NCBI GenBank assembly: GCA_009838845.1
Contig: VXRD01000062.1
Span: 1-43,834 of the forward strand
Direction: 5' to 3'
From: Gemmatimonadota bacterium
GTDB taxonomy: Bacteria; Latescibacterota; UBA2968
Length of the DNA: 43,834 bases
Shown one piece after another: positions 1-43,834 of the stretch. A program made the translations under genes and the position numbers. The notes below the pieces were generated by a model. That model was not told the origin of the DNA. It saw nothing but the letters and a program-made list of their open reading frames with translations, and did no database searches. How positions within the stretch are numbered: the first letter of the stretch is position 1; the number at the start of each line of letters is the position of its first letter.

Positions 1-13
1 AGTATATATTACC

Positions 14-59
14 ATTCGTCTATTCGTCTATTCGTCTATTCGTCTATTCGTCTATTCGT
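14..59. repeat. 8-bp tandem repeat array
   Basis: Five full copies of the unit ATTCGTCT plus a partial sixth run head to tail and stop just before the sulfatase stop codon. No coding role is visible. It is a short minisatellite of the kind that arises by replication slippage. A looser 8-bp period (TGTGTCTY) occurs near 14470. Confidence 0.9.
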
Positions 60-62
60 GCT

Positions 63-1523
63 TTATTTTAATGCGGCTTCTTTCCATTTCTGATAATTTG
101 GCGACAGACTCAACGCGCCATCGGGCTGCGGCACGAGTTCCCCATTTTGTCCCCTCGGATCGCCCCGATTTTCATTCACCTCTGCCAATCGCCTGCGCCA
201 CATCGCAATGCGCGTTTCATACGCCGGGTCTTTGGACAACTCGCAGCATTCCAATGGATCGTCATCCAGATTAAAAAATTGTTCTTCTCCCGTGTGATGA
301 AACCAGATATACTTCTCGTGCCCATCGGTCACATATTGCATGCCGTGTTCTCTTGTATAACACGTCGTATGCTCGCCCTGCACAAACGCACGCCATCCCT
401 CGTCATCTCCTCGCGCAATATCCAGAAGAGACCGCCCATCCACAGACGCCGGTATATCGACCTCGGCAGCATCGAGCAATGTGGGCATCACATCGCGCAA
501 CTCCACCGGATGATCGTACTTCATCCCTCGCTCCACATCCCGCCATGTATCGGGATACTTCACGATAAACGGAATGCGTGCAGACCCTTCGTATGCATAC
601 GTCTTCCGCCAGTGGTGGTGGTCGCCCATCATATCGCCGTGATCAGATGTAAAAATAATCAGGGTATTGCTGTATGCTTGTGGGTCCCGATGGCGCAACT
701 CGTACAGCACGCGCCCAATCTGGTGATCGATAAACGTGATATTGCCGTAATATCCCGCCCGCCCCCTATGCGTTTCGGCATCGGAACGGTGCGAACGCGG
801 TGCATTGACATCCGCGATTTTTTTGTCGAACTCCGCAGCCCAGTCTCCCACAGCGGCTTTGGGGATATTGTCATTGTCGATATACATATCCCAATACGCC
901 TGGGGCGCATCATAAGGCGAATGAGGCCGCGCAAATGAAAGCCACATAAAAAACGGTTTGGTCGGATCGCGCTGCTGCAAAAATTTAATCCCCTCGCTCG
1001 CCGTCCAGTGCGTCGGATGCAAATGCTCGGGCAAATGACTGGGCCGCGCCATCCATGAATTCCAATCGATACTGTGATCCCGATACCCGTAAGCACCTTC
1101 CTTGTGCTGATCAAAAAACAGATGATAATCGCTGATAAAATTTCCCGCCCGCCGGCCACTTTCATCCAGCACCATGTGGTGAAAACCATACAACCTGCGC
1201 TGCGGGGCATGATGCATCTTACCCACAGCCTGCGTGTGATATCCCGCTGCTGCAAGTTCCCCCGGCAATGTCGCCGGATATTCCAGCGGATGGCTCCCCG
1301 TCATTGTCAACCGCCCGTGATTCCATTGATCCATCCCCGTGATAATCCCCGCGCGTGCAGGCGTACACGACGGAACCGATGTATATGCGTGGGGGAAATG
1401 CGCCCCCCGCTCGGCCAATTCGTCGAGATACGGCGTCTCCAGCGCCGGATGCCCATCACACCCGAGGCAATCTCCGCGCTGTTGATCTGTTGTAATCAAC
1501 AGCAAATTTGGTCGCTCTGACAT
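63..1523 (-). CDS. Type I sulfatase (arylsulfatase family)
   Basis: This 486-aa protein belongs to the formylglycine-dependent sulfatases, which hydrolyse sulfate esters. The signature CTPAR places the residue that would become formylglycine at Cys53. A metal-binding Asp lies at 13 (TTDQQRGD), Lys102 sits in GKMHH, and the C-terminal metal site SDHGDMMGDH spans about 293-301. No signal peptide is seen, so it may be cytoplasmic or exported by an unrecognised route. A GAGGAT ribosome site precedes the ATG. It is the last gene of a minus-strand run, 12 bp after the second dipeptidase. The substrate (sugar, aryl or choline sulfate) cannot be told from sequence. No formylglycine-generating enzyme is in the window. 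Confidence 0.93.
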   Translation of the reverse strand: MSERPNLLLITTDQQRGDCLGCDGHPALETPYLDELAERGAHFPHAYTSVPSCTPARAGIITGMDQWNHGRLTMTGSHPLEYPATLPGELAAAGYHTQAVGKMHHAPQRRLYGFHHMVLDESGRRAGNFISDYHLFFDQHKEGAYGYRDHSIDWNSWMARPSHLPEHLHPTHWTASEGIKFLQQRDPTKPFFMWLSFARPHSPYDAPQAYWDMYIDNDNIPKAAVGDWAAEFDKKIADVNAPRSHRSDAETHRGRAGYYGNITFIDHQIGRVLYELRHRDPQAYSNTLIIFTSDHGDMMGDHHHWRKTYAYEGSARIPFIVKYPDTWRDVERGMKYDHPVELRDVMPTLLDAAEVDIPASVDGRSLLDIARGDDEGWRAFVQGEHTTCYTREHGMQYVTDGHEKYIWFHHTGEEQFFNLDDDPLECCELSKDPAYETRIAMWRRRLAEVNENRGDPRGQNGELVPQPDGALSLSPNYQKWKEAALK

Positions 1524-1535
1524 TTTTGTATCCTC

Positions 1536-2621
1536 TCACCTTTTCCACACCGACTTCAACAACCGCACCCAATTTCCCGACAACACCTTTTGAATATCCT
1601 CTTCTGAATATCCGCGCCGTTCAAAAACAGGCACCAGATTCTGCAAATCGGCAATTGTATTTAAATCTCGCGGCGACTGTTCCTGGCCATACCCCCCATC
1701 CAGATCCGTCCCAATGCCTGAATGATTCGCATTGCCAGCAAGCTGACACACATGATCGATGTGATCAACCACAGTCTCGAGCGTCGCCTCTGTGGTCTGC
1801 TCATAACACGGCACGCCCCGCTTCCACTCTGGATCGAGCATCCACGCATCAAAAGCCGCGCCAATAACTCCGCCGCGTTCTACAATTGCGCGGATCATAT
1901 CATCTGTCAACTGTCTTTGCCCCGGCGTCAGTGCCCGACAATTGTGATGGCTTGCAGCCACCGGCCCATCGTAATAATCGAGAATTTCCCAGAATGCCTG
2001 ATCAGTCGTATGTGTCATATCCACAATAATTCCCGCGGCTTTGAGCGCGTCGAGCAATGGCCTGCCCCGATCCAGCAATCCCCCTTCCGTCCCTGTTCCG
2101 TGGCAATAAGAACTCACGCCATAATGCGAAATACTCACCATTTTCAAGCCCAAATCGCGCCATTCGGACACCTGATCGGGATCGAGAATCGGATCGGCAC
2201 TTTCCATCGCCAGCACCAACCCGATAGGGGTATCTGCCGCAGGCTGTGCCCACGCCGCAACACACGTGTCCAGATCCTCAACTGTGTGAATCTGTCGGAT
2301 AATTCCCCGTCGCTCCATTGCCTTATAAAAGGCGTAATGCCCCATCCCGACACCGTAACACTGCGTCTGATCCCACATCCCCGTACGCGTCCAGCGATCA
2401 TTGGTATCAATACGCGACATCACCGTGCCAAACACAATCCCCACACGCCCCTTGTGCAACTCGGGAAACGTGGTTGTACACGACCCAAAACTGCGCGTAG
2501 TCAGTTCCGAATCGTGTACCCGCACAGTTGCCGCGGGTTGCGTGAGATCGCGATTGACCTGAATAGCGCAAAAAGCGAGGTCTAAGTGGCTATCGAAAAT
2601 AAAGTAAGTATGATCGGACAT
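1536..2621 (-). CDS. Membrane dipeptidase family (peptidase M19), copy 2
   Basis: 361-aa metallo-dipeptidase of the renal dipeptidase family, which cleaves dipeptides or related amides with a di-zinc centre. All expected ligands are visible: H12-x-D14 (DSHLDLAF), bridging Glu140 (LAMESADP), His204 (MTHTTD), His225 (ASHHNCRAL) and Asp306 (GTDLDGG). The reading frame extends 16 codons further upstream, but the ATG at 2621 is preferred because GGGGATG precedes it and the family starts there. Its start is one base from the stop of the paralogous dipeptidase upstream, so the two are surely co-transcribed and probably translationally coupled. No signal peptide is seen. Confidence 0.92.
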   Translation of the reverse strand: MSDHTYFIFDSHLDLAFCAIQVNRDLTQPAATVRVHDSELTTRSFGSCTTTFPELHKGRVGIVFGTVMSRIDTNDRWTRTGMWDQTQCYGVGMGHYAFYKAMERRGIIRQIHTVEDLDTCVAAWAQPAADTPIGLVLAMESADPILDPDQVSEWRDLGLKMVSISHYGVSSYCHGTGTEGGLLDRGRPLLDALKAAGIIVDMTHTTDQAFWEILDYYDGPVAASHHNCRALTPGQRQLTDDMIRAIVERGGVIGAAFDAWMLDPEWKRGVPCYEQTTEATLETVVDHIDHVCQLAGNANHSGIGTDLDGGYGQEQSPRDLNTIADLQNLVPVFERRGYSEEDIQKVLSGNWVRLLKSVWKR

Positions 2622-2622
2622 G

Positions 2623-3750
2623 TCATCCCCAGGCTGTATTAAAAAACCGAACCAAATTCCCATGCGCAAACCCCTTCACGTCGTCTTCTCCATAGCCGTG
2701 ATCGCGCATCAGATTTAGAAACCGCTGCAAATCGTCAATCGTATGATAATCTGTGGGCGAAAGCTCCAGACCAAATCCACCGTCCAGATCTGTGCCATAA
2801 GCCACGTGATCTGTGCTACCTGTCAGTTCGCAGATGTGATCGATGTGTTCGAGCACCGCCTTCATCGGTCGGGTTGCCGTGGTATAATGCGTACTCGGAT
2901 CGTCCCAATTCCAGGCAGGAGACAGCATCTGCTCGGCAAAAACCATCCCAATTACACCCCCCCGGTCTGTAATCGCGCGGATCATATCATCTGACAAATG
3001 CCGCTGCCCCGGCACCAATGCGCGACAATTGCAATGGCTCGCATGCACTGGCCCCTTCCAATAATCGAGAATATGCCAGAAGGTAAGATCGGCCGCATGC
3101 GTCAGATCCAGCGCAATATCGGTCTCAGACAGCGCGTCCATCAGCGCGTAAGCCGGTGGATATAGCCCGCCCACCGTACCCGTGCCATGCCCATACGTAT
3201 TGGCACCAAAATGCGTCAAAGATACAGAGCGCAGTCCCGCTTCATACCATTCGCCCACCTGATCGGGCCCCAGAATCGGATCGGCACTTTCCATCGACAA
3301 AATAAGCCCCACGGGCGTATCGTCCGATGGGTTCTCCCAGTCAGAAACACAGGCATTGAGATCTGCAACAGACTTGATAAACCGAATTTCGCCACACCGT
3401 TCCAGCGCCCGATAATACGCCAGATGAGATTGGCCTCTCGCATAAGCCACATCCTGTGTGCGCACCGCATTGTGCGTATTATCCTGTGGATTTTGCACGC
3501 GACACATAATGGTCGAAAGCATAATCCCCACGCGCCCTTTTCGCATCTCGGGCAAACAAACAGTTGGCGTAAACCGTTTGGGCTGTGGCCCCAGGCGTTT
3601 CTCCAGCGAATCTGGATGGTTTGACAATCCCCCCACCATACTGTCTTCGCGCTCGCGCAACACATATACAGACTGCGTGAGATCCCGGCGATAAAACAGT
3701 GCATTAAACGCCATATCGAGATGTCCATCAATAATTAAATATTCGCGCAT
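2623..3750 (-). CDS. Membrane dipeptidase family (peptidase M19), copy 1
   Basis: 375-aa paralogue of the next gene. It carries the full M19 metal site: H10-x-D12 (IDGHLDMAF), Glu in LSMESADP, His in LTHAAD, His in ASHCNCRAL and Asp in GTDLDGGFG. A TTG six bases upstream is an alternative start, but the ATG at 3750 is preferred. It is the first gene of the three-gene minus-strand unit, downstream of a good -35/-10 pair at 3790-3818. Two tandem M19 enzymes suggest a duplication followed by specialisation; loops between the motifs differ clearly from copy 2. Many bacterial M19 members act on D-amino-acid dipeptides or amidated compounds, but the substrate here is unknown. Confidence 0.92.
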   Translation of the reverse strand: MREYLIIDGHLDMAFNALFYRRDLTQSVYVLREREDSMVGGLSNHPDSLEKRLGPQPKRFTPTVCLPEMRKGRVGIMLSTIMCRVQNPQDNTHNAVRTQDVAYARGQSHLAYYRALERCGEIRFIKSVADLNACVSDWENPSDDTPVGLILSMESADPILGPDQVGEWYEAGLRSVSLTHFGANTYGHGTGTVGGLYPPAYALMDALSETDIALDLTHAADLTFWHILDYWKGPVHASHCNCRALVPGQRHLSDDMIRAITDRGGVIGMVFAEQMLSPAWNWDDPSTHYTTATRPMKAVLEHIDHICELTGSTDHVAYGTDLDGGFGLELSPTDYHTIDDLQRFLNLMRDHGYGEDDVKGFAHGNLVRFFNTAWG

Positions 3751-3789
3751 ATCCAATATCCCAATTCAAAGAGTTGCTCGCTCACGAGT

Positions 3790-3818
3790 AACGTAGCACG
3801 CAAATCGCTTAAGTGCAA
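3790..3818 (-). promoter_or_regulatory. Sigma-70-type promoter of dipeptidase-sulfatase unit
   Basis: On the minus strand TTGCAC (3818-3813) and TACGTT (3795-3790) are separated by 17 bp, about 40 bp before the dipeptidase ATG. The same spacing and similar hexamers recur before several genes in the window, which supports it. Confidence 0.5.
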
Positions 3819-3826
3819 GTACAAAT

Positions 3827-3859
3827 AAAAACCCCATCTTAATTGGATGGGGGTTTTTT
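3827..3859. terminator. Bidirectional rho-independent terminator
   Basis: CCCCATC (3832-3838) pairs with GATGGGG (3846-3852) around a 7-base loop, flanked by an A run on the left and TTTTTT on the right, so it can act on both strands. It follows the small membrane protein gene on the minus strand and separates it from the dipeptidase promoter. Confidence 0.85.
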
Positions 3860-3917
3860 CTTGTAGTGCGTCAAGAGACCGCGCTTGTCGTGAACAAATG
3901 GCTTTCGACCCTCGACT

Positions 3918-4148
3918 TTATTTTGTCATATCTTCAATTTCGTCCTGCACGCGCTTGCGCCACTCGCGGTCGGCATCGGATTCTTTTTTCTTTTGCACAC
4001 GTCTCTGTCTATACGGCTTACTCACGGGCTTATCTTCAACCACTTCAATAAACGGACCATCTTTGCGATTGCGACGTTTCCAATACCGAACGGATACCCA
4101 ACACAGATAAATCATTGCAGCGATAAAAATCAACAACTGTGCGGTCAT
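3918..4148 (-). CDS. Small single-pass membrane protein, unknown function
   Basis: 76-aa protein with one hydrophobic segment at the N-terminus (residues about 4-20, LLIFIAAMIYLCW) followed by a strongly basic and then mixed-charge tail (KRRNRK, QRRVQKKK). This predicts an N-out, C-in inner-membrane anchor with a cytoplasmic tail. The ATG at 4148 has GGAGG six bases upstream and is preferred to the in-frame ATG at 4160. A terminator follows the gene. I do not recognise a family. The good ribosome site, terminator and plausible topology argue that it is real. Confidence 0.65.
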   Translation of the reverse strand: MTAQLLIFIAAMIYLCWVSVRYWKRRNRKDGPFIEVVEDKPVSKPYRQRRVQKKKESDADREWRKRVQDEIEDMTK

Positions 4149-4335
4149 GTAAGCCTCCATTTACGCGATTATTTCACTTCATAAAATATCATAAATAATA
4201 AGCCGCGTCAAGCGGTGAATTGCCTAATTTGAGACATTTTTTATTTTGCAAATAGGGGCTTGTCTCACTCTATAAATTCTCTTAACTTTTTTAGATGCAA
4301 CAGGCTCAAAACGCACGCATCCAAAGGAATAATAC

Positions 4336-5697
4336 ATGTCTCCACTCCACTTAGCTAAAACTTGCGAACTCCATGTCCATCCCGGCGGATGCTTGACCGC
4401 CGAAGACCTCATAGAACTCGGCAAAGACCTTTACGAAGACATTGACTGGACGCTCTTTACCGACGCCTACGAAGAAGCTTATGGCATTCGCCCGGATCCC
4501 ATCGCACTCTATCGCGATGCCATCTCCAATCCAACCGTGGGACTTGCCAAATTTAAAGAACACTACATCTACACCGAAAAAGATGGGGGCGACTTTGGCC
4601 GGTTTAAAGCCAAATTCAACCTCATCAGCAGCCTTTTGAGGCATCCGCCCGAAAGACAGGAACTCCTGATCAAGGCGTTTTTCAAAGCACATGACCGGCA
4701 TCGCAAAGAAGGTATCACCTTTATCGAATACCGTTGCAGCGGCGGTGGGGAAACGCGAGAGGGATTCATCGACTTTCACCGCACAAACGCCCAAATTCTC
4801 TCAAACGCATCGCAAAACAACACAACCGCGCGCTACATCGTCACTCTGCGCCGCCAGACCGCGCAGCAAGACTACGAATGGGTGCAAAAACTCATAGATG
4901 AAAACCCCGAACTCATACCCACCATCGTCGGCATTGACTTTGCCGATATAGAAGAAGGCTACCCCCCCAAAGACAACCGCGCACTCTTCCAACATGTACA
5001 CATAGACAACCAGCAACGCCCCGAACGCGCCCTCGAAATCACCTATCATGTGGGCGAAAGCTATTTCGACAAATCCCTCGAAAGCGCGATACGCTGGTGT
5101 CACGAAGCCGCCGAAATGGGCGCCAGGCGATTGGGCCATGCCACGGCGCTCGGCCTCGACCCGGCAGTCGCGATTGCGCGCCGCCCCGATGCACACACCA
5201 AAGAACGGGTTAGCGAACGCCTCGACCAGATCGCCTACGATCTCACGCACGCCTCTGAACTTTTGGCCTTCGATATCGAAGTGAACGCCAGCGCACTCCA
5301 AACCGAACGACAAACCCTGAAAAATCGAACACCCGAAGAAATAGTCGAGCGCCCATATAATCCCCAACGCCTCGAAGAAATCCGCAACCGCCAGCAATTT
5401 GTTCTCAACCACCTCACAAAACTCGGCACAGTCATCGAAACGTGCCCCACCTCCAATCTCCGCATAGGCGGCGTGCCCGATCCCGCTCATCACCCCATCC
5501 ACACATTCCTCAAATCAAATGTCAACCTCGTCATCGGCGCAGACGACCCCGGCATCTTCGACAGCCCGCTCGCCAGCGAAATCGACTGGGCACTCACCCA
5601 CACCAACTGGACACCAGAAGCTCTGGACAAACGCCTCGGCGATCCCCGCCGGTTTCAACTGGGAAGCCTGCGCCACCACCACAGATCTGACAGTTAG
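4336..5697 (+). CDS. Adenosine deaminase family protein
   Basis: 453-aa member of the adenosine/AMP deaminase family, zinc hydrolases that deaminate purine nucleosides or related rings. The whole active site is present: HVH (His13, His15), HVGE (His238, catalytic Glu241), GH (His268), the CPTSN motif at 370-374, and ADDPG with Asp403-Asp404. The protein is about 100 residues longer than typical enzymes; the extra length lies mainly at about 280-355, before CPTSN, so specificity may differ. AAAGGA precedes the ATG. It is monocistronic, with a large regulatory gap after it. A weak TTGCAA / TATAAA pair lies at 4246-4276, and a 7-bp inverted repeat TGAGACA/TGTCTCA (4230-4236, 4261-4267) overlaps it and could be an operator. 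Confidence 0.88.
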   Translation: MSPLHLAKTCELHVHPGGCLTAEDLIELGKDLYEDIDWTLFTDAYEEAYGIRPDPIALYRDAISNPTVGLAKFKEHYIYTEKDGGDFGRFKAKFNLISSLLRHPPERQELLIKAFFKAHDRHRKEGITFIEYRCSGGGETREGFIDFHRTNAQILSNASQNNTTARYIVTLRRQTAQQDYEWVQKLIDENPELIPTIVGIDFADIEEGYPPKDNRALFQHVHIDNQQRPERALEITYHVGESYFDKSLESAIRWCHEAAEMGARRLGHATALGLDPAVAIARRPDAHTKERVSERLDQIAYDLTHASELLAFDIEVNASALQTERQTLKNRTPEEIVERPYNPQRLEEIRNRQQFVLNHLTKLGTVIETCPTSNLRIGGVPDPAHHPIHTFLKSNVNLVIGADDPGIFDSPLASEIDWALTHTNWTPEALDKRLGDPRRFQLGSLRHHHRSDS

Positions 5698-5732
5698 ACA
5701 AATCAATTCTTAAACGCCGAAAAAAGTGTACC

Positions 5733-5790
5733 ATTTTGGAACTTACTCCAAAATAGTTGAAATAATTTGGAGCTATCCTCCTAAATAGTT
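5733..5790. promoter_or_regulatory. Paired inverted repeats upstream of permease
   Basis: ATTTTGGA (5733-5740) and TCCAAAAT (5747-5754) form a perfect 8-bp inverted repeat with a 6-base spacer. A second, imperfect copy TTTGGAG/CTCCTAAA lies at 5766-5785. Both are followed by AATAGTT, and their centres are about 32 bp apart, close to three helical turns. This looks like a pair of protein-binding sites upstream of the sigma-54 promoter. The binding protein is unknown. Confidence 0.45.
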
Positions 5791-5822
5791 CAGTTTCAAG
5801 GCATAGATTATTTGTGTACCAA

Positions 5823-5861
5823 GTGTCCGAAAACGGACACCACTGTATCATTATCGGACAC
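5823..5861. promoter_or_regulatory. Palindromic activator site plus half-site
   Basis: GTGTCCG-AAAA-CGGACAC (5823-5840) is a perfect palindrome, and a further half-site CGGACAC lies at 5855-5861. The palindrome is about 85-100 bp upstream of the -24 element, the usual position of an enhancer-binding-protein site for sigma-54 promoters. That it binds an NtrC-family activator is inference. Confidence 0.6.
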
Positions 5862-5925
5862 TTATGTGGGAATGCCAATTTCCTATTTTTACTTAACCTG
5901 TTGAAAAATATACACAAAAAACTTT

Positions 5926-5941
5926 TGGCACGGTTATTGCT
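5926..5941 (+). promoter_or_regulatory. Sigma-54 (-24/-12) promoter
   Basis: TGGCACG-GTTA-TTGCT matches the sigma-54 consensus (TGGCACG N4 TTGCW) at every specified position, with the invariant GG and GC ten bases apart. It lies about 50 bp before the permease ATG and in the same direction. Together with the upstream palindrome it makes a complete sigma-54 control region. Confidence 0.88.
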
Positions 5942-5991
5942 ATTAAAAAATAACACTTGATAGCCTATCTTATATTTCAACAGGAGGAACC

Positions 5992-8373
5992 ATGTTCAAA
6001 AATCACATCACCGTCGCCATCCGCACACTCTTGCGTCACAAAGTCTATTCTTTTGTCAACATCTCTGGACTCGCCGTTGGTATTGCGTGCTGCATGTTGA
6101 TCATGCTCTTTGTACAGGACGAACTGAGCTACGATAGATTTCACAAAAATGCCAATCAAATCTATCGCGTTTTGTGGGACGGCCGATACGGCGACAACGA
6201 ATGGACCATTCCCTATGTATCGGTACCCATATCTGAAACCCTGAAAGAACAATTTCCAGAGGTCGTTCACAGCACGCGATTGAGACGAGAAAGCCAAACC
6301 TTTCATCGAGAATCCAATTATGTCATCGAAAAAAATTTCTACTACGCAGAAAGCAGCTTTTTCGATGTCTTTACCATCCCCTTCATCGCGGGAGATTCCG
6401 CAACAGCACTCAATTCTCCCAACGCCGTCATTCTCACCGAACAAAGCGCGCAGCGTTACTTTCCCAATCGCGATCCAATGGGGCAAACTCTTGAACTCAA
6501 CGATGGTACATCGCTCCAGGTCACGGGCGTGGTCAAAGAATTTCCACCCCAGTCCCACTTTCACTTCGACTTTCTCGCCCCCCTCGAAACACTCCCCATT
6601 ATCGAGCGTAGAAAATCAGCCTGGGGATCGGCCACTGTTTATACGTACCTCGTGTTAAAAGACGGGGCATCTGCCTCTGAATTGCAAACCAAATTTACGG
6701 CTTATGTTCGCGAACACATCTTGAGCAAAATGCCACCCATGCCCGGCTACCACACCAACTACCTCATTCAACCCCTCACAGACATCCATCTATATTCGAA
6801 CCTCAAATATGAAATCACTGCAAATAGCAATATCATGTATGTCTATATCTTTTCACTCATCGCAATTTTTGTCCTGCTACTCGCCTGCATTAACTTCGTC
6901 AACCTCTCCACAGCGCGTTCATCAACCCGCGCCCGCGAAGTCGGCGTTCGAAAAGTACTCGGCTCTCATCGCTCGCAACTCATCCGCCAATTCTTCTCCG
7001 AATCCACCATCTGCGTCGCCTTCTCAAGTATTCTGGCAATTGGTATGTGCGAATTGGGACTGCCACTCCTCAACAGCCTTGCGAACAAACACCTCACAAT
7101 GGGCAGCCTGGTCGCGCCCCATGTGCTCATTGGATTATTCGCTCTCATCATCGCCGTCGGTCTTTCAGCCGGCATGTATCCCGCACTTTATCTCTCCTCA
7201 TTCTGGCCTGTTACAGCACTCAAAGGATATATATCATCGGGCAAAGCCTATCTTCGCAATGGACTGGTCATCGCACAGTTTTGCATTTCCATCAGCCTCC
7301 TGGTCGGCACCCTCGTCGTTCGCGACCAGATTCATTTCGCACAAAATAAACACCTCGGATTTGACAAAGAACACGTCCTCATTCTTCAGGGAATACCGCG
7401 TACCATGACCTCCCCCAGACAAGCCATGACATTCAGAGACCAATTTGAAACGCTGCCGCAGATAGCTACAGCCTCACTCAATACGGGCATACCAGGGCGT
7501 GATTTTGATTCTATGCTCTTCGTTCCCGAACAACCGGCAAATTATGAAAAAACATCTCTCACATACACATTGGCAGATGAAAAATACGTCGAGGCATTGA
7601 ATATAGAAATTGTAGAAGGTCGTAACTTTTCTCCCGCAGAACATGCAACAGATGTCTCTGCATTTCTCGTCAACCAATCCGCTGTCAAAGCCCTGGGGTG
7701 GCAAACCGCACTTGGGAAAAAACTCAAAAGAGGCAGCGGAATCGAAGGGACAATTATCGGTGTGGTATCCGATTTTCACATCGGCTCTCTCAAACAGGAA
7801 ATTGAACCACTCGTCCTGCCCTATCTGCACCGATCCCCAATGTACCTCGCCATTCGCCTCCACCCCGGCAACGTCGCAGAAGCCATTTCTGCGGTTGAAG
7901 AAACCTGGAAAAAGCTCGCACCAAATCAGCCGTTCAGCTACACATTCTTAGACCAGGATTACGCCAGACTCTACAATCGCGAACAACAAATGTCCCACGT
8001 CTTCCAAATCTTTTCCGGCCTCGCCATCCTCATCGCCTGCCTCGGCCTCTTTGGTCTGGCTGCGTTTACCACCCAACAGCGCACCAAAGAAATCGGCATT
8101 CGCAAAATACTCGGAGCCTCTGTATCAGGCATTGTATGCTTACTCTCCAAAGACTTTCTCAAACTCGTCCTCATCGCCAATCTCGTCGCCTGGCCGATTG
8201 CATACTACGCGATGAACCAGTGGCTCCAGAGCTTCGCTTACCGCATCAACCTAAGCATCGGCACATTTATCCTGAGTGGCCTCATCGCCCTGTTCATCGC
8301 GCTTCTGACCGTCAGTTATCAAGCCATCAAAGCTGCACGAGCGAATCCCGTGGAAGCCTTGCGGTATGAGTAA
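5992..8373 (+). CDS. FtsX/MacB-type ABC transporter permease (orphan)
   Basis: 793-aa permease with MacB_PCD-like periplasmic domains and two FtsX-like membrane parts. Hydrophobic segments are seen near residues 20-40, 280-305, 340-360, 375-400, 425-445, 675-700, 725-745 and 760-780, giving about eight TM helices. Motifs typical of the family occur: ARSSTRAREVGVRKVLG and TTQQRTKEIGIRKILGA before TM segments, and an ANPVEALRYE end. No ATPase is fused or adjacent, so it would use one encoded elsewhere. AGGAGG precedes the ATG. Control by sigma-54 is likely. Paralogous to the permease at 37319. Likely role: export of a small molecule or peptide, or lipoprotein or envelope-stress handling; the cargo is unknown. 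Confidence 0.88.
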   Translation: MFKNHITVAIRTLLRHKVYSFVNISGLAVGIACCMLIMLFVQDELSYDRFHKNANQIYRVLWDGRYGDNEWTIPYVSVPISETLKEQFPEVVHSTRLRRESQTFHRESNYVIEKNFYYAESSFFDVFTIPFIAGDSATALNSPNAVILTEQSAQRYFPNRDPMGQTLELNDGTSLQVTGVVKEFPPQSHFHFDFLAPLETLPIIERRKSAWGSATVYTYLVLKDGASASELQTKFTAYVREHILSKMPPMPGYHTNYLIQPLTDIHLYSNLKYEITANSNIMYVYIFSLIAIFVLLLACINFVNLSTARSSTRAREVGVRKVLGSHRSQLIRQFFSESTICVAFSSILAIGMCELGLPLLNSLANKHLTMGSLVAPHVLIGLFALIIAVGLSAGMYPALYLSSFWPVTALKGYISSGKAYLRNGLVIAQFCISISLLVGTLVVRDQIHFAQNKHLGFDKEHVLILQGIPRTMTSPRQAMTFRDQFETLPQIATASLNTGIPGRDFDSMLFVPEQPANYEKTSLTYTLADEKYVEALNIEIVEGRNFSPAEHATDVSAFLVNQSAVKALGWQTALGKKLKRGSGIEGTIIGVVSDFHIGSLKQEIEPLVLPYLHRSPMYLAIRLHPGNVAEAISAVEETWKKLAPNQPFSYTFLDQDYARLYNREQQMSHVFQIFSGLAILIACLGLFGLAAFTTQQRTKEIGIRKILGASVSGIVCLLSKDFLKLVLIANLVAWPIAYYAMNQWLQSFAYRINLSIGTFILSGLIALFIALLTVSYQAIKAARANPVEALRYE

Positions 8374-8408
8374 TAGCAGAAGTGATAGTCTGCCCCCAAT
8401 CCACATGC

Positions 8409-8437
8409 TTGACATACTGGATTCAAAACCGTATTTT
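8409..8437 (+). promoter_or_regulatory. Sigma-70-type promoter for PhyH gene
   Basis: TTGACA (8409-8414) and TATTTT (8432-8437) are exactly 17 bp apart, 20 bp before the GTG start of the dioxygenase, leaving a leader with an AAAGGAG ribosome site. Confidence 0.65.
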
Positions 8438-8457
8438 CCGCATCAAAGGAGAACACT

Positions 8458-9207
8458 GTGTTTGAACCCGGTATGAAAACATTTTACGATACCCACGGCT
8501 ATCTCGTCGTAAAAAACCTCTTTGAAAAAGAAGAACTCACCGACGTCATACATCGCACCGACGAGATTATAGCCGACCCGGATCGCGCACCCGAAGGCAT
8601 CTCAATTGGCCTTGAAGGCAATACCGTAACAGACAAATCAAATCCGGAAGCGCAAAATCACAGTGTGCGCGTTCTCGCATTTGTCGTGCGCTTTGACCCC
8701 ACCTATCACCCCATTGCCAAACACCCCAAATTACTCGCACTCGTGCACAGCTTAATCGGACCGCGCATTCGCGTTTTTCGCGACCAGATGCTGCTCAAAC
8801 CGCCGGGTGGTCAGGCGAAACCAGCGCACCAGGACCAGAGCTATTTTCGCGTACAACCCATCAATGGTCTCATCACCGCCTGGATTGCCTTAGACGAGGC
8901 CACAGATACCAATGGCTGTATGCGTTATGTACCCGGCTCACACAGACACGGCATCTTCGACATCACCCATGACCCGGACCGCCCCGTGCATCACATACCC
9001 GATACGAGAAAGATCGATCTCCCCGAATCCGTCGCCTGTCCCGTGCCAGCAGGATCTGTCATATTTCACCACGGCTGCACTCTGCACCACAGCGAAACAA
9101 ATCACACAAACACATGGCGCAAAGCGCTCATCCTCCACTATGCCACAACCGATTCTCGCTCCGAACGCGAACAACTCAACAACGAAATCTCTCTTGAAAT
9201 TGATTGA
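8458..9207 (+). CDS. Phytanoyl-CoA dioxygenase (PhyH) family protein
   Basis: 249-aa Fe(II)/2-oxoglutarate-dependent dioxygenase. The iron triad is visible as H124-x-D126 (PAHQDQSYF) and distal His210 in LHHSETN, with Arg221 (TWRKAL) positioned to bind 2-oxoglutarate. The family hydroxylates or demethylates diverse small molecules; the substrate cannot be inferred. Start chosen at GTG 8458, six bases after AAAGGAG; an in-frame ATG at 8473 is the alternative. It sits between the sigma-54 permease and the phosphoesterase array, with its own promoter. Confidence 0.88.
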   Translation: MFEPGMKTFYDTHGYLVVKNLFEKEELTDVIHRTDEIIADPDRAPEGISIGLEGNTVTDKSNPEAQNHSVRVLAFVVRFDPTYHPIAKHPKLLALVHSLIGPRIRVFRDQMLLKPPGGQAKPAHQDQSYFRVQPINGLITAWIALDEATDTNGCMRYVPGSHRHGIFDITHDPDRPVHHIPDTRKIDLPESVACPVPAGSVIFHHGCTLHHSETNHTNTWRKALILHYATTDSRSEREQLNNEISLEID

Positions 9208-9298
9208 ATAAAAGTTGCGTTTCGCCTTTTTAATTTGGAACGCATTGTATATCTTTGTAAGAGAAACATCGTTCCCACATCCTCACCAGGAGACCACC

Positions 9299-10612
9299 AT
9301 GCGCCTGATCTATCTCATCCTTCTGACCCTATTCACAGTCCCGGCTTATGCAAACGAGCATTACCGTGCTGCCGTAGATTCTCTTCCCTCGCAAATTCCC
9401 GACCGCATTGTACTCAACTGGTCGGAAAACCCCACCACCACAGCATCGGTCACATGGCGCACCGACACGAGCATCACACAAGCCGAAGGACAGATCGCAA
9501 AAGCCAATGCCTCGGCCAATTTTACCACATGGTCCTGGAGCAAAAACGCGCGCACTGAAAAATGGGAACACAATGGAAATACTGCACATTTCCATTCGGT
9601 CACATTCAAGGGTCTCAAACCCAATACCCTCTATGCCTATCGCGTGGGCAGTGGCGATATCTGGAGCTCCTGGTATCAATTTCGCACGGCCTCAGCCGAA
9701 CCTGATGAATTCACCTTCATCTATTTTGGCGATGCACAAAACAACCTGCTCGCTCTGTGGGCGCGCACCATCCGGACCGCAGTGCTCGACGCGCCCCATG
9801 CAGATTTTATTCTCCACGCAGGCGACCTCGTCAATCGCGCCAACAGGGACAGCGAATGGGAGGAATGGTTTGAATCTGGCGACTGGATCCATGCAAAAAT
9901 CCCCAGCATTTCTACGCCGGGGAATCACGAATACTATAAAAATGGAGACAAACGCCATCTATCTGTTCTATGGCGTCCGCATTTCACCCTGCCAGAAAAT
10001 GGGCCAGAGGGCTTTACGGAAACGACCTATTACACAGACTATCAGGGTGCACGCATCATCTCCCTCAATTCCAATGAAGGTCGTGAAGAACAGGCATCCT
10101 GGTTGGAACAAGTACTCAAAGATAACCCGAATAAATGGACCTTTGTCACATTCCATCATCCCGTCTATTCGGCGTCTGAAGGTCGCGACAATAAAGACCT
10201 GCGCGAAGCGTGGAAACCCATCTTTGACAAATACGCCGTCGATCTGGTGCTCCAGGGGCACGACCACTCGTATGCCAGAGGGAATAACATCGGCAACGGC
10301 GTAACCGTGCGCGACTCAACCAAAGGCACAGTTTATGTCGTATCGGTCAGCGGTCCCAAACAATACAAACTCAGAAAAGACCGCTGGATGACGCGCGGTG
10401 CGGAAAACACACAGCTTTACCAGGTCATCACTGTCTCGGGTGACACCCTGAGCTACCGCGCAATGACCGCAGTGGGTGAACTCTACGACGCTTTTGATCT
10501 GGTCAAACAGATGGGCAAACCCAACAAACTCATCGATCGCGCGCCTCAATCTCCCGAACGCCGTTGGGAAAATACCCTTGAAAAGAAAGACAAAGACGAC
10601 AAAGTTTATTAG
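9299..10612 (+). CDS. Secreted purple-acid-phosphatase-like metallophosphoesterase, copy 1
   Basis: 437 aa with a Sec signal peptide (residues 1-18, cleavage after AYA). An N-terminal fibronectin-III-like domain (about 35-130) is followed by a calcineurin-type phosphoesterase domain. Metal motifs: GDAQ (Asp145), GDLV (Asp176), GNHE (209-211), FHHP (286-287) and GHDH (321-323). The Tyr of GDxxY that gives purple acid phosphatases their colour is replaced (GDLVN), so the metal pair is probably not Fe-Tyr. AGGAG precedes ATG 9299; an upstream in-frame start (9215) is rejected because it would place residues before the signal peptide. First of three tandem paralogues. All end in a charged tail DDKVY. 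Role: periplasmic or extracellular phosphate ester hydrolysis. Confidence 0.9.
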   Translation: MRLIYLILLTLFTVPAYANEHYRAAVDSLPSQIPDRIVLNWSENPTTTASVTWRTDTSITQAEGQIAKANASANFTTWSWSKNARTEKWEHNGNTAHFHSVTFKGLKPNTLYAYRVGSGDIWSSWYQFRTASAEPDEFTFIYFGDAQNNLLALWARTIRTAVLDAPHADFILHAGDLVNRANRDSEWEEWFESGDWIHAKIPSISTPGNHEYYKNGDKRHLSVLWRPHFTLPENGPEGFTETTYYTDYQGARIISLNSNEGREEQASWLEQVLKDNPNKWTFVTFHHPVYSASEGRDNKDLREAWKPIFDKYAVDLVLQGHDHSYARGNNIGNGVTVRDSTKGTVYVVSVSGPKQYKLRKDRWMTRGAENTQLYQVITVSGDTLSYRAMTAVGELYDAFDLVKQMGKPNKLIDRAPQSPERRWENTLEKKDKDDKVY

Positions 10613-10640
10613 TGGTATTTTAAATCACTTAGAGAACCCT

Positions 10641-11957
10641 ATGCGTCTAATCTGTCTCACCTTGCTGCTCCAGTTCACAATCCCTGCTTATGCAAACGAA
10701 TATCACCGTGCTGCCGTAGATCGCGCGCCTAAAAAAATCCCCGACCACATTGTAATCACCTGGTCGGAAGACCCCACCACCACAGCATCGGTCACATGGC
10801 GCACCGACACGAGCATCTCACAGGCCGAAGGACAGATCGCAGAAGCCAATGCCTCGGCCAATTTTACCACATGGGCCAGAAACGAAACAGCGCGCACTGA
10901 AAAATGGAAACGCAATAGACTTGCCGCCCATTTCCATTCGGTCACATTCAAGGGTCTCAAACCCAACACCCTCTATGCCTATCGCGTGGGCAGCGATAAA
11001 ATCTGGAGTTCCTGGTATCAATTTCGCACGGCCTCTGCCGAACCGGATGAATTCACCTTCATCTACCTTGGCGATGCACAAAACAACCTGCTCGCTCTTT
11101 GGGCGCGCACTATCCGAACCGCGGTGCTCGACGCACCCCACGCCGATTTCATCATCCACGCAGGCGACCTCGTCAACAATGCCAACAGGGACAGCGACTG
11201 GCATGAGTGGTTTGAATCTGGTAACTGGATCCATGCAAAAATCCCCAGCATTCCTTCACCAGGGAATCACGAATACTCTAACTATCAAGATGTGAGCAAA
11301 CGTCGCCTATCTGTTCTATGGCGTCCGCAATTCACCCTGCCAGAAAATGGTCCCGAGGGCTTTACAGAAACCACCTATTACACAGACTATCAGGATGCGC
11401 GCATCATCTCGCTCAATTCCAATGTACGCCACAAAGAACAGGTCCCATGGTTGGAACAAGTGCTCGAAAACAACCCCAATAAATGGACCTTTGTCACATT
11501 CCATCACCCCATCTTTTCGGCGGGAGGCCGCGCCAATAAAGACCAGCGCGAAGCCTGGAAACCCATCTTTGACAAATACGCCGTCGATCTGGTACTTCAA
11601 GGACACAACCACACGTATGCACGAGGGAATAACATCGGCAGCGGCGCAACCGTGCGCGACACGACCAAAGGCACAGTTTATGTCGTATCGGTCAGCGGTC
11701 CCAAACAATACAGACTCAAAAAAGACCCCTGGGTGACGCGCGGTGGGGAAAACACACAGCTTTATCAAATCATCACTGTCTCGGGTGACACCTTGCACTA
11801 CCGCGCAATGACCGCAGTGGGCGAACTCTACGACGCTTTTGATCTGGTCAAACAGATGGACAGACCCAACAAACTCATTGATCGCGTCCCTCAAACTCCC
11901 GAACGCCGAACAAAAAATACTCTGAAAAAGAAAAACAAAGACGATAAAGTTTATTAA
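10641..11957 (+). CDS. Secreted purple-acid-phosphatase-like metallophosphoesterase, copy 2
   Basis: 438-aa paralogue of copy 1, with signal peptide (ending PAYA), FN3-like domain and the same GDAQ, GDLV, GNHE, FHHP and GHNH motifs; Asn replaces the second-position Asp of copy 1's GHDH. It begins 28 bp after copy 1 with only a weak ribosome site (AGAGAA), so it probably depends on the first gene's transcript. The frame is open upstream into copy 1, but ATG 10641 heads the signal peptide. A 437-bp tract (10905-11341) is identical in sequence to copy 3, while the 3' third is the most divergent of the three copies. Confidence 0.9.
   Translation: MRLICLTLLLQFTIPAYANEYHRAAVDRAPKKIPDHIVITWSEDPTTTASVTWRTDTSISQAEGQIAEANASANFTTWARNETARTEKWKRNRLAAHFHSVTFKGLKPNTLYAYRVGSDKIWSSWYQFRTASAEPDEFTFIYLGDAQNNLLALWARTIRTAVLDAPHADFIIHAGDLVNNANRDSDWHEWFESGNWIHAKIPSIPSPGNHEYSNYQDVSKRRLSVLWRPQFTLPENGPEGFTETTYYTDYQDARIISLNSNVRHKEQVPWLEQVLENNPNKWTFVTFHHPIFSAGGRANKDQREAWKPIFDKYAVDLVLQGHNHTYARGNNIGSGATVRDTTKGTVYVVSVSGPKQYRLKKDPWVTRGGENTQLYQIITVSGDTLHYRAMTAVGELYDAFDLVKQMDRPNKLIDRVPQTPERRTKNTLKKKNKDDKVY
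10905..11341 (+). repeat. 437-bp identical repeat, unit A
   Basis: By direct reading this stretch of copy 2 is base-for-base the same as 12251-12687 of copy 3, with differences starting immediately on either side. It covers the end of the FN3-like domain to just past the GNHE motif. Confidence 0.88.
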
Positions 11958-11986
11958 TCAATCAAAATTTTCACCCAAAGAACCCC

Positions 11987-13306
11987 ATGCGCCTGATTTC
12001 TCTCACCCTTCTGCTCCTATTCACAGCCCCGGCTTATGCAAATGAATATCACCGTGCAGCCGTAGATCGCGCGCCTAAGAAAATCCCCGACCGCATAGTA
12101 CTCACCTGGTCGGGAGATCCCACCACCACAGCATCCGTCACCTGGCGCACCGACACGAGCATCTCACAGGCAGAAGGACAAATCGCAGAAGCCAATGCCT
12201 CGGCCAATTTTACCACATGGGCCAGAAACGAGACAGCGCGCACAGAAAAGTGGAAACGCAATAGACTTGCCGCCCATTTCCATTCGGTCACATTCAAGGG
12301 TCTCAAACCCAACACCCTCTATGCCTATCGCGTGGGCAGCGATAAAATCTGGAGTTCCTGGTATCAATTTCGCACGGCCTCTGCCGAACCGGATGAATTC
12401 ACCTTCATCTACCTTGGCGATGCACAAAACAACCTGCTCGCTCTTTGGGCGCGCACTATCCGAACCGCGGTGCTCGACGCACCCCACGCCGATTTCATCA
12501 TCCACGCAGGCGACCTCGTCAACAATGCCAACAGGGACAGCGACTGGCATGAGTGGTTTGAATCTGGTAACTGGATCCATGCAAAAATCCCCAGCATTCC
12601 TTCACCAGGGAATCACGAATACTCTAACTATCAAGATGTGAGCAAACGTCGCCTATCTGTTCTATGGCGTCCGCAATTCACCCTGCCCGAAAATGGTCCC
12701 GAAGGCTTTGCGGAAACCACCTATTACACGGACTATCAGGGCGCACGCATCATCTCGCTCAATTCCAATGAACGCCACAAAGAACAGGCTCCCTGGTTGG
12801 AACAAGTGCTCAAAAACAACCCCAATAAATGGACCTTTGTCACATTCCATCATCCGGTCTATGCGGCATCTGGAGGTCTCGCCAATAAAGACCAGCGCGA
12901 AGCGTGGAAACCCATCTTTGACAAATACGCTGTCGATCTGGTGCTTCAAGGTCACAATCACACGTATGCCAGAGGGAACAACATTGGCAACGGCGTAACC
13001 GTGCGCGACTCAACCAAAGGTACCGTGTACGTCGTATCGGTCAGCGGTCCCAAACAACTCAAACTCAGAAAAGATCGCTGGATGACGCGCGGTGGGGAAA
13101 ACACACAGCTTTATCAAATCATCACTGTCTCAGACGACACCTTGCACTACCGCGCAATGACCGCTGTAGGCGAACTCTACGATGCCTTTGATCTGGTCAA
13201 ACAGATGGGCAAACCCAACAAACTCATCGATCGCGCACCCCAATCCCCCGAACGCCGTTGGGAAAATACCCTTAAAAAGAAAAACAAAGACGATAAAGTT
13301 TATTAA
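11987..13306 (+). CDS. Secreted purple-acid-phosphatase-like metallophosphoesterase, copy 3
   Basis: 439-aa paralogue with signal peptide (ending PAYA), FN3-like domain and complete metallophosphoesterase motifs (GDAQ, GDLV, GNHE, FHHP, GHNH). It is a mosaic. The first half matches copy 2, with the same inserted SNYQDVSKRR segment. The last third (NGVTVRDSTKGT, KDRWMTRG, MGKPNKLIDRAPQSPERR) matches copy 1. Ribosome site weak (AAAGAA). Its stop codon overlaps by 4 bp the stop of the convergent oxidoreductase gene (13303-13306), leaving no room for a terminator between them. Confidence 0.9.
   Translation: MRLISLTLLLLFTAPAYANEYHRAAVDRAPKKIPDRIVLTWSGDPTTTASVTWRTDTSISQAEGQIAEANASANFTTWARNETARTEKWKRNRLAAHFHSVTFKGLKPNTLYAYRVGSDKIWSSWYQFRTASAEPDEFTFIYLGDAQNNLLALWARTIRTAVLDAPHADFIIHAGDLVNNANRDSDWHEWFESGNWIHAKIPSIPSPGNHEYSNYQDVSKRRLSVLWRPQFTLPENGPEGFAETTYYTDYQGARIISLNSNERHKEQAPWLEQVLKNNPNKWTFVTFHHPVYAASGGLANKDQREAWKPIFDKYAVDLVLQGHNHTYARGNNIGNGVTVRDSTKGTVYVVSVSGPKQLKLRKDRWMTRGGENTQLYQIITVSDDTLHYRAMTAVGELYDAFDLVKQMGKPNKLIDRAPQSPERRWENTLKKKNKDDKVY
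12251..12687 (+). repeat. 437-bp identical repeat, unit B
   Basis: Second member of the identical pair with 10905-11341. The repeat spacing of 1346 bp equals the gene period, so a deletion or expansion by unequal crossing-over would keep the reading frame. Confidence 0.88.
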
Positions 13307-14382
13307 TCAACGGTTGCATCTCCCGCTATATCCACCTCACACCCTTCCTCCTCACTGCGATAAATCCCATCCAAAATCGCCATCACCTGAAGCGACTGCT
13401 CGGCCGGTACTGGTGACGGTTTACCCTCTGCTATCGCCCTGGCAAACGTCATGCATTCCAGCGCGTGCGCTTTGGCGATATCTCCCGTATCTTGCAATGC
13501 GTATTTCTGATGTTGCTGTGTCTTGGAATCCGAATAATAAATCTCACAACTCGGCAAGTGTGCCCCGCCCTTCGTACCGTAAAGCCATATCTGCCGTTCT
13601 GACGGGGGACCCTGATGCAACATCCAACTCGTCTCCAGAATAAGCGAAGCCCCATTTTCAAACCGCACAAAAGCCGCAGCAAAATCCTCCACATCAAATT
13701 CTTTGGGAATCGCACCACCACTGCGTCCCATCGTACTAAAAGCGCCCTCTTGATGTGCCAACTCCGCCTTCGCCACACCCGTCACAGCTACGGGATTGGG
13801 ATTGCCCATCAACCACAGAGTCAAATCTAAAACGTGAACGCCAATATCGATACACGGCCCGCCGCCGCTGTGCTTTTTCATAATAAAACCCGGGCGCGCG
13901 GGCACCCCTGACCGCCGCAACATCCAGCATCGCGCGTGATACACATTGCCCAAAACCCCCGTTTCCAATTCCTTCTTCATCGCCAGAGATGACCCGGAAA
14001 ACCGCGACGACTGCGCGCACATCAACAACTTGCCCGACCGGTCGCGTGCAGCAATCATATCTTTCACCAATTGGGGGCTGGGTGCCAGTGGTTTTTCACA
14101 AATCACATGTTTGCCCGCATCCAGCGCGCCGATAGATAGTGGCGCGTGATAATTATTTGGTGTACACACATCCACAATATCGATCTCTGGATCGGCAAAC
14201 AAATCTTCCGGATTCACATACAGTTTTTTGATCCCGTATTGTTCTCCCCATGTATTCAACACATCTTCGCTAATATCGCTTCCGGCCACCAATTCGGCGT
14301 GTTCTGAAGCTTGCCAACCCGGAATGTGCGTCCGCGCAATACCTCCCACCCCGACAATACCCACCTTCAATTTATCTGCCAT
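13303..14382 (-). CDS. Gfo/Idh/MocA family NAD(P)-dependent oxidoreductase
   Basis: 359 aa. The N-terminal Rossmann fold has the GVGGIA nucleotide loop at about 11-16; the family EKP motif is in VICEKPLAP; the second domain carries the GxHxxD-type catalytic motif DIGVHVLDL. The family oxidises or reduces sugars, inositols and related polyols. A strong GAGGAGG ribosome site precedes the ATG. It runs against the phosphoesterase array (4-bp stop overlap) and is divergent from the PLP enzyme. The substrate is unknown; the neighbours suggest carbohydrate-derived compounds. Confidence 0.92.
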   Translation of the reverse strand: MADKLKVGIVGVGGIARTHIPGWQASEHAELVAGSDISEDVLNTWGEQYGIKKLYVNPEDLFADPEIDIVDVCTPNNYHAPLSIGALDAGKHVICEKPLAPSPQLVKDMIAARDRSGKLLMCAQSSRFSGSSLAMKKELETGVLGNVYHARCWMLRRSGVPARPGFIMKKHSGGGPCIDIGVHVLDLTLWLMGNPNPVAVTGVAKAELAHQEGAFSTMGRSGGAIPKEFDVEDFAAAFVRFENGASLILETSWMLHQGPPSERQIWLYGTKGGAHLPSCEIYYSDSKTQQHQKYALQDTGDIAKAHALECMTFARAIAEGKPSPVPAEQSLQVMAILDGIYRSEEEGCEVDIAGDATVD

Positions 14383-14398
14383 TTTGCCTCCTCAGTTA

Positions 14399-14546
14399 AA
14401 TTAGCATTCAGCCCCAACCCCCCAAGCGGTCAGCAGTCAGCTATCAGCCCGCCCGACCACCTAACCCCTTGTGTCTTTGTGTCTCTGTGTGAGACCTCCT
14501 CTCAAATAACAAAACGACCTGCACATTGTCAACGCAGACCTTTTTC
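14399..14546. repeat. Intergenic low-complexity repeats between divergent genes
   Basis: The 276-bp divergent spacer holds a CAGTCAG/CTATCAG-type short repeat at 14429-14447 and three imperfect 8-bp units TGTGTCTY at 14470-14493. A weak hairpin CTGC/GCAG followed by a T run lies at 14520-14546. The rest, to 14658, contains the promoter of the PLP enzyme. Confidence 0.5.
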
Positions 14547-14579
14547 GCTATAGATAAGATTAAACATATTTACAACCGC

Positions 14580-14608
14580 TTGACGTCCTTCCCTGACCAA
14601 CGTACATT
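14580..14608 (+). promoter_or_regulatory. Sigma-70-type promoter for PLP enzyme
   Basis: TTGACG (14580-14585), 17-bp spacer, TACATT (14603-14608), about 50 bp before the ATG. Hexamers and spacing resemble the other promoter candidates in the window. Confidence 0.6.
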
Positions 14609-14658
14609 GCCTATCCCCGCACAGCACCATCTCTCACCTTTTAATAACAGATATTGCC

Positions 14659-15705
14659 ATGACCATACACGACCTCGACACACCAGCGCTCACCATCGAC
14701 CTCGATGTCCTCGAAAAAAATATTCGAGAAACGCAAGAGGCATGCGACAAATTCGACATTCCCCTTCGCGTACACACCAAAACCCACAAAATCCCCGAAA
14801 TCGCCAAAATGCAACTCGCTGCGGGAGCCATTGGCATTGTCTGCCAGAAAGTAGGCGAAGCCGAAGCTATGGTTGAAGCCGGTATTCCCGACATCCTCAT
14901 CCCCTATAATATTGTAGGACCCATCAAAGTCAAACGCCTTGCCGAACTGTGCAAAAGCGCAACCATGACCGTCGCTGTCGATTCGGAAATCACCGTGCGT
15001 GGTCTATCCGATGGCGCAACAGAAAACGATGTCACCATCAACATCCTCATCGAATGCGACACCGGAGGCAATCGCTGCGGCGTACAATCGCCCAAAGCCG
15101 CGCTTGAACTCGCGCAAAAAATTACAAACATGCCCGGCCTTCAGTTCCAGGGCATCATGACCTATCCCAGTCACGAACGCGCCAAAGCCTTCATCGACCA
15201 AACGCGCGACCTGCTTCAAAGCGCGGGCATCGCGGTCAACACCATCAGCGGAGGTGGCACGGGCTCTGCCGAAGTTTCCAAAGCCATTGGCTGCACTGAA
15301 ACCCGTATTGGATCCTACGTCTTTGAAGGTCTGCGCCGCATCAACCGCGAAAACAACCCCCCCAACCCCATCACCTGTGCCGAACGCATGATAGTCACCA
15401 TCGTCAGCACACCTGCACCCGACCGCGTCATCATCGATGGCGGGCAAAAAACATTCACCAGTTATGCCCCCACCCCTTATGGATACATCGTCGAACACCC
15501 CAATGCCAAAATCTACGGCATGTCTGTCGAACACGGCCACGTCGATATCTCAGAATGCAACCGCATTTTCACCGTAGGCGACCGCCTCTCCGTCATTCCC
15601 CTGCATCAGGGCATGACCACCAACCTCCACGACGAAGTCTATGCCGTGCGAAATGGCAATGTAGAACACGTATGGAAAGTTGCCGGGCGCGGAAAAGTAC
15701 AGTAA
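14659..15705 (+). CDS. D-threonine aldolase / D-serine dehydratase-like PLP enzyme
   Basis: 348-aa fold-type III PLP enzyme (alanine-racemase-like N-terminal barrel plus putative serine-dehydratase C-terminal domain). The N-terminus DLDTPALTIDLDVLEKNI is typical. The PLP lysine is expected at Lys41 in RVHTKTHK. The C-terminal domain has EHGHVD (301-306) and PLHQGMTTNLHDE (314-326). Where family members usually show His-x-Cys (or a related metal pair), this protein reads His316-Gln-Gly318, so one metal ligand may be missing or moved. Likely reaction: cleavage or dehydration of a D-beta-hydroxy-amino acid. No clear ribosome site precedes the ATG. The beta-helix gene starts 22 bp later, so they may form one unit. 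Confidence 0.85.
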   Translation: MTIHDLDTPALTIDLDVLEKNIRETQEACDKFDIPLRVHTKTHKIPEIAKMQLAAGAIGIVCQKVGEAEAMVEAGIPDILIPYNIVGPIKVKRLAELCKSATMTVAVDSEITVRGLSDGATENDVTINILIECDTGGNRCGVQSPKAALELAQKITNMPGLQFQGIMTYPSHERAKAFIDQTRDLLQSAGIAVNTISGGGTGSAEVSKAIGCTETRIGSYVFEGLRRINRENNPPNPITCAERMIVTIVSTPAPDRVIIDGGQKTFTSYAPTPYGYIVEHPNAKIYGMSVEHGHVDISECNRIFTVGDRLSVIPLHQGMTTNLHDEVYAVRNGNVEHVWKVAGRGKVQ

Positions 15706-15727
15706 AAATTTGACATTCCAAAAAATC

Positions 15728-18091
15728 ATGTCCAAACAAACACATAAATTATCCAGACGCAAAGCAATCGCTGGCATTGGTATCAGTGGCCTTGTTCTTA
15801 CACAGCGTGCATTGTCTCAGGAGATCGCCGTGAACACAACAAACAGTGCAACCATAACGCGCTACGCCACCGTTCAAGCTATGAGATCCTCGCCCGAAAT
15901 CCGCGAAGGTGACTGGGTAGAAACCGCGGGCTTTTACATCCCCGGTGACGGCGGCGCAGCCCTGTATCATATCGAAAAAACGAATGAAAATATCCAGCCA
16001 AATGATGCCGACATCATCGTATTAGACAATGGCACAGTCGCCATCTTGCGCGAAAACAAAGCCGTGAACTACAAAATGTTTGGCGCGATTGGCGATGGTG
16101 AAAATGACGATGGCGTACAAATAACCCTGGCGCATAAATACGCCAACGCACACAAAGTCCCGATTGTGAATTTAAGCGGCGAATATTGGATCTTGCAAAC
16201 CAATGACATACCCATCAAAACCAACGTCTCATGGGGACAAACAATTTTTCACATCGATGAACAGTACAACAGCCAAAGGGAGCCGCGCTTTGAAATTCTC
16301 AACGATCACCCGTCAAAAAAACTCACGCGAGACGAAACCATCAAAGCGGCTCTATTGGAAAAACTAAAACCCGGCGTGCAACTCATTCCCGAACTGGCAC
16401 AATATGCAGGCCATCTCATCATCGCCGAAGATGACGATGACCGCATTGGCATTCGGGCAGGCAATTATTCAAAGGCCGGATGGGGGCGCGAAGAACTATT
16501 CTATGTTGAAGAAGAGGGCCGCATCATTGGCGATATAGCCTGGGAATTCAAAAACTTTACCGACATCACCGCCATACCCTGCAACGACAATTACCTCATC
16601 GTCGAAGGCGGCGGATTTTACTTTTCTGGCGACAGTGGAAGCGGTAGATCCTGGCGGTATCACCACCACGGCATCTCCATACGGCGCAGCCGCACCATCA
16701 TCCGCGAACAATGGATGGGCCTGGAAAAAGGGAAACGAGATATCTCCATGCACCCCCGTCGCGGCTTTTACGTATTCAGCGGTGTTTACGACGTCACGCT
16801 GGAAAATATCCGCGCAATGCCCTGGGAGAAAAATCGCGAAGAAAAAGACAGAGTACTCGGTGCGGGCACCTACGGCATTGGCGGTGCGCGGATGCTCAAT
16901 TGCACCTTTCGCAACATCACGGCAGAAGGCGGCTGGGTAGCCTGGGGTGTTTTTGGTACCAATCTCAACAAAAACTTCCGCTTTGAAAACTGCCGCCTCA
17001 ACCGCATCGACGTGCATTTCCACTGCTGGAACCTCTACATCAGCAACTGCACCATTGGCTTCAAAGGCATCGCCCTGACAGGTGGCGGTGAATTGGTAAT
17101 CGAAAACACCACGCGCCACGGCAACCAATTCGTCAATTTCAGGCGCGACTATGGAGCCAAATGGGACGGGCATATACGCATCCGCGGCTGCCGGTTAATG
17201 CCCAGTAGTAATGGCCGTGTCTCGGTCCTATCCTGTCGTCCGGCCGATTTCGACTACCAGTATCCCATAGGCTTTGCACGCACGGTCACAATCGAAGACC
17301 TGCTCATCGATTACAGCGCTGCGCCCGCATCAACTGCACCGTGCTGGCTAATGGACACTGTCCCCTTTTCCAAAACCAAAAACAATACCCGCCTCTTCTT
17401 TCCCCATCGTATTGAATTTCGAAACATCACCGTCGCAGGTAGAAAGCAAGGCGTTCGCCTCATCCGCATACCCAATCCACACTACTACGACCTGCGCCGC
17501 AATGGCGGCTACGATGGCACACAACTCCACGCCAACAGCACCCTCATCTGCGACAATATACAACTCGAAAAATTCACTCAGGAAATTGCCGACGATGATG
17601 AACAGGTACATATCCTGATCGGTGGAGAATCAGCGACCGACTATGCCGATGCACTCGCCCTCTATCCCAAAATGCGATTTACCGACTGTGAAAATATCAG
17701 TGTGTACCTGGGCAACTGCATTGCCAGTGCGACTTTTGAACGGTGCAGCCTGAACACCATAACCGCACCCAATTTGCGGGGCGAACTCGTATTTACCGAG
17801 TGCCATCTCCAGCCCGACGTCAAAAAAGTACCAGAGCAATTTTACATTTTGCAAAACACGTTGGGCACGCGCTTCACCAACTGCACCCTTCACGCGCCCA
17901 TCGTCAACGGCACAATGAACCCGGACCTGATGGACCGCCTGGGCTTCATCAAAATCAACGAATCTGTACAACACTACCATCTCAATACAGCACTTGGGAA
18001 TGATGTCATAGACCATCTCAAAAACTCGGGAACCACACTCATACCAGAATTTATCACCAAACTAAAACTGCACCACGATTTGGAATCATAG
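15728..18091 (+). CDS. Tat-exported right-handed beta-helix (pectate-lyase-3-like) protein
   Basis: 787 aa. A twin-arginine signal (SRRKAIAGIGISG, about residues 9-21) directs export in folded form. Residues about 115-140 (MFGAIGDGENDDGVQITLA) match the start of the pectate-lyase-3 / GH55-like beta-helix family. Downstream, many short N-C-T-F/I-x-N rungs (LNCTFRNITA, FENCRLNRID, ISNCTIGFKG) are typical of parallel beta-helices. Start chosen at ATG 15728, which heads the Tat signal; no ribosome site is evident, so coupling to the upstream gene is likely. Likely a polysaccharide lyase, hydrolase or binding protein in the periplasm; catalytic residues were not assigned. Confidence 0.82.
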   Translation: MSKQTHKLSRRKAIAGIGISGLVLTQRALSQEIAVNTTNSATITRYATVQAMRSSPEIREGDWVETAGFYIPGDGGAALYHIEKTNENIQPNDADIIVLDNGTVAILRENKAVNYKMFGAIGDGENDDGVQITLAHKYANAHKVPIVNLSGEYWILQTNDIPIKTNVSWGQTIFHIDEQYNSQREPRFEILNDHPSKKLTRDETIKAALLEKLKPGVQLIPELAQYAGHLIIAEDDDDRIGIRAGNYSKAGWGREELFYVEEEGRIIGDIAWEFKNFTDITAIPCNDNYLIVEGGGFYFSGDSGSGRSWRYHHHGISIRRSRTIIREQWMGLEKGKRDISMHPRRGFYVFSGVYDVTLENIRAMPWEKNREEKDRVLGAGTYGIGGARMLNCTFRNITAEGGWVAWGVFGTNLNKNFRFENCRLNRIDVHFHCWNLYISNCTIGFKGIALTGGGELVIENTTRHGNQFVNFRRDYGAKWDGHIRIRGCRLMPSSNGRVSVLSCRPADFDYQYPIGFARTVTIEDLLIDYSAAPASTAPCWLMDTVPFSKTKNNTRLFFPHRIEFRNITVAGRKQGVRLIRIPNPHYYDLRRNGGYDGTQLHANSTLICDNIQLEKFTQEIADDDEQVHILIGGESATDYADALALYPKMRFTDCENISVYLGNCIASATFERCSLNTITAPNLRGELVFTECHLQPDVKKVPEQFYILQNTLGTRFTNCTLHAPIVNGTMNPDLMDRLGFIKINESVQHYHLNTALGNDVIDHLKNSGTTLIPEFITKLKLHHDLES

Positions 18092-18124
18092 CTTCATTCC
18101 AATTTTTCAAAGGAGTACTCCGCC

Positions 18125-19024
18125 GTGAGAGACGTACGCTGGGAGCGCATGTTCCCCGATGAACTCGAAGCCGCATTCAAAGCCTGTCCAGTCGTCTATT
18201 TCCCCTATGGCCTGTGCGAACCACACGGCCCACAAAATGCTGTGGGACTCGACGCCCTCAAAGCCCACGGCATTGCCGTTCGCACCGCGCACAAACACGG
18301 CGGCATTGTCGCCCCGCCCGACTACTGGCATATCCACGAAATTGGAGGCTATGCCCTCTGGTCAGAACGCTCGGTTGGCAAATCCGAACGATCCTGGCTA
18401 ACCTGTATGCCGCCCTGGCAACACTTCAAAAACATCTGCTATCACATCCGCCAGGCCGACACCCTCGGCTTTCAAGCGGCCATCTTCCTCACCGGGCACT
18501 ACGGCCCCAACTGGCAAGACCTGAAAACCCTGTGTGAACTCATCCAGCCCCAGGTGGGCACGCGCCTGTATAGCCTGCCCGATTTTGAAGCCAACCAACC
18601 CGGCTTTGACAATGACAACAACAGCGGTGGCGACCACGCGGGAAAAGTCGAAACCTCTCTTCTTTGGGCCATTGAACCCGACTGTGTCGATATCTCCCGT
18701 TTACCGCCCAAAAGTGAACCCGGTCCGCACTTTGCCATGGGCCAAAATGTCCGCGAATCCAATCGCCAAATTGGCGAGCGCATGGTCAATGACGAAATCG
18801 AGTGGCTCGGCAACAAAGTTAGAGAATTACTCGCCGCGTATGAATCGGAAAAACCCACGCAAAAACTTCGCACCTTCGACCAGGTCGAACACATCTGGGA
18901 AACCGTTATCCGCCCCGAACTCCCCAACTTCCGCACGATGCAAACAGCGTGGTCGGACGACGCCACGCTCCCGGAAGACTCTGTCTGGTACGCCAACTGG
19001 AAAGTACCAGACCGCGAATGGTAA
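18125..19024 (+). CDS. Creatininase family amidohydrolase
   Basis: 299 aa. Creatininase-type metal motifs: CEPHGPQNAVGLD (Glu and His near 32-34, Asp near 42), TGHYGPN, and HAGKVETS with the metal-binding Glu. The usual EqHG...LP is altered to EPHGPQNAVG. The family opens cyclic amides (creatinine, formamidopyrimidines, mycofactocin-type substrates). GTG start, nine bases after AAAGGAG. It follows the beta-helix gene by 33 bp in the same direction and is followed by a hairpin, so it probably ends that transcription unit. Confidence 0.85.
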   Translation: MRDVRWERMFPDELEAAFKACPVVYFPYGLCEPHGPQNAVGLDALKAHGIAVRTAHKHGGIVAPPDYWHIHEIGGYALWSERSVGKSERSWLTCMPPWQHFKNICYHIRQADTLGFQAAIFLTGHYGPNWQDLKTLCELIQPQVGTRLYSLPDFEANQPGFDNDNNSGGDHAGKVETSLLWAIEPDCVDISRLPPKSEPGPHFAMGQNVRESNRQIGERMVNDEIEWLGNKVRELLAAYESEKPTQKLRTFDQVEHIWETVIRPELPNFRTMQTAWSDDATLPEDSVWYANWKVPDREW

Positions 19025-19030
19025 AATAAA

Positions 19031-19057
19031 ACGGCCTGCATTGCCAATGCAGGCCGT
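19031..19057. terminator. Strong stem-loop after creatininase gene
   Basis: ACGGCCTGCATTG and CAATGCAGGCCGT form a perfect 13-bp palindrome around one base, seven bases after the stop. The T-rich tail is on the minus-strand side, so as a classical terminator it would work best leftward. On the plus strand it may still stabilise the mRNA end. Confidence 0.55.
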
Positions 19058-19090
19058 ATCTCATTGCAGAATTGTTTTACCCGATCACAC

Positions 19091-19118
19091 TTGTTGTCAA
19101 CCGAACATTGTATATATT
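19091..19118 (+). promoter_or_regulatory. Possible promoter of TonB receptor
   Basis: TTGTTG (19091-19096) and TATATT (19113-19118) with a 16-bp spacer, about 78 bp before the start codon. Other alignments of the AT-rich stretch are possible. Confidence 0.4.
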
Positions 19119-19195
19119 TAGATTTATCGTAATAACATCGTCCAATACGCCACGCATAGCGTATGTTGCCCCATTTTTTACTGAGGAGATTCAAT

Positions 19196-21865
19196 ATGAA
19201 GCAACTGATTATGTTTTTCGCTCTGTTCTTTCTGGCCCACTCAACCCTATCTGCTGCCGAGTTAAAAGGCAAAGTACGCGATGCCGAAACCGGTGAAGCC
19301 CTGCCGGGCGCAAACGTGTATTTAGAAGGTGCTGGACGAGGAACTGCTACAGATCTCGATGGACAATTTGAGATCACCAGAGTCGGCGAAGGCAGCTATA
19401 CACTCGTCATAAGTTTTGTAGGATATAAAGAATATCGCAACGCCATCGTTGTAAAAGCGGATGCTGCCGAGTTATTTATAGAACTCATGCCCGAAGCATT
19501 TCGAGGCAAAGAAGTCACCGTCGTTGCCGACCGCGCCAAACTGCGCGAAACACCCGTTGCCTTCTCAGACGTACCAAAAGCCGATATGGAGCGCAAACTC
19601 GGCTCGCGCGATCTCCCGATGATTTTGAATGATACGCCGGGCGTTTATGCAACCGAGCAAGGTGGAGGCCCTGGCGATTCTCGCATCAATGTGAGGGGAT
19701 TCGACCAGCGCAACGTCGCCGTCATGATCAACGGCGTGCCAGTCAACGATATGGAAAACGGCTGGGTCTATTGGTCCAACTGGGATGGCCTGAGCGATGT
19801 CACATCGTCAATCCAGGTACAGCGCGGATTGGGCGCCTCAAATCTGGCAATAGCCTCAGTGGGTGGCACCATGAACATTGTCACCGACATCGCCCGCCAA
19901 CAGCGCGGATTCAAAATCAAACAGGAAGCGGGAAACAACGCCTTTTACAAAACCACAGTTAATTTTTCATCGGGTTTGATGAACGGCAAAACCGCTTTCA
20001 CCCTGGGCCTCACGCGCAAAATCGGCGATGGCCTGCCCGATCAGGCCTGGACATCGGCGTGGTCCTATTTTGGCGCACTGAGTTTTTTCGCGTCTGAGAC
20101 ACACAAAATTGACCTGTTTGTCGTAGGCGCGCCACAACGCCATGGGCATCGCCTCTACAAGCAATCTATTGCAACCTTTGATGCCGATTACGCCCGATCT
20201 CTGGGCATTGATGTTTCGGATGCGAGAAACTACGGTATCGATTACAACCCCAACTGGGGACGCTCGCCATTCTCATCCTATCAGGAGTACTACAACGGCC
20301 AGGTACACGATGCGCGCGATAGCGAAATCATCATGGAACGCGAAAATTTTTACCACAAACCCCAGATCAATTTGAACTGGTACTGGACACCCAACGAGCA
20401 GTTCATCCTGTCCAATGTATTTTATTTTTCGCGCGGCAAAGGCGGCGGCACAGGGCGTTTGGGTACCAACCCGCGCTCGCTACCCGATGGCAGCATCAAC
20501 TGGCAACGCGTTGCCGATGAATTGAACACCCAAACAGCATCGGAAGCCCATCTCGATCTGGTAGGTGCAGGCGAAGTAGGTGCCAATGAAATTGCGGCGA
20601 GAACCGTCATACGAAACTCGGTCAACCAGCACTTCTGGTATGGATATTTGGGCACAGCTGAACACCGTTTGAGCGACATCTATACGCTGGCTTTTGGTAT
20701 AGATTTGCGCTATTACAGAGGGCAGCACTGGCGCGAAGTACGCAATCTGCTCGGCGCCGATTATTACGTCTTCCCCTGGGATAACAATGCCACGACCTCC
20801 GTCAAGCGACTCGGCGACAAAGTCTCCTACCACAACGATGGTCTCACGCGCTGGGGGGGTGGTTTTGCACAACTCGAAGGTCGGTTTAACGACTTTACGG
20901 CATTTTTGAGCACATCTGCGTCCATAACAGGTTATAAACGCATTGACTATTTCCGTGCCAAGATCAATGGCGACTGGGATCAGACCGACTGGGAGAACTT
21001 CAAAGGCTACACCGTAAAAGTGGGCGGCAACTACAATGCAACCCCCGTAGTCAATATGTATGCCAACATCGGCTGGCTTTCAACAGCCCCCAAATTCGAC
21101 TCCGTTTATCACTACGACAACAGCCTTTACGACCCCACCTTCAATGAAAAAGTCGCCTCATTTGAGTTGGGCACCGGGTATTTCAAACGCGGCGTAGTGA
21201 CAGCAAACACAAATTTCTATTACACCAGATGGATAGACCGTTCGTGGCCCAAGAGCATTTACAGCGAAAAACTCGACCAGCGCTTCCGGTTTTTGCTAAA
21301 CGGCATTGACGCGCGGCATACAGGCATAGAGTTCGACCTGAAAGCGCGTCCCCATTCCATGCTGGAAGTGCGCGGCATGTTATCGCTGGGCAATTGGGAA
21401 TGGCTCAACGATGCCAATGTCACATTTTCCCCTGAAGAAGACCCATCGGCCATCGGCAACTTTCAAGTCTATGCCAAAGGACTAAAAGTGGGCGACTCGG
21501 CGCAAAAAACCCTTGCACTGAGCGGCACAATATTTCCCAAACGCGGCCTCTACGCCTCGCTGAATCTGCGGCGATTTATGGATCACTATGCCAAATTTGA
21601 CCCCGCCAACCGAACAGATGCCAGCGACCGAAAACAGTCCTGGCAACTCCCGAATTACAACCTGATAAACCTGCATGCGGGCTACACCTTGCCCGGCAAT
21701 ACATTTGGCAATGGCAAAGTGAAACTGCAATTACACGTCTTCAATTTGCTCGACGAACGCTATATATCCGATGCAGACGACGGCAATAATCACGACGCAG
21801 CAAGTGCCCGCGTATTCCTTGGCCTATTGCGCCGCTGGAATATTTCACTATCGTACGATTATTAG
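19196..21865 (+). CDS. TonB-dependent outer-membrane receptor with carboxypeptidase-regulatory domain
   Basis: 889 aa. Signal peptide (about 1-20, ending LSAA), a CarboxypepD_reg-like beta-sandwich (about 22-105: GKVRDAETGEALPGANVYLEG), a plug domain (about 115-235, with RINVRGFDQRNVAVMINGVP and VGGTMNIVTD), then a long beta-barrel ending in LRRWNISLSYDY, with the terminal aromatic usual for OM barrels. Function: energy-dependent uptake of a large or scarce nutrient. The ATG at 19196 has GAGGAG in front and heads the signal peptide; an upstream in-frame start at 19163 is rejected. It lies 30 bp before a DapA/NanA-type lyase, suggesting import and catabolism of the same compound. No SusD partner is present, unlike Bacteroidota pairs. 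Confidence 0.9.
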   Translation: MKQLIMFFALFFLAHSTLSAAELKGKVRDAETGEALPGANVYLEGAGRGTATDLDGQFEITRVGEGSYTLVISFVGYKEYRNAIVVKADAAELFIELMPEAFRGKEVTVVADRAKLRETPVAFSDVPKADMERKLGSRDLPMILNDTPGVYATEQGGGPGDSRINVRGFDQRNVAVMINGVPVNDMENGWVYWSNWDGLSDVTSSIQVQRGLGASNLAIASVGGTMNIVTDIARQQRGFKIKQEAGNNAFYKTTVNFSSGLMNGKTAFTLGLTRKIGDGLPDQAWTSAWSYFGALSFFASETHKIDLFVVGAPQRHGHRLYKQSIATFDADYARSLGIDVSDARNYGIDYNPNWGRSPFSSYQEYYNGQVHDARDSEIIMERENFYHKPQINLNWYWTPNEQFILSNVFYFSRGKGGGTGRLGTNPRSLPDGSINWQRVADELNTQTASEAHLDLVGAGEVGANEIAARTVIRNSVNQHFWYGYLGTAEHRLSDIYTLAFGIDLRYYRGQHWREVRNLLGADYYVFPWDNNATTSVKRLGDKVSYHNDGLTRWGGGFAQLEGRFNDFTAFLSTSASITGYKRIDYFRAKINGDWDQTDWENFKGYTVKVGGNYNATPVVNMYANIGWLSTAPKFDSVYHYDNSLYDPTFNEKVASFELGTGYFKRGVVTANTNFYYTRWIDRSWPKSIYSEKLDQRFRFLLNGIDARHTGIEFDLKARPHSMLEVRGMLSLGNWEWLNDANVTFSPEEDPSAIGNFQVYAKGLKVGDSAQKTLALSGTIFPKRGLYASLNLRRFMDHYAKFDPANRTDASDRKQSWQLPNYNLINLHAGYTLPGNTFGNGKVKLQLHVFNLLDERYISDADDGNNHDAASARVFLGLLRRWNISLSYDY

Positions 21866-21895
21866 CAGCCAGCAATTCTAACACAGGAGACCTCC

Positions 21896-22795
21896 GTGAG
21901 CGATCCCATCCGCGGCATCTTGCCCGTATTACAAACACCCGTTGCCAAATCCGGTGACTTCGACATCGAAAGCATGGAGCGACAGATCGACTTCTGCATC
22001 GCCGCAGGTGCAGGTGGCCTGGTCTTTCCCGTGCTCGGAGGTGAATTTCAATATCTCTCCGACCGCGAGCGACAAACCCTCGTCGAAATCGTCGTCAAAA
22101 AAACCGACAAACGCACCCCCGTCATCACCGGTGTGGCCGGCACAAATATCTCCACAGCCACTGAACACGCCGCCCATGCCGGACGCGCAGGTGCCGACGC
22201 CGTCATCGCCATGCCACCCTATATGGGCAGCGGAGGACCCGACGAAAATCTCCGCTACTTCGAGGCCATTTCCAGCGCCGGACAATTGCCCATTTTCATC
22301 CAGAACGCAGGTGCTGGCATGCAACCTCCTGCACTCGTTCGCCTGCTCACCGAAGTCGAGCACCTCATCTACGTCAAAGAAGAAGCCAATCCCAGCGCAC
22401 ATCACATCAGCGCCATCGTCGCCGAAGCAGGGGATCACTGTCAGGGCGTTTTTGGCGGGGCATGGTGCCGCTGGATGATCTCAGAAATGCGACGAGGCGC
22501 CAGTGGCTTTATGCCCGGCGCCCCGGTTGTGGATATTCATGTCGATATCTGGGATGCTTTCCAAGCAGGCGATGAAGACAGAGCACGCGATCTCTTCGAT
22601 CAACTCCTTCCACTCACCAACCTGATCCAAATCCTCGGTCTCCGCCTGGTCAAAGAAGTACTCATTCGCCGAGGCATCTTCAAAACGAGCGGTATGCGCG
22701 CGCCCGGCAGCACACAATTGGACGACGACGACCACCGCGAACTCGACGCCATCCTCACAAAACTTCGCCCCCTATTCCGCACAGAGGCGTCGTAG
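21896..22795 (+). CDS. DapA/NanA-superfamily aldolase (substrate unknown)
   Basis: 299-aa class I aldolase/lyase TIM barrel of the dihydrodipicolinate synthase / N-acetylneuraminate lyase superfamily. The Schiff-base lysine is Lys161 in IYVKEE. Two hallmark sites differ from true DapA: the GTTGE loop reads PVLGGEF (45-51), and the catalytic Tyr region (YNxP) reads FIQNAG, with Gln136 where Tyr is usual. It is therefore unlikely to make lysine precursors; a sugar-acid or amino-acid lyase is more likely. GTG start six bases after AGGAG, 30 bp after the TonB receptor and probably co-transcribed with it. Confidence 0.87.
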   Translation: MSDPIRGILPVLQTPVAKSGDFDIESMERQIDFCIAAGAGGLVFPVLGGEFQYLSDRERQTLVEIVVKKTDKRTPVITGVAGTNISTATEHAAHAGRAGADAVIAMPPYMGSGGPDENLRYFEAISSAGQLPIFIQNAGAGMQPPALVRLLTEVEHLIYVKEEANPSAHHISAIVAEAGDHCQGVFGGAWCRWMISEMRRGASGFMPGAPVVDIHVDIWDAFQAGDEDRARDLFDQLLPLTNLIQILGLRLVKEVLIRRGIFKTSGMRAPGSTQLDDDDHRELDAILTKLRPLFRTEAS

Positions 22796-22854
22796 ATAGG
22801 AACGCACCTTCATGTTGATGACTTTGATTCGATAAAAGGCGTGCAAACAGTCTT

Positions 22855-22893
22855 CCCGGACGCGCAATTTGGTACCGAGCAGGGCTTGGATCT
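22855..22893 (-). pseudogene. Fragment of an enolase-superfamily gene
   Basis: On the minus strand this spacer reads IQALLGTKLRVR, nearly the VHALLGTKLRDR segment of the enolase-superfamily gene at 26926-28176. At base level 22861-22890 matches 27867-27896 at 28 of 30 positions, one mismatch being silent. No open frame continues on either side. It appears to be a relic of a lost paralogue or a recombination scar. The rest of 22796-22909 shows no other gene. Confidence 0.4.
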
Positions 22894-22909
22894 TTTAAGA
22901 GGAGCCATT

Positions 22910-23134
22910 CTACATCAATTCCCGAAATTTTTCTTCATTAATTCCCGCCTGCCGCAGCATTTCATAAAATAGCCACCGCGGAATATCTCGTCCATGTTTG
23001 TGGCTAATGCGAACACGCAAAATCGTTCCATTTACGAGCACTTTGCGCCAAGTCTCGTGTTTCCGAGATCGAATTTTTGCGAATCCCAAAACGCGCAACA
23101 CTTTGCGAAATTGGTCAAACCTGTACACGGCCAT
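22910..23134 (-). CDS. hicA: HicA-family toxin (mRNA interferase)
   Basis: 74-aa protein with the double-stranded-RNA-binding-like HicA fold pattern: FRKVLRVLGFAKIRSRKH, with the catalytic-type His in RKHETWRK, then RVRISHKHGRDIPRWLFYEML and the family ending RQAGINEEKFREL. HicA cleaves mRNA in the absence of its partner. The ATG at 23134 is preferred; a TTG 12 bases upstream is possible. It overlaps the end of the hicB-like gene by about 20 bp, giving the antitoxin-first (hicBA) order. The usual GSH triplet reads RKH, leaving the histidine intact. Confidence 0.82.
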   Translation of the reverse strand: MAVYRFDQFRKVLRVLGFAKIRSRKHETWRKVLVNGTILRVRISHKHGRDIPRWLFYEMLRQAGINEEKFRELM

Positions 23135-23444
23135 GTTGAATTTCAATTAGCATGCGAATATCCCAAGCATCGTTACAGGCTGCAATCGCCTGGATATAAG
23201 GTAAATGATGGGCGCGATTGGGACTGTTTTGATAAATTTCTAAGTCCTCCAAATATTCCTCAGCATAATCCTGCATGGCTTCCAGCATATCTTCCAGTGC
23301 TTCATCGGGCGTTGCCATTTCAGTCACCAAATCCAATTCAGGACAGAAAGCGCATACCATCGCGTCATCTCGAGCAAGAATTATTGTCAATCGTTTTTCA
23401 AAAAATGAAATTTTCGGTGGCAAAAGCGATTGTTCATTGTTCAT
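23115..23444 (-). CDS. hicB: HicB-like antitoxin
   Basis: 109-aa partner of the HicA toxin. The central part (LTIILARDDAMVCAFCPELDLVTEMATPDEALEDMLEAMQDY, about residues 17-58) follows the degraded-RNase-H HicB pattern: a substrate-like strand, CPELdlv and DEAledmleA. The C-terminal 50 residues show no recognisable helix-turn-helix or ribbon-helix-helix, so autoregulation is uncertain. AAAGGAG precedes the ATG. The ATG overlaps the TAA stop of the upstream oxidoreductase (TAATG), so it is read by coupling from a metabolic operon rather than only from its own promoter. Confidence 0.75.
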   Translation of the reverse strand: MNNEQSLLPPKISFFEKRLTIILARDDAMVCAFCPELDLVTEMATPDEALEDMLEAMQDYAEEYLEDLEIYQNSPNRAHHLPYIQAIAACNDAWDIRMLIEIQHGRVQV

Positions 23445-24814
23445 TATTCGCTCCTTTCCACAAAGCGTTGTACCATTTCCTCGCGGAGGCGGAGAATGGC
23501 GTTGTTTTCGTCCAATTCGACGTCGGATTGGTGTATGGGGTGTCCTGCGGCGATTTTGCGTTTTAGTTTGAGATTGTGAGCTAGGCCGATGGGCAGAGTG
23601 TTGGATATGCAAGCCTGATCAGCCGGCATGAGTTTGCCGTACACGCGGTAGCCGCCTTCGCCGTCCAGGACTTCTCCCTGGGGGAGATCGCGTTTTGCAG
23701 TGGCGACAACGTCTGCATTAAAAACAACGGGCGCGCCGCTGGCTTCGCCGCGCAAGCCAGCGCGCAAGACGCTGGTGGTAAGTTCCATGCCAACCAGGTG
23801 GTAGGGGCGATAGATGGCCGTGTAGCGTCCCGTGGAATCAGTGGGAAGGCCGTATTCGGAGAAGCAGCGGCGGATGTAGTCGCCGGGAGCTTCGATGGTG
23901 ACGTAAACACCCCAGCGTAGATCCCGATCGACAGGGGTTCCATCTCGTTGCAGGCTGGAGACGACTTCGACGGTTCCCTTGTGAGAAAGTTGACCCCCGT
24001 CGCTATGAGGCCGGCAAATATCTGGCAACTGATCAATGCCGCAAGGCGGAAACTTCAGGCCTGCGGGCTGGGGATTCAGGCCAGTGGCATTTGAGACAGC
24101 GGCCATTTCAATAGCGGATTTTGTCCCGTCCAAAAAAGAGTTAAACATACGGGGGTTCAGATCACCCTCTGCAACAGTTTCTGCATCGAAACCGTAGTGC
24201 TCCCAGACAGTATCAGGAGTGGATGCGTGGTACGCAGACCGGTATTTGGTGCCCTTGCCAGCGCAGACAATGTCGAAGCCATTGGTCTGTGCCCATTCAA
24301 CCAATTCACAGATCAAAGCCGGTTGATCGCCATAGGCGAGGGTGTACACGAGACCAGCAGATGCTGCACGTTGAGCCAGGAGGGGACCGACCAGAACGTC
24401 TGCTTCGACATTGACCATGACCAGGTGGCGCCCGTGTTCGATGGCTTGAAGGGCGTGGTGGATGCCTGCGAGAGGATTGCCAGTGGCTTCGACCAGAACG
24501 TCCAGACCGTCCGCCCGGATGAGGGCATCGCCGTCATCGGTGAGATAGGTGGCACCAGTTTTGAGGGCGTGATCGAAGTGGGTTGCGGAAAATTGTTCGG
24601 GCGGCCACTCAGCACGCGTGAGAGCATCACGCGCCCGGTGCAGGGATAGATCGGCCACACCCAGGACGTGCAGACCCGCAACGCGACGGGCCTGGGCCAG
24701 GAACATGGTGCCGAATTTTCCAGCGCCGATGAGGCCCACGCGAAGGGGGTTTTTAGACTCGGCCCGGGCAGTTAGCAAGTGTAAGAGTTGACCGTTGGCC
24801 AAAGGATTCCCCAC
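23444..24814 (-). CDS. NAD(P)-dependent oxidoreductase with C-terminal SAF domain
   Basis: 456 aa. The N-terminal Rossmann domain has the LIGAGKFG nucleotide loop (about 29-36), in a homoserine-dehydrogenase-like fold. The C-terminal stretch KLKRKIAAGHPIHQSDVELDE resembles the SAF domain found in antifreeze/FlgA-type and sugar-acid enzymes. This architecture is known in sugar-acid catabolic operons, but the reaction here is not identifiable. GTG start with a weak ribosome site; the N-terminal 25 residues may be over-long. It follows the unknown gene by 24 bp and is coupled to hicB by TAATG. Confidence 0.8.
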   Translation of the reverse strand: MGNPLANGQLLHLLTARAESKNPLRVGLIGAGKFGTMFLAQARRVAGLHVLGVADLSLHRARDALTRAEWPPEQFSATHFDHALKTGATYLTDDGDALIRADGLDVLVEATGNPLAGIHHALQAIEHGRHLVMVNVEADVLVGPLLAQRAASAGLVYTLAYGDQPALICELVEWAQTNGFDIVCAGKGTKYRSAYHASTPDTVWEHYGFDAETVAEGDLNPRMFNSFLDGTKSAIEMAAVSNATGLNPQPAGLKFPPCGIDQLPDICRPHSDGGQLSHKGTVEVVSSLQRDGTPVDRDLRWGVYVTIEAPGDYIRRCFSEYGLPTDSTGRYTAIYRPYHLVGMELTTSVLRAGLRGEASGAPVVFNADVVATAKRDLPQGEVLDGEGGYRVYGKLMPADQACISNTLPIGLAHNLKLKRKIAAGHPIHQSDVELDENNAILRLREEMVQRFVERSE

Positions 24815-24838
24815 AAGAGAAAATTATGAGAGGCTCAA

Positions 24839-25597
24839 TCAGGCATTTTCAAAGCAGTCTGCCATGTCGTTGAGAAAATGATCCGGATCTACTTTGCGAT
24901 ACTGTTCGACATAACGATGATCGGTCTGTGGGTTTTCGAGAACCTGTCGCCGAAGAAAATGTGGAATTGATAGGCCATCTATGTCGGACAGTCTATTGAG
25001 GCTCGACTGAAGGAGATCTTGCACGTTTTGTGCGGTATGGATTTCGATATTGGGTTCGGAGGTGTTGTAATAATAGACAGCTTTCAGGTGAGTACGGAGC
25101 ATTTTGACCGCATAAGCAGGTAGAGATTTTTCTTCGCGATTTGGGCGGAAGGCTTCGGGCCAGAACAGGCGGTTGATCTGAAGGTCAAACGCTTTCTTGA
25201 GCATGCCGGAAACGCTGCCGTGGGCGGGAATCCATTTTGAGTCGGGCCAGACGTCTAAATTGCCCCAGGGACCGCCCAGCGTATTTTTCTCAAGTGGCAG
25301 GCGTCCACATCCCGAGTTGACGCCTTCTCGGGTGATGTCCAGGATGGCAAAGTGCTGGGGATAAATAAAAAAATCATCCGTGCGAGCGCGCCAGATATCG
25401 TAAAAGGCAGTGGTCAGTGACAGAAGTGCATATCCGACGTGTAGTATGCCATCTTCGAGATGGGGAGAGATGACACCCGTGCGGTCCAATTCGTGGTAGT
25501 CCGGACAGAAGGTCTCAAAATCGACGCAAGTGAGGCCGTTTTCGCCAGATTGCCAGTATTCAAAATCCTGAGAGATTAAGAGGGTGCTGGTGTGCAT
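24839..25597 (-). CDS. Protein of unknown function, in enolase-superfamily operon
   Basis: 252 aa, soluble, no signal peptide or TM segment seen. Aromatic-rich N-terminal half (DFEYWQSGENGLTCVDFETF, YDIWRARTDDFFIYP), then a Leu-rich helical C-terminal half. No family was recognised. Start set at ATG 25597; the frame is open to 25858, but that part lies inside the upstream gene and reads as shadow. It is 13 bp downstream of an enolase-superfamily gene and 24 bp upstream of the SAF oxidoreductase, so it belongs to the same operon and may work on the same compound. Confidence 0.65.
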   Translation of the reverse strand: MHTSTLLISQDFEYWQSGENGLTCVDFETFCPDYHELDRTGVISPHLEDGILHVGYALLSLTTAFYDIWRARTDDFFIYPQHFAILDITREGVNSGCGRLPLEKNTLGGPWGNLDVWPDSKWIPAHGSVSGMLKKAFDLQINRLFWPEAFRPNREEKSLPAYAVKMLRTHLKAVYYYNTSEPNIEIHTAQNVQDLLQSSLNRLSDIDGLSIPHFLRRQVLENPQTDHRYVEQYRKVDPDHFLNDMADCFENA

Positions 25598-25610
25598 AAG
25601 AAAAGACCTA

Positions 25611-26825
25611 CTATTTTTCCATAAACGGACCCTGCTGATCGATGCGTTGCAGAGTTTGTTTGAACTTGTCGGAACCGTCGTCTTCCCAGACATCCAGGCG
25701 AATGCCCCGGATGTTGCCTTCGGGGAAACCAGTGAGGCGGGCAACGTTTGGGAATCCTCTGGTATAGAGCTTGTGGCCATCGGGTAGATGCAGGATGCCA
25801 ATAGTGGGGGGAATAACAGTGGGTTTGTTGGCAGCGCATCTGGCCAGCGCGTCTTCATCGACCTCTACGCCGAGGCCAGCGCCTTTGGGTACCGGAGAGG
25901 AACCGCCTGCGACTTCGATGCGCTGTTTGACAACGTCTTCACCGTACTGGTCGTCCAGGTTGGTAGAATGAGCCACGTTGGGAATCACGGCGCCCATATG
26001 CAGAGCCATGGCTTTGGTGAGGGTACCGCCTGTGAGCTGGATGACAGAGGAGACATTGGCCAGGGCAGTAGCAAATCCACGCACGAGGGTAGAGCCAATG
26101 CCGCCTTCGCCGATCATGTAGGCATCGGCGCAACCGCGAATAATCTCCTGGCCTCCGCCGAGTTGGGGGACATGCATGAGCAGTGGCAAACTGGTTTTCT
26201 CCCTCAGAAGGCGCCAGCCTTCGACATCGGATAAGACCAGGGGATCTTCGATCATACCTACGACGGGGGACTTCTCCAACTCCTGCAAAATGCGCAGGAC
26301 AGCGGCAAGCGGCCGATTGTGATTGAAGTCGTAATGCATCTTGAAACCGGGCGGAGCAACCTCCTCAACAGCTCTGGTTTGTTCGTACACGTCGTAATAG
26401 GCGCAAGTGTGGATTTTAAAGATCATATACCCTTCTTCCACGGCTCGCTGAACCTCTTTGGCCAGGTCTTCCGGGGAGGCCGGGCGAGTCCAGGCAGCTA
26501 CGGGTACGCGGTCGCGTATCTTCTGACCCATGAGTTTGTACGCGGGAATTTCAAGGTATTTGCCCATGGCATCGTAGAGAGCGCCCATCAGGCCGCTGTT
26601 GAGATCGGCGTTGATAAAGTCAAAAGGATCGCGGTCGATCAGGTGTTTCACAGTGGATTTAGAAGGGGCCTCGCAGCGTGCATCGCCATAGCCGACAATA
26701 CCATTGTCAGTCGTAATTTTAAAAATGGTACGATGGTTTATATTGAAAAACCGGGCTTTCTGGTCGGCATTCCGGTCGGCGATTTTGGGATAGATGGGGA
26801 TGATGTCGATGTCGGTGATTTTCAT
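25611..26825 (-). CDS. Enolase-superfamily (mandelate racemase-like) protein, divergent active site
   Basis: 404 aa with the capping domain (1-110) and modified TIM barrel of the mandelate racemase/muconate-lactonizing group. Metal ligand candidates Asp166 (HYDFN) and Glu193 (IEDP) are present. The usual Lys-x-Lys of barrel strand 2 reads Lys137-Ile-His139 (FKIHT), and the position of the third acidic ligand reads Met217 (PLLMHVP). It may bind metal differently or catalyse another step than its neighbour. A GGAGG ribosome site precedes the ATG, which overlaps the stop of a 26-codon ORF by ATGA. Confidence 0.85.
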   Translation of the reverse strand: MKITDIDIIPIYPKIADRNADQKARFFNINHRTIFKITTDNGIVGYGDARCEAPSKSTVKHLIDRDPFDFINADLNSGLMGALYDAMGKYLEIPAYKLMGQKIRDRVPVAAWTRPASPEDLAKEVQRAVEEGYMIFKIHTCAYYDVYEQTRAVEEVAPPGFKMHYDFNHNRPLAAVLRILQELEKSPVVGMIEDPLVLSDVEGWRLLREKTSLPLLMHVPQLGGGQEIIRGCADAYMIGEGGIGSTLVRGFATALANVSSVIQLTGGTLTKAMALHMGAVIPNVAHSTNLDDQYGEDVVKQRIEVAGGSSPVPKGAGLGVEVDEDALARCAANKPTVIPPTIGILHLPDGHKLYTRGFPNVARLTGFPEGNIRGIRLDVWEDDGSDKFKQTLQRIDQQGPFMEK

Positions 26826-26902
26826 GATCGAATCCTCCGAGTTAAGTAGAGGCTGAGTGGTCCGACGATGGGAAAGACGCCTTTAAAGGTTACGGATGCC
26901 AT
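26822..26902 (-). pseudogene. 26-codon ORF, likely relic of a DapA-family gene start
   Basis: With AGGAG nine bases upstream, this ORF begins MASVTFKGVFPIVGPLSL, which resembles the first strand of DapA/NanA-family enzymes (compare IRGILPVLQTP at 21896). It then runs out of similarity and stops at a TGA overlapping the next gene's ATG (ATGA). The simplest view is a deletion that removed all but the start of a lyase gene, leaving a short coupled leader ORF. A functional leader peptide is the alternative. Confidence 0.45.
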
Positions 26903-26925
26903 CGATGGGTTCTCCTAACTGTCAT

Positions 26926-28176
26926 TCACGTCAGGGCGGGTATGGCTGCCTCGCGTTTTGCCAGCGTGGCATGGGCTTTTTTAAAAGTCGCGCTATCGTC
27001 GTCTTCGATAACTTCCAGGGTAACACCGCGTTCAAATCCGGGGATGCTACCTGCGTAGAAGGTCTTCTGGTAGATGGCTTCATCGGTAAATTCCCAGATG
27101 CGTTTCTGTTTGGCCGCACCGGGCCACGAGATGCGCAGGATGCGTTTTTTTCCTCGGTAGAGCCTTTTAGGTGTGGGTGTATCGGGATCGACCGCGTATT
27201 TTTCGACAGCTTTTTCATCGACTTCAATGCCCAGGCCAGGGGCATCGGAGACCTGGATGTGACCGTCAATCACGTCGAGGCGTTTTTTAAGCAAATCGTG
27301 TTTCCAGAGTTCGTGACAGGTAATATAGGGCAACTGGGCGTGGGAGAGGACAGAGCCGAGGTGTACGGCGAAGGCAGTGGTAATTCCAGTGCCGACCATT
27401 TGTAACCAGAAAGGTTTGTTGAAAGCAGCGGCGAGCGCAGCCTGCCGGCGGACTTCTGTGACACCGCCGCCAATAACAAAGCCATCGCAGGCGTGGGCGT
27501 GCAAATATTCTTCCCGGAAGTGTTCGACGACGGGTTTGCATACGCGTTCGCGAAGAATTCTCGCGCCGATGAGATCGCCATAAAGGTAGAAGGGACTTTC
27601 GTAGATGCCGACATTGGGGTGATTGTCGAGCTGCTGGAGGATAATCTCCGCTTTTGCCTGATTGAGCAGAAAACCGTTGAAATCTATGTCGAATTTGTAA
27701 TCTGCGGGTACGAGTTTGCCCACGGCTTCGACCTGCTGGAGGATGTCTCGCCAGGGGCGGGCTTTCATTTTGAAAGAAGTGTACCCGCGTTTGAGAGATT
27801 CTCTGGCCTCCGCGACCCAGTCGGCAGGTGACATGTCAATGTCCCACCAGGAGATGGGGCATCGGTCGCGCAATTTGGTGCCGAGCAGGGCATGGACAGG
27901 CACATCAGCGGCCTTTCCAACAGCGTCCAGAACAGCGAGCTGTGGACCAAAGCCGATGGCGTCGTTGTGCATGATCTGGAAGGGATTCTGGCCGATCAGT
28001 GTATGCACATCGCTAACAGACAGGCTATCTCCATAGCCCACGATCCCCTCATCGGTTTCAATACGGTAGAGATAGACCCGTTCGTCGTGAGTCTGAGCGC
28101 GGTGCATGGCGCGTTCGACCCGTTTGCAGTAAAAGGGAATATTGAGGCTAAGACGGGTTGCGTTTGCGATTTTCAT
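26926..28176 (-). CDS. Enolase-superfamily (mandelate racemase-like) enzyme
   Basis: 416 aa with the canonical active-site set: Lys136-x-Lys138 (FKMKAR), Asp165 in DIDFN, Glu193 in YESP and Glu218 in VVEHF. These bind Mg and enolise a carboxylate substrate, as in sugar-acid dehydratases and racemases. GGAG precedes the ATG. It is preceded by the Tat sulfatase (47 bp) and followed, after a gene relic, by a divergent paralogue. The substrate is unknown; acid-sugar dehydration is the most common role. Confidence 0.88.
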   Translation of the reverse strand: MKIANATRLSLNIPFYCKRVERAMHRAQTHDERVYLYRIETDEGIVGYGDSLSVSDVHTLIGQNPFQIMHNDAIGFGPQLAVLDAVGKAADVPVHALLGTKLRDRCPISWWDIDMSPADWVAEARESLKRGYTSFKMKARPWRDILQQVEAVGKLVPADYKFDIDFNGFLLNQAKAEIILQQLDNHPNVGIYESPFYLYGDLIGARILRERVCKPVVEHFREEYLHAHACDGFVIGGGVTEVRRQAALAAAFNKPFWLQMVGTGITTAFAVHLGSVLSHAQLPYITCHELWKHDLLKKRLDVIDGHIQVSDAPGLGIEVDEKAVEKYAVDPDTPTPKRLYRGKKRILRISWPGAAKQKRIWEFTDEAIYQKTFYAGSIPGFERGVTLEVIEDDDSATFKKAHATLAKREAAIPALT

Positions 28177-28223
28177 GACGGATTTTCTCCAGGTTTTGAG
28201 AGGAATTGTCCATCGCTCAATCC

Positions 28224-29618
28224 CTACTGGCGGCGCAAAGATTCTGCGGTAGGTGCTTCCACTTTGGGTATCCAGGCTGCGTGTGCATCTATGATGTCCT
28301 TATACTGCGCATCTCCTGCGAGATTTGTCCATTCGAGACTGTCATTTTCGTGATCGTAGAGTTCTTCAGTTCCATCTGAATAGCGAATATATCGCCATCG
28401 TTCAGAGCGCACACTGTGATTGCCCCGAATATGCGTGGTCAGCGCGGGTCGATCCCATTCTCGGTCGGGCTGCGCCATCAGGGGTTTTAAGCTCACACCA
28501 TCCAGACCATCTCTTTGGGGCAAGCCGCAAACGTCAATAAATGTTGGATACAGATCGACCAGACTGACCGTGCGGTCGCATCGTCCGGGTGCCATACCCG
28601 GTGCTGAAATCATAAGAGGCACGCGCGTAGCCTCTTCCCAAAGAGCAAATTTGCGCCAATGGAGTTTCTCGCCCAGGTGCCAGCCGTGATCTCCCCACAG
28701 AACAATCATCGTGTTATCGGCATAAGAACTATTGTCGAGTGCATCCAATAATTCCCCGATCATATCATCGGCAAATCGAATACAGGCGAGATACCCCGCA
28801 ACAGCCCTCCGCCAATTGTCCGTCTCAGTCACATTTTTGTGATCATCCCGCCGCGTGACAAAGGATCGCCCGATGGGAGGCACATCGTCGAGATCGTTTT
28901 CGTCTATATTGGGCAATGTGATATCGTCTGGGGGATACAAATCAAAATACTTTCTGGGCACGTACCACGGTAGATGCGGGCGATAGAGACCACAGGCCAA
29001 AAAGAAGGGTTTGTCGTGCTTCTTATTCAGCATCTCCTTGCCCCACTGCACCACTTTCCAATCGTCCATTTCCTCCACTGGCACATCTATTGGTCCCCAA
29101 TCAAACCTGCCTTGATCTGGAAGACCATTCAGCGGTGGATTGGGAGGCAGTGGGTCCCGTCCCTGGGGAACATAGTCGTGATAGGATACCACATCAGCAG
29201 GTCTCCCTTGCCGCGTGATTTTGCCTCTACCCGCAACATAATATCCATTGCCCATAAAATGCTGCATCAGAGTTACGGCATCCGGGTCCTGCTGCCGGAA
29301 TGAATGGGCATTTTCATACACCCCCGTTGTCGTGGGCAATTTGCCAGTCACCAGGCTACCACGCGAGGGATTGCACGCAGGCGCATTGCAATACGCACGG
29401 GTAAATAAAGTACTTCGACTCGCCAGGCGATCTAAATTTGGCGTTACAGAATCCGGGTGTCCCCCCAAACAGCCAATCCAATCATTGAGATCATCCACAG
29501 CAATAAAGAGCACATTGGATTTTTGTTGTGCGAAAAGCGATGAGGGAAAAGCACTTGCGGCGAGTACAGCGGCAGTACTCGTAAAGGTAGTACATAAAAA
29601 ATCGCGACGCGTTTGCAT
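28224..29618 (-). CDS. Tat-exported type I sulfatase (iduronate-2-sulfatase-like)
   Basis: 464 aa. Twin-arginine signal TRRDFLCTTF at the N-terminus, cleavage probably after SLFA (about residue 30). Formylglycine motif CNPSR with Cys82; metal Asp42-Asp43 in VDDLNDW; C-terminal WGDHGWHLGEKLHWRKF metal/catalytic stretch. The VDDLND start and CGLYRPHLPW are typical of iduronate-sulfatase-like enzymes, which act on sulfated polysaccharides. AGGAGT precedes the ATG, nine bases after the dioxygenase stop, so they are co-transcribed. Confidence 0.92.
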   Translation of the reverse strand: MQTRRDFLCTTFTSTAAVLAASAFPSSLFAQQKSNVLFIAVDDLNDWIGCLGGHPDSVTPNLDRLASRSTLFTRAYCNAPACNPSRGSLVTGKLPTTTGVYENAHSFRQQDPDAVTLMQHFMGNGYYVAGRGKITRQGRPADVVSYHDYVPQGRDPLPPNPPLNGLPDQGRFDWGPIDVPVEEMDDWKVVQWGKEMLNKKHDKPFFLACGLYRPHLPWYVPRKYFDLYPPDDITLPNIDENDLDDVPPIGRSFVTRRDDHKNVTETDNWRRAVAGYLACIRFADDMIGELLDALDNSSYADNTMIVLWGDHGWHLGEKLHWRKFALWEEATRVPLMISAPGMAPGRCDRTVSLVDLYPTFIDVCGLPQRDGLDGVSLKPLMAQPDREWDRPALTTHIRGNHSVRSERWRYIRYSDGTEELYDHENDSLEWTNLAGDAQYKDIIDAHAAWIPKVEAPTAESLRRQ

Positions 29619-29627
29619 GAGCTACTC

Positions 29628-30476
29628 CTAATTTAACGGCACACCCTCAACCGTGATGCGGTGCATGAGGCGTCGCTGTCCCTGGTAATCATTGAGAGCG
29701 CAATGCCAGGTCGCGCGGTTATCCCAAATAGCGAGAGTATCTCTTTCCCAGCGAATGCGGCATGTAAAATCCGGTTGGGAACCGTGCTGGTACAAATACT
29801 GAAGCAGAGGTTGGGATTCTTCTTTTTTCCATCCCTCAATTTGAACCGTGAACACGGGATTTACGTAAAGAGCTTTGCGACCTGTAATGGGATGCCTTAT
29901 GATCAGGGGATGAACAGCATCCTGCGTGGCGAGTTCGGGATTGCCAATGCGACCGCTCTGATCGGGCTTTCTGCCGTTCATTACTCCAAAAACATGTCGG
30001 CTGGAGTGCAGGGCATTTAAGTTTTCGAGCGTTTTCCGCAACCCCGGCGAGAGAGTTTCGTAAGCCCTGTACATACTGGCAAACATCGTATCACCACCAA
30101 ACTCGGGAACTTCGCGTGCGTAGAGAATCGAGCCGAGTGCGGGAATGGTATCGTAAGAATGATCGGTGTGCCAGTTGCGCCCAATATTGGTTTCCTGGTC
30201 GGGTTCTTTTCGCACTTCGGCGATGATGGGATTTTCCGCTACGCCCGTAAAAAATCGGTTGACATTGATACCCCCCCAGCGTCGGGCAAATGCGATGTGT
30301 TGTTCCTGCGTGAGGGACTGATTGCGAAAGAGAACCACGCTGAAATCCGCAAAAGCCCGATGAATTTCAGCAAATTGTTCTTCACTGATCCCCGACGCAA
30401 CGTCAACGCCTTCAATTTCAGCGCCAAGTGCCCCAGATAGGGGCTTCACATCGATGGTGCGATATGGTGTGTCCAT
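29628..30476 (-). CDS. TauD/TfdA-family 2-oxoglutarate dioxygenase
   Basis: 282-aa Fe(II)/2-oxoglutarate enzyme. His103-x-Asp105 in NWHTDHSY, distal His in TWHCALNDY (about 260) and Arg in RRLMHRITVEG are all visible. Family members hydroxylate taurine, alkyl sulfates, sulfonates and other small acids, releasing sulfite or sulfate in some cases. Linkage to a sulfatase would fit an organosulfur role, but this is inference. AAAGGA precedes the ATG. It lies between purM and the Tat sulfatase. Confidence 0.9.
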   Translation of the reverse strand: MDTPYRTIDVKPLSGALGAEIEGVDVASGISEEQFAEIHRAFADFSVVLFRNQSLTQEQHIAFARRWGGINVNRFFTGVAENPIIAEVRKEPDQETNIGRNWHTDHSYDTIPALGSILYAREVPEFGGDTMFASMYRAYETLSPGLRKTLENLNALHSSRHVFGVMNGRKPDQSGRIGNPELATQDAVHPLIIRHPITGRKALYVNPVFTVQIEGWKKEESQPLLQYLYQHGSQPDFTCRIRWERDTLAIWDNRATWHCALNDYQGQRRLMHRITVEGVPLN

Positions 30477-30550
30477 GTATGTCCTTTCTCAATTATCCCA
30501 CGCAAAGGGAACCGCTCGTTCTAAAGTTTTAGATCTCATATCCTATCCCT

Positions 30551-31594
30551 TCACCACCGAACTTTTCCCGTGAATACAACGCCTTCCTCGCCTTTGACAA
30601 TGCGCCCGATTGGATACACATGGCATCCCGCGCTTTGCAGGTGTGCGTTAATCCTCGCCACAGAATTCTGGGCACACACAAGTGTCATCCCCACACCCAT
30701 ATTAAAAGTCCGTAGCATATCGTCTTCTGGAACCAGACCCTCGGCGCGAATCGTTTTGAAGATGGGGAGAATTTGAAGTGACGAGAGATCAATCACAGCC
30801 CGACAGGTTTCGGGAAGAATGCGAGATAGATTATCCTGGATACCGCCACCGGTAATATGTGCCATCCCCTTCAACCCCTCGTCCTTAAACAGCCCCTTTA
30901 GAGGCTGATAATAACACTGGTGCGGGCGCAAAATCATATCGAGAAAGGACTCCCCCTGAATATCTCGATCTTTCAACTCCGGCTTATTCTTTAACAACGC
31001 CCTGACAAGCGTATAACCATTGGTATGCAGTCCATTGGATGCAAGCGCGAGAACCGCGTCTCCCTCCTCAATCGCAGCGCCATCAATAATACTGTCCCTA
31101 TCGACAACTCCAATAGCCGAAGCACTTAAAATATACACCCCATCTTCGACAACCCCTGGTTGAACAGATGTTTCTCCACCTGTCAATGCACATCCCTGTG
31201 CCTCACAAGCATCGGCAATCCCACCAACGAGTGCTTTGACAACGGGGGGATCGAGTTTGCCGCAGACAATACAATCTTGCACATAAAAAGGATCGGCACC
31301 CATAACAATAATATCGTTGATCAAATGATTGACCAGATCATAAGCAATAGACGTGACACTTCCGTGTTCAAACGCCAACTTTTGCTTTGAACCAGGCTCC
31401 TCGGTTTTCAGCACGAGAATGGGGTGATCATATCCCTCAAAACGGCCATCAACCAGACTACCAAAAGCCCCCAATTTATTGAGCACTCTCGAATCGCCAC
31501 GCCCGATATCTGAAGCCATATCTCTTTTAACAGCATCAGTTTCATCAATATTGACGCCACTCTTAGAATAAGACAAAGACTCGTTATCCGGCAC
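30551..31594 (-). CDS. purM: Phosphoribosylformylglycinamidine cyclo-ligase (AIR synthetase)
   Basis: 347 aa. PurM closes the imidazole ring in the fifth step of purine synthesis with ATP. Typical segments: YSKSGVNIDETD, ND-rich DLVNHLINDIIVMGADP, ALTGGETSVQPG (usually GGETAEMPG) and SNGLHTNGYTLVR. GTG start six bases after AGGAGG. No other pur genes are nearby; cinA lies 28 bp upstream on the same strand. The altered GGETSVQPG could reflect a divergent lineage; an AIR-synthase-related paralogue cannot be fully excluded. Confidence 0.88.
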   Translation of the reverse strand: MPDNESLSYSKSGVNIDETDAVKRDMASDIGRGDSRVLNKLGAFGSLVDGRFEGYDHPILVLKTEEPGSKQKLAFEHGSVTSIAYDLVNHLINDIIVMGADPFYVQDCIVCGKLDPPVVKALVGGIADACEAQGCALTGGETSVQPGVVEDGVYILSASAIGVVDRDSIIDGAAIEEGDAVLALASNGLHTNGYTLVRALLKNKPELKDRDIQGESFLDMILRPHQCYYQPLKGLFKDEGLKGMAHITGGGIQDNLSRILPETCRAVIDLSSLQILPIFKTIRAEGLVPEDDMLRTFNMGVGMTLVCAQNSVARINAHLQSAGCHVYPIGRIVKGEEGVVFTGKVRW

Positions 31595-31622
31595 TGCGTT
31601 CCTCCTATTTATTCTATTTCAT

Positions 31623-32807
31623 TTAATCTGCTGGCGAAGCCAACTTGCCCAACACCGCCCGGCGCACCAGATCCAAACCCTGAATCACCAACCATCGGCG
31701 GATATGATCCGAATCCTGAAAGCGGCGACTTGCAATACACGTTCGCGCTTGTGGATCAGAGCCATAAACAGCCATAAACGTTGCGCCACCTTCATAAGGA
31801 CCAACTATCGCCAGCCCCACACCATCCTCGGGCGCAACCTCCTGAGCCATCGCTTCGGTCAAAGCGCGAGGGTCATCCTGTCCATCCATATTAGCATCTC
31901 TTTGCGCGGCCACCACATCACCTGCGCCATTCTCTTTGAACTCCCGCACGACCTGGCCATCTGTCAGCGTATCCACCACCCCAATCTTCAACCCTTTTTC
32001 CCGCAACAAATCGCCCACAACCTCGGCCACTGTCTCTTTCCCCGTACCGTAAATCGCAACCCCCAACCGCTTCCTGAGTTCCGCTTCCATCGGCGCAATC
32101 AACGCATCGGCATCTTCCTCTGTATCCGCTTTCGCCGCCACGCGCACATCAGTCTGCCCAGCATGCGCCGCCAATCCCACCGTTGGATTGCTCTCAGTCA
32201 TCAGATCCCCAATTGTGCGATCAATATTGCTCTCGCCCACCGCACAGGTTCGCAACACACGTACCTTTGTAATTTTGCTCCCGCCCATGCGGTCAATCAA
32301 AATTGGAATCACGACCTTGTGCAACATATAATCCAATTCCCTCGGCACACCTGGAAGCGAAATCACACAGCCGCGCCCTTTAACATCTTCACTCAAAAAA
32401 CAAGGCGCCGTGCCCATGGGATTCTCCAGTGGTATAGCGCCTTCGGGAATATACGCCTGTCGCTTGTTATTATCTGCCATCTCACGGCCAAAATTGCGAA
32501 ACCGCGATGCAATCTGATTTTCCAATATCTTGCTGTAAACAAGCTTGCGTCCCGTTGCACGCGCCACACATTGCCGCGTCATATCATCCACCGTAGGACC
32601 AATACCTCCCGATGTCAGAATTACATCTGACCGATCCAGCGCGACATCCAAAACGCCGGCAATCCGATCTTCATTGTCCCCCACAGTCGTTTTATACAAC
32701 AAATCCATTCCAATATCGCGTAGCGCTTTGGCAAACATCGTGGCATTGGTATCTACAATTTCACCCAACAACAACTCCGTTCCAATCATCACAATCTCAG
32801 CTTGCAT
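31623..32807 (-). CDS. cinA: CinA family protein with degenerate amidase domain
   Basis: 394 aa. The N-terminal MoCF/CinA domain (1-170) is intact: EIVMIGTELLLGEIVDTN and TSGGIGPTVDD. The C-terminal CinA domain, a nicotinamide-nucleotide amidase in other bacteria, lacks the ESCTGG nucleophile motif: the aligned stretch reads VDTLTDG, placing Thr at the serine position and Asp for the first Gly. Amidase activity is therefore doubtful, while the nucleotide-pyrophosphatase half may work. Start set at ATG 32807, directly after GGAGGAGAC; the frame stays open upstream to 33020, but that part overlaps the divergent ABC gene. Confidence 0.87.
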   Translation of the reverse strand: MQAEIVMIGTELLLGEIVDTNATMFAKALRDIGMDLLYKTTVGDNEDRIAGVLDVALDRSDVILTSGGIGPTVDDMTRQCVARATGRKLVYSKILENQIASRFRNFGREMADNNKRQAYIPEGAIPLENPMGTAPCFLSEDVKGRGCVISLPGVPRELDYMLHKVVIPILIDRMGGSKITKVRVLRTCAVGESNIDRTIGDLMTESNPTVGLAAHAGQTDVRVAAKADTEEDADALIAPMEAELRKRLGVAIYGTGKETVAEVVGDLLREKGLKIGVVDTLTDGQVVREFKENGAGDVVAAQRDANMDGQDDPRALTEAMAQEVAPEDGVGLAIVGPYEGGATFMAVYGSDPQARTCIASRRFQDSDHIRRWLVIQGLDLVRRAVLGKLASPAD

Positions 32808-32825
32808 GTCTCCTCCACTCATTTT

Positions 32826-32854
32826 TTGCACATAATGGAACTCTATGTTATGTT
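32826..32854 (+). promoter_or_regulatory. Sigma-70-type promoter for ABC exporter genes
   Basis: TTGCAC (32826-32831), 17-bp spacer, TATGTT (32849-32854), about 50 bp before the TTG start. It lies in the 99-bp divergent space between cinA and the ATPase gene. Confidence 0.6.
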
Positions 32855-32906
32855 TTGAGGTCTCACAAAGGTAAGAATTACAACCAGAGACGCAAGGGGT
32901 AATCAG

Positions 32907-33596
32907 TTGAGCCATCCAAACGCAGCACTCGCAGTTCAAAACCTCACCCGCACCTACACGAGTGGGGGGCATCCACTCACCGTTTTGGACAACGTCACAT
33001 TCACCATCCCCAAAGGCCAAACCTGTGCGATAGTAGGGCCTTCGGGCAGTGGAAAAACCACGCTACTCGGATTATGTGCTGGACTTGATCGTCCATCATC
33101 GGGCACAGTCACCCTTCACAACATGGCCCTCGACAGCCTCGACGAAGATCAACGCGCAGCCGTGCGAAATGAATATGTGGGCTTTGTCTTTCAGAGCTTT
33201 CAACTCATCCCCACCCTCACCGCCATTGAAAATGTTGCGATTCCTCTCGAGCTACGCGGTAAAAACGGTGTGTTCGGCGAAGCGAGAGAATTGCTCAACC
33301 GCGTGGGATTGGGCGACCGCTTGACGCATTATCCCGCTCAGCTTTCGGGGGGTGAACAACAGCGCGTGGGCATTGCACGCGCCTTTATCAACCAACCGCA
33401 CATCTTATTTGCCGACGAGCCTACGGGCAACCTCGACGCCGACAGCAGTCATACCATCGCCAATCTGCTCTTTGACCTCAACCGAGAAGCGGGCACAACC
33501 CTCATCCTCGTCACGCACGATCACGACCTCGCCGCACGCACACAGCGCATCATCCGCCTGCAAGGAGGCAAAGTGGATCAGGATGTGCAGGATTAA
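32907..33596 (+). CDS. ybbA: ABC transporter ATP-binding protein (YbbA/LolD type)
   Basis: 229 aa with all ABC ATPase motifs: Walker [10 protein letters not shown] (about 44-52), Q-loop FQSFQ, signature [14 protein letters not shown], Walker [13 protein letters not shown] and H-loop THDHD. It belongs to the MacB/LolD/YbbA export subfamily. TTG start, after an AAGGGG-like site; the next in-frame start would cut the first strand. It is followed 47 bp later by a YbbP-like permease, with tesA after that, the same trio as in E. coli, which supports the ybbA name. Confidence 0.85.
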
Positions 33597-33643
33597 AGGA
33601 TGAACAGGATACCCTTCCCCATTCCTAAATTTTAATTTTTACT

Positions 33644-36205
33644 ATGGATCGAATCACCAGCGTTAAAAATCAGACCTCCAGCCCACTATTCAACGCCTGG
33701 ACCTGGCGCATGGCCTGGCGCGATAGCCGCACGTATCGTCGCCGCTTGTTGCTCTTTATTTCATGCATATTGCTCGGCGTGGGTGGCCTCGTGGCCGTTC
33801 GTGCTCTGGGCGATAACCTGCAACGCGTTGTCGAAAATGAAGCGCGCACACTTTTAGGTGCTGATTTACGCGTCAGCAGCCAGCGCGCTTTTGCGCCTGC
33901 GGTTGACTCCCTATTCAACTCATGGGGTGGGGAACAATCCCGAGAAGTGCGCTTTGCCTCAATGGTCTTCTTTCCCAAAAACGGCGGAACCCGCCTGGTA
34001 CAGGTGCGCGCGCTACAAGGCGACTTTCCCTATTACGGCACATTTGAAACCAATCCACTACAAGCGTCGAAGACCTTTCAGCATACCCATCACGCACTCC
34101 TCGACGATGGCTTGCTCGTCCAATTTGGCGTTCAGGTCGGCGATTCCGTGCGAATTGGCAACCACACCTTTGTCATAGGCGGACGCATCACAAAAATATC
34201 GGGCGAGGCCATGGCCTTTGCCACAGTGGCACCTCGTGTGTACATCCCCTTATCGCATCTCGATAAAACGGGCCTCATCAAATTTGGCAGCCTGGCGTCT
34301 TATGTGGCTTATTTTAAGTTTGATAGCAGCGCGAGAATCGGATCCATCCAGCGCGAACTTCGCCCCTATCGCGGGGATCAAAATTTGCGGACCGAAACCG
34401 TTGCCAGCCGTCAAAGACGCCTCAATCGCATATTGGATAATCTCTATATCTTCCTCAGTCTTGTCGCCTTTGCCGCCCTCTTGCTCGGATGTATCGGCGT
34501 TGCCAGTGCCATTCACGTTTATACACGCCAAAAAATAACAACCGTCGCCATCCTGCGCTGCATGGGCGCGCAATCGAATCAGATCCTCTGCATTTACGCC
34601 ATCCAGGCCATCGCCCTGGGTCTTATTGGCACGGGGTGCGGTTCTCTCCTCGGTGTGGGCATTCAGTATCTCCTGCCCGGTGTTCTCGCACAAATCCTGC
34701 CCATTGAACTCGATATTCAATTTTCCTATTGGGCGATCATTCAGGGCACCGGCATTGGCCTGAGTCTGTCGCTGCTCTTCGCCCTGCTCCCCCTGTTGCC
34801 GATACGTCGAACATCGCCCCTGCACACCTTGCGGGCATCTTTTGAAAATGTGCGATCCAAAATAGATCCTCTGCAAATGATGACCATCGGCGGGATCTGT
34901 CTCATTGTCGCGGGATTGGGCATTTTGCAAACCAGCAGTATCCTCATGGGAATTGGTATTGCCATCGGATTTGGCATTGCCTTTGGACTGCTCATAGGCG
35001 CATCGTGGCTCATTATCAAAACCGTTCGCCGCTTCTTTCCCACAACCTGGCAATACGTATGGCGACAGGGCCTGGCCAATCTCTATCGCCCACACAATCA
35101 GACCGTAATTCTCATGCTCGCACTGGGCCTGGGCACCTTTCTCATCACCACGCTCTATATTGTGCAACATGCCCTGCTCGCTCAAATTGCCATCGCAGGG
35201 AGCGACAACCGTCCCAATTTTGTTCTCGTCGATGTGCAAACTGATCAGATTGAAGGTGTAAGCGCGTTGCTTCGCAAACAGAGCCTACCCGTCATCCACC
35301 ATGCTCCCATCGTCACCATGCGCCTGAAGAGCATCAAAGGTCAAGATGCGCGTTCCTACGGCAGAATACACGATGTGCGGCGCTGGGCAATTCAACGCGA
35401 ATACCGCTCGACCTATCGAAATCACCTCTTCGATTCAGAACGTCTTGTAGGTGGCACCTGGATCGATGCAGAACGTACAGAAGAACCCATCCCCGTTTCA
35501 TTTGAGCGCGACATTGCCCGCTCGCTTCGCGTCTCGCTCGGCGATACCCTGACCTTCGACATCCAGGGTGTGTCCGTTCAAACCACAGTACAAAGCCTGC
35601 GAGTGGTTGACTGGCAGCGCATTCAGCCAAACTTTTTTATCGTCTTTCCCAAGGGCGTGCTCGAAACCGCTCCCCAGTTTCACGTCTTGACCACGCGCAT
35701 CAACACAACGGAACAATCCGCTGTGTTGCAACGCACGCTGGTTCAACAATACCCCAATGTCTCGGCTGTGGACCTCGGCCTCATTCTCAAAACCGTTGAC
35801 GATGTACTCTCACAAATCGCCTTTGTCGTGCGCTTCATGGCACTCTTTAGCGTGATTACCGGACTCATTGTGCTAACTGCCGCAGTCACCACCAGCCGCT
35901 ATCAACGCATTCGTGAAGCCGTTTTGCTGCGCACTTTGGGGGCATCTCAAAAACAGATTCGCCGCATACTCTTGCTGGAATACACTTTCCTGGGCGCACT
36001 CGCTACCCTGACTGGACTCATACTCTCTATTGGCGGTGCCTGGGCTGTCACCATCTTTATTTTTGACATTCACTTTGCCCTGCCCACTGCGGCCATTGCC
36101 GGCGTCTTTATCCTCGTCACCGCGCTCACCATCTTTGTCGGCATGCTCAACAGCCGCGGCATAGCCGACCGCCCTCCACTCGAAATTTTGCGAAGCGAAG
36201 TGTGA
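33644..36205 (+). CDS. ybbP: ABC transporter permease, YbbP-like (FtsX family)
   Basis: 853-aa permease. An N-terminal TM near 35-58 (LLLFISCILLGVGGLVAVRAL) is followed by a large periplasmic domain, a block of TM helices (about 265-455), a second periplasmic domain and the last TM group (about 725-835), with RYQRIREAVLLRTLGASQ before the C-terminal FtsX part. Size and layout fit E. coli YbbP. No ribosome site is clear; the start may be at ATG 33644 or in-frame downstream. It partners the ATPase just upstream. Stop 5 bp from the convergent tesA stop, with no terminator visible. Confidence 0.87.
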   Translation: MDRITSVKNQTSSPLFNAWTWRMAWRDSRTYRRRLLLFISCILLGVGGLVAVRALGDNLQRVVENEARTLLGADLRVSSQRAFAPAVDSLFNSWGGEQSREVRFASMVFFPKNGGTRLVQVRALQGDFPYYGTFETNPLQASKTFQHTHHALLDDGLLVQFGVQVGDSVRIGNHTFVIGGRITKISGEAMAFATVAPRVYIPLSHLDKTGLIKFGSLASYVAYFKFDSSARIGSIQRELRPYRGDQNLRTETVASRQRRLNRILDNLYIFLSLVAFAALLLGCIGVASAIHVYTRQKITTVAILRCMGAQSNQILCIYAIQAIALGLIGTGCGSLLGVGIQYLLPGVLAQILPIELDIQFSYWAIIQGTGIGLSLSLLFALLPLLPIRRTSPLHTLRASFENVRSKIDPLQMMTIGGICLIVAGLGILQTSSILMGIGIAIGFGIAFGLLIGASWLIIKTVRRFFPTTWQYVWRQGLANLYRPHNQTVILMLALGLGTFLITTLYIVQHALLAQIAIAGSDNRPNFVLVDVQTDQIEGVSALLRKQSLPVIHHAPIVTMRLKSIKGQDARSYGRIHDVRRWAIQREYRSTYRNHLFDSERLVGGTWIDAERTEEPIPVSFERDIARSLRVSLGDTLTFDIQGVSVQTTVQSLRVVDWQRIQPNFFIVFPKGVLETAPQFHVLTTRINTTEQSAVLQRTLVQQYPNVSAVDLGLILKTVDDVLSQIAFVVRFMALFSVITGLIVLTAAVTTSRYQRIREAVLLRTLGASQKQIRRILLLEYTFLGALATLTGLILSIGGAWAVTIFIFDIHFALPTAAIAGVFILVTALTIFVGMLNSRGIADRPPLEILRSEV

Positions 36206-36210
36206 GTTTC

Positions 36211-36831
36211 TCACTTCTTTTCCAGAACCGGTTTAAGCACGCGCCACACGGTTTCCGCTATAATCCGATGTCCCGCAGCATTGGGATGAATGCGGTCTGG
36301 CAGATTCAGTTCAGGAATCCCACCGACACCTTCTAACAAAAAGGGTATCAAAGGCACGCGATTCTTTTCAGATAGAGCAGGGAACACTGCGCGGAAAGCC
36401 GTCGTATATATATCTCCCAAATTTGGTGGTGCTTCAATACCCATAAGTATGATTTGAATATCTGGATACTTCTCTTTTGCGCGATCTATAATCCCCTGCA
36501 AATTTTGCTGCATTTCAGTCGTGGGAATCCCCCGCAAGCCATCGTTGCCCCCCAATGCCAGCACCAGCACATCGATTTTTCGCCGCAACAACCAGTTGAC
36601 CCGCCGCAACCCTCCCGCCGATGTTTCGCCACTCAGTCCGCCATTGATCACATCAAACGCCCACCCGAGCGAATCAATCTTTGCCTGAATCAGCGCGGGA
36701 AAAGCCTGCGTTTTATCCAGACCATAACCCGCAGTCAGGCTATCTCCCAAAAACAAAACCGTCTTGCGATCCTCTTCAGCATGAGCTGTCCATATCAATC
36801 CGAGTAAAACAACGATGAGAAACCGCTTCAT
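36211..36831 (-). CDS. tesA: Arylesterase / lysophospholipase L1-type SGNH hydrolase
   Basis: 206 aa with a signal peptide (about 1-18, ending AHA). All SGNH blocks are present: block I GDSLTAGYG (nucleophile Ser), block II Gly in GGLSGETSAGG, block III GGND (Asn) and block V DRIHPNAAGH (Asp and His). TesA-type enzymes hydrolyse acyl esters and thioesters in the periplasm. A GAGGA ribosome site precedes the ATG. It is convergent with the YbbA/YbbP pair, whereas in E. coli it is divergent from ybbA. Confidence 0.9.
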   Translation of the reverse strand: MKRFLIVVLLGLIWTAHAEEDRKTVLFLGDSLTAGYGLDKTQAFPALIQAKIDSLGWAFDVINGGLSGETSAGGLRRVNWLLRRKIDVLVLALGGNDGLRGIPTTEMQQNLQGIIDRAKEKYPDIQIILMGIEAPPNLGDIYTTAFRAVFPALSEKNRVPLIPFLLEGVGGIPELNLPDRIHPNAAGHRIIAETVWRVLKPVLEKK

Positions 36832-36876
36832 TTTTTATCCTCATTCATATCTATGAGCCCCAATCCATTTTCTCCC

Positions 36877-36905
36877 TTGACCCCAAATATAAGATTGGCT
36901 ATATT
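36877..36905 (+). promoter_or_regulatory. Sigma-70-type promoter upstream of structured RNA candidate
   Basis: TTGACC (36877-36882), exactly 17 bp, TATATT (36900-36905), among the best promoter matches in the window. Initiation is expected near 36912, with no protein start downstream for 400 bp, but with the structured element ending in a U tract at 37053. Confidence 0.65.
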
Positions 36906-36910
36906 TTTTG

Positions 36911-37053
36911 CCGACTGGCCTGTAAAAAAAACAATATTTTCGGAACGCCCAGCGTTTCAGCAGCGTTGCCATACCAGTCCACGAGGCACCTGCTTGTTCC
37001 TTGCGTCAAATTTCGCGATTTGGTGAAGGGACGGGTAGGTGCTTTTTGTTTTT
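36911..37053 (+). ncRNA. Candidate small RNA with 17-bp terminator-like hairpin
   Basis: Starting just after the promoter, the first bases GACTGG (36913-36918) pair with CCAGTC (36974-36979), enclosing a hairpin AACGC-CCA-GCGTT (36944-36956). The 3' part is a long hairpin: 36986-37002 pairs without a gap with 37026-37042 (17 pairs, four of them G-U), topped by a second stem CAAATT/GATTTG (37007-37022). It is followed by TTTTTGTTTTT (37043-37053). The G-U pairs would be A-C mismatches in the other strand, which points to a plus-strand transcript. Family unknown; it could be a stand-alone small RNA of about 140 nt or a leader attenuator of the permease at 37319. Confidence 0.6.
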
Positions 37054-37077
37054 CAGGAAAATTTCAATTTGTGACGC

Positions 37078-37207
37078 GGTTGGCCCGAAGGCAACCATTT
37101 CGTGTACCAAAAAGAAAGGCCCTCGCGCGAGTTCTTGGCGGGACGGCGCGAGGACCCCAGATCACACCGACAGGTACATGTGGTGTGTCAATGCTTTTGG
37201 GCCAACC
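37078..37207 (+). ncRNA. Candidate structured RNA with long closing helix and pseudoknot
   Basis: GGTTGGCCCGAAGGC (37078-37092) pairs with GCTTTTGGGCCAACC (37193-37207) over 15 contiguous positions, two of them G-U. Inside, hairpin A pairs CCTCGCGC (37121-37128) with GCGCGAGG (37146-37153), with an upper GTTC/GGAC stem. Hairpin B pairs CACACC (37163-37168) with GGTGTG (37182-37187), plus ACA/TGT. The hexaloop of B, GGTACA (37173-37178), is exactly complementary to TGTACC (37103-37108), forming a pseudoknot. No known family was recognised. A small mobile element with terminal inverted repeats is the alternative. No protein is supported in the 36832-37318 gap. Confidence 0.6.
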
Positions 37208-37237
37208 TCTTTTCCGTTGTGACGTAGCCGTTAAATG

Positions 37238-37266
37238 TTGTGTTTCAATAATATACAGATTTTATA
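37238..37266 (+). promoter_or_regulatory. Possible promoter of second orphan permease
   Basis: TTGTGT (37238-37243), 17-bp spacer, TTTATA (37261-37266), 53 bp before the ATG and after both structured elements. If real, the permease need not share a transcript with them. Confidence 0.35.
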
Positions 37267-37318
37267 GTTTGTGTGTTCCGCGAATTTGAGACATTTGAAA
37301 AAAAAGAAATAAAAACCT

Positions 37319-39787
37319 ATGCTAAAAAATTATATGACCGTCGCCATTCGACATCTGTTCAAGTACAAAATTTATACGCTTATGAACGTCTCTGGATTGG
37401 CGATTGGCATGGCCAGTTTTATTCTGATGCTGTGTTTTGTCCAGCACGAATTGAGTTACGATCGCTTTTATCCAAATTCGGATCGCATTTATCGGGTTAT
37501 TCGGGAAACGCGTTCAACCGGTGCAGACCAGGCACACTACGAGGCAAATACCTCCGGCGCGCTGGCCGATGCGCTGATGCGCGATTTCCCAGAAGTTCAG
37601 CGAGCGACGCGCATGGGGCGTCACGAGATTATGTTGAGGTACAAAGATAAATTTTTCCAGCAGAAGTTCGATCTCGTTGATGCGTCTTTCTTTGACATTT
37701 TTCAAATTCCCTTTCTAAAGGGCAACCCTCAAACCGCGCTTCAAGAGCCATATACCATTGTTTTGACTGAGAAGATAGCTCGAAAATATTTCGGCGATGA
37801 AAACCCCATGGGTAAAATTCTCACGGTTGATGGGCGGTTCTGGCATGGCGAATTCAAAGTGACGGGCATCTTGCGCGATTTGCCTACCAATACGAGTTTG
37901 CAAATCGACTTTCTACATTCAACTGTTGGTGACTCCTATATTCAAGACAAATGGACAAGATGGGAAGATGTGCAAAACCGTATGTTTGTCACATATATCT
38001 TGTTGCATCCAAACGCAAAATCTGCCGACTTGGAACGCAAACTGCCCGATTTGATCAACCGCTACATAGGTCCTCAAGTTCGCGCGACCACAACCTATCA
38101 CTTGCAATCCCTGAATCGTGTACATCTTTATTCAAATGTCGATTATGCTATTGAAACAGAAGAGAATATTCGACAAGCGATTGTCAACCGGGGCCATGGC
38201 ATACAGGGAGATATTCGACAGGTTTACATGTTTGCCTGTGCGGGAGTTGCCGTGTTGGCGATTGCGTGCATCAACTTCATGAGCCTTTCCACAGCCCGTT
38301 CAACGAATCGCTCTCGAGAAGTCGGCATGCGAAAGGTTGTGGGCGCACATAGGCAGCAGTTGATCCATCAATTTCTGAACGAATCTATTCTCATCGCGTT
38401 TTTTGCCCTGCCCTTGGCCGTTATGATAGGCAAAGCCGCTCTTCCTTTTCTCAACACCTTTCTAAATCGCGACCTGAATCTGAATATCCTCAACGATTGG
38501 ACGCTCTTATTGGGGCTAATAGCGGTCACCCTGTTTGTCGGTCTTTTGTCGGGAAGTTATCCTGCACTGTTTCTGTCGAAATTTCATCCTATTGAGGTGC
38601 TCAAAGGCACCGGAAAGATGAGAGGTCGAGAAACATCATTGCGTAAGGGCCTCGTTGTTATCCAGTTTGCGATTTCCATTTTGCTGATTGTTGCCACAAT
38701 AATGGTATCGCGCCAACTCGTGTATATAAAGACAAAAAAGCTGGGATTCAACAAAGAACACATTGTGGTTTTGCCCATCTTCATTACGCATCGGGGGGCC
38801 AGGACAGACCCCAATGAGCGTTTGGCTTCGCGTTATAACGTGGTCAAACAAGTCTTTTTGGAACACCCCAACGTGCTCAAGGCGACCGCTTATAATTTTC
38901 CTTTTGGTATGGGCACCAACCGTCTGCGTTTGATTCGTGCAGAAGGCATTCAAGATCGGGAAATTCACATGGCGTTTCAGCAAGCCGATGAGGATTATCT
39001 CGACACATTTGAAATCGAACTTCTTTCTGGTCGTAACTTCTCTACGGAAATGAGCAGCGATTTTACCGAAGCAATTCTTCTCAACGAGTCGGCAGTGAAA
39101 TATTTGGGCTGGAAGAAATCGCTTGACAAACAAATAGAAGTCGTGTTTTTGCCTCGCAAAGGGCGTGTAATTGGGGTAATTAAAAATTATCATCATCAAT
39201 CCTTGCGAGAAACAATCGGTCCTATGGGCATTTATATGCGAACGGGTTTTTATTCTTATCTCGCACTCAAAATTCAATCAAAAAATATTTTAAAAACGAT
39301 TGAATTCCTGGATAAGACCTGGCAGCGTTTTGTCCCCAACCGACCTTTCACGTTCTGGTTCATGGACGACCAACTGAATACGATGTATCAAAAGGAAGTG
39401 CGTCTTGGACAGGTACTTCATGCTTTTACTATCCTGGCCATTTTTATTGCTTGCCTCGGTTTGTTCGCCCTATCTGCTTATACTGCTGAACAGCGCACCA
39501 AAGAGGTCGGTATTCGGAAAGTTTTGGGCGCAACAGTATTGAATATTGTTCTGTTGCTTTCAAAGGATTTTGTAAAACTGATCCTCATCGCCAATCTGAT
39601 TGTCTGGCCTGTCGCTTATTATGCCGCACAACGCTGGCTTGAGAATTTTGCTTATCGGATTGATTTTGGAATAGGTGTTTTTTTGTTGAGTGGCGTTCTT
39701 ATGCTGATGATTGCTTTATGCACTGTGAGTTATCAAGCCATACGAGTTGCTGTATCTAATCCCGTGGATACTTTGAGAGATGAGTAA
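37319..39787 (+). CDS. FtsX/MacB-type ABC transporter permease (orphan, second copy)
   Basis: 822-aa paralogue of the permease at 5992, sharing the N-terminus (MLKNYMTVAIRHLFKYKIYT, SGLAIGM, HELSYDRFYPNSDRIYRVIR) and the C-terminal layout (YTAEQRTKEVGIRKVLGATV, SNPVDTLRDE). About eight TM segments with two large periplasmic domains. No ATPase is adjacent. No good ribosome site is seen; the start is set by similarity to the first copy. Unlike that copy, no sigma-54 promoter or GTGTCCG palindrome is found upstream, so the two paralogues appear to be under different control. Codons end more often in T or G than in the first copy. Confidence 0.87.
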   Translation: MLKNYMTVAIRHLFKYKIYTLMNVSGLAIGMASFILMLCFVQHELSYDRFYPNSDRIYRVIRETRSTGADQAHYEANTSGALADALMRDFPEVQRATRMGRHEIMLRYKDKFFQQKFDLVDASFFDIFQIPFLKGNPQTALQEPYTIVLTEKIARKYFGDENPMGKILTVDGRFWHGEFKVTGILRDLPTNTSLQIDFLHSTVGDSYIQDKWTRWEDVQNRMFVTYILLHPNAKSADLERKLPDLINRYIGPQVRATTTYHLQSLNRVHLYSNVDYAIETEENIRQAIVNRGHGIQGDIRQVYMFACAGVAVLAIACINFMSLSTARSTNRSREVGMRKVVGAHRQQLIHQFLNESILIAFFALPLAVMIGKAALPFLNTFLNRDLNLNILNDWTLLLGLIAVTLFVGLLSGSYPALFLSKFHPIEVLKGTGKMRGRETSLRKGLVVIQFAISILLIVATIMVSRQLVYIKTKKLGFNKEHIVVLPIFITHRGARTDPNERLASRYNVVKQVFLEHPNVLKATAYNFPFGMGTNRLRLIRAEGIQDREIHMAFQQADEDYLDTFEIELLSGRNFSTEMSSDFTEAILLNESAVKYLGWKKSLDKQIEVVFLPRKGRVIGVIKNYHHQSLRETIGPMGIYMRTGFYSYLALKIQSKNILKTIEFLDKTWQRFVPNRPFTFWFMDDQLNTMYQKEVRLGQVLHAFTILAIFIACLGLFALSAYTAEQRTKEVGIRKVLGATVLNIVLLLSKDFVKLILIANLIVWPVAYYAAQRWLENFAYRIDFGIGVFLLSGVLMLMIALCTVSYQAIRVAVSNPVDTLRDE

Positions 39788-39833
39788 ATGACTCAGCAAA
39801 AATGGTGAGAGTAAACGCCATATCGAGAGCAAC

Positions 39834-39862
39834 TTGTAAAACCGCGGCAAGTGTCGTATAAT
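39834..39862 (+). promoter_or_regulatory. Sigma-70-type promoter for recD2
   Basis: TTGTAA (39834-39839), 17-bp spacer, perfect TATAAT (39857-39862), about 50 bp before the ATG. Confidence 0.7.
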
Positions 39863-39914
39863 TCCTCTACCACTCCGATTGTGTGATGGGAGAACATGTT
39901 CGCCGAGGTTTTAT

Positions 39915-42089
39915 ATGGCTCAGCTTCGCGGAATTGTGGATCGCATTACATTTCAAAACGAAGAGAATGGATACACGGTTGCCCGTTTGCAGGTAGAGGG
40001 ATTGGCCGCATACAACAACCGTCCGGCGACCATTGTGGGCGAAATGCTGTCTATCAACCCGGGTGAGACCGTGGTTTTGGAAGGCGAATGGACAACCCAT
40101 AAGCAATATGGGGCACAATTCAAAATTGAATCCTACCAGACCGTGCATCCATCTACAGTAGAGGGAATGCGGCGGTATTTGGGTTCGGGATTGATCAAAG
40201 GCATTGGGCCAGTCACGGCAAAGCGGATTGTGGATCACTTTGGAAAAGAAGCTCTCGATGTCATCGAAAGAGATCCCAAACGACTGGTCGAAGTCGAAGG
40301 ATTGGGAGCCAAACGCGCAAAGTGGATTATCGAAGTCTGGGAAGACCAGCGCGAAATTCACAATGTAATGCTATTCTTGCAATCGCACGAAGTGGGCACG
40401 GGATACGCCGCAAAAATATGGAAAAAGTACGGGCATGAAGCCGTTGAATTGATTCGGGAAAATCCCTATCGCCTATCTGTAGATGTTTGGGGCATTGGCT
40501 TTTTGACGGCAGACCGCATCGCGCAAAAAATGGGCATACCCGCGCATTCAGACCGGCGCATCCAGGCCGGTCTTTTGCATGTACTCAATGAAGCTGCAGA
40601 CAAAGAAGGGCATGTTTTCTTGCCCGAAGACGCGCTCATTGAATCGTGTGCCGAAGCACTCGATGTCCCTGTTGATGCAATCCCACCATGCGTAGCGCAA
40701 TTACTCTCCGAAGAATTGATAATCGTTGATGACAAGCGGGTGTATTTGCCACATTTGTACTATGCCGAACAGGGCGCGGCAACGCGGTGCTATCAATTAT
40801 CCCAGGTACAACGCATTGAACTGGGCAATATCCCAGCGGAGATCAGAGCCATAGAACAGCGCGACGGGGTCACATTCGCGCCCCGTCAAAAATTGGCATT
40901 GGAAAAGGCATTGTCGCACAATTTGCTGGTGTTGACGGGGGGGCCGGGAACGGGTAAAACAACGACCATTAAGGGACTCATCGCACTTTTAGAGACGCGA
41001 AACAAAAAAATCGCACTGGCAGCGCCAACGGGACGCGCGGCCAAGCGGATGTCTGAGGCGACCGGGCATGAGGCCAAAACCATCCACAGATTGCTAAAAT
41101 TTAGCCCATCTGAAATGGCGTTTGAGAAAAATTTTGAGAACCCCCTGGAGATCGAAGCCCTGATTGTCGATGAAATATCCATGGTCGATACGGTTCTGAT
41201 GAACAGTCTATTGCGCGCTGTTCCAATCAGCGCTTCGGTGGTCCTGGTAGGCGACGTCGATCAGTTGCCATCGGTCGGCGCAGGAAATGTGTTGAAGGAT
41301 GTCATTGCATCTGGCATTGTCGAAGTCGTGGAACTCAACGAGATCTTTCGGCAGGCACAAACGAGCCGCATCATTACCAATGCCCACGCGATCAATCGCG
41401 GCGAAATGCCATACTTACAGAATGATCGCGATGCGGATTTCTTTTTTCTCGAAGTCTCGGAACCCGATCAGGTCGTAGAGATGGTTTGTGGATTGTGTGC
41501 TGCACGCTTACCGCGCACATATCGTTTGGACAGTATTGAAGATATCCAGGTACTCGTGCCGATGTATCGAGGGGAAACCGGCGCGAATAATCTCAACCAG
41601 GTCTTGCAAGACGAGTTAAATCCCAAAGGACAGGAGATGACGCGGGGCGGTATCCGCTTTCGAGTGGGCGACAAAGTGATGCAGGTGCGAAATAACTACG
41701 ACCGCGATGTTTTTAACGGTGATATTGGGCGCGTCCAGGGAATAGAGGATGATATATTGCGCGTGCGATTTCAGGACCGCGTCTTAGAATACGAGTTTTC
41801 GGAATTAGACGAGTTGGTGCTGGCCTATGCCATGAGTGTACACAAGAGCCAGGGTGCAGAATTTCGCGCCGTGGTAATGCCCTTGACCACGCAACACTAT
41901 ATGATGTTACAGCGCAACTTGTTGTACACAGCCATTACTCGGGCGCGAGAACTGGTCGTACTCGCAGGAACAAAACAGGCTCTGGGGATGGCTGTTCGCA
42001 ACAATCGGGTTGCAGAGCGACACACGACCCTATCGCAGCGCATTCGAGCTGGACTCGTCGAAGAACCTGTTCAGGGAACTTTGCTGTGA
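39915..42089 (+). CDS. recD2: ATP-dependent RecD-like DNA helicase (RecD2)
   Basis: 724-aa superfamily 1B 5'-3' helicase. An N-terminal OB-like domain (1-85) is followed by helix-hairpin-helix motifs (GLIKGIGPVTAKRIVDHFG, VEGLGAKRAKWI), then helicase motifs: Walker A LTGGPGTGKTTT (about 338-349), Walker B IVDEISMVD, GDVDQLPSVGAG, and the C-terminal UvrD-like motif YAMSVHKSQGAEF and YTAITRAREL. The N-terminal extension distinguishes RecD2 from RecBCD-type RecD. ATG 39915 follows GAGG by six bases and starts the conserved domain; the frame is open 12 codons further up. Acts in DNA repair and replication fork processing. Confidence 0.94.
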   Translation: MAQLRGIVDRITFQNEENGYTVARLQVEGLAAYNNRPATIVGEMLSINPGETVVLEGEWTTHKQYGAQFKIESYQTVHPSTVEGMRRYLGSGLIKGIGPVTAKRIVDHFGKEALDVIERDPKRLVEVEGLGAKRAKWIIEVWEDQREIHNVMLFLQSHEVGTGYAAKIWKKYGHEAVELIRENPYRLSVDVWGIGFLTADRIAQKMGIPAHSDRRIQAGLLHVLNEAADKEGHVFLPEDALIESCAEALDVPVDAIPPCVAQLLSEELIIVDDKRVYLPHLYYAEQGAATRCYQLSQVQRIELGNIPAEIRAIEQRDGVTFAPRQKLALEKALSHNLLVLTGGPGTGKTTTIKGLIALLETRNKKIALAAPTGRAAKRMSEATGHEAKTIHRLLKFSPSEMAFEKNFENPLEIEALIVDEISMVDTVLMNSLLRAVPISASVVLVGDVDQLPSVGAGNVLKDVIASGIVEVVELNEIFRQAQTSRIITNAHAINRGEMPYLQNDRDADFFFLEVSEPDQVVEMVCGLCAARLPRTYRLDSIEDIQVLVPMYRGETGANNLNQVLQDELNPKGQEMTRGGIRFRVGDKVMQVRNNYDRDVFNGDIGRVQGIEDDILRVRFQDRVLEYEFSELDELVLAYAMSVHKSQGAEFRAVVMPLTTQHYMMLQRNLLYTAITRARELVVLAGTKQALGMAVRNNRVAERHTTLSQRIRAGLVEEPVQGTLL

Positions 42090-42109
42090 TAAGCGGATGT
42101 TTTTTTAGG

Positions 42110-42170
42110 TTACGGACACCGCCGCTATGATGACGGGCGGGCACAGGGGCACCGCCCCTACGATGGGTAT
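42110..42170. repeat. REP-like GC-rich palindrome
   Basis: AGGGGC (42145-42150) and GCCCCT (42154-42159) form a tight hairpin with loop ACC inside a GC-rich block flanked by GGGCGGGCAC and TACGATGGG. Its compact palindrome and composition, unlike the AT-rich flanks, suggest a dispersed intergenic repeat; other copies would lie outside the window. It could also assist termination of recD2. Confidence 0.45.
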
Positions 42171-42202
42171 GATTGTCCTATATCTATGTCGATACTCGTT
42201 TA

Positions 42203-42230
42203 TTGTCTAAATTTTTATCGTATATTATAC
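42203..42230 (+). promoter_or_regulatory. Possible promoter of porin-like gene
   Basis: TTGTCT (42203-42208) and TTATAC (42225-42230) with 16-bp spacing, 44 bp before the ATG. Confidence 0.45.
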
Positions 42231-42273
42231 TTAGGTGATCTCCGGTTGAAAGATTTGTATCCAGGAGGCTAAT

Positions 42274-43473
42274 ATGCTGTCGAGATGGTTGGTTGGTATA
42301 GCGATAATTGTCGTTATAGCAAGTGGTGTTGAAGCCACAGATATCGAGTTTGGAGGGCAAGTTCGGCCTCGCACGGAATTTCGAGATCCCGTTGGCAATG
42401 GGCACGACGTATTCACATCTATGCGTACTCGACTGAATATCACAGCGAATTTAGATCAAGATGTGAATGTTTTTATCCAGTTACAGGATGTGCGGTTGTG
42501 GGGCGAAGAAAGCAACACCTTCACCGATTATAATGCCGACAATTTCGACTTTCACCAGGCGTATATGGATATCAAAGATATGGGCGGATCGGCCCTATCT
42601 CTCCGCATTGGACGACAGGCGATAGGACTCGGCGGACAGCGGATAATCGGCGCAGTCGAATGGGCACAACAAGGGCGTGCCTTCGACGGTATTATCGCAA
42701 CCGCCAGACCCCAATGGGGCACAGTTCAAGGCGTTGGCGTTCGCCTATCCGATACCACCGCCAAAGATATAAACGGCAATGCCTATCTGGCCGCTTTGTA
42801 TGCTACTGTAACCAGAACGAGCACATCCGCGGATTTTTACGGCATCTACCACCACGTATCCCCCAAAGGCTTCAATAGAAGTGATAATACGCGGCTATGG
42901 ACACTCGGCGCGCGCATTTACGGCGAAAAGGCAAACTGGACCTACCGCGCCGAAGGCTCTTTCCAAACAGGCGAACGGCGTGGGCCAAATGGCTCGGCAT
43001 TTATGTTTGGCGGCAGACTGGGCACAACACTGGGCAAAGGTAGCCTGACCCTGTGGTATGATTATTTATCTGGCGATGGCAATGAGAAAGACAGCAAATG
43101 GAAATCATTTGATACGCTCTTTGCAACCAATCACAAATACTACGGATTTGCCGATTTATTTCTCAATATTCCCGTCCACACTCAAAATCTCGGCCTTCAG
43201 GACTTTGCGATAAAAGTATCCGTACCGCTGGATGAGGCAGAGCAGTTGCGCTTGGCAGCGGACGGACATGTGTTCTTCCTCGCCCAAAAAGGCAATATGG
43301 AATCGGGTCATCTGGCAGATGAACTCGATTTAACACTATCATATCAATACAGCGAAAATGTAACCTTTATGACCGGTTATACAATTGCCCTGGCGCGAGA
43401 TGCCATCAAGGCGCTGGGCCGATTGAATGAGAACATGCACTGGGCGTATGTGATGAGCAATGTCTCATTTTAA
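42274..43473 (+). CDS. Outer-membrane porin-like beta-barrel (alginate-export-like)
   Basis: 399 aa. Signal peptide (about 1-21, hydrophobic IAIIVVIASG, ending VEAT), then alternating amphipathic strands typical of OM barrels, starting FGGQVRPRTEFRD and MRTRLNITANLDQDVNVFIQLQDVR, and ending in an aromatic (NVSF). The RIGRQAIGLGGQRIIGAVEW segment resembles alginate-export/OprD-like barrels (PF13372). Likely passive uptake or export of a small carbohydrate or acid. A strong AGGAGG ribosome site precedes the ATG. Monocistronic, with a terminator behind. Confidence 0.82.
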   Translation: MLSRWLVGIAIIVVIASGVEATDIEFGGQVRPRTEFRDPVGNGHDVFTSMRTRLNITANLDQDVNVFIQLQDVRLWGEESNTFTDYNADNFDFHQAYMDIKDMGGSALSLRIGRQAIGLGGQRIIGAVEWAQQGRAFDGIIATARPQWGTVQGVGVRLSDTTAKDINGNAYLAALYATVTRTSTSADFYGIYHHVSPKGFNRSDNTRLWTLGARIYGEKANWTYRAEGSFQTGERRGPNGSAFMFGGRLGTTLGKGSLTLWYDYLSGDGNEKDSKWKSFDTLFATNHKYYGFADLFLNIPVHTQNLGLQDFAIKVSVPLDEAEQLRLAADGHVFFLAQKGNMESGHLADELDLTLSYQYSENVTFMTGYTIALARDAIKALGRLNENMHWAYVMSNVSF

Positions 43474-43506
43474 TTTTTAGAGAACTTGAGAAAGACTCTG
43501 AAATAA

Positions 43507-43536
43507 AAAAGCCGACCTGAAAACAGATCGGCTTTT
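43507..43536. terminator. Bidirectional terminator
   Basis: AAAAGCCGA/TCGGCTTTT with an inner CTG/CAG stem and AAAA loop. T runs lie on both sides when read in either direction, so it ends both the porin gene and the convergent WD40-dockerin gene. Confidence 0.88.
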
Positions 43537-43579
43537 CAAATCTCAGCAAATTTGTGATCTCCACATTTTACCTGATTAT

Positions 43580-43834
43580 TTAGTTTTCCCCAAAGGCACT
43601 GGCAAAGATCAGAAAATCAGAAAATCCAATGGTGCCATCTCCGTCCAGATCGTACCGCGCATCATATCCCGCATCGCCACGACTTAATCCAAATAGTGCT
43701 ACAAACTGCAAAAAATCGCCAAAACCAACAGTCCCATCGCTATCAAAGTCGGGATTGGGAGTTTGCGGTTGAACTGTGCCATACGGCGACATATCCCACA
43801 GCAGAACCGTGCCATCCCATGACCCTGATGCCAA
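43580..43834 (-). CDS. WD40-repeat protein with C-terminal dockerin-like domain (5' part missing)
   Basis: The 84 visible residues are the C-terminal end of a gene that continues past the right edge. They begin with the end of a WD40 blade (ASGSWDGTVLLWD). After a short linker come two dockerin/EF-hand calcium loops: DFDSDGTVGFGDFLQFVALF and DLDGDGTIGFSDFLIFASAF, each with the D-x-D-x-D-G pattern. Such tails are common on secreted proteins of deep-branching uncultured phyla. The true start and number of blades cannot be seen. Confidence 0.8.
   Translation of the reverse strand: MASGSWDGTVLLWDMSPYGTVQPQTPNPDFDSDGTVGFGDFLQFVALFGLSRGDAGYDARYDLDGDGTIGFSDFLIFASAFGEN

Follow-up and report, generated by a model that had tools for sequence, protein, structure and literature searches.

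A conserved structured element, most likely RNA, at several loci in one order of Latescibacterota

The described systems closest to the element considered here are the orphan riboswitch candidates and other cis-regulatory RNA motifs, the REP and REPIN repeats with their RAYT transposases, and the intrinsic terminators and terminator attenuators. REP elements usually exceed 100 copies per genome, according to the abstract of PMC2817692. A riboswitch-type feature, namely a conserved candidate aptamer with a covarying stem, is present in the element and is common to many other RNAs. At gathering threshold, the covariance models of Rfam 15 gave no matches in the window, i.e., the whole stretch of 43,834 nucleotides that was analysed, or in L020, L014, L103, L012, and L097, and in e-value mode all matches to the element and to L021, L022, L023, and L024 were far below gathering. 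The literature surveyed, consisting of the starts of abstracts, contained no description of the motif, which is no proof of its absence from print. Given the lack of Rfam gathering matches in the sequences searched and of a description in those abstract openings, the element is considered a new orphan structured RNA.

A previous sequence-only reading had proposed for this locus the architecture of a riboswitch, ribozyme, or regulatory RNA. A structured RNA core is borne out by covariation, recurrence, and constraint, while the full architecture is confined to this locus; no known family matches. Overall, it is very probable that the element is conserved and structured, and most likely an RNA.

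Outer helix and pairing options at the window's locus

The outer closing helix, which belongs to this locus only, is formed on the forward strand by a 5' arm, GGTTGGCCCGAAGGC, at 37078–37092 and a 3' arm, GCTTTTGGGCCAACC, at 37193–37207, followed by TCTTTTCC. The 15 paired positions, with 100 nt between the arms and a 16th pair next to them, are present as previously described, and the two departures from a perfect inverted repeat are indeed G-U pairs (37087–37198 and 37090–37195). Within the window, a stem of this type (15 bp, at most two G-U pairs, loop of 95–124) occurs here alone; among 20 Markov-random windows, one contained such a stem. The 171-nt region folds with −68.2 kcal/mol (z −3.7; 0/200 dinucleotide shuffles as good); for the opposite strand the z is −2.3 (2/200 shuffles as good). 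Over nine aligned genomes, 132 of 135 cells of the outer helix are paired, and its changes are one-sided only, with the exception of the pair 37087–37198, which is G-U, G-C, or A-U depending on the genome. In the same nine genomes a local hairpin at 37078–37096 (+), alternative for the 5' arm, is kept about as well (61/63 cells paired).

Both inner hairpins described previously are present. Hairpin 2 (CACACCG/TGGTGTG; 37163–37187, +), whose loop holds the end of the conserved tail, is supported by fold and alignment; it is clear in the window, L020, L013, and L014 and is not found in L021 or L024, and hairpins 1 and 2 of the window together give a fold z of −3.0. The segment TGTACC at 37103–37108 (+) is the exact complement of GGTACA at 37173–37178, and this part of the proposed hexaloop pseudoknot stands. 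In the minimum-free-energy fold of the whole region, CGUGUACC pairs with GGUACAUG as a nested helix and hairpin 2 is dropped, and therefore the pseudoknot is one of two options. The closure of the hexaloop (ACA/TGT) depends on T37181, where all eight aligned relatives have C. The pairing itself is kept in 52 of 54 cells in nine genomes (L009 breaks two) and recurs, nested, in copy a of L022, at the syntenic locus of another genus; none of this type was found by eye at the remaining loci. The 15-bp closing helix and the GGTACA/TGTACC pairing are a trait of the window's locus and not of the recurring motif.

The region is flanked by the direct repeat TTGTGACG, exact at 37069–37076 and 37217–37224 as noted in the earlier reading; among control places in the window, 0.5% share at least eight bases in such flanks. 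Both flanking 8-mers are identical in two of nine aligned genomes, the window included, so that among the eight relatives L010 alone has them.

The recurring core and its distribution

The part of the region that recurs is a module of 75–80 nt (37108–37187, +), delimited by the BLAST bounds of the second-locus matches and by column variability; similarity among dispersed copies ends near these borders. It contains hairpin 1 (37118–37155, +), defined by covariation over ten divergent copies, in which the variable stem P1 (37121–37128 with 37146–37153) is followed by a GA bulge and by P2 (37131–37133 with 37142–37144), which closes a conserved loop (37134–37141). The stem is variable and the loop is near-fixed (GAGUYNUUGGCGGGACG). 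In alignments A3 and A5 the hairpin is followed by a conserved 3' tail with consensus YYCCRRATCACACCGACAGGTA (37155–37176, +), that is YYCCRRAUCACACCGACAGGUA after hairpin 1, with exceptions in L014, L015, and others.

The covariance check proposed together with the earlier reading gave a positive result. In the ten divergent copies, 89% of the cells of hairpin 1 are paired, against 24–59% in slid controls; cells with double changes number 11 versus a shuffled mean of 4.7 (reached by 0/500 shuffles), six of 12 pairs show double changes (reached in 17/500), and the covariation score is 0.394 versus 0.247 for shuffled alignments (0/500), where the shuffle counts are not probabilities because the ten copies are related. 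All ten copies keep P2 (GUY:GAC), with no variation in the loop core or in GGACG; of the 58 alignment columns, 20 are invariant and 12 nearly so. At the window's locus only 3/76 columns of the core (37108–37183) are variable versus 73/318 of the other noncoding columns (Fisher p 4e-5). This count is based on nine aligned genomes, with gaps not scored as variation, L011 set aside (5' half deleted), and 36860–36876 (9/17 columns variable) omitted from the flank total. In L011 (G005), which no longer has the upstream unit or the 5' arm of the outer helix, the core is unchanged. For single copies, the fold z is lowest in L024 (−5.3, with its terminator-like hairpin counted in) and highest at +0.9; L015 and L023 fold no better than shuffles and L021 barely does so (34/200 as good).

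Three further features of the core were considered and set aside. A loop-tail pseudoknot (UUGGCGG with CCGACAG), drawn by eye, is broken without compensation in L014, L022b, and L024, and a promoter in the tail, with CCGACA as −35 box, was assessed by eye and has no consistent −10. At the A and B loci described below, one frame of the core also gives, by eye, a RPSRESLAGRRED-like peptide; the coding reading is rejected for the motif because the loop-to-tail frame differs among copies, with box spacings that differ by non-multiples of 3, and because L010 carries a one-base insertion just 5' of the core. In the B copies alone there are an SD-ATG and an open frame, and the coding reading may still apply to the B leader.

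BLAST of the region against its own genome returned the window and one other place, 90% identical over 79 bases. The genome holds two strong copies, a weak one (26 bits), and a match at 21 bits that is probably due to chance; the many dispersed copies expected of a mobile element are not found. In 100 genomes, matches are present in 14, own genome included, and are of two kinds, covering either most of the region at a syntenic locus (A) or only about 37108–37188 elsewhere. The two-box pattern retrieved 19 stretches from the genome collection, 17 titled Latescibacterota or Latescibacteria, one Gemmatimonadota, and one Planktomarina; the last (L048) is protein-coding by eye and was dropped. The motif-bearing contig titled Gemmatimonadota is L037 (JAPPIE010000311.1), a label that may be a misassignment (G010 groups with the window's genus). 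The exact two-box pattern was absent from viral contigs, and no motif match was found in plasmid and phage records.

A search of 60 relatives under stricter filters with model R1, which derives from ten copies, gave matches of at least 50 bits in 14 genomes (11/11 of the genus, G013, G014, and G019), all of one order; outside the order the best match reached 23.8 bits (E 6e-4, G049). Outside-order matches below 26 bits were not counted as members, nor were L083, L086, and L088 (30–32 bits) and L091, L093, and L095, which by eye are protein-coding-like. L096, from G012 of the same family, scored 25.7 bits and is a possible divergent member, and the L012 match of 31.7 bits is a fragment of hairpin 1. 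A group of copies in convergent intergenic regions (C) is weaker, with 23–42 bits in eight genomes of the genus and one of 52 bits in G006; nine were fetched. Each motif-bearing genome has one to three credible copies. Strong matches are found only in the window's order of Latescibacterota, and in the genomes searched the motif is order-specific.

Gene contexts of the copies

At the A locus, recD2 lies directly downstream of the element in eight of ten aligned genomes, and in the window and G003 it is preceded by a MacB/FtsX permease gene, so that the location before an FtsX-type permease, noted in the earlier reading, proves incidental. The permease gene (37319–39787 in the window) stands between the element and recD2 and is absent in the eight other aligned genomes, which indicates an insertion or a loss. 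The element is not clearly a recD2 leader because recD2 seems to have its own promoter (TTGTAA-17-TATAAT, by eye). G008 does not have the A locus type.

Upstream of the element are a promoter-like TTGACC-17-TATATT (36877–36905, +; 10 of 12) and a long near-perfect hairpin (36983–37045, +; fold z −4.2) followed by TTTTTGTTTTT, terminator-like by eye and possibly the end of an upstream transcript of ~145 nt; a rule-based scan of 36700–37400 listed no terminator-like site, this hairpin included. Sequence related to this upstream segment, which ends in the long hairpin and T run, is present in 11 of 60 genomes from three genera, own genome included, and searches for it as a tRNA, tmRNA, or Rfam RNA were negative. 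The segment 36877–37056 (promoter-like site, ~145 nt, and T run) is possibly a separate small RNA.

The B copies are found in 10 of 11 genomes of the genus. About 75 nt downstream of the copy come an ORF of 65 aa, for which Pfam gave no match, and an ECF-like sigma gene (PF04542, PF08281); on the 5' side the copy is preceded by an SD-ATG and, by eye, a pair of terminator-like hairpins. G019, from another family, keeps this arrangement from the terminator-like hairpins and SD-ATG through the element to the small ORF and sigma gene, with a next gene upstream that differs from that of the genus. The leader of the ECF-sigma operon, shared by the genus and G019, is the site conserved over the widest span. 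In the B leader of L020 (1280–1500), very short ORFs with good Shine-Dalgarno sites (MAC-stop, M-I-I-stop) are located 5' of the element, and these ORFs and the tandem terminator-like hairpins are largely kept, by eye, in ten aligned genomes. Small membrane-like proteins adjoin the ECF sigma gene in L020 (1645–1842, no Pfam match) and in L103 (3900–4100 and 4433–4774), and G019 has one on either side of it.

In G006 the C copy is flanked by a Rieske-type gene on one side and a sigma-cupin pair on the other, and is antisense to the pair and downstream of it; the other eight C copies match G006 in their flanks and have, on the opposite strand, a sigma gene no more than about 1 kb away. The ECF-like sigma genes of the B and C locus types are about 45% identical to each other. 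The C copies are followed by a terminator-like U-tailed hairpin whose 5' half can pair over 6 bp with the tail in all nine fetched, two of them via G-U changes, these sequences being closely related. Just 5' of the C copy in L085, L087, L089, and L090, a GTAGGGGCGGG...CCCGCCC-type hairpin stands in place of the hairpin 1 stem, as if an interspersed repeat had been inserted beside or into the motif.

Among the other copies, one in G014 (C732) lies about 25 nt before the start codon of an APH_6_hur (aminoglycoside-kinase-like) gene, another precedes a 43-aa ORF and a glyoxalase-superfamily gene, two in tandem precede a DUF4037-like gene (match below cut-off), and one is about 550 nt before an ABC-F-like gene; in L012 a convergent gene is next to the copy. 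By our own tally, a weak guide, a same-strand gene comes next in six of eight locus types.

Possible modes of action and comparison with known systems

The reading preferred here, to which we give close to an even chance, is that the core is an orphan structured RNA specific to one Latescibacterota order, with a mainly cis-acting role as a leader or attenuator element. The loop and tail would form the binding site for a ligand or protein; the tail could switch between partners, i.e., hairpin 2, the upstream TGTACC at the window's locus, or the 5' half of the adjacent terminator-like hairpin in the convergent copies; the switch would set read-through or translation of the next gene. Such a function would fit the locus conserved between families and several of the others, not all. 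Contexts are mixed, the gene next to the convergent copies and to L012 is not on the same strand, a single shared downstream function is absent, and hairpin 2 is not universal.

These mixed contexts would be expected of a trans-acting small RNA, or of a 3'-end or processing RNA, whose loop and tail would interact with a protein or with target mRNAs irrespective of gene position, a reading considered less probable. It would also account for the promoter-like site and terminator-like hairpin ahead of the window's copy, where a leader role is not clear, and for the terminator-like hairpin after the convergent copies; however, no promoter was seen by eye right before other copies, the G014 copy is only about 25 nt from a start codon, and the B copy holds its position before the sigma operon across families. 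That operon, with the C loci, could also suggest a DNA-level regulator site, e.g., an ECF-sigma-linked one, with an incidental hairpin, since two locus types adjoin ECF-like sigma genes in all 10 B and all 9 C copies. This is very improbable: the two conserved boxes are not at a fixed spacing, the sequence between them changes with its pairing preserved, and the C copies, as checked in G006, are downstream and antisense of the sigma-cupin pair.

The same compensatory stem changes, with loop and tail constant, tell against an interspersed palindromic repeat at the DNA level, REP- or MITE-like and moved by a transposase. This explanation, which includes the small mobile element left open in the sequence-only reading, is judged improbable. 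Within one genome, copies at unrelated loci reach 90% identity and end sharply, the window's copy lies within an exact 8-bp repeat, and a Y1 transposase domain is found in nine of 16 genomes searched, own genome included. However, motif-bearing genomes have only one to three credible copies, which are kept at orthologous, syntenic loci across genera, the flanking 8-mer repeat is not conserved, four of ten genus genomes searched (G003, G005, G007, and G008) carry the motif with no Y1 match, and a search next to four Y1 genes from other members of the genus found no motif (best E 0.22). The mobile-element reading is unsupported, yet the arrival of copies at unrelated loci is unexplained. Both the mobile repeat and the DNA site are weaker readings than the cis-acting leader or attenuator.

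A bolder and rather unlikely extension is that a riboswitch-like class might control ECF sigma factors from both sides, with the B copies as sense leaders and the C copies as sensors that, with their terminator, would gate an antisense transcript into the second sigma-cupin pair, and with further copies before resistance-like genes. The motif is compact and lineage-specific, in a group represented here by metagenome assemblies alone; its link to ECF-sigma and resistance-like genes would give a handle on regulation in hard-to-study bacteria, and the ligand or protein that it binds would be a new one.

In comparison with the known systems, the motif resembles REP and REPIN elements as a short palindromic intergenic unit at several loci, with a Y1_Tnp domain in some genomes, and differs from them in its low copy number and its maintenance by descent. 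Similarly to intrinsic terminators and terminator attenuators, the outer helix at the window's locus is followed by TCTTTT and the convergent copies abut a U-tailed hairpin; in contrast, terminators do not require the conserved loop and tail found in the core. With respect to orphan riboswitch candidates, the motif differs in the genes that follow its copies, which are not consistent (ECF sigma, APH_6_hur, glyoxalase, DUF4037-like, and ABC-F-like), and in the copies at convergent intergenic sites. It shares with these candidates and with other cis-regulatory RNA motifs a variable stem with a near-fixed loop and tail, and a small number of copies per genome, often located before genes.
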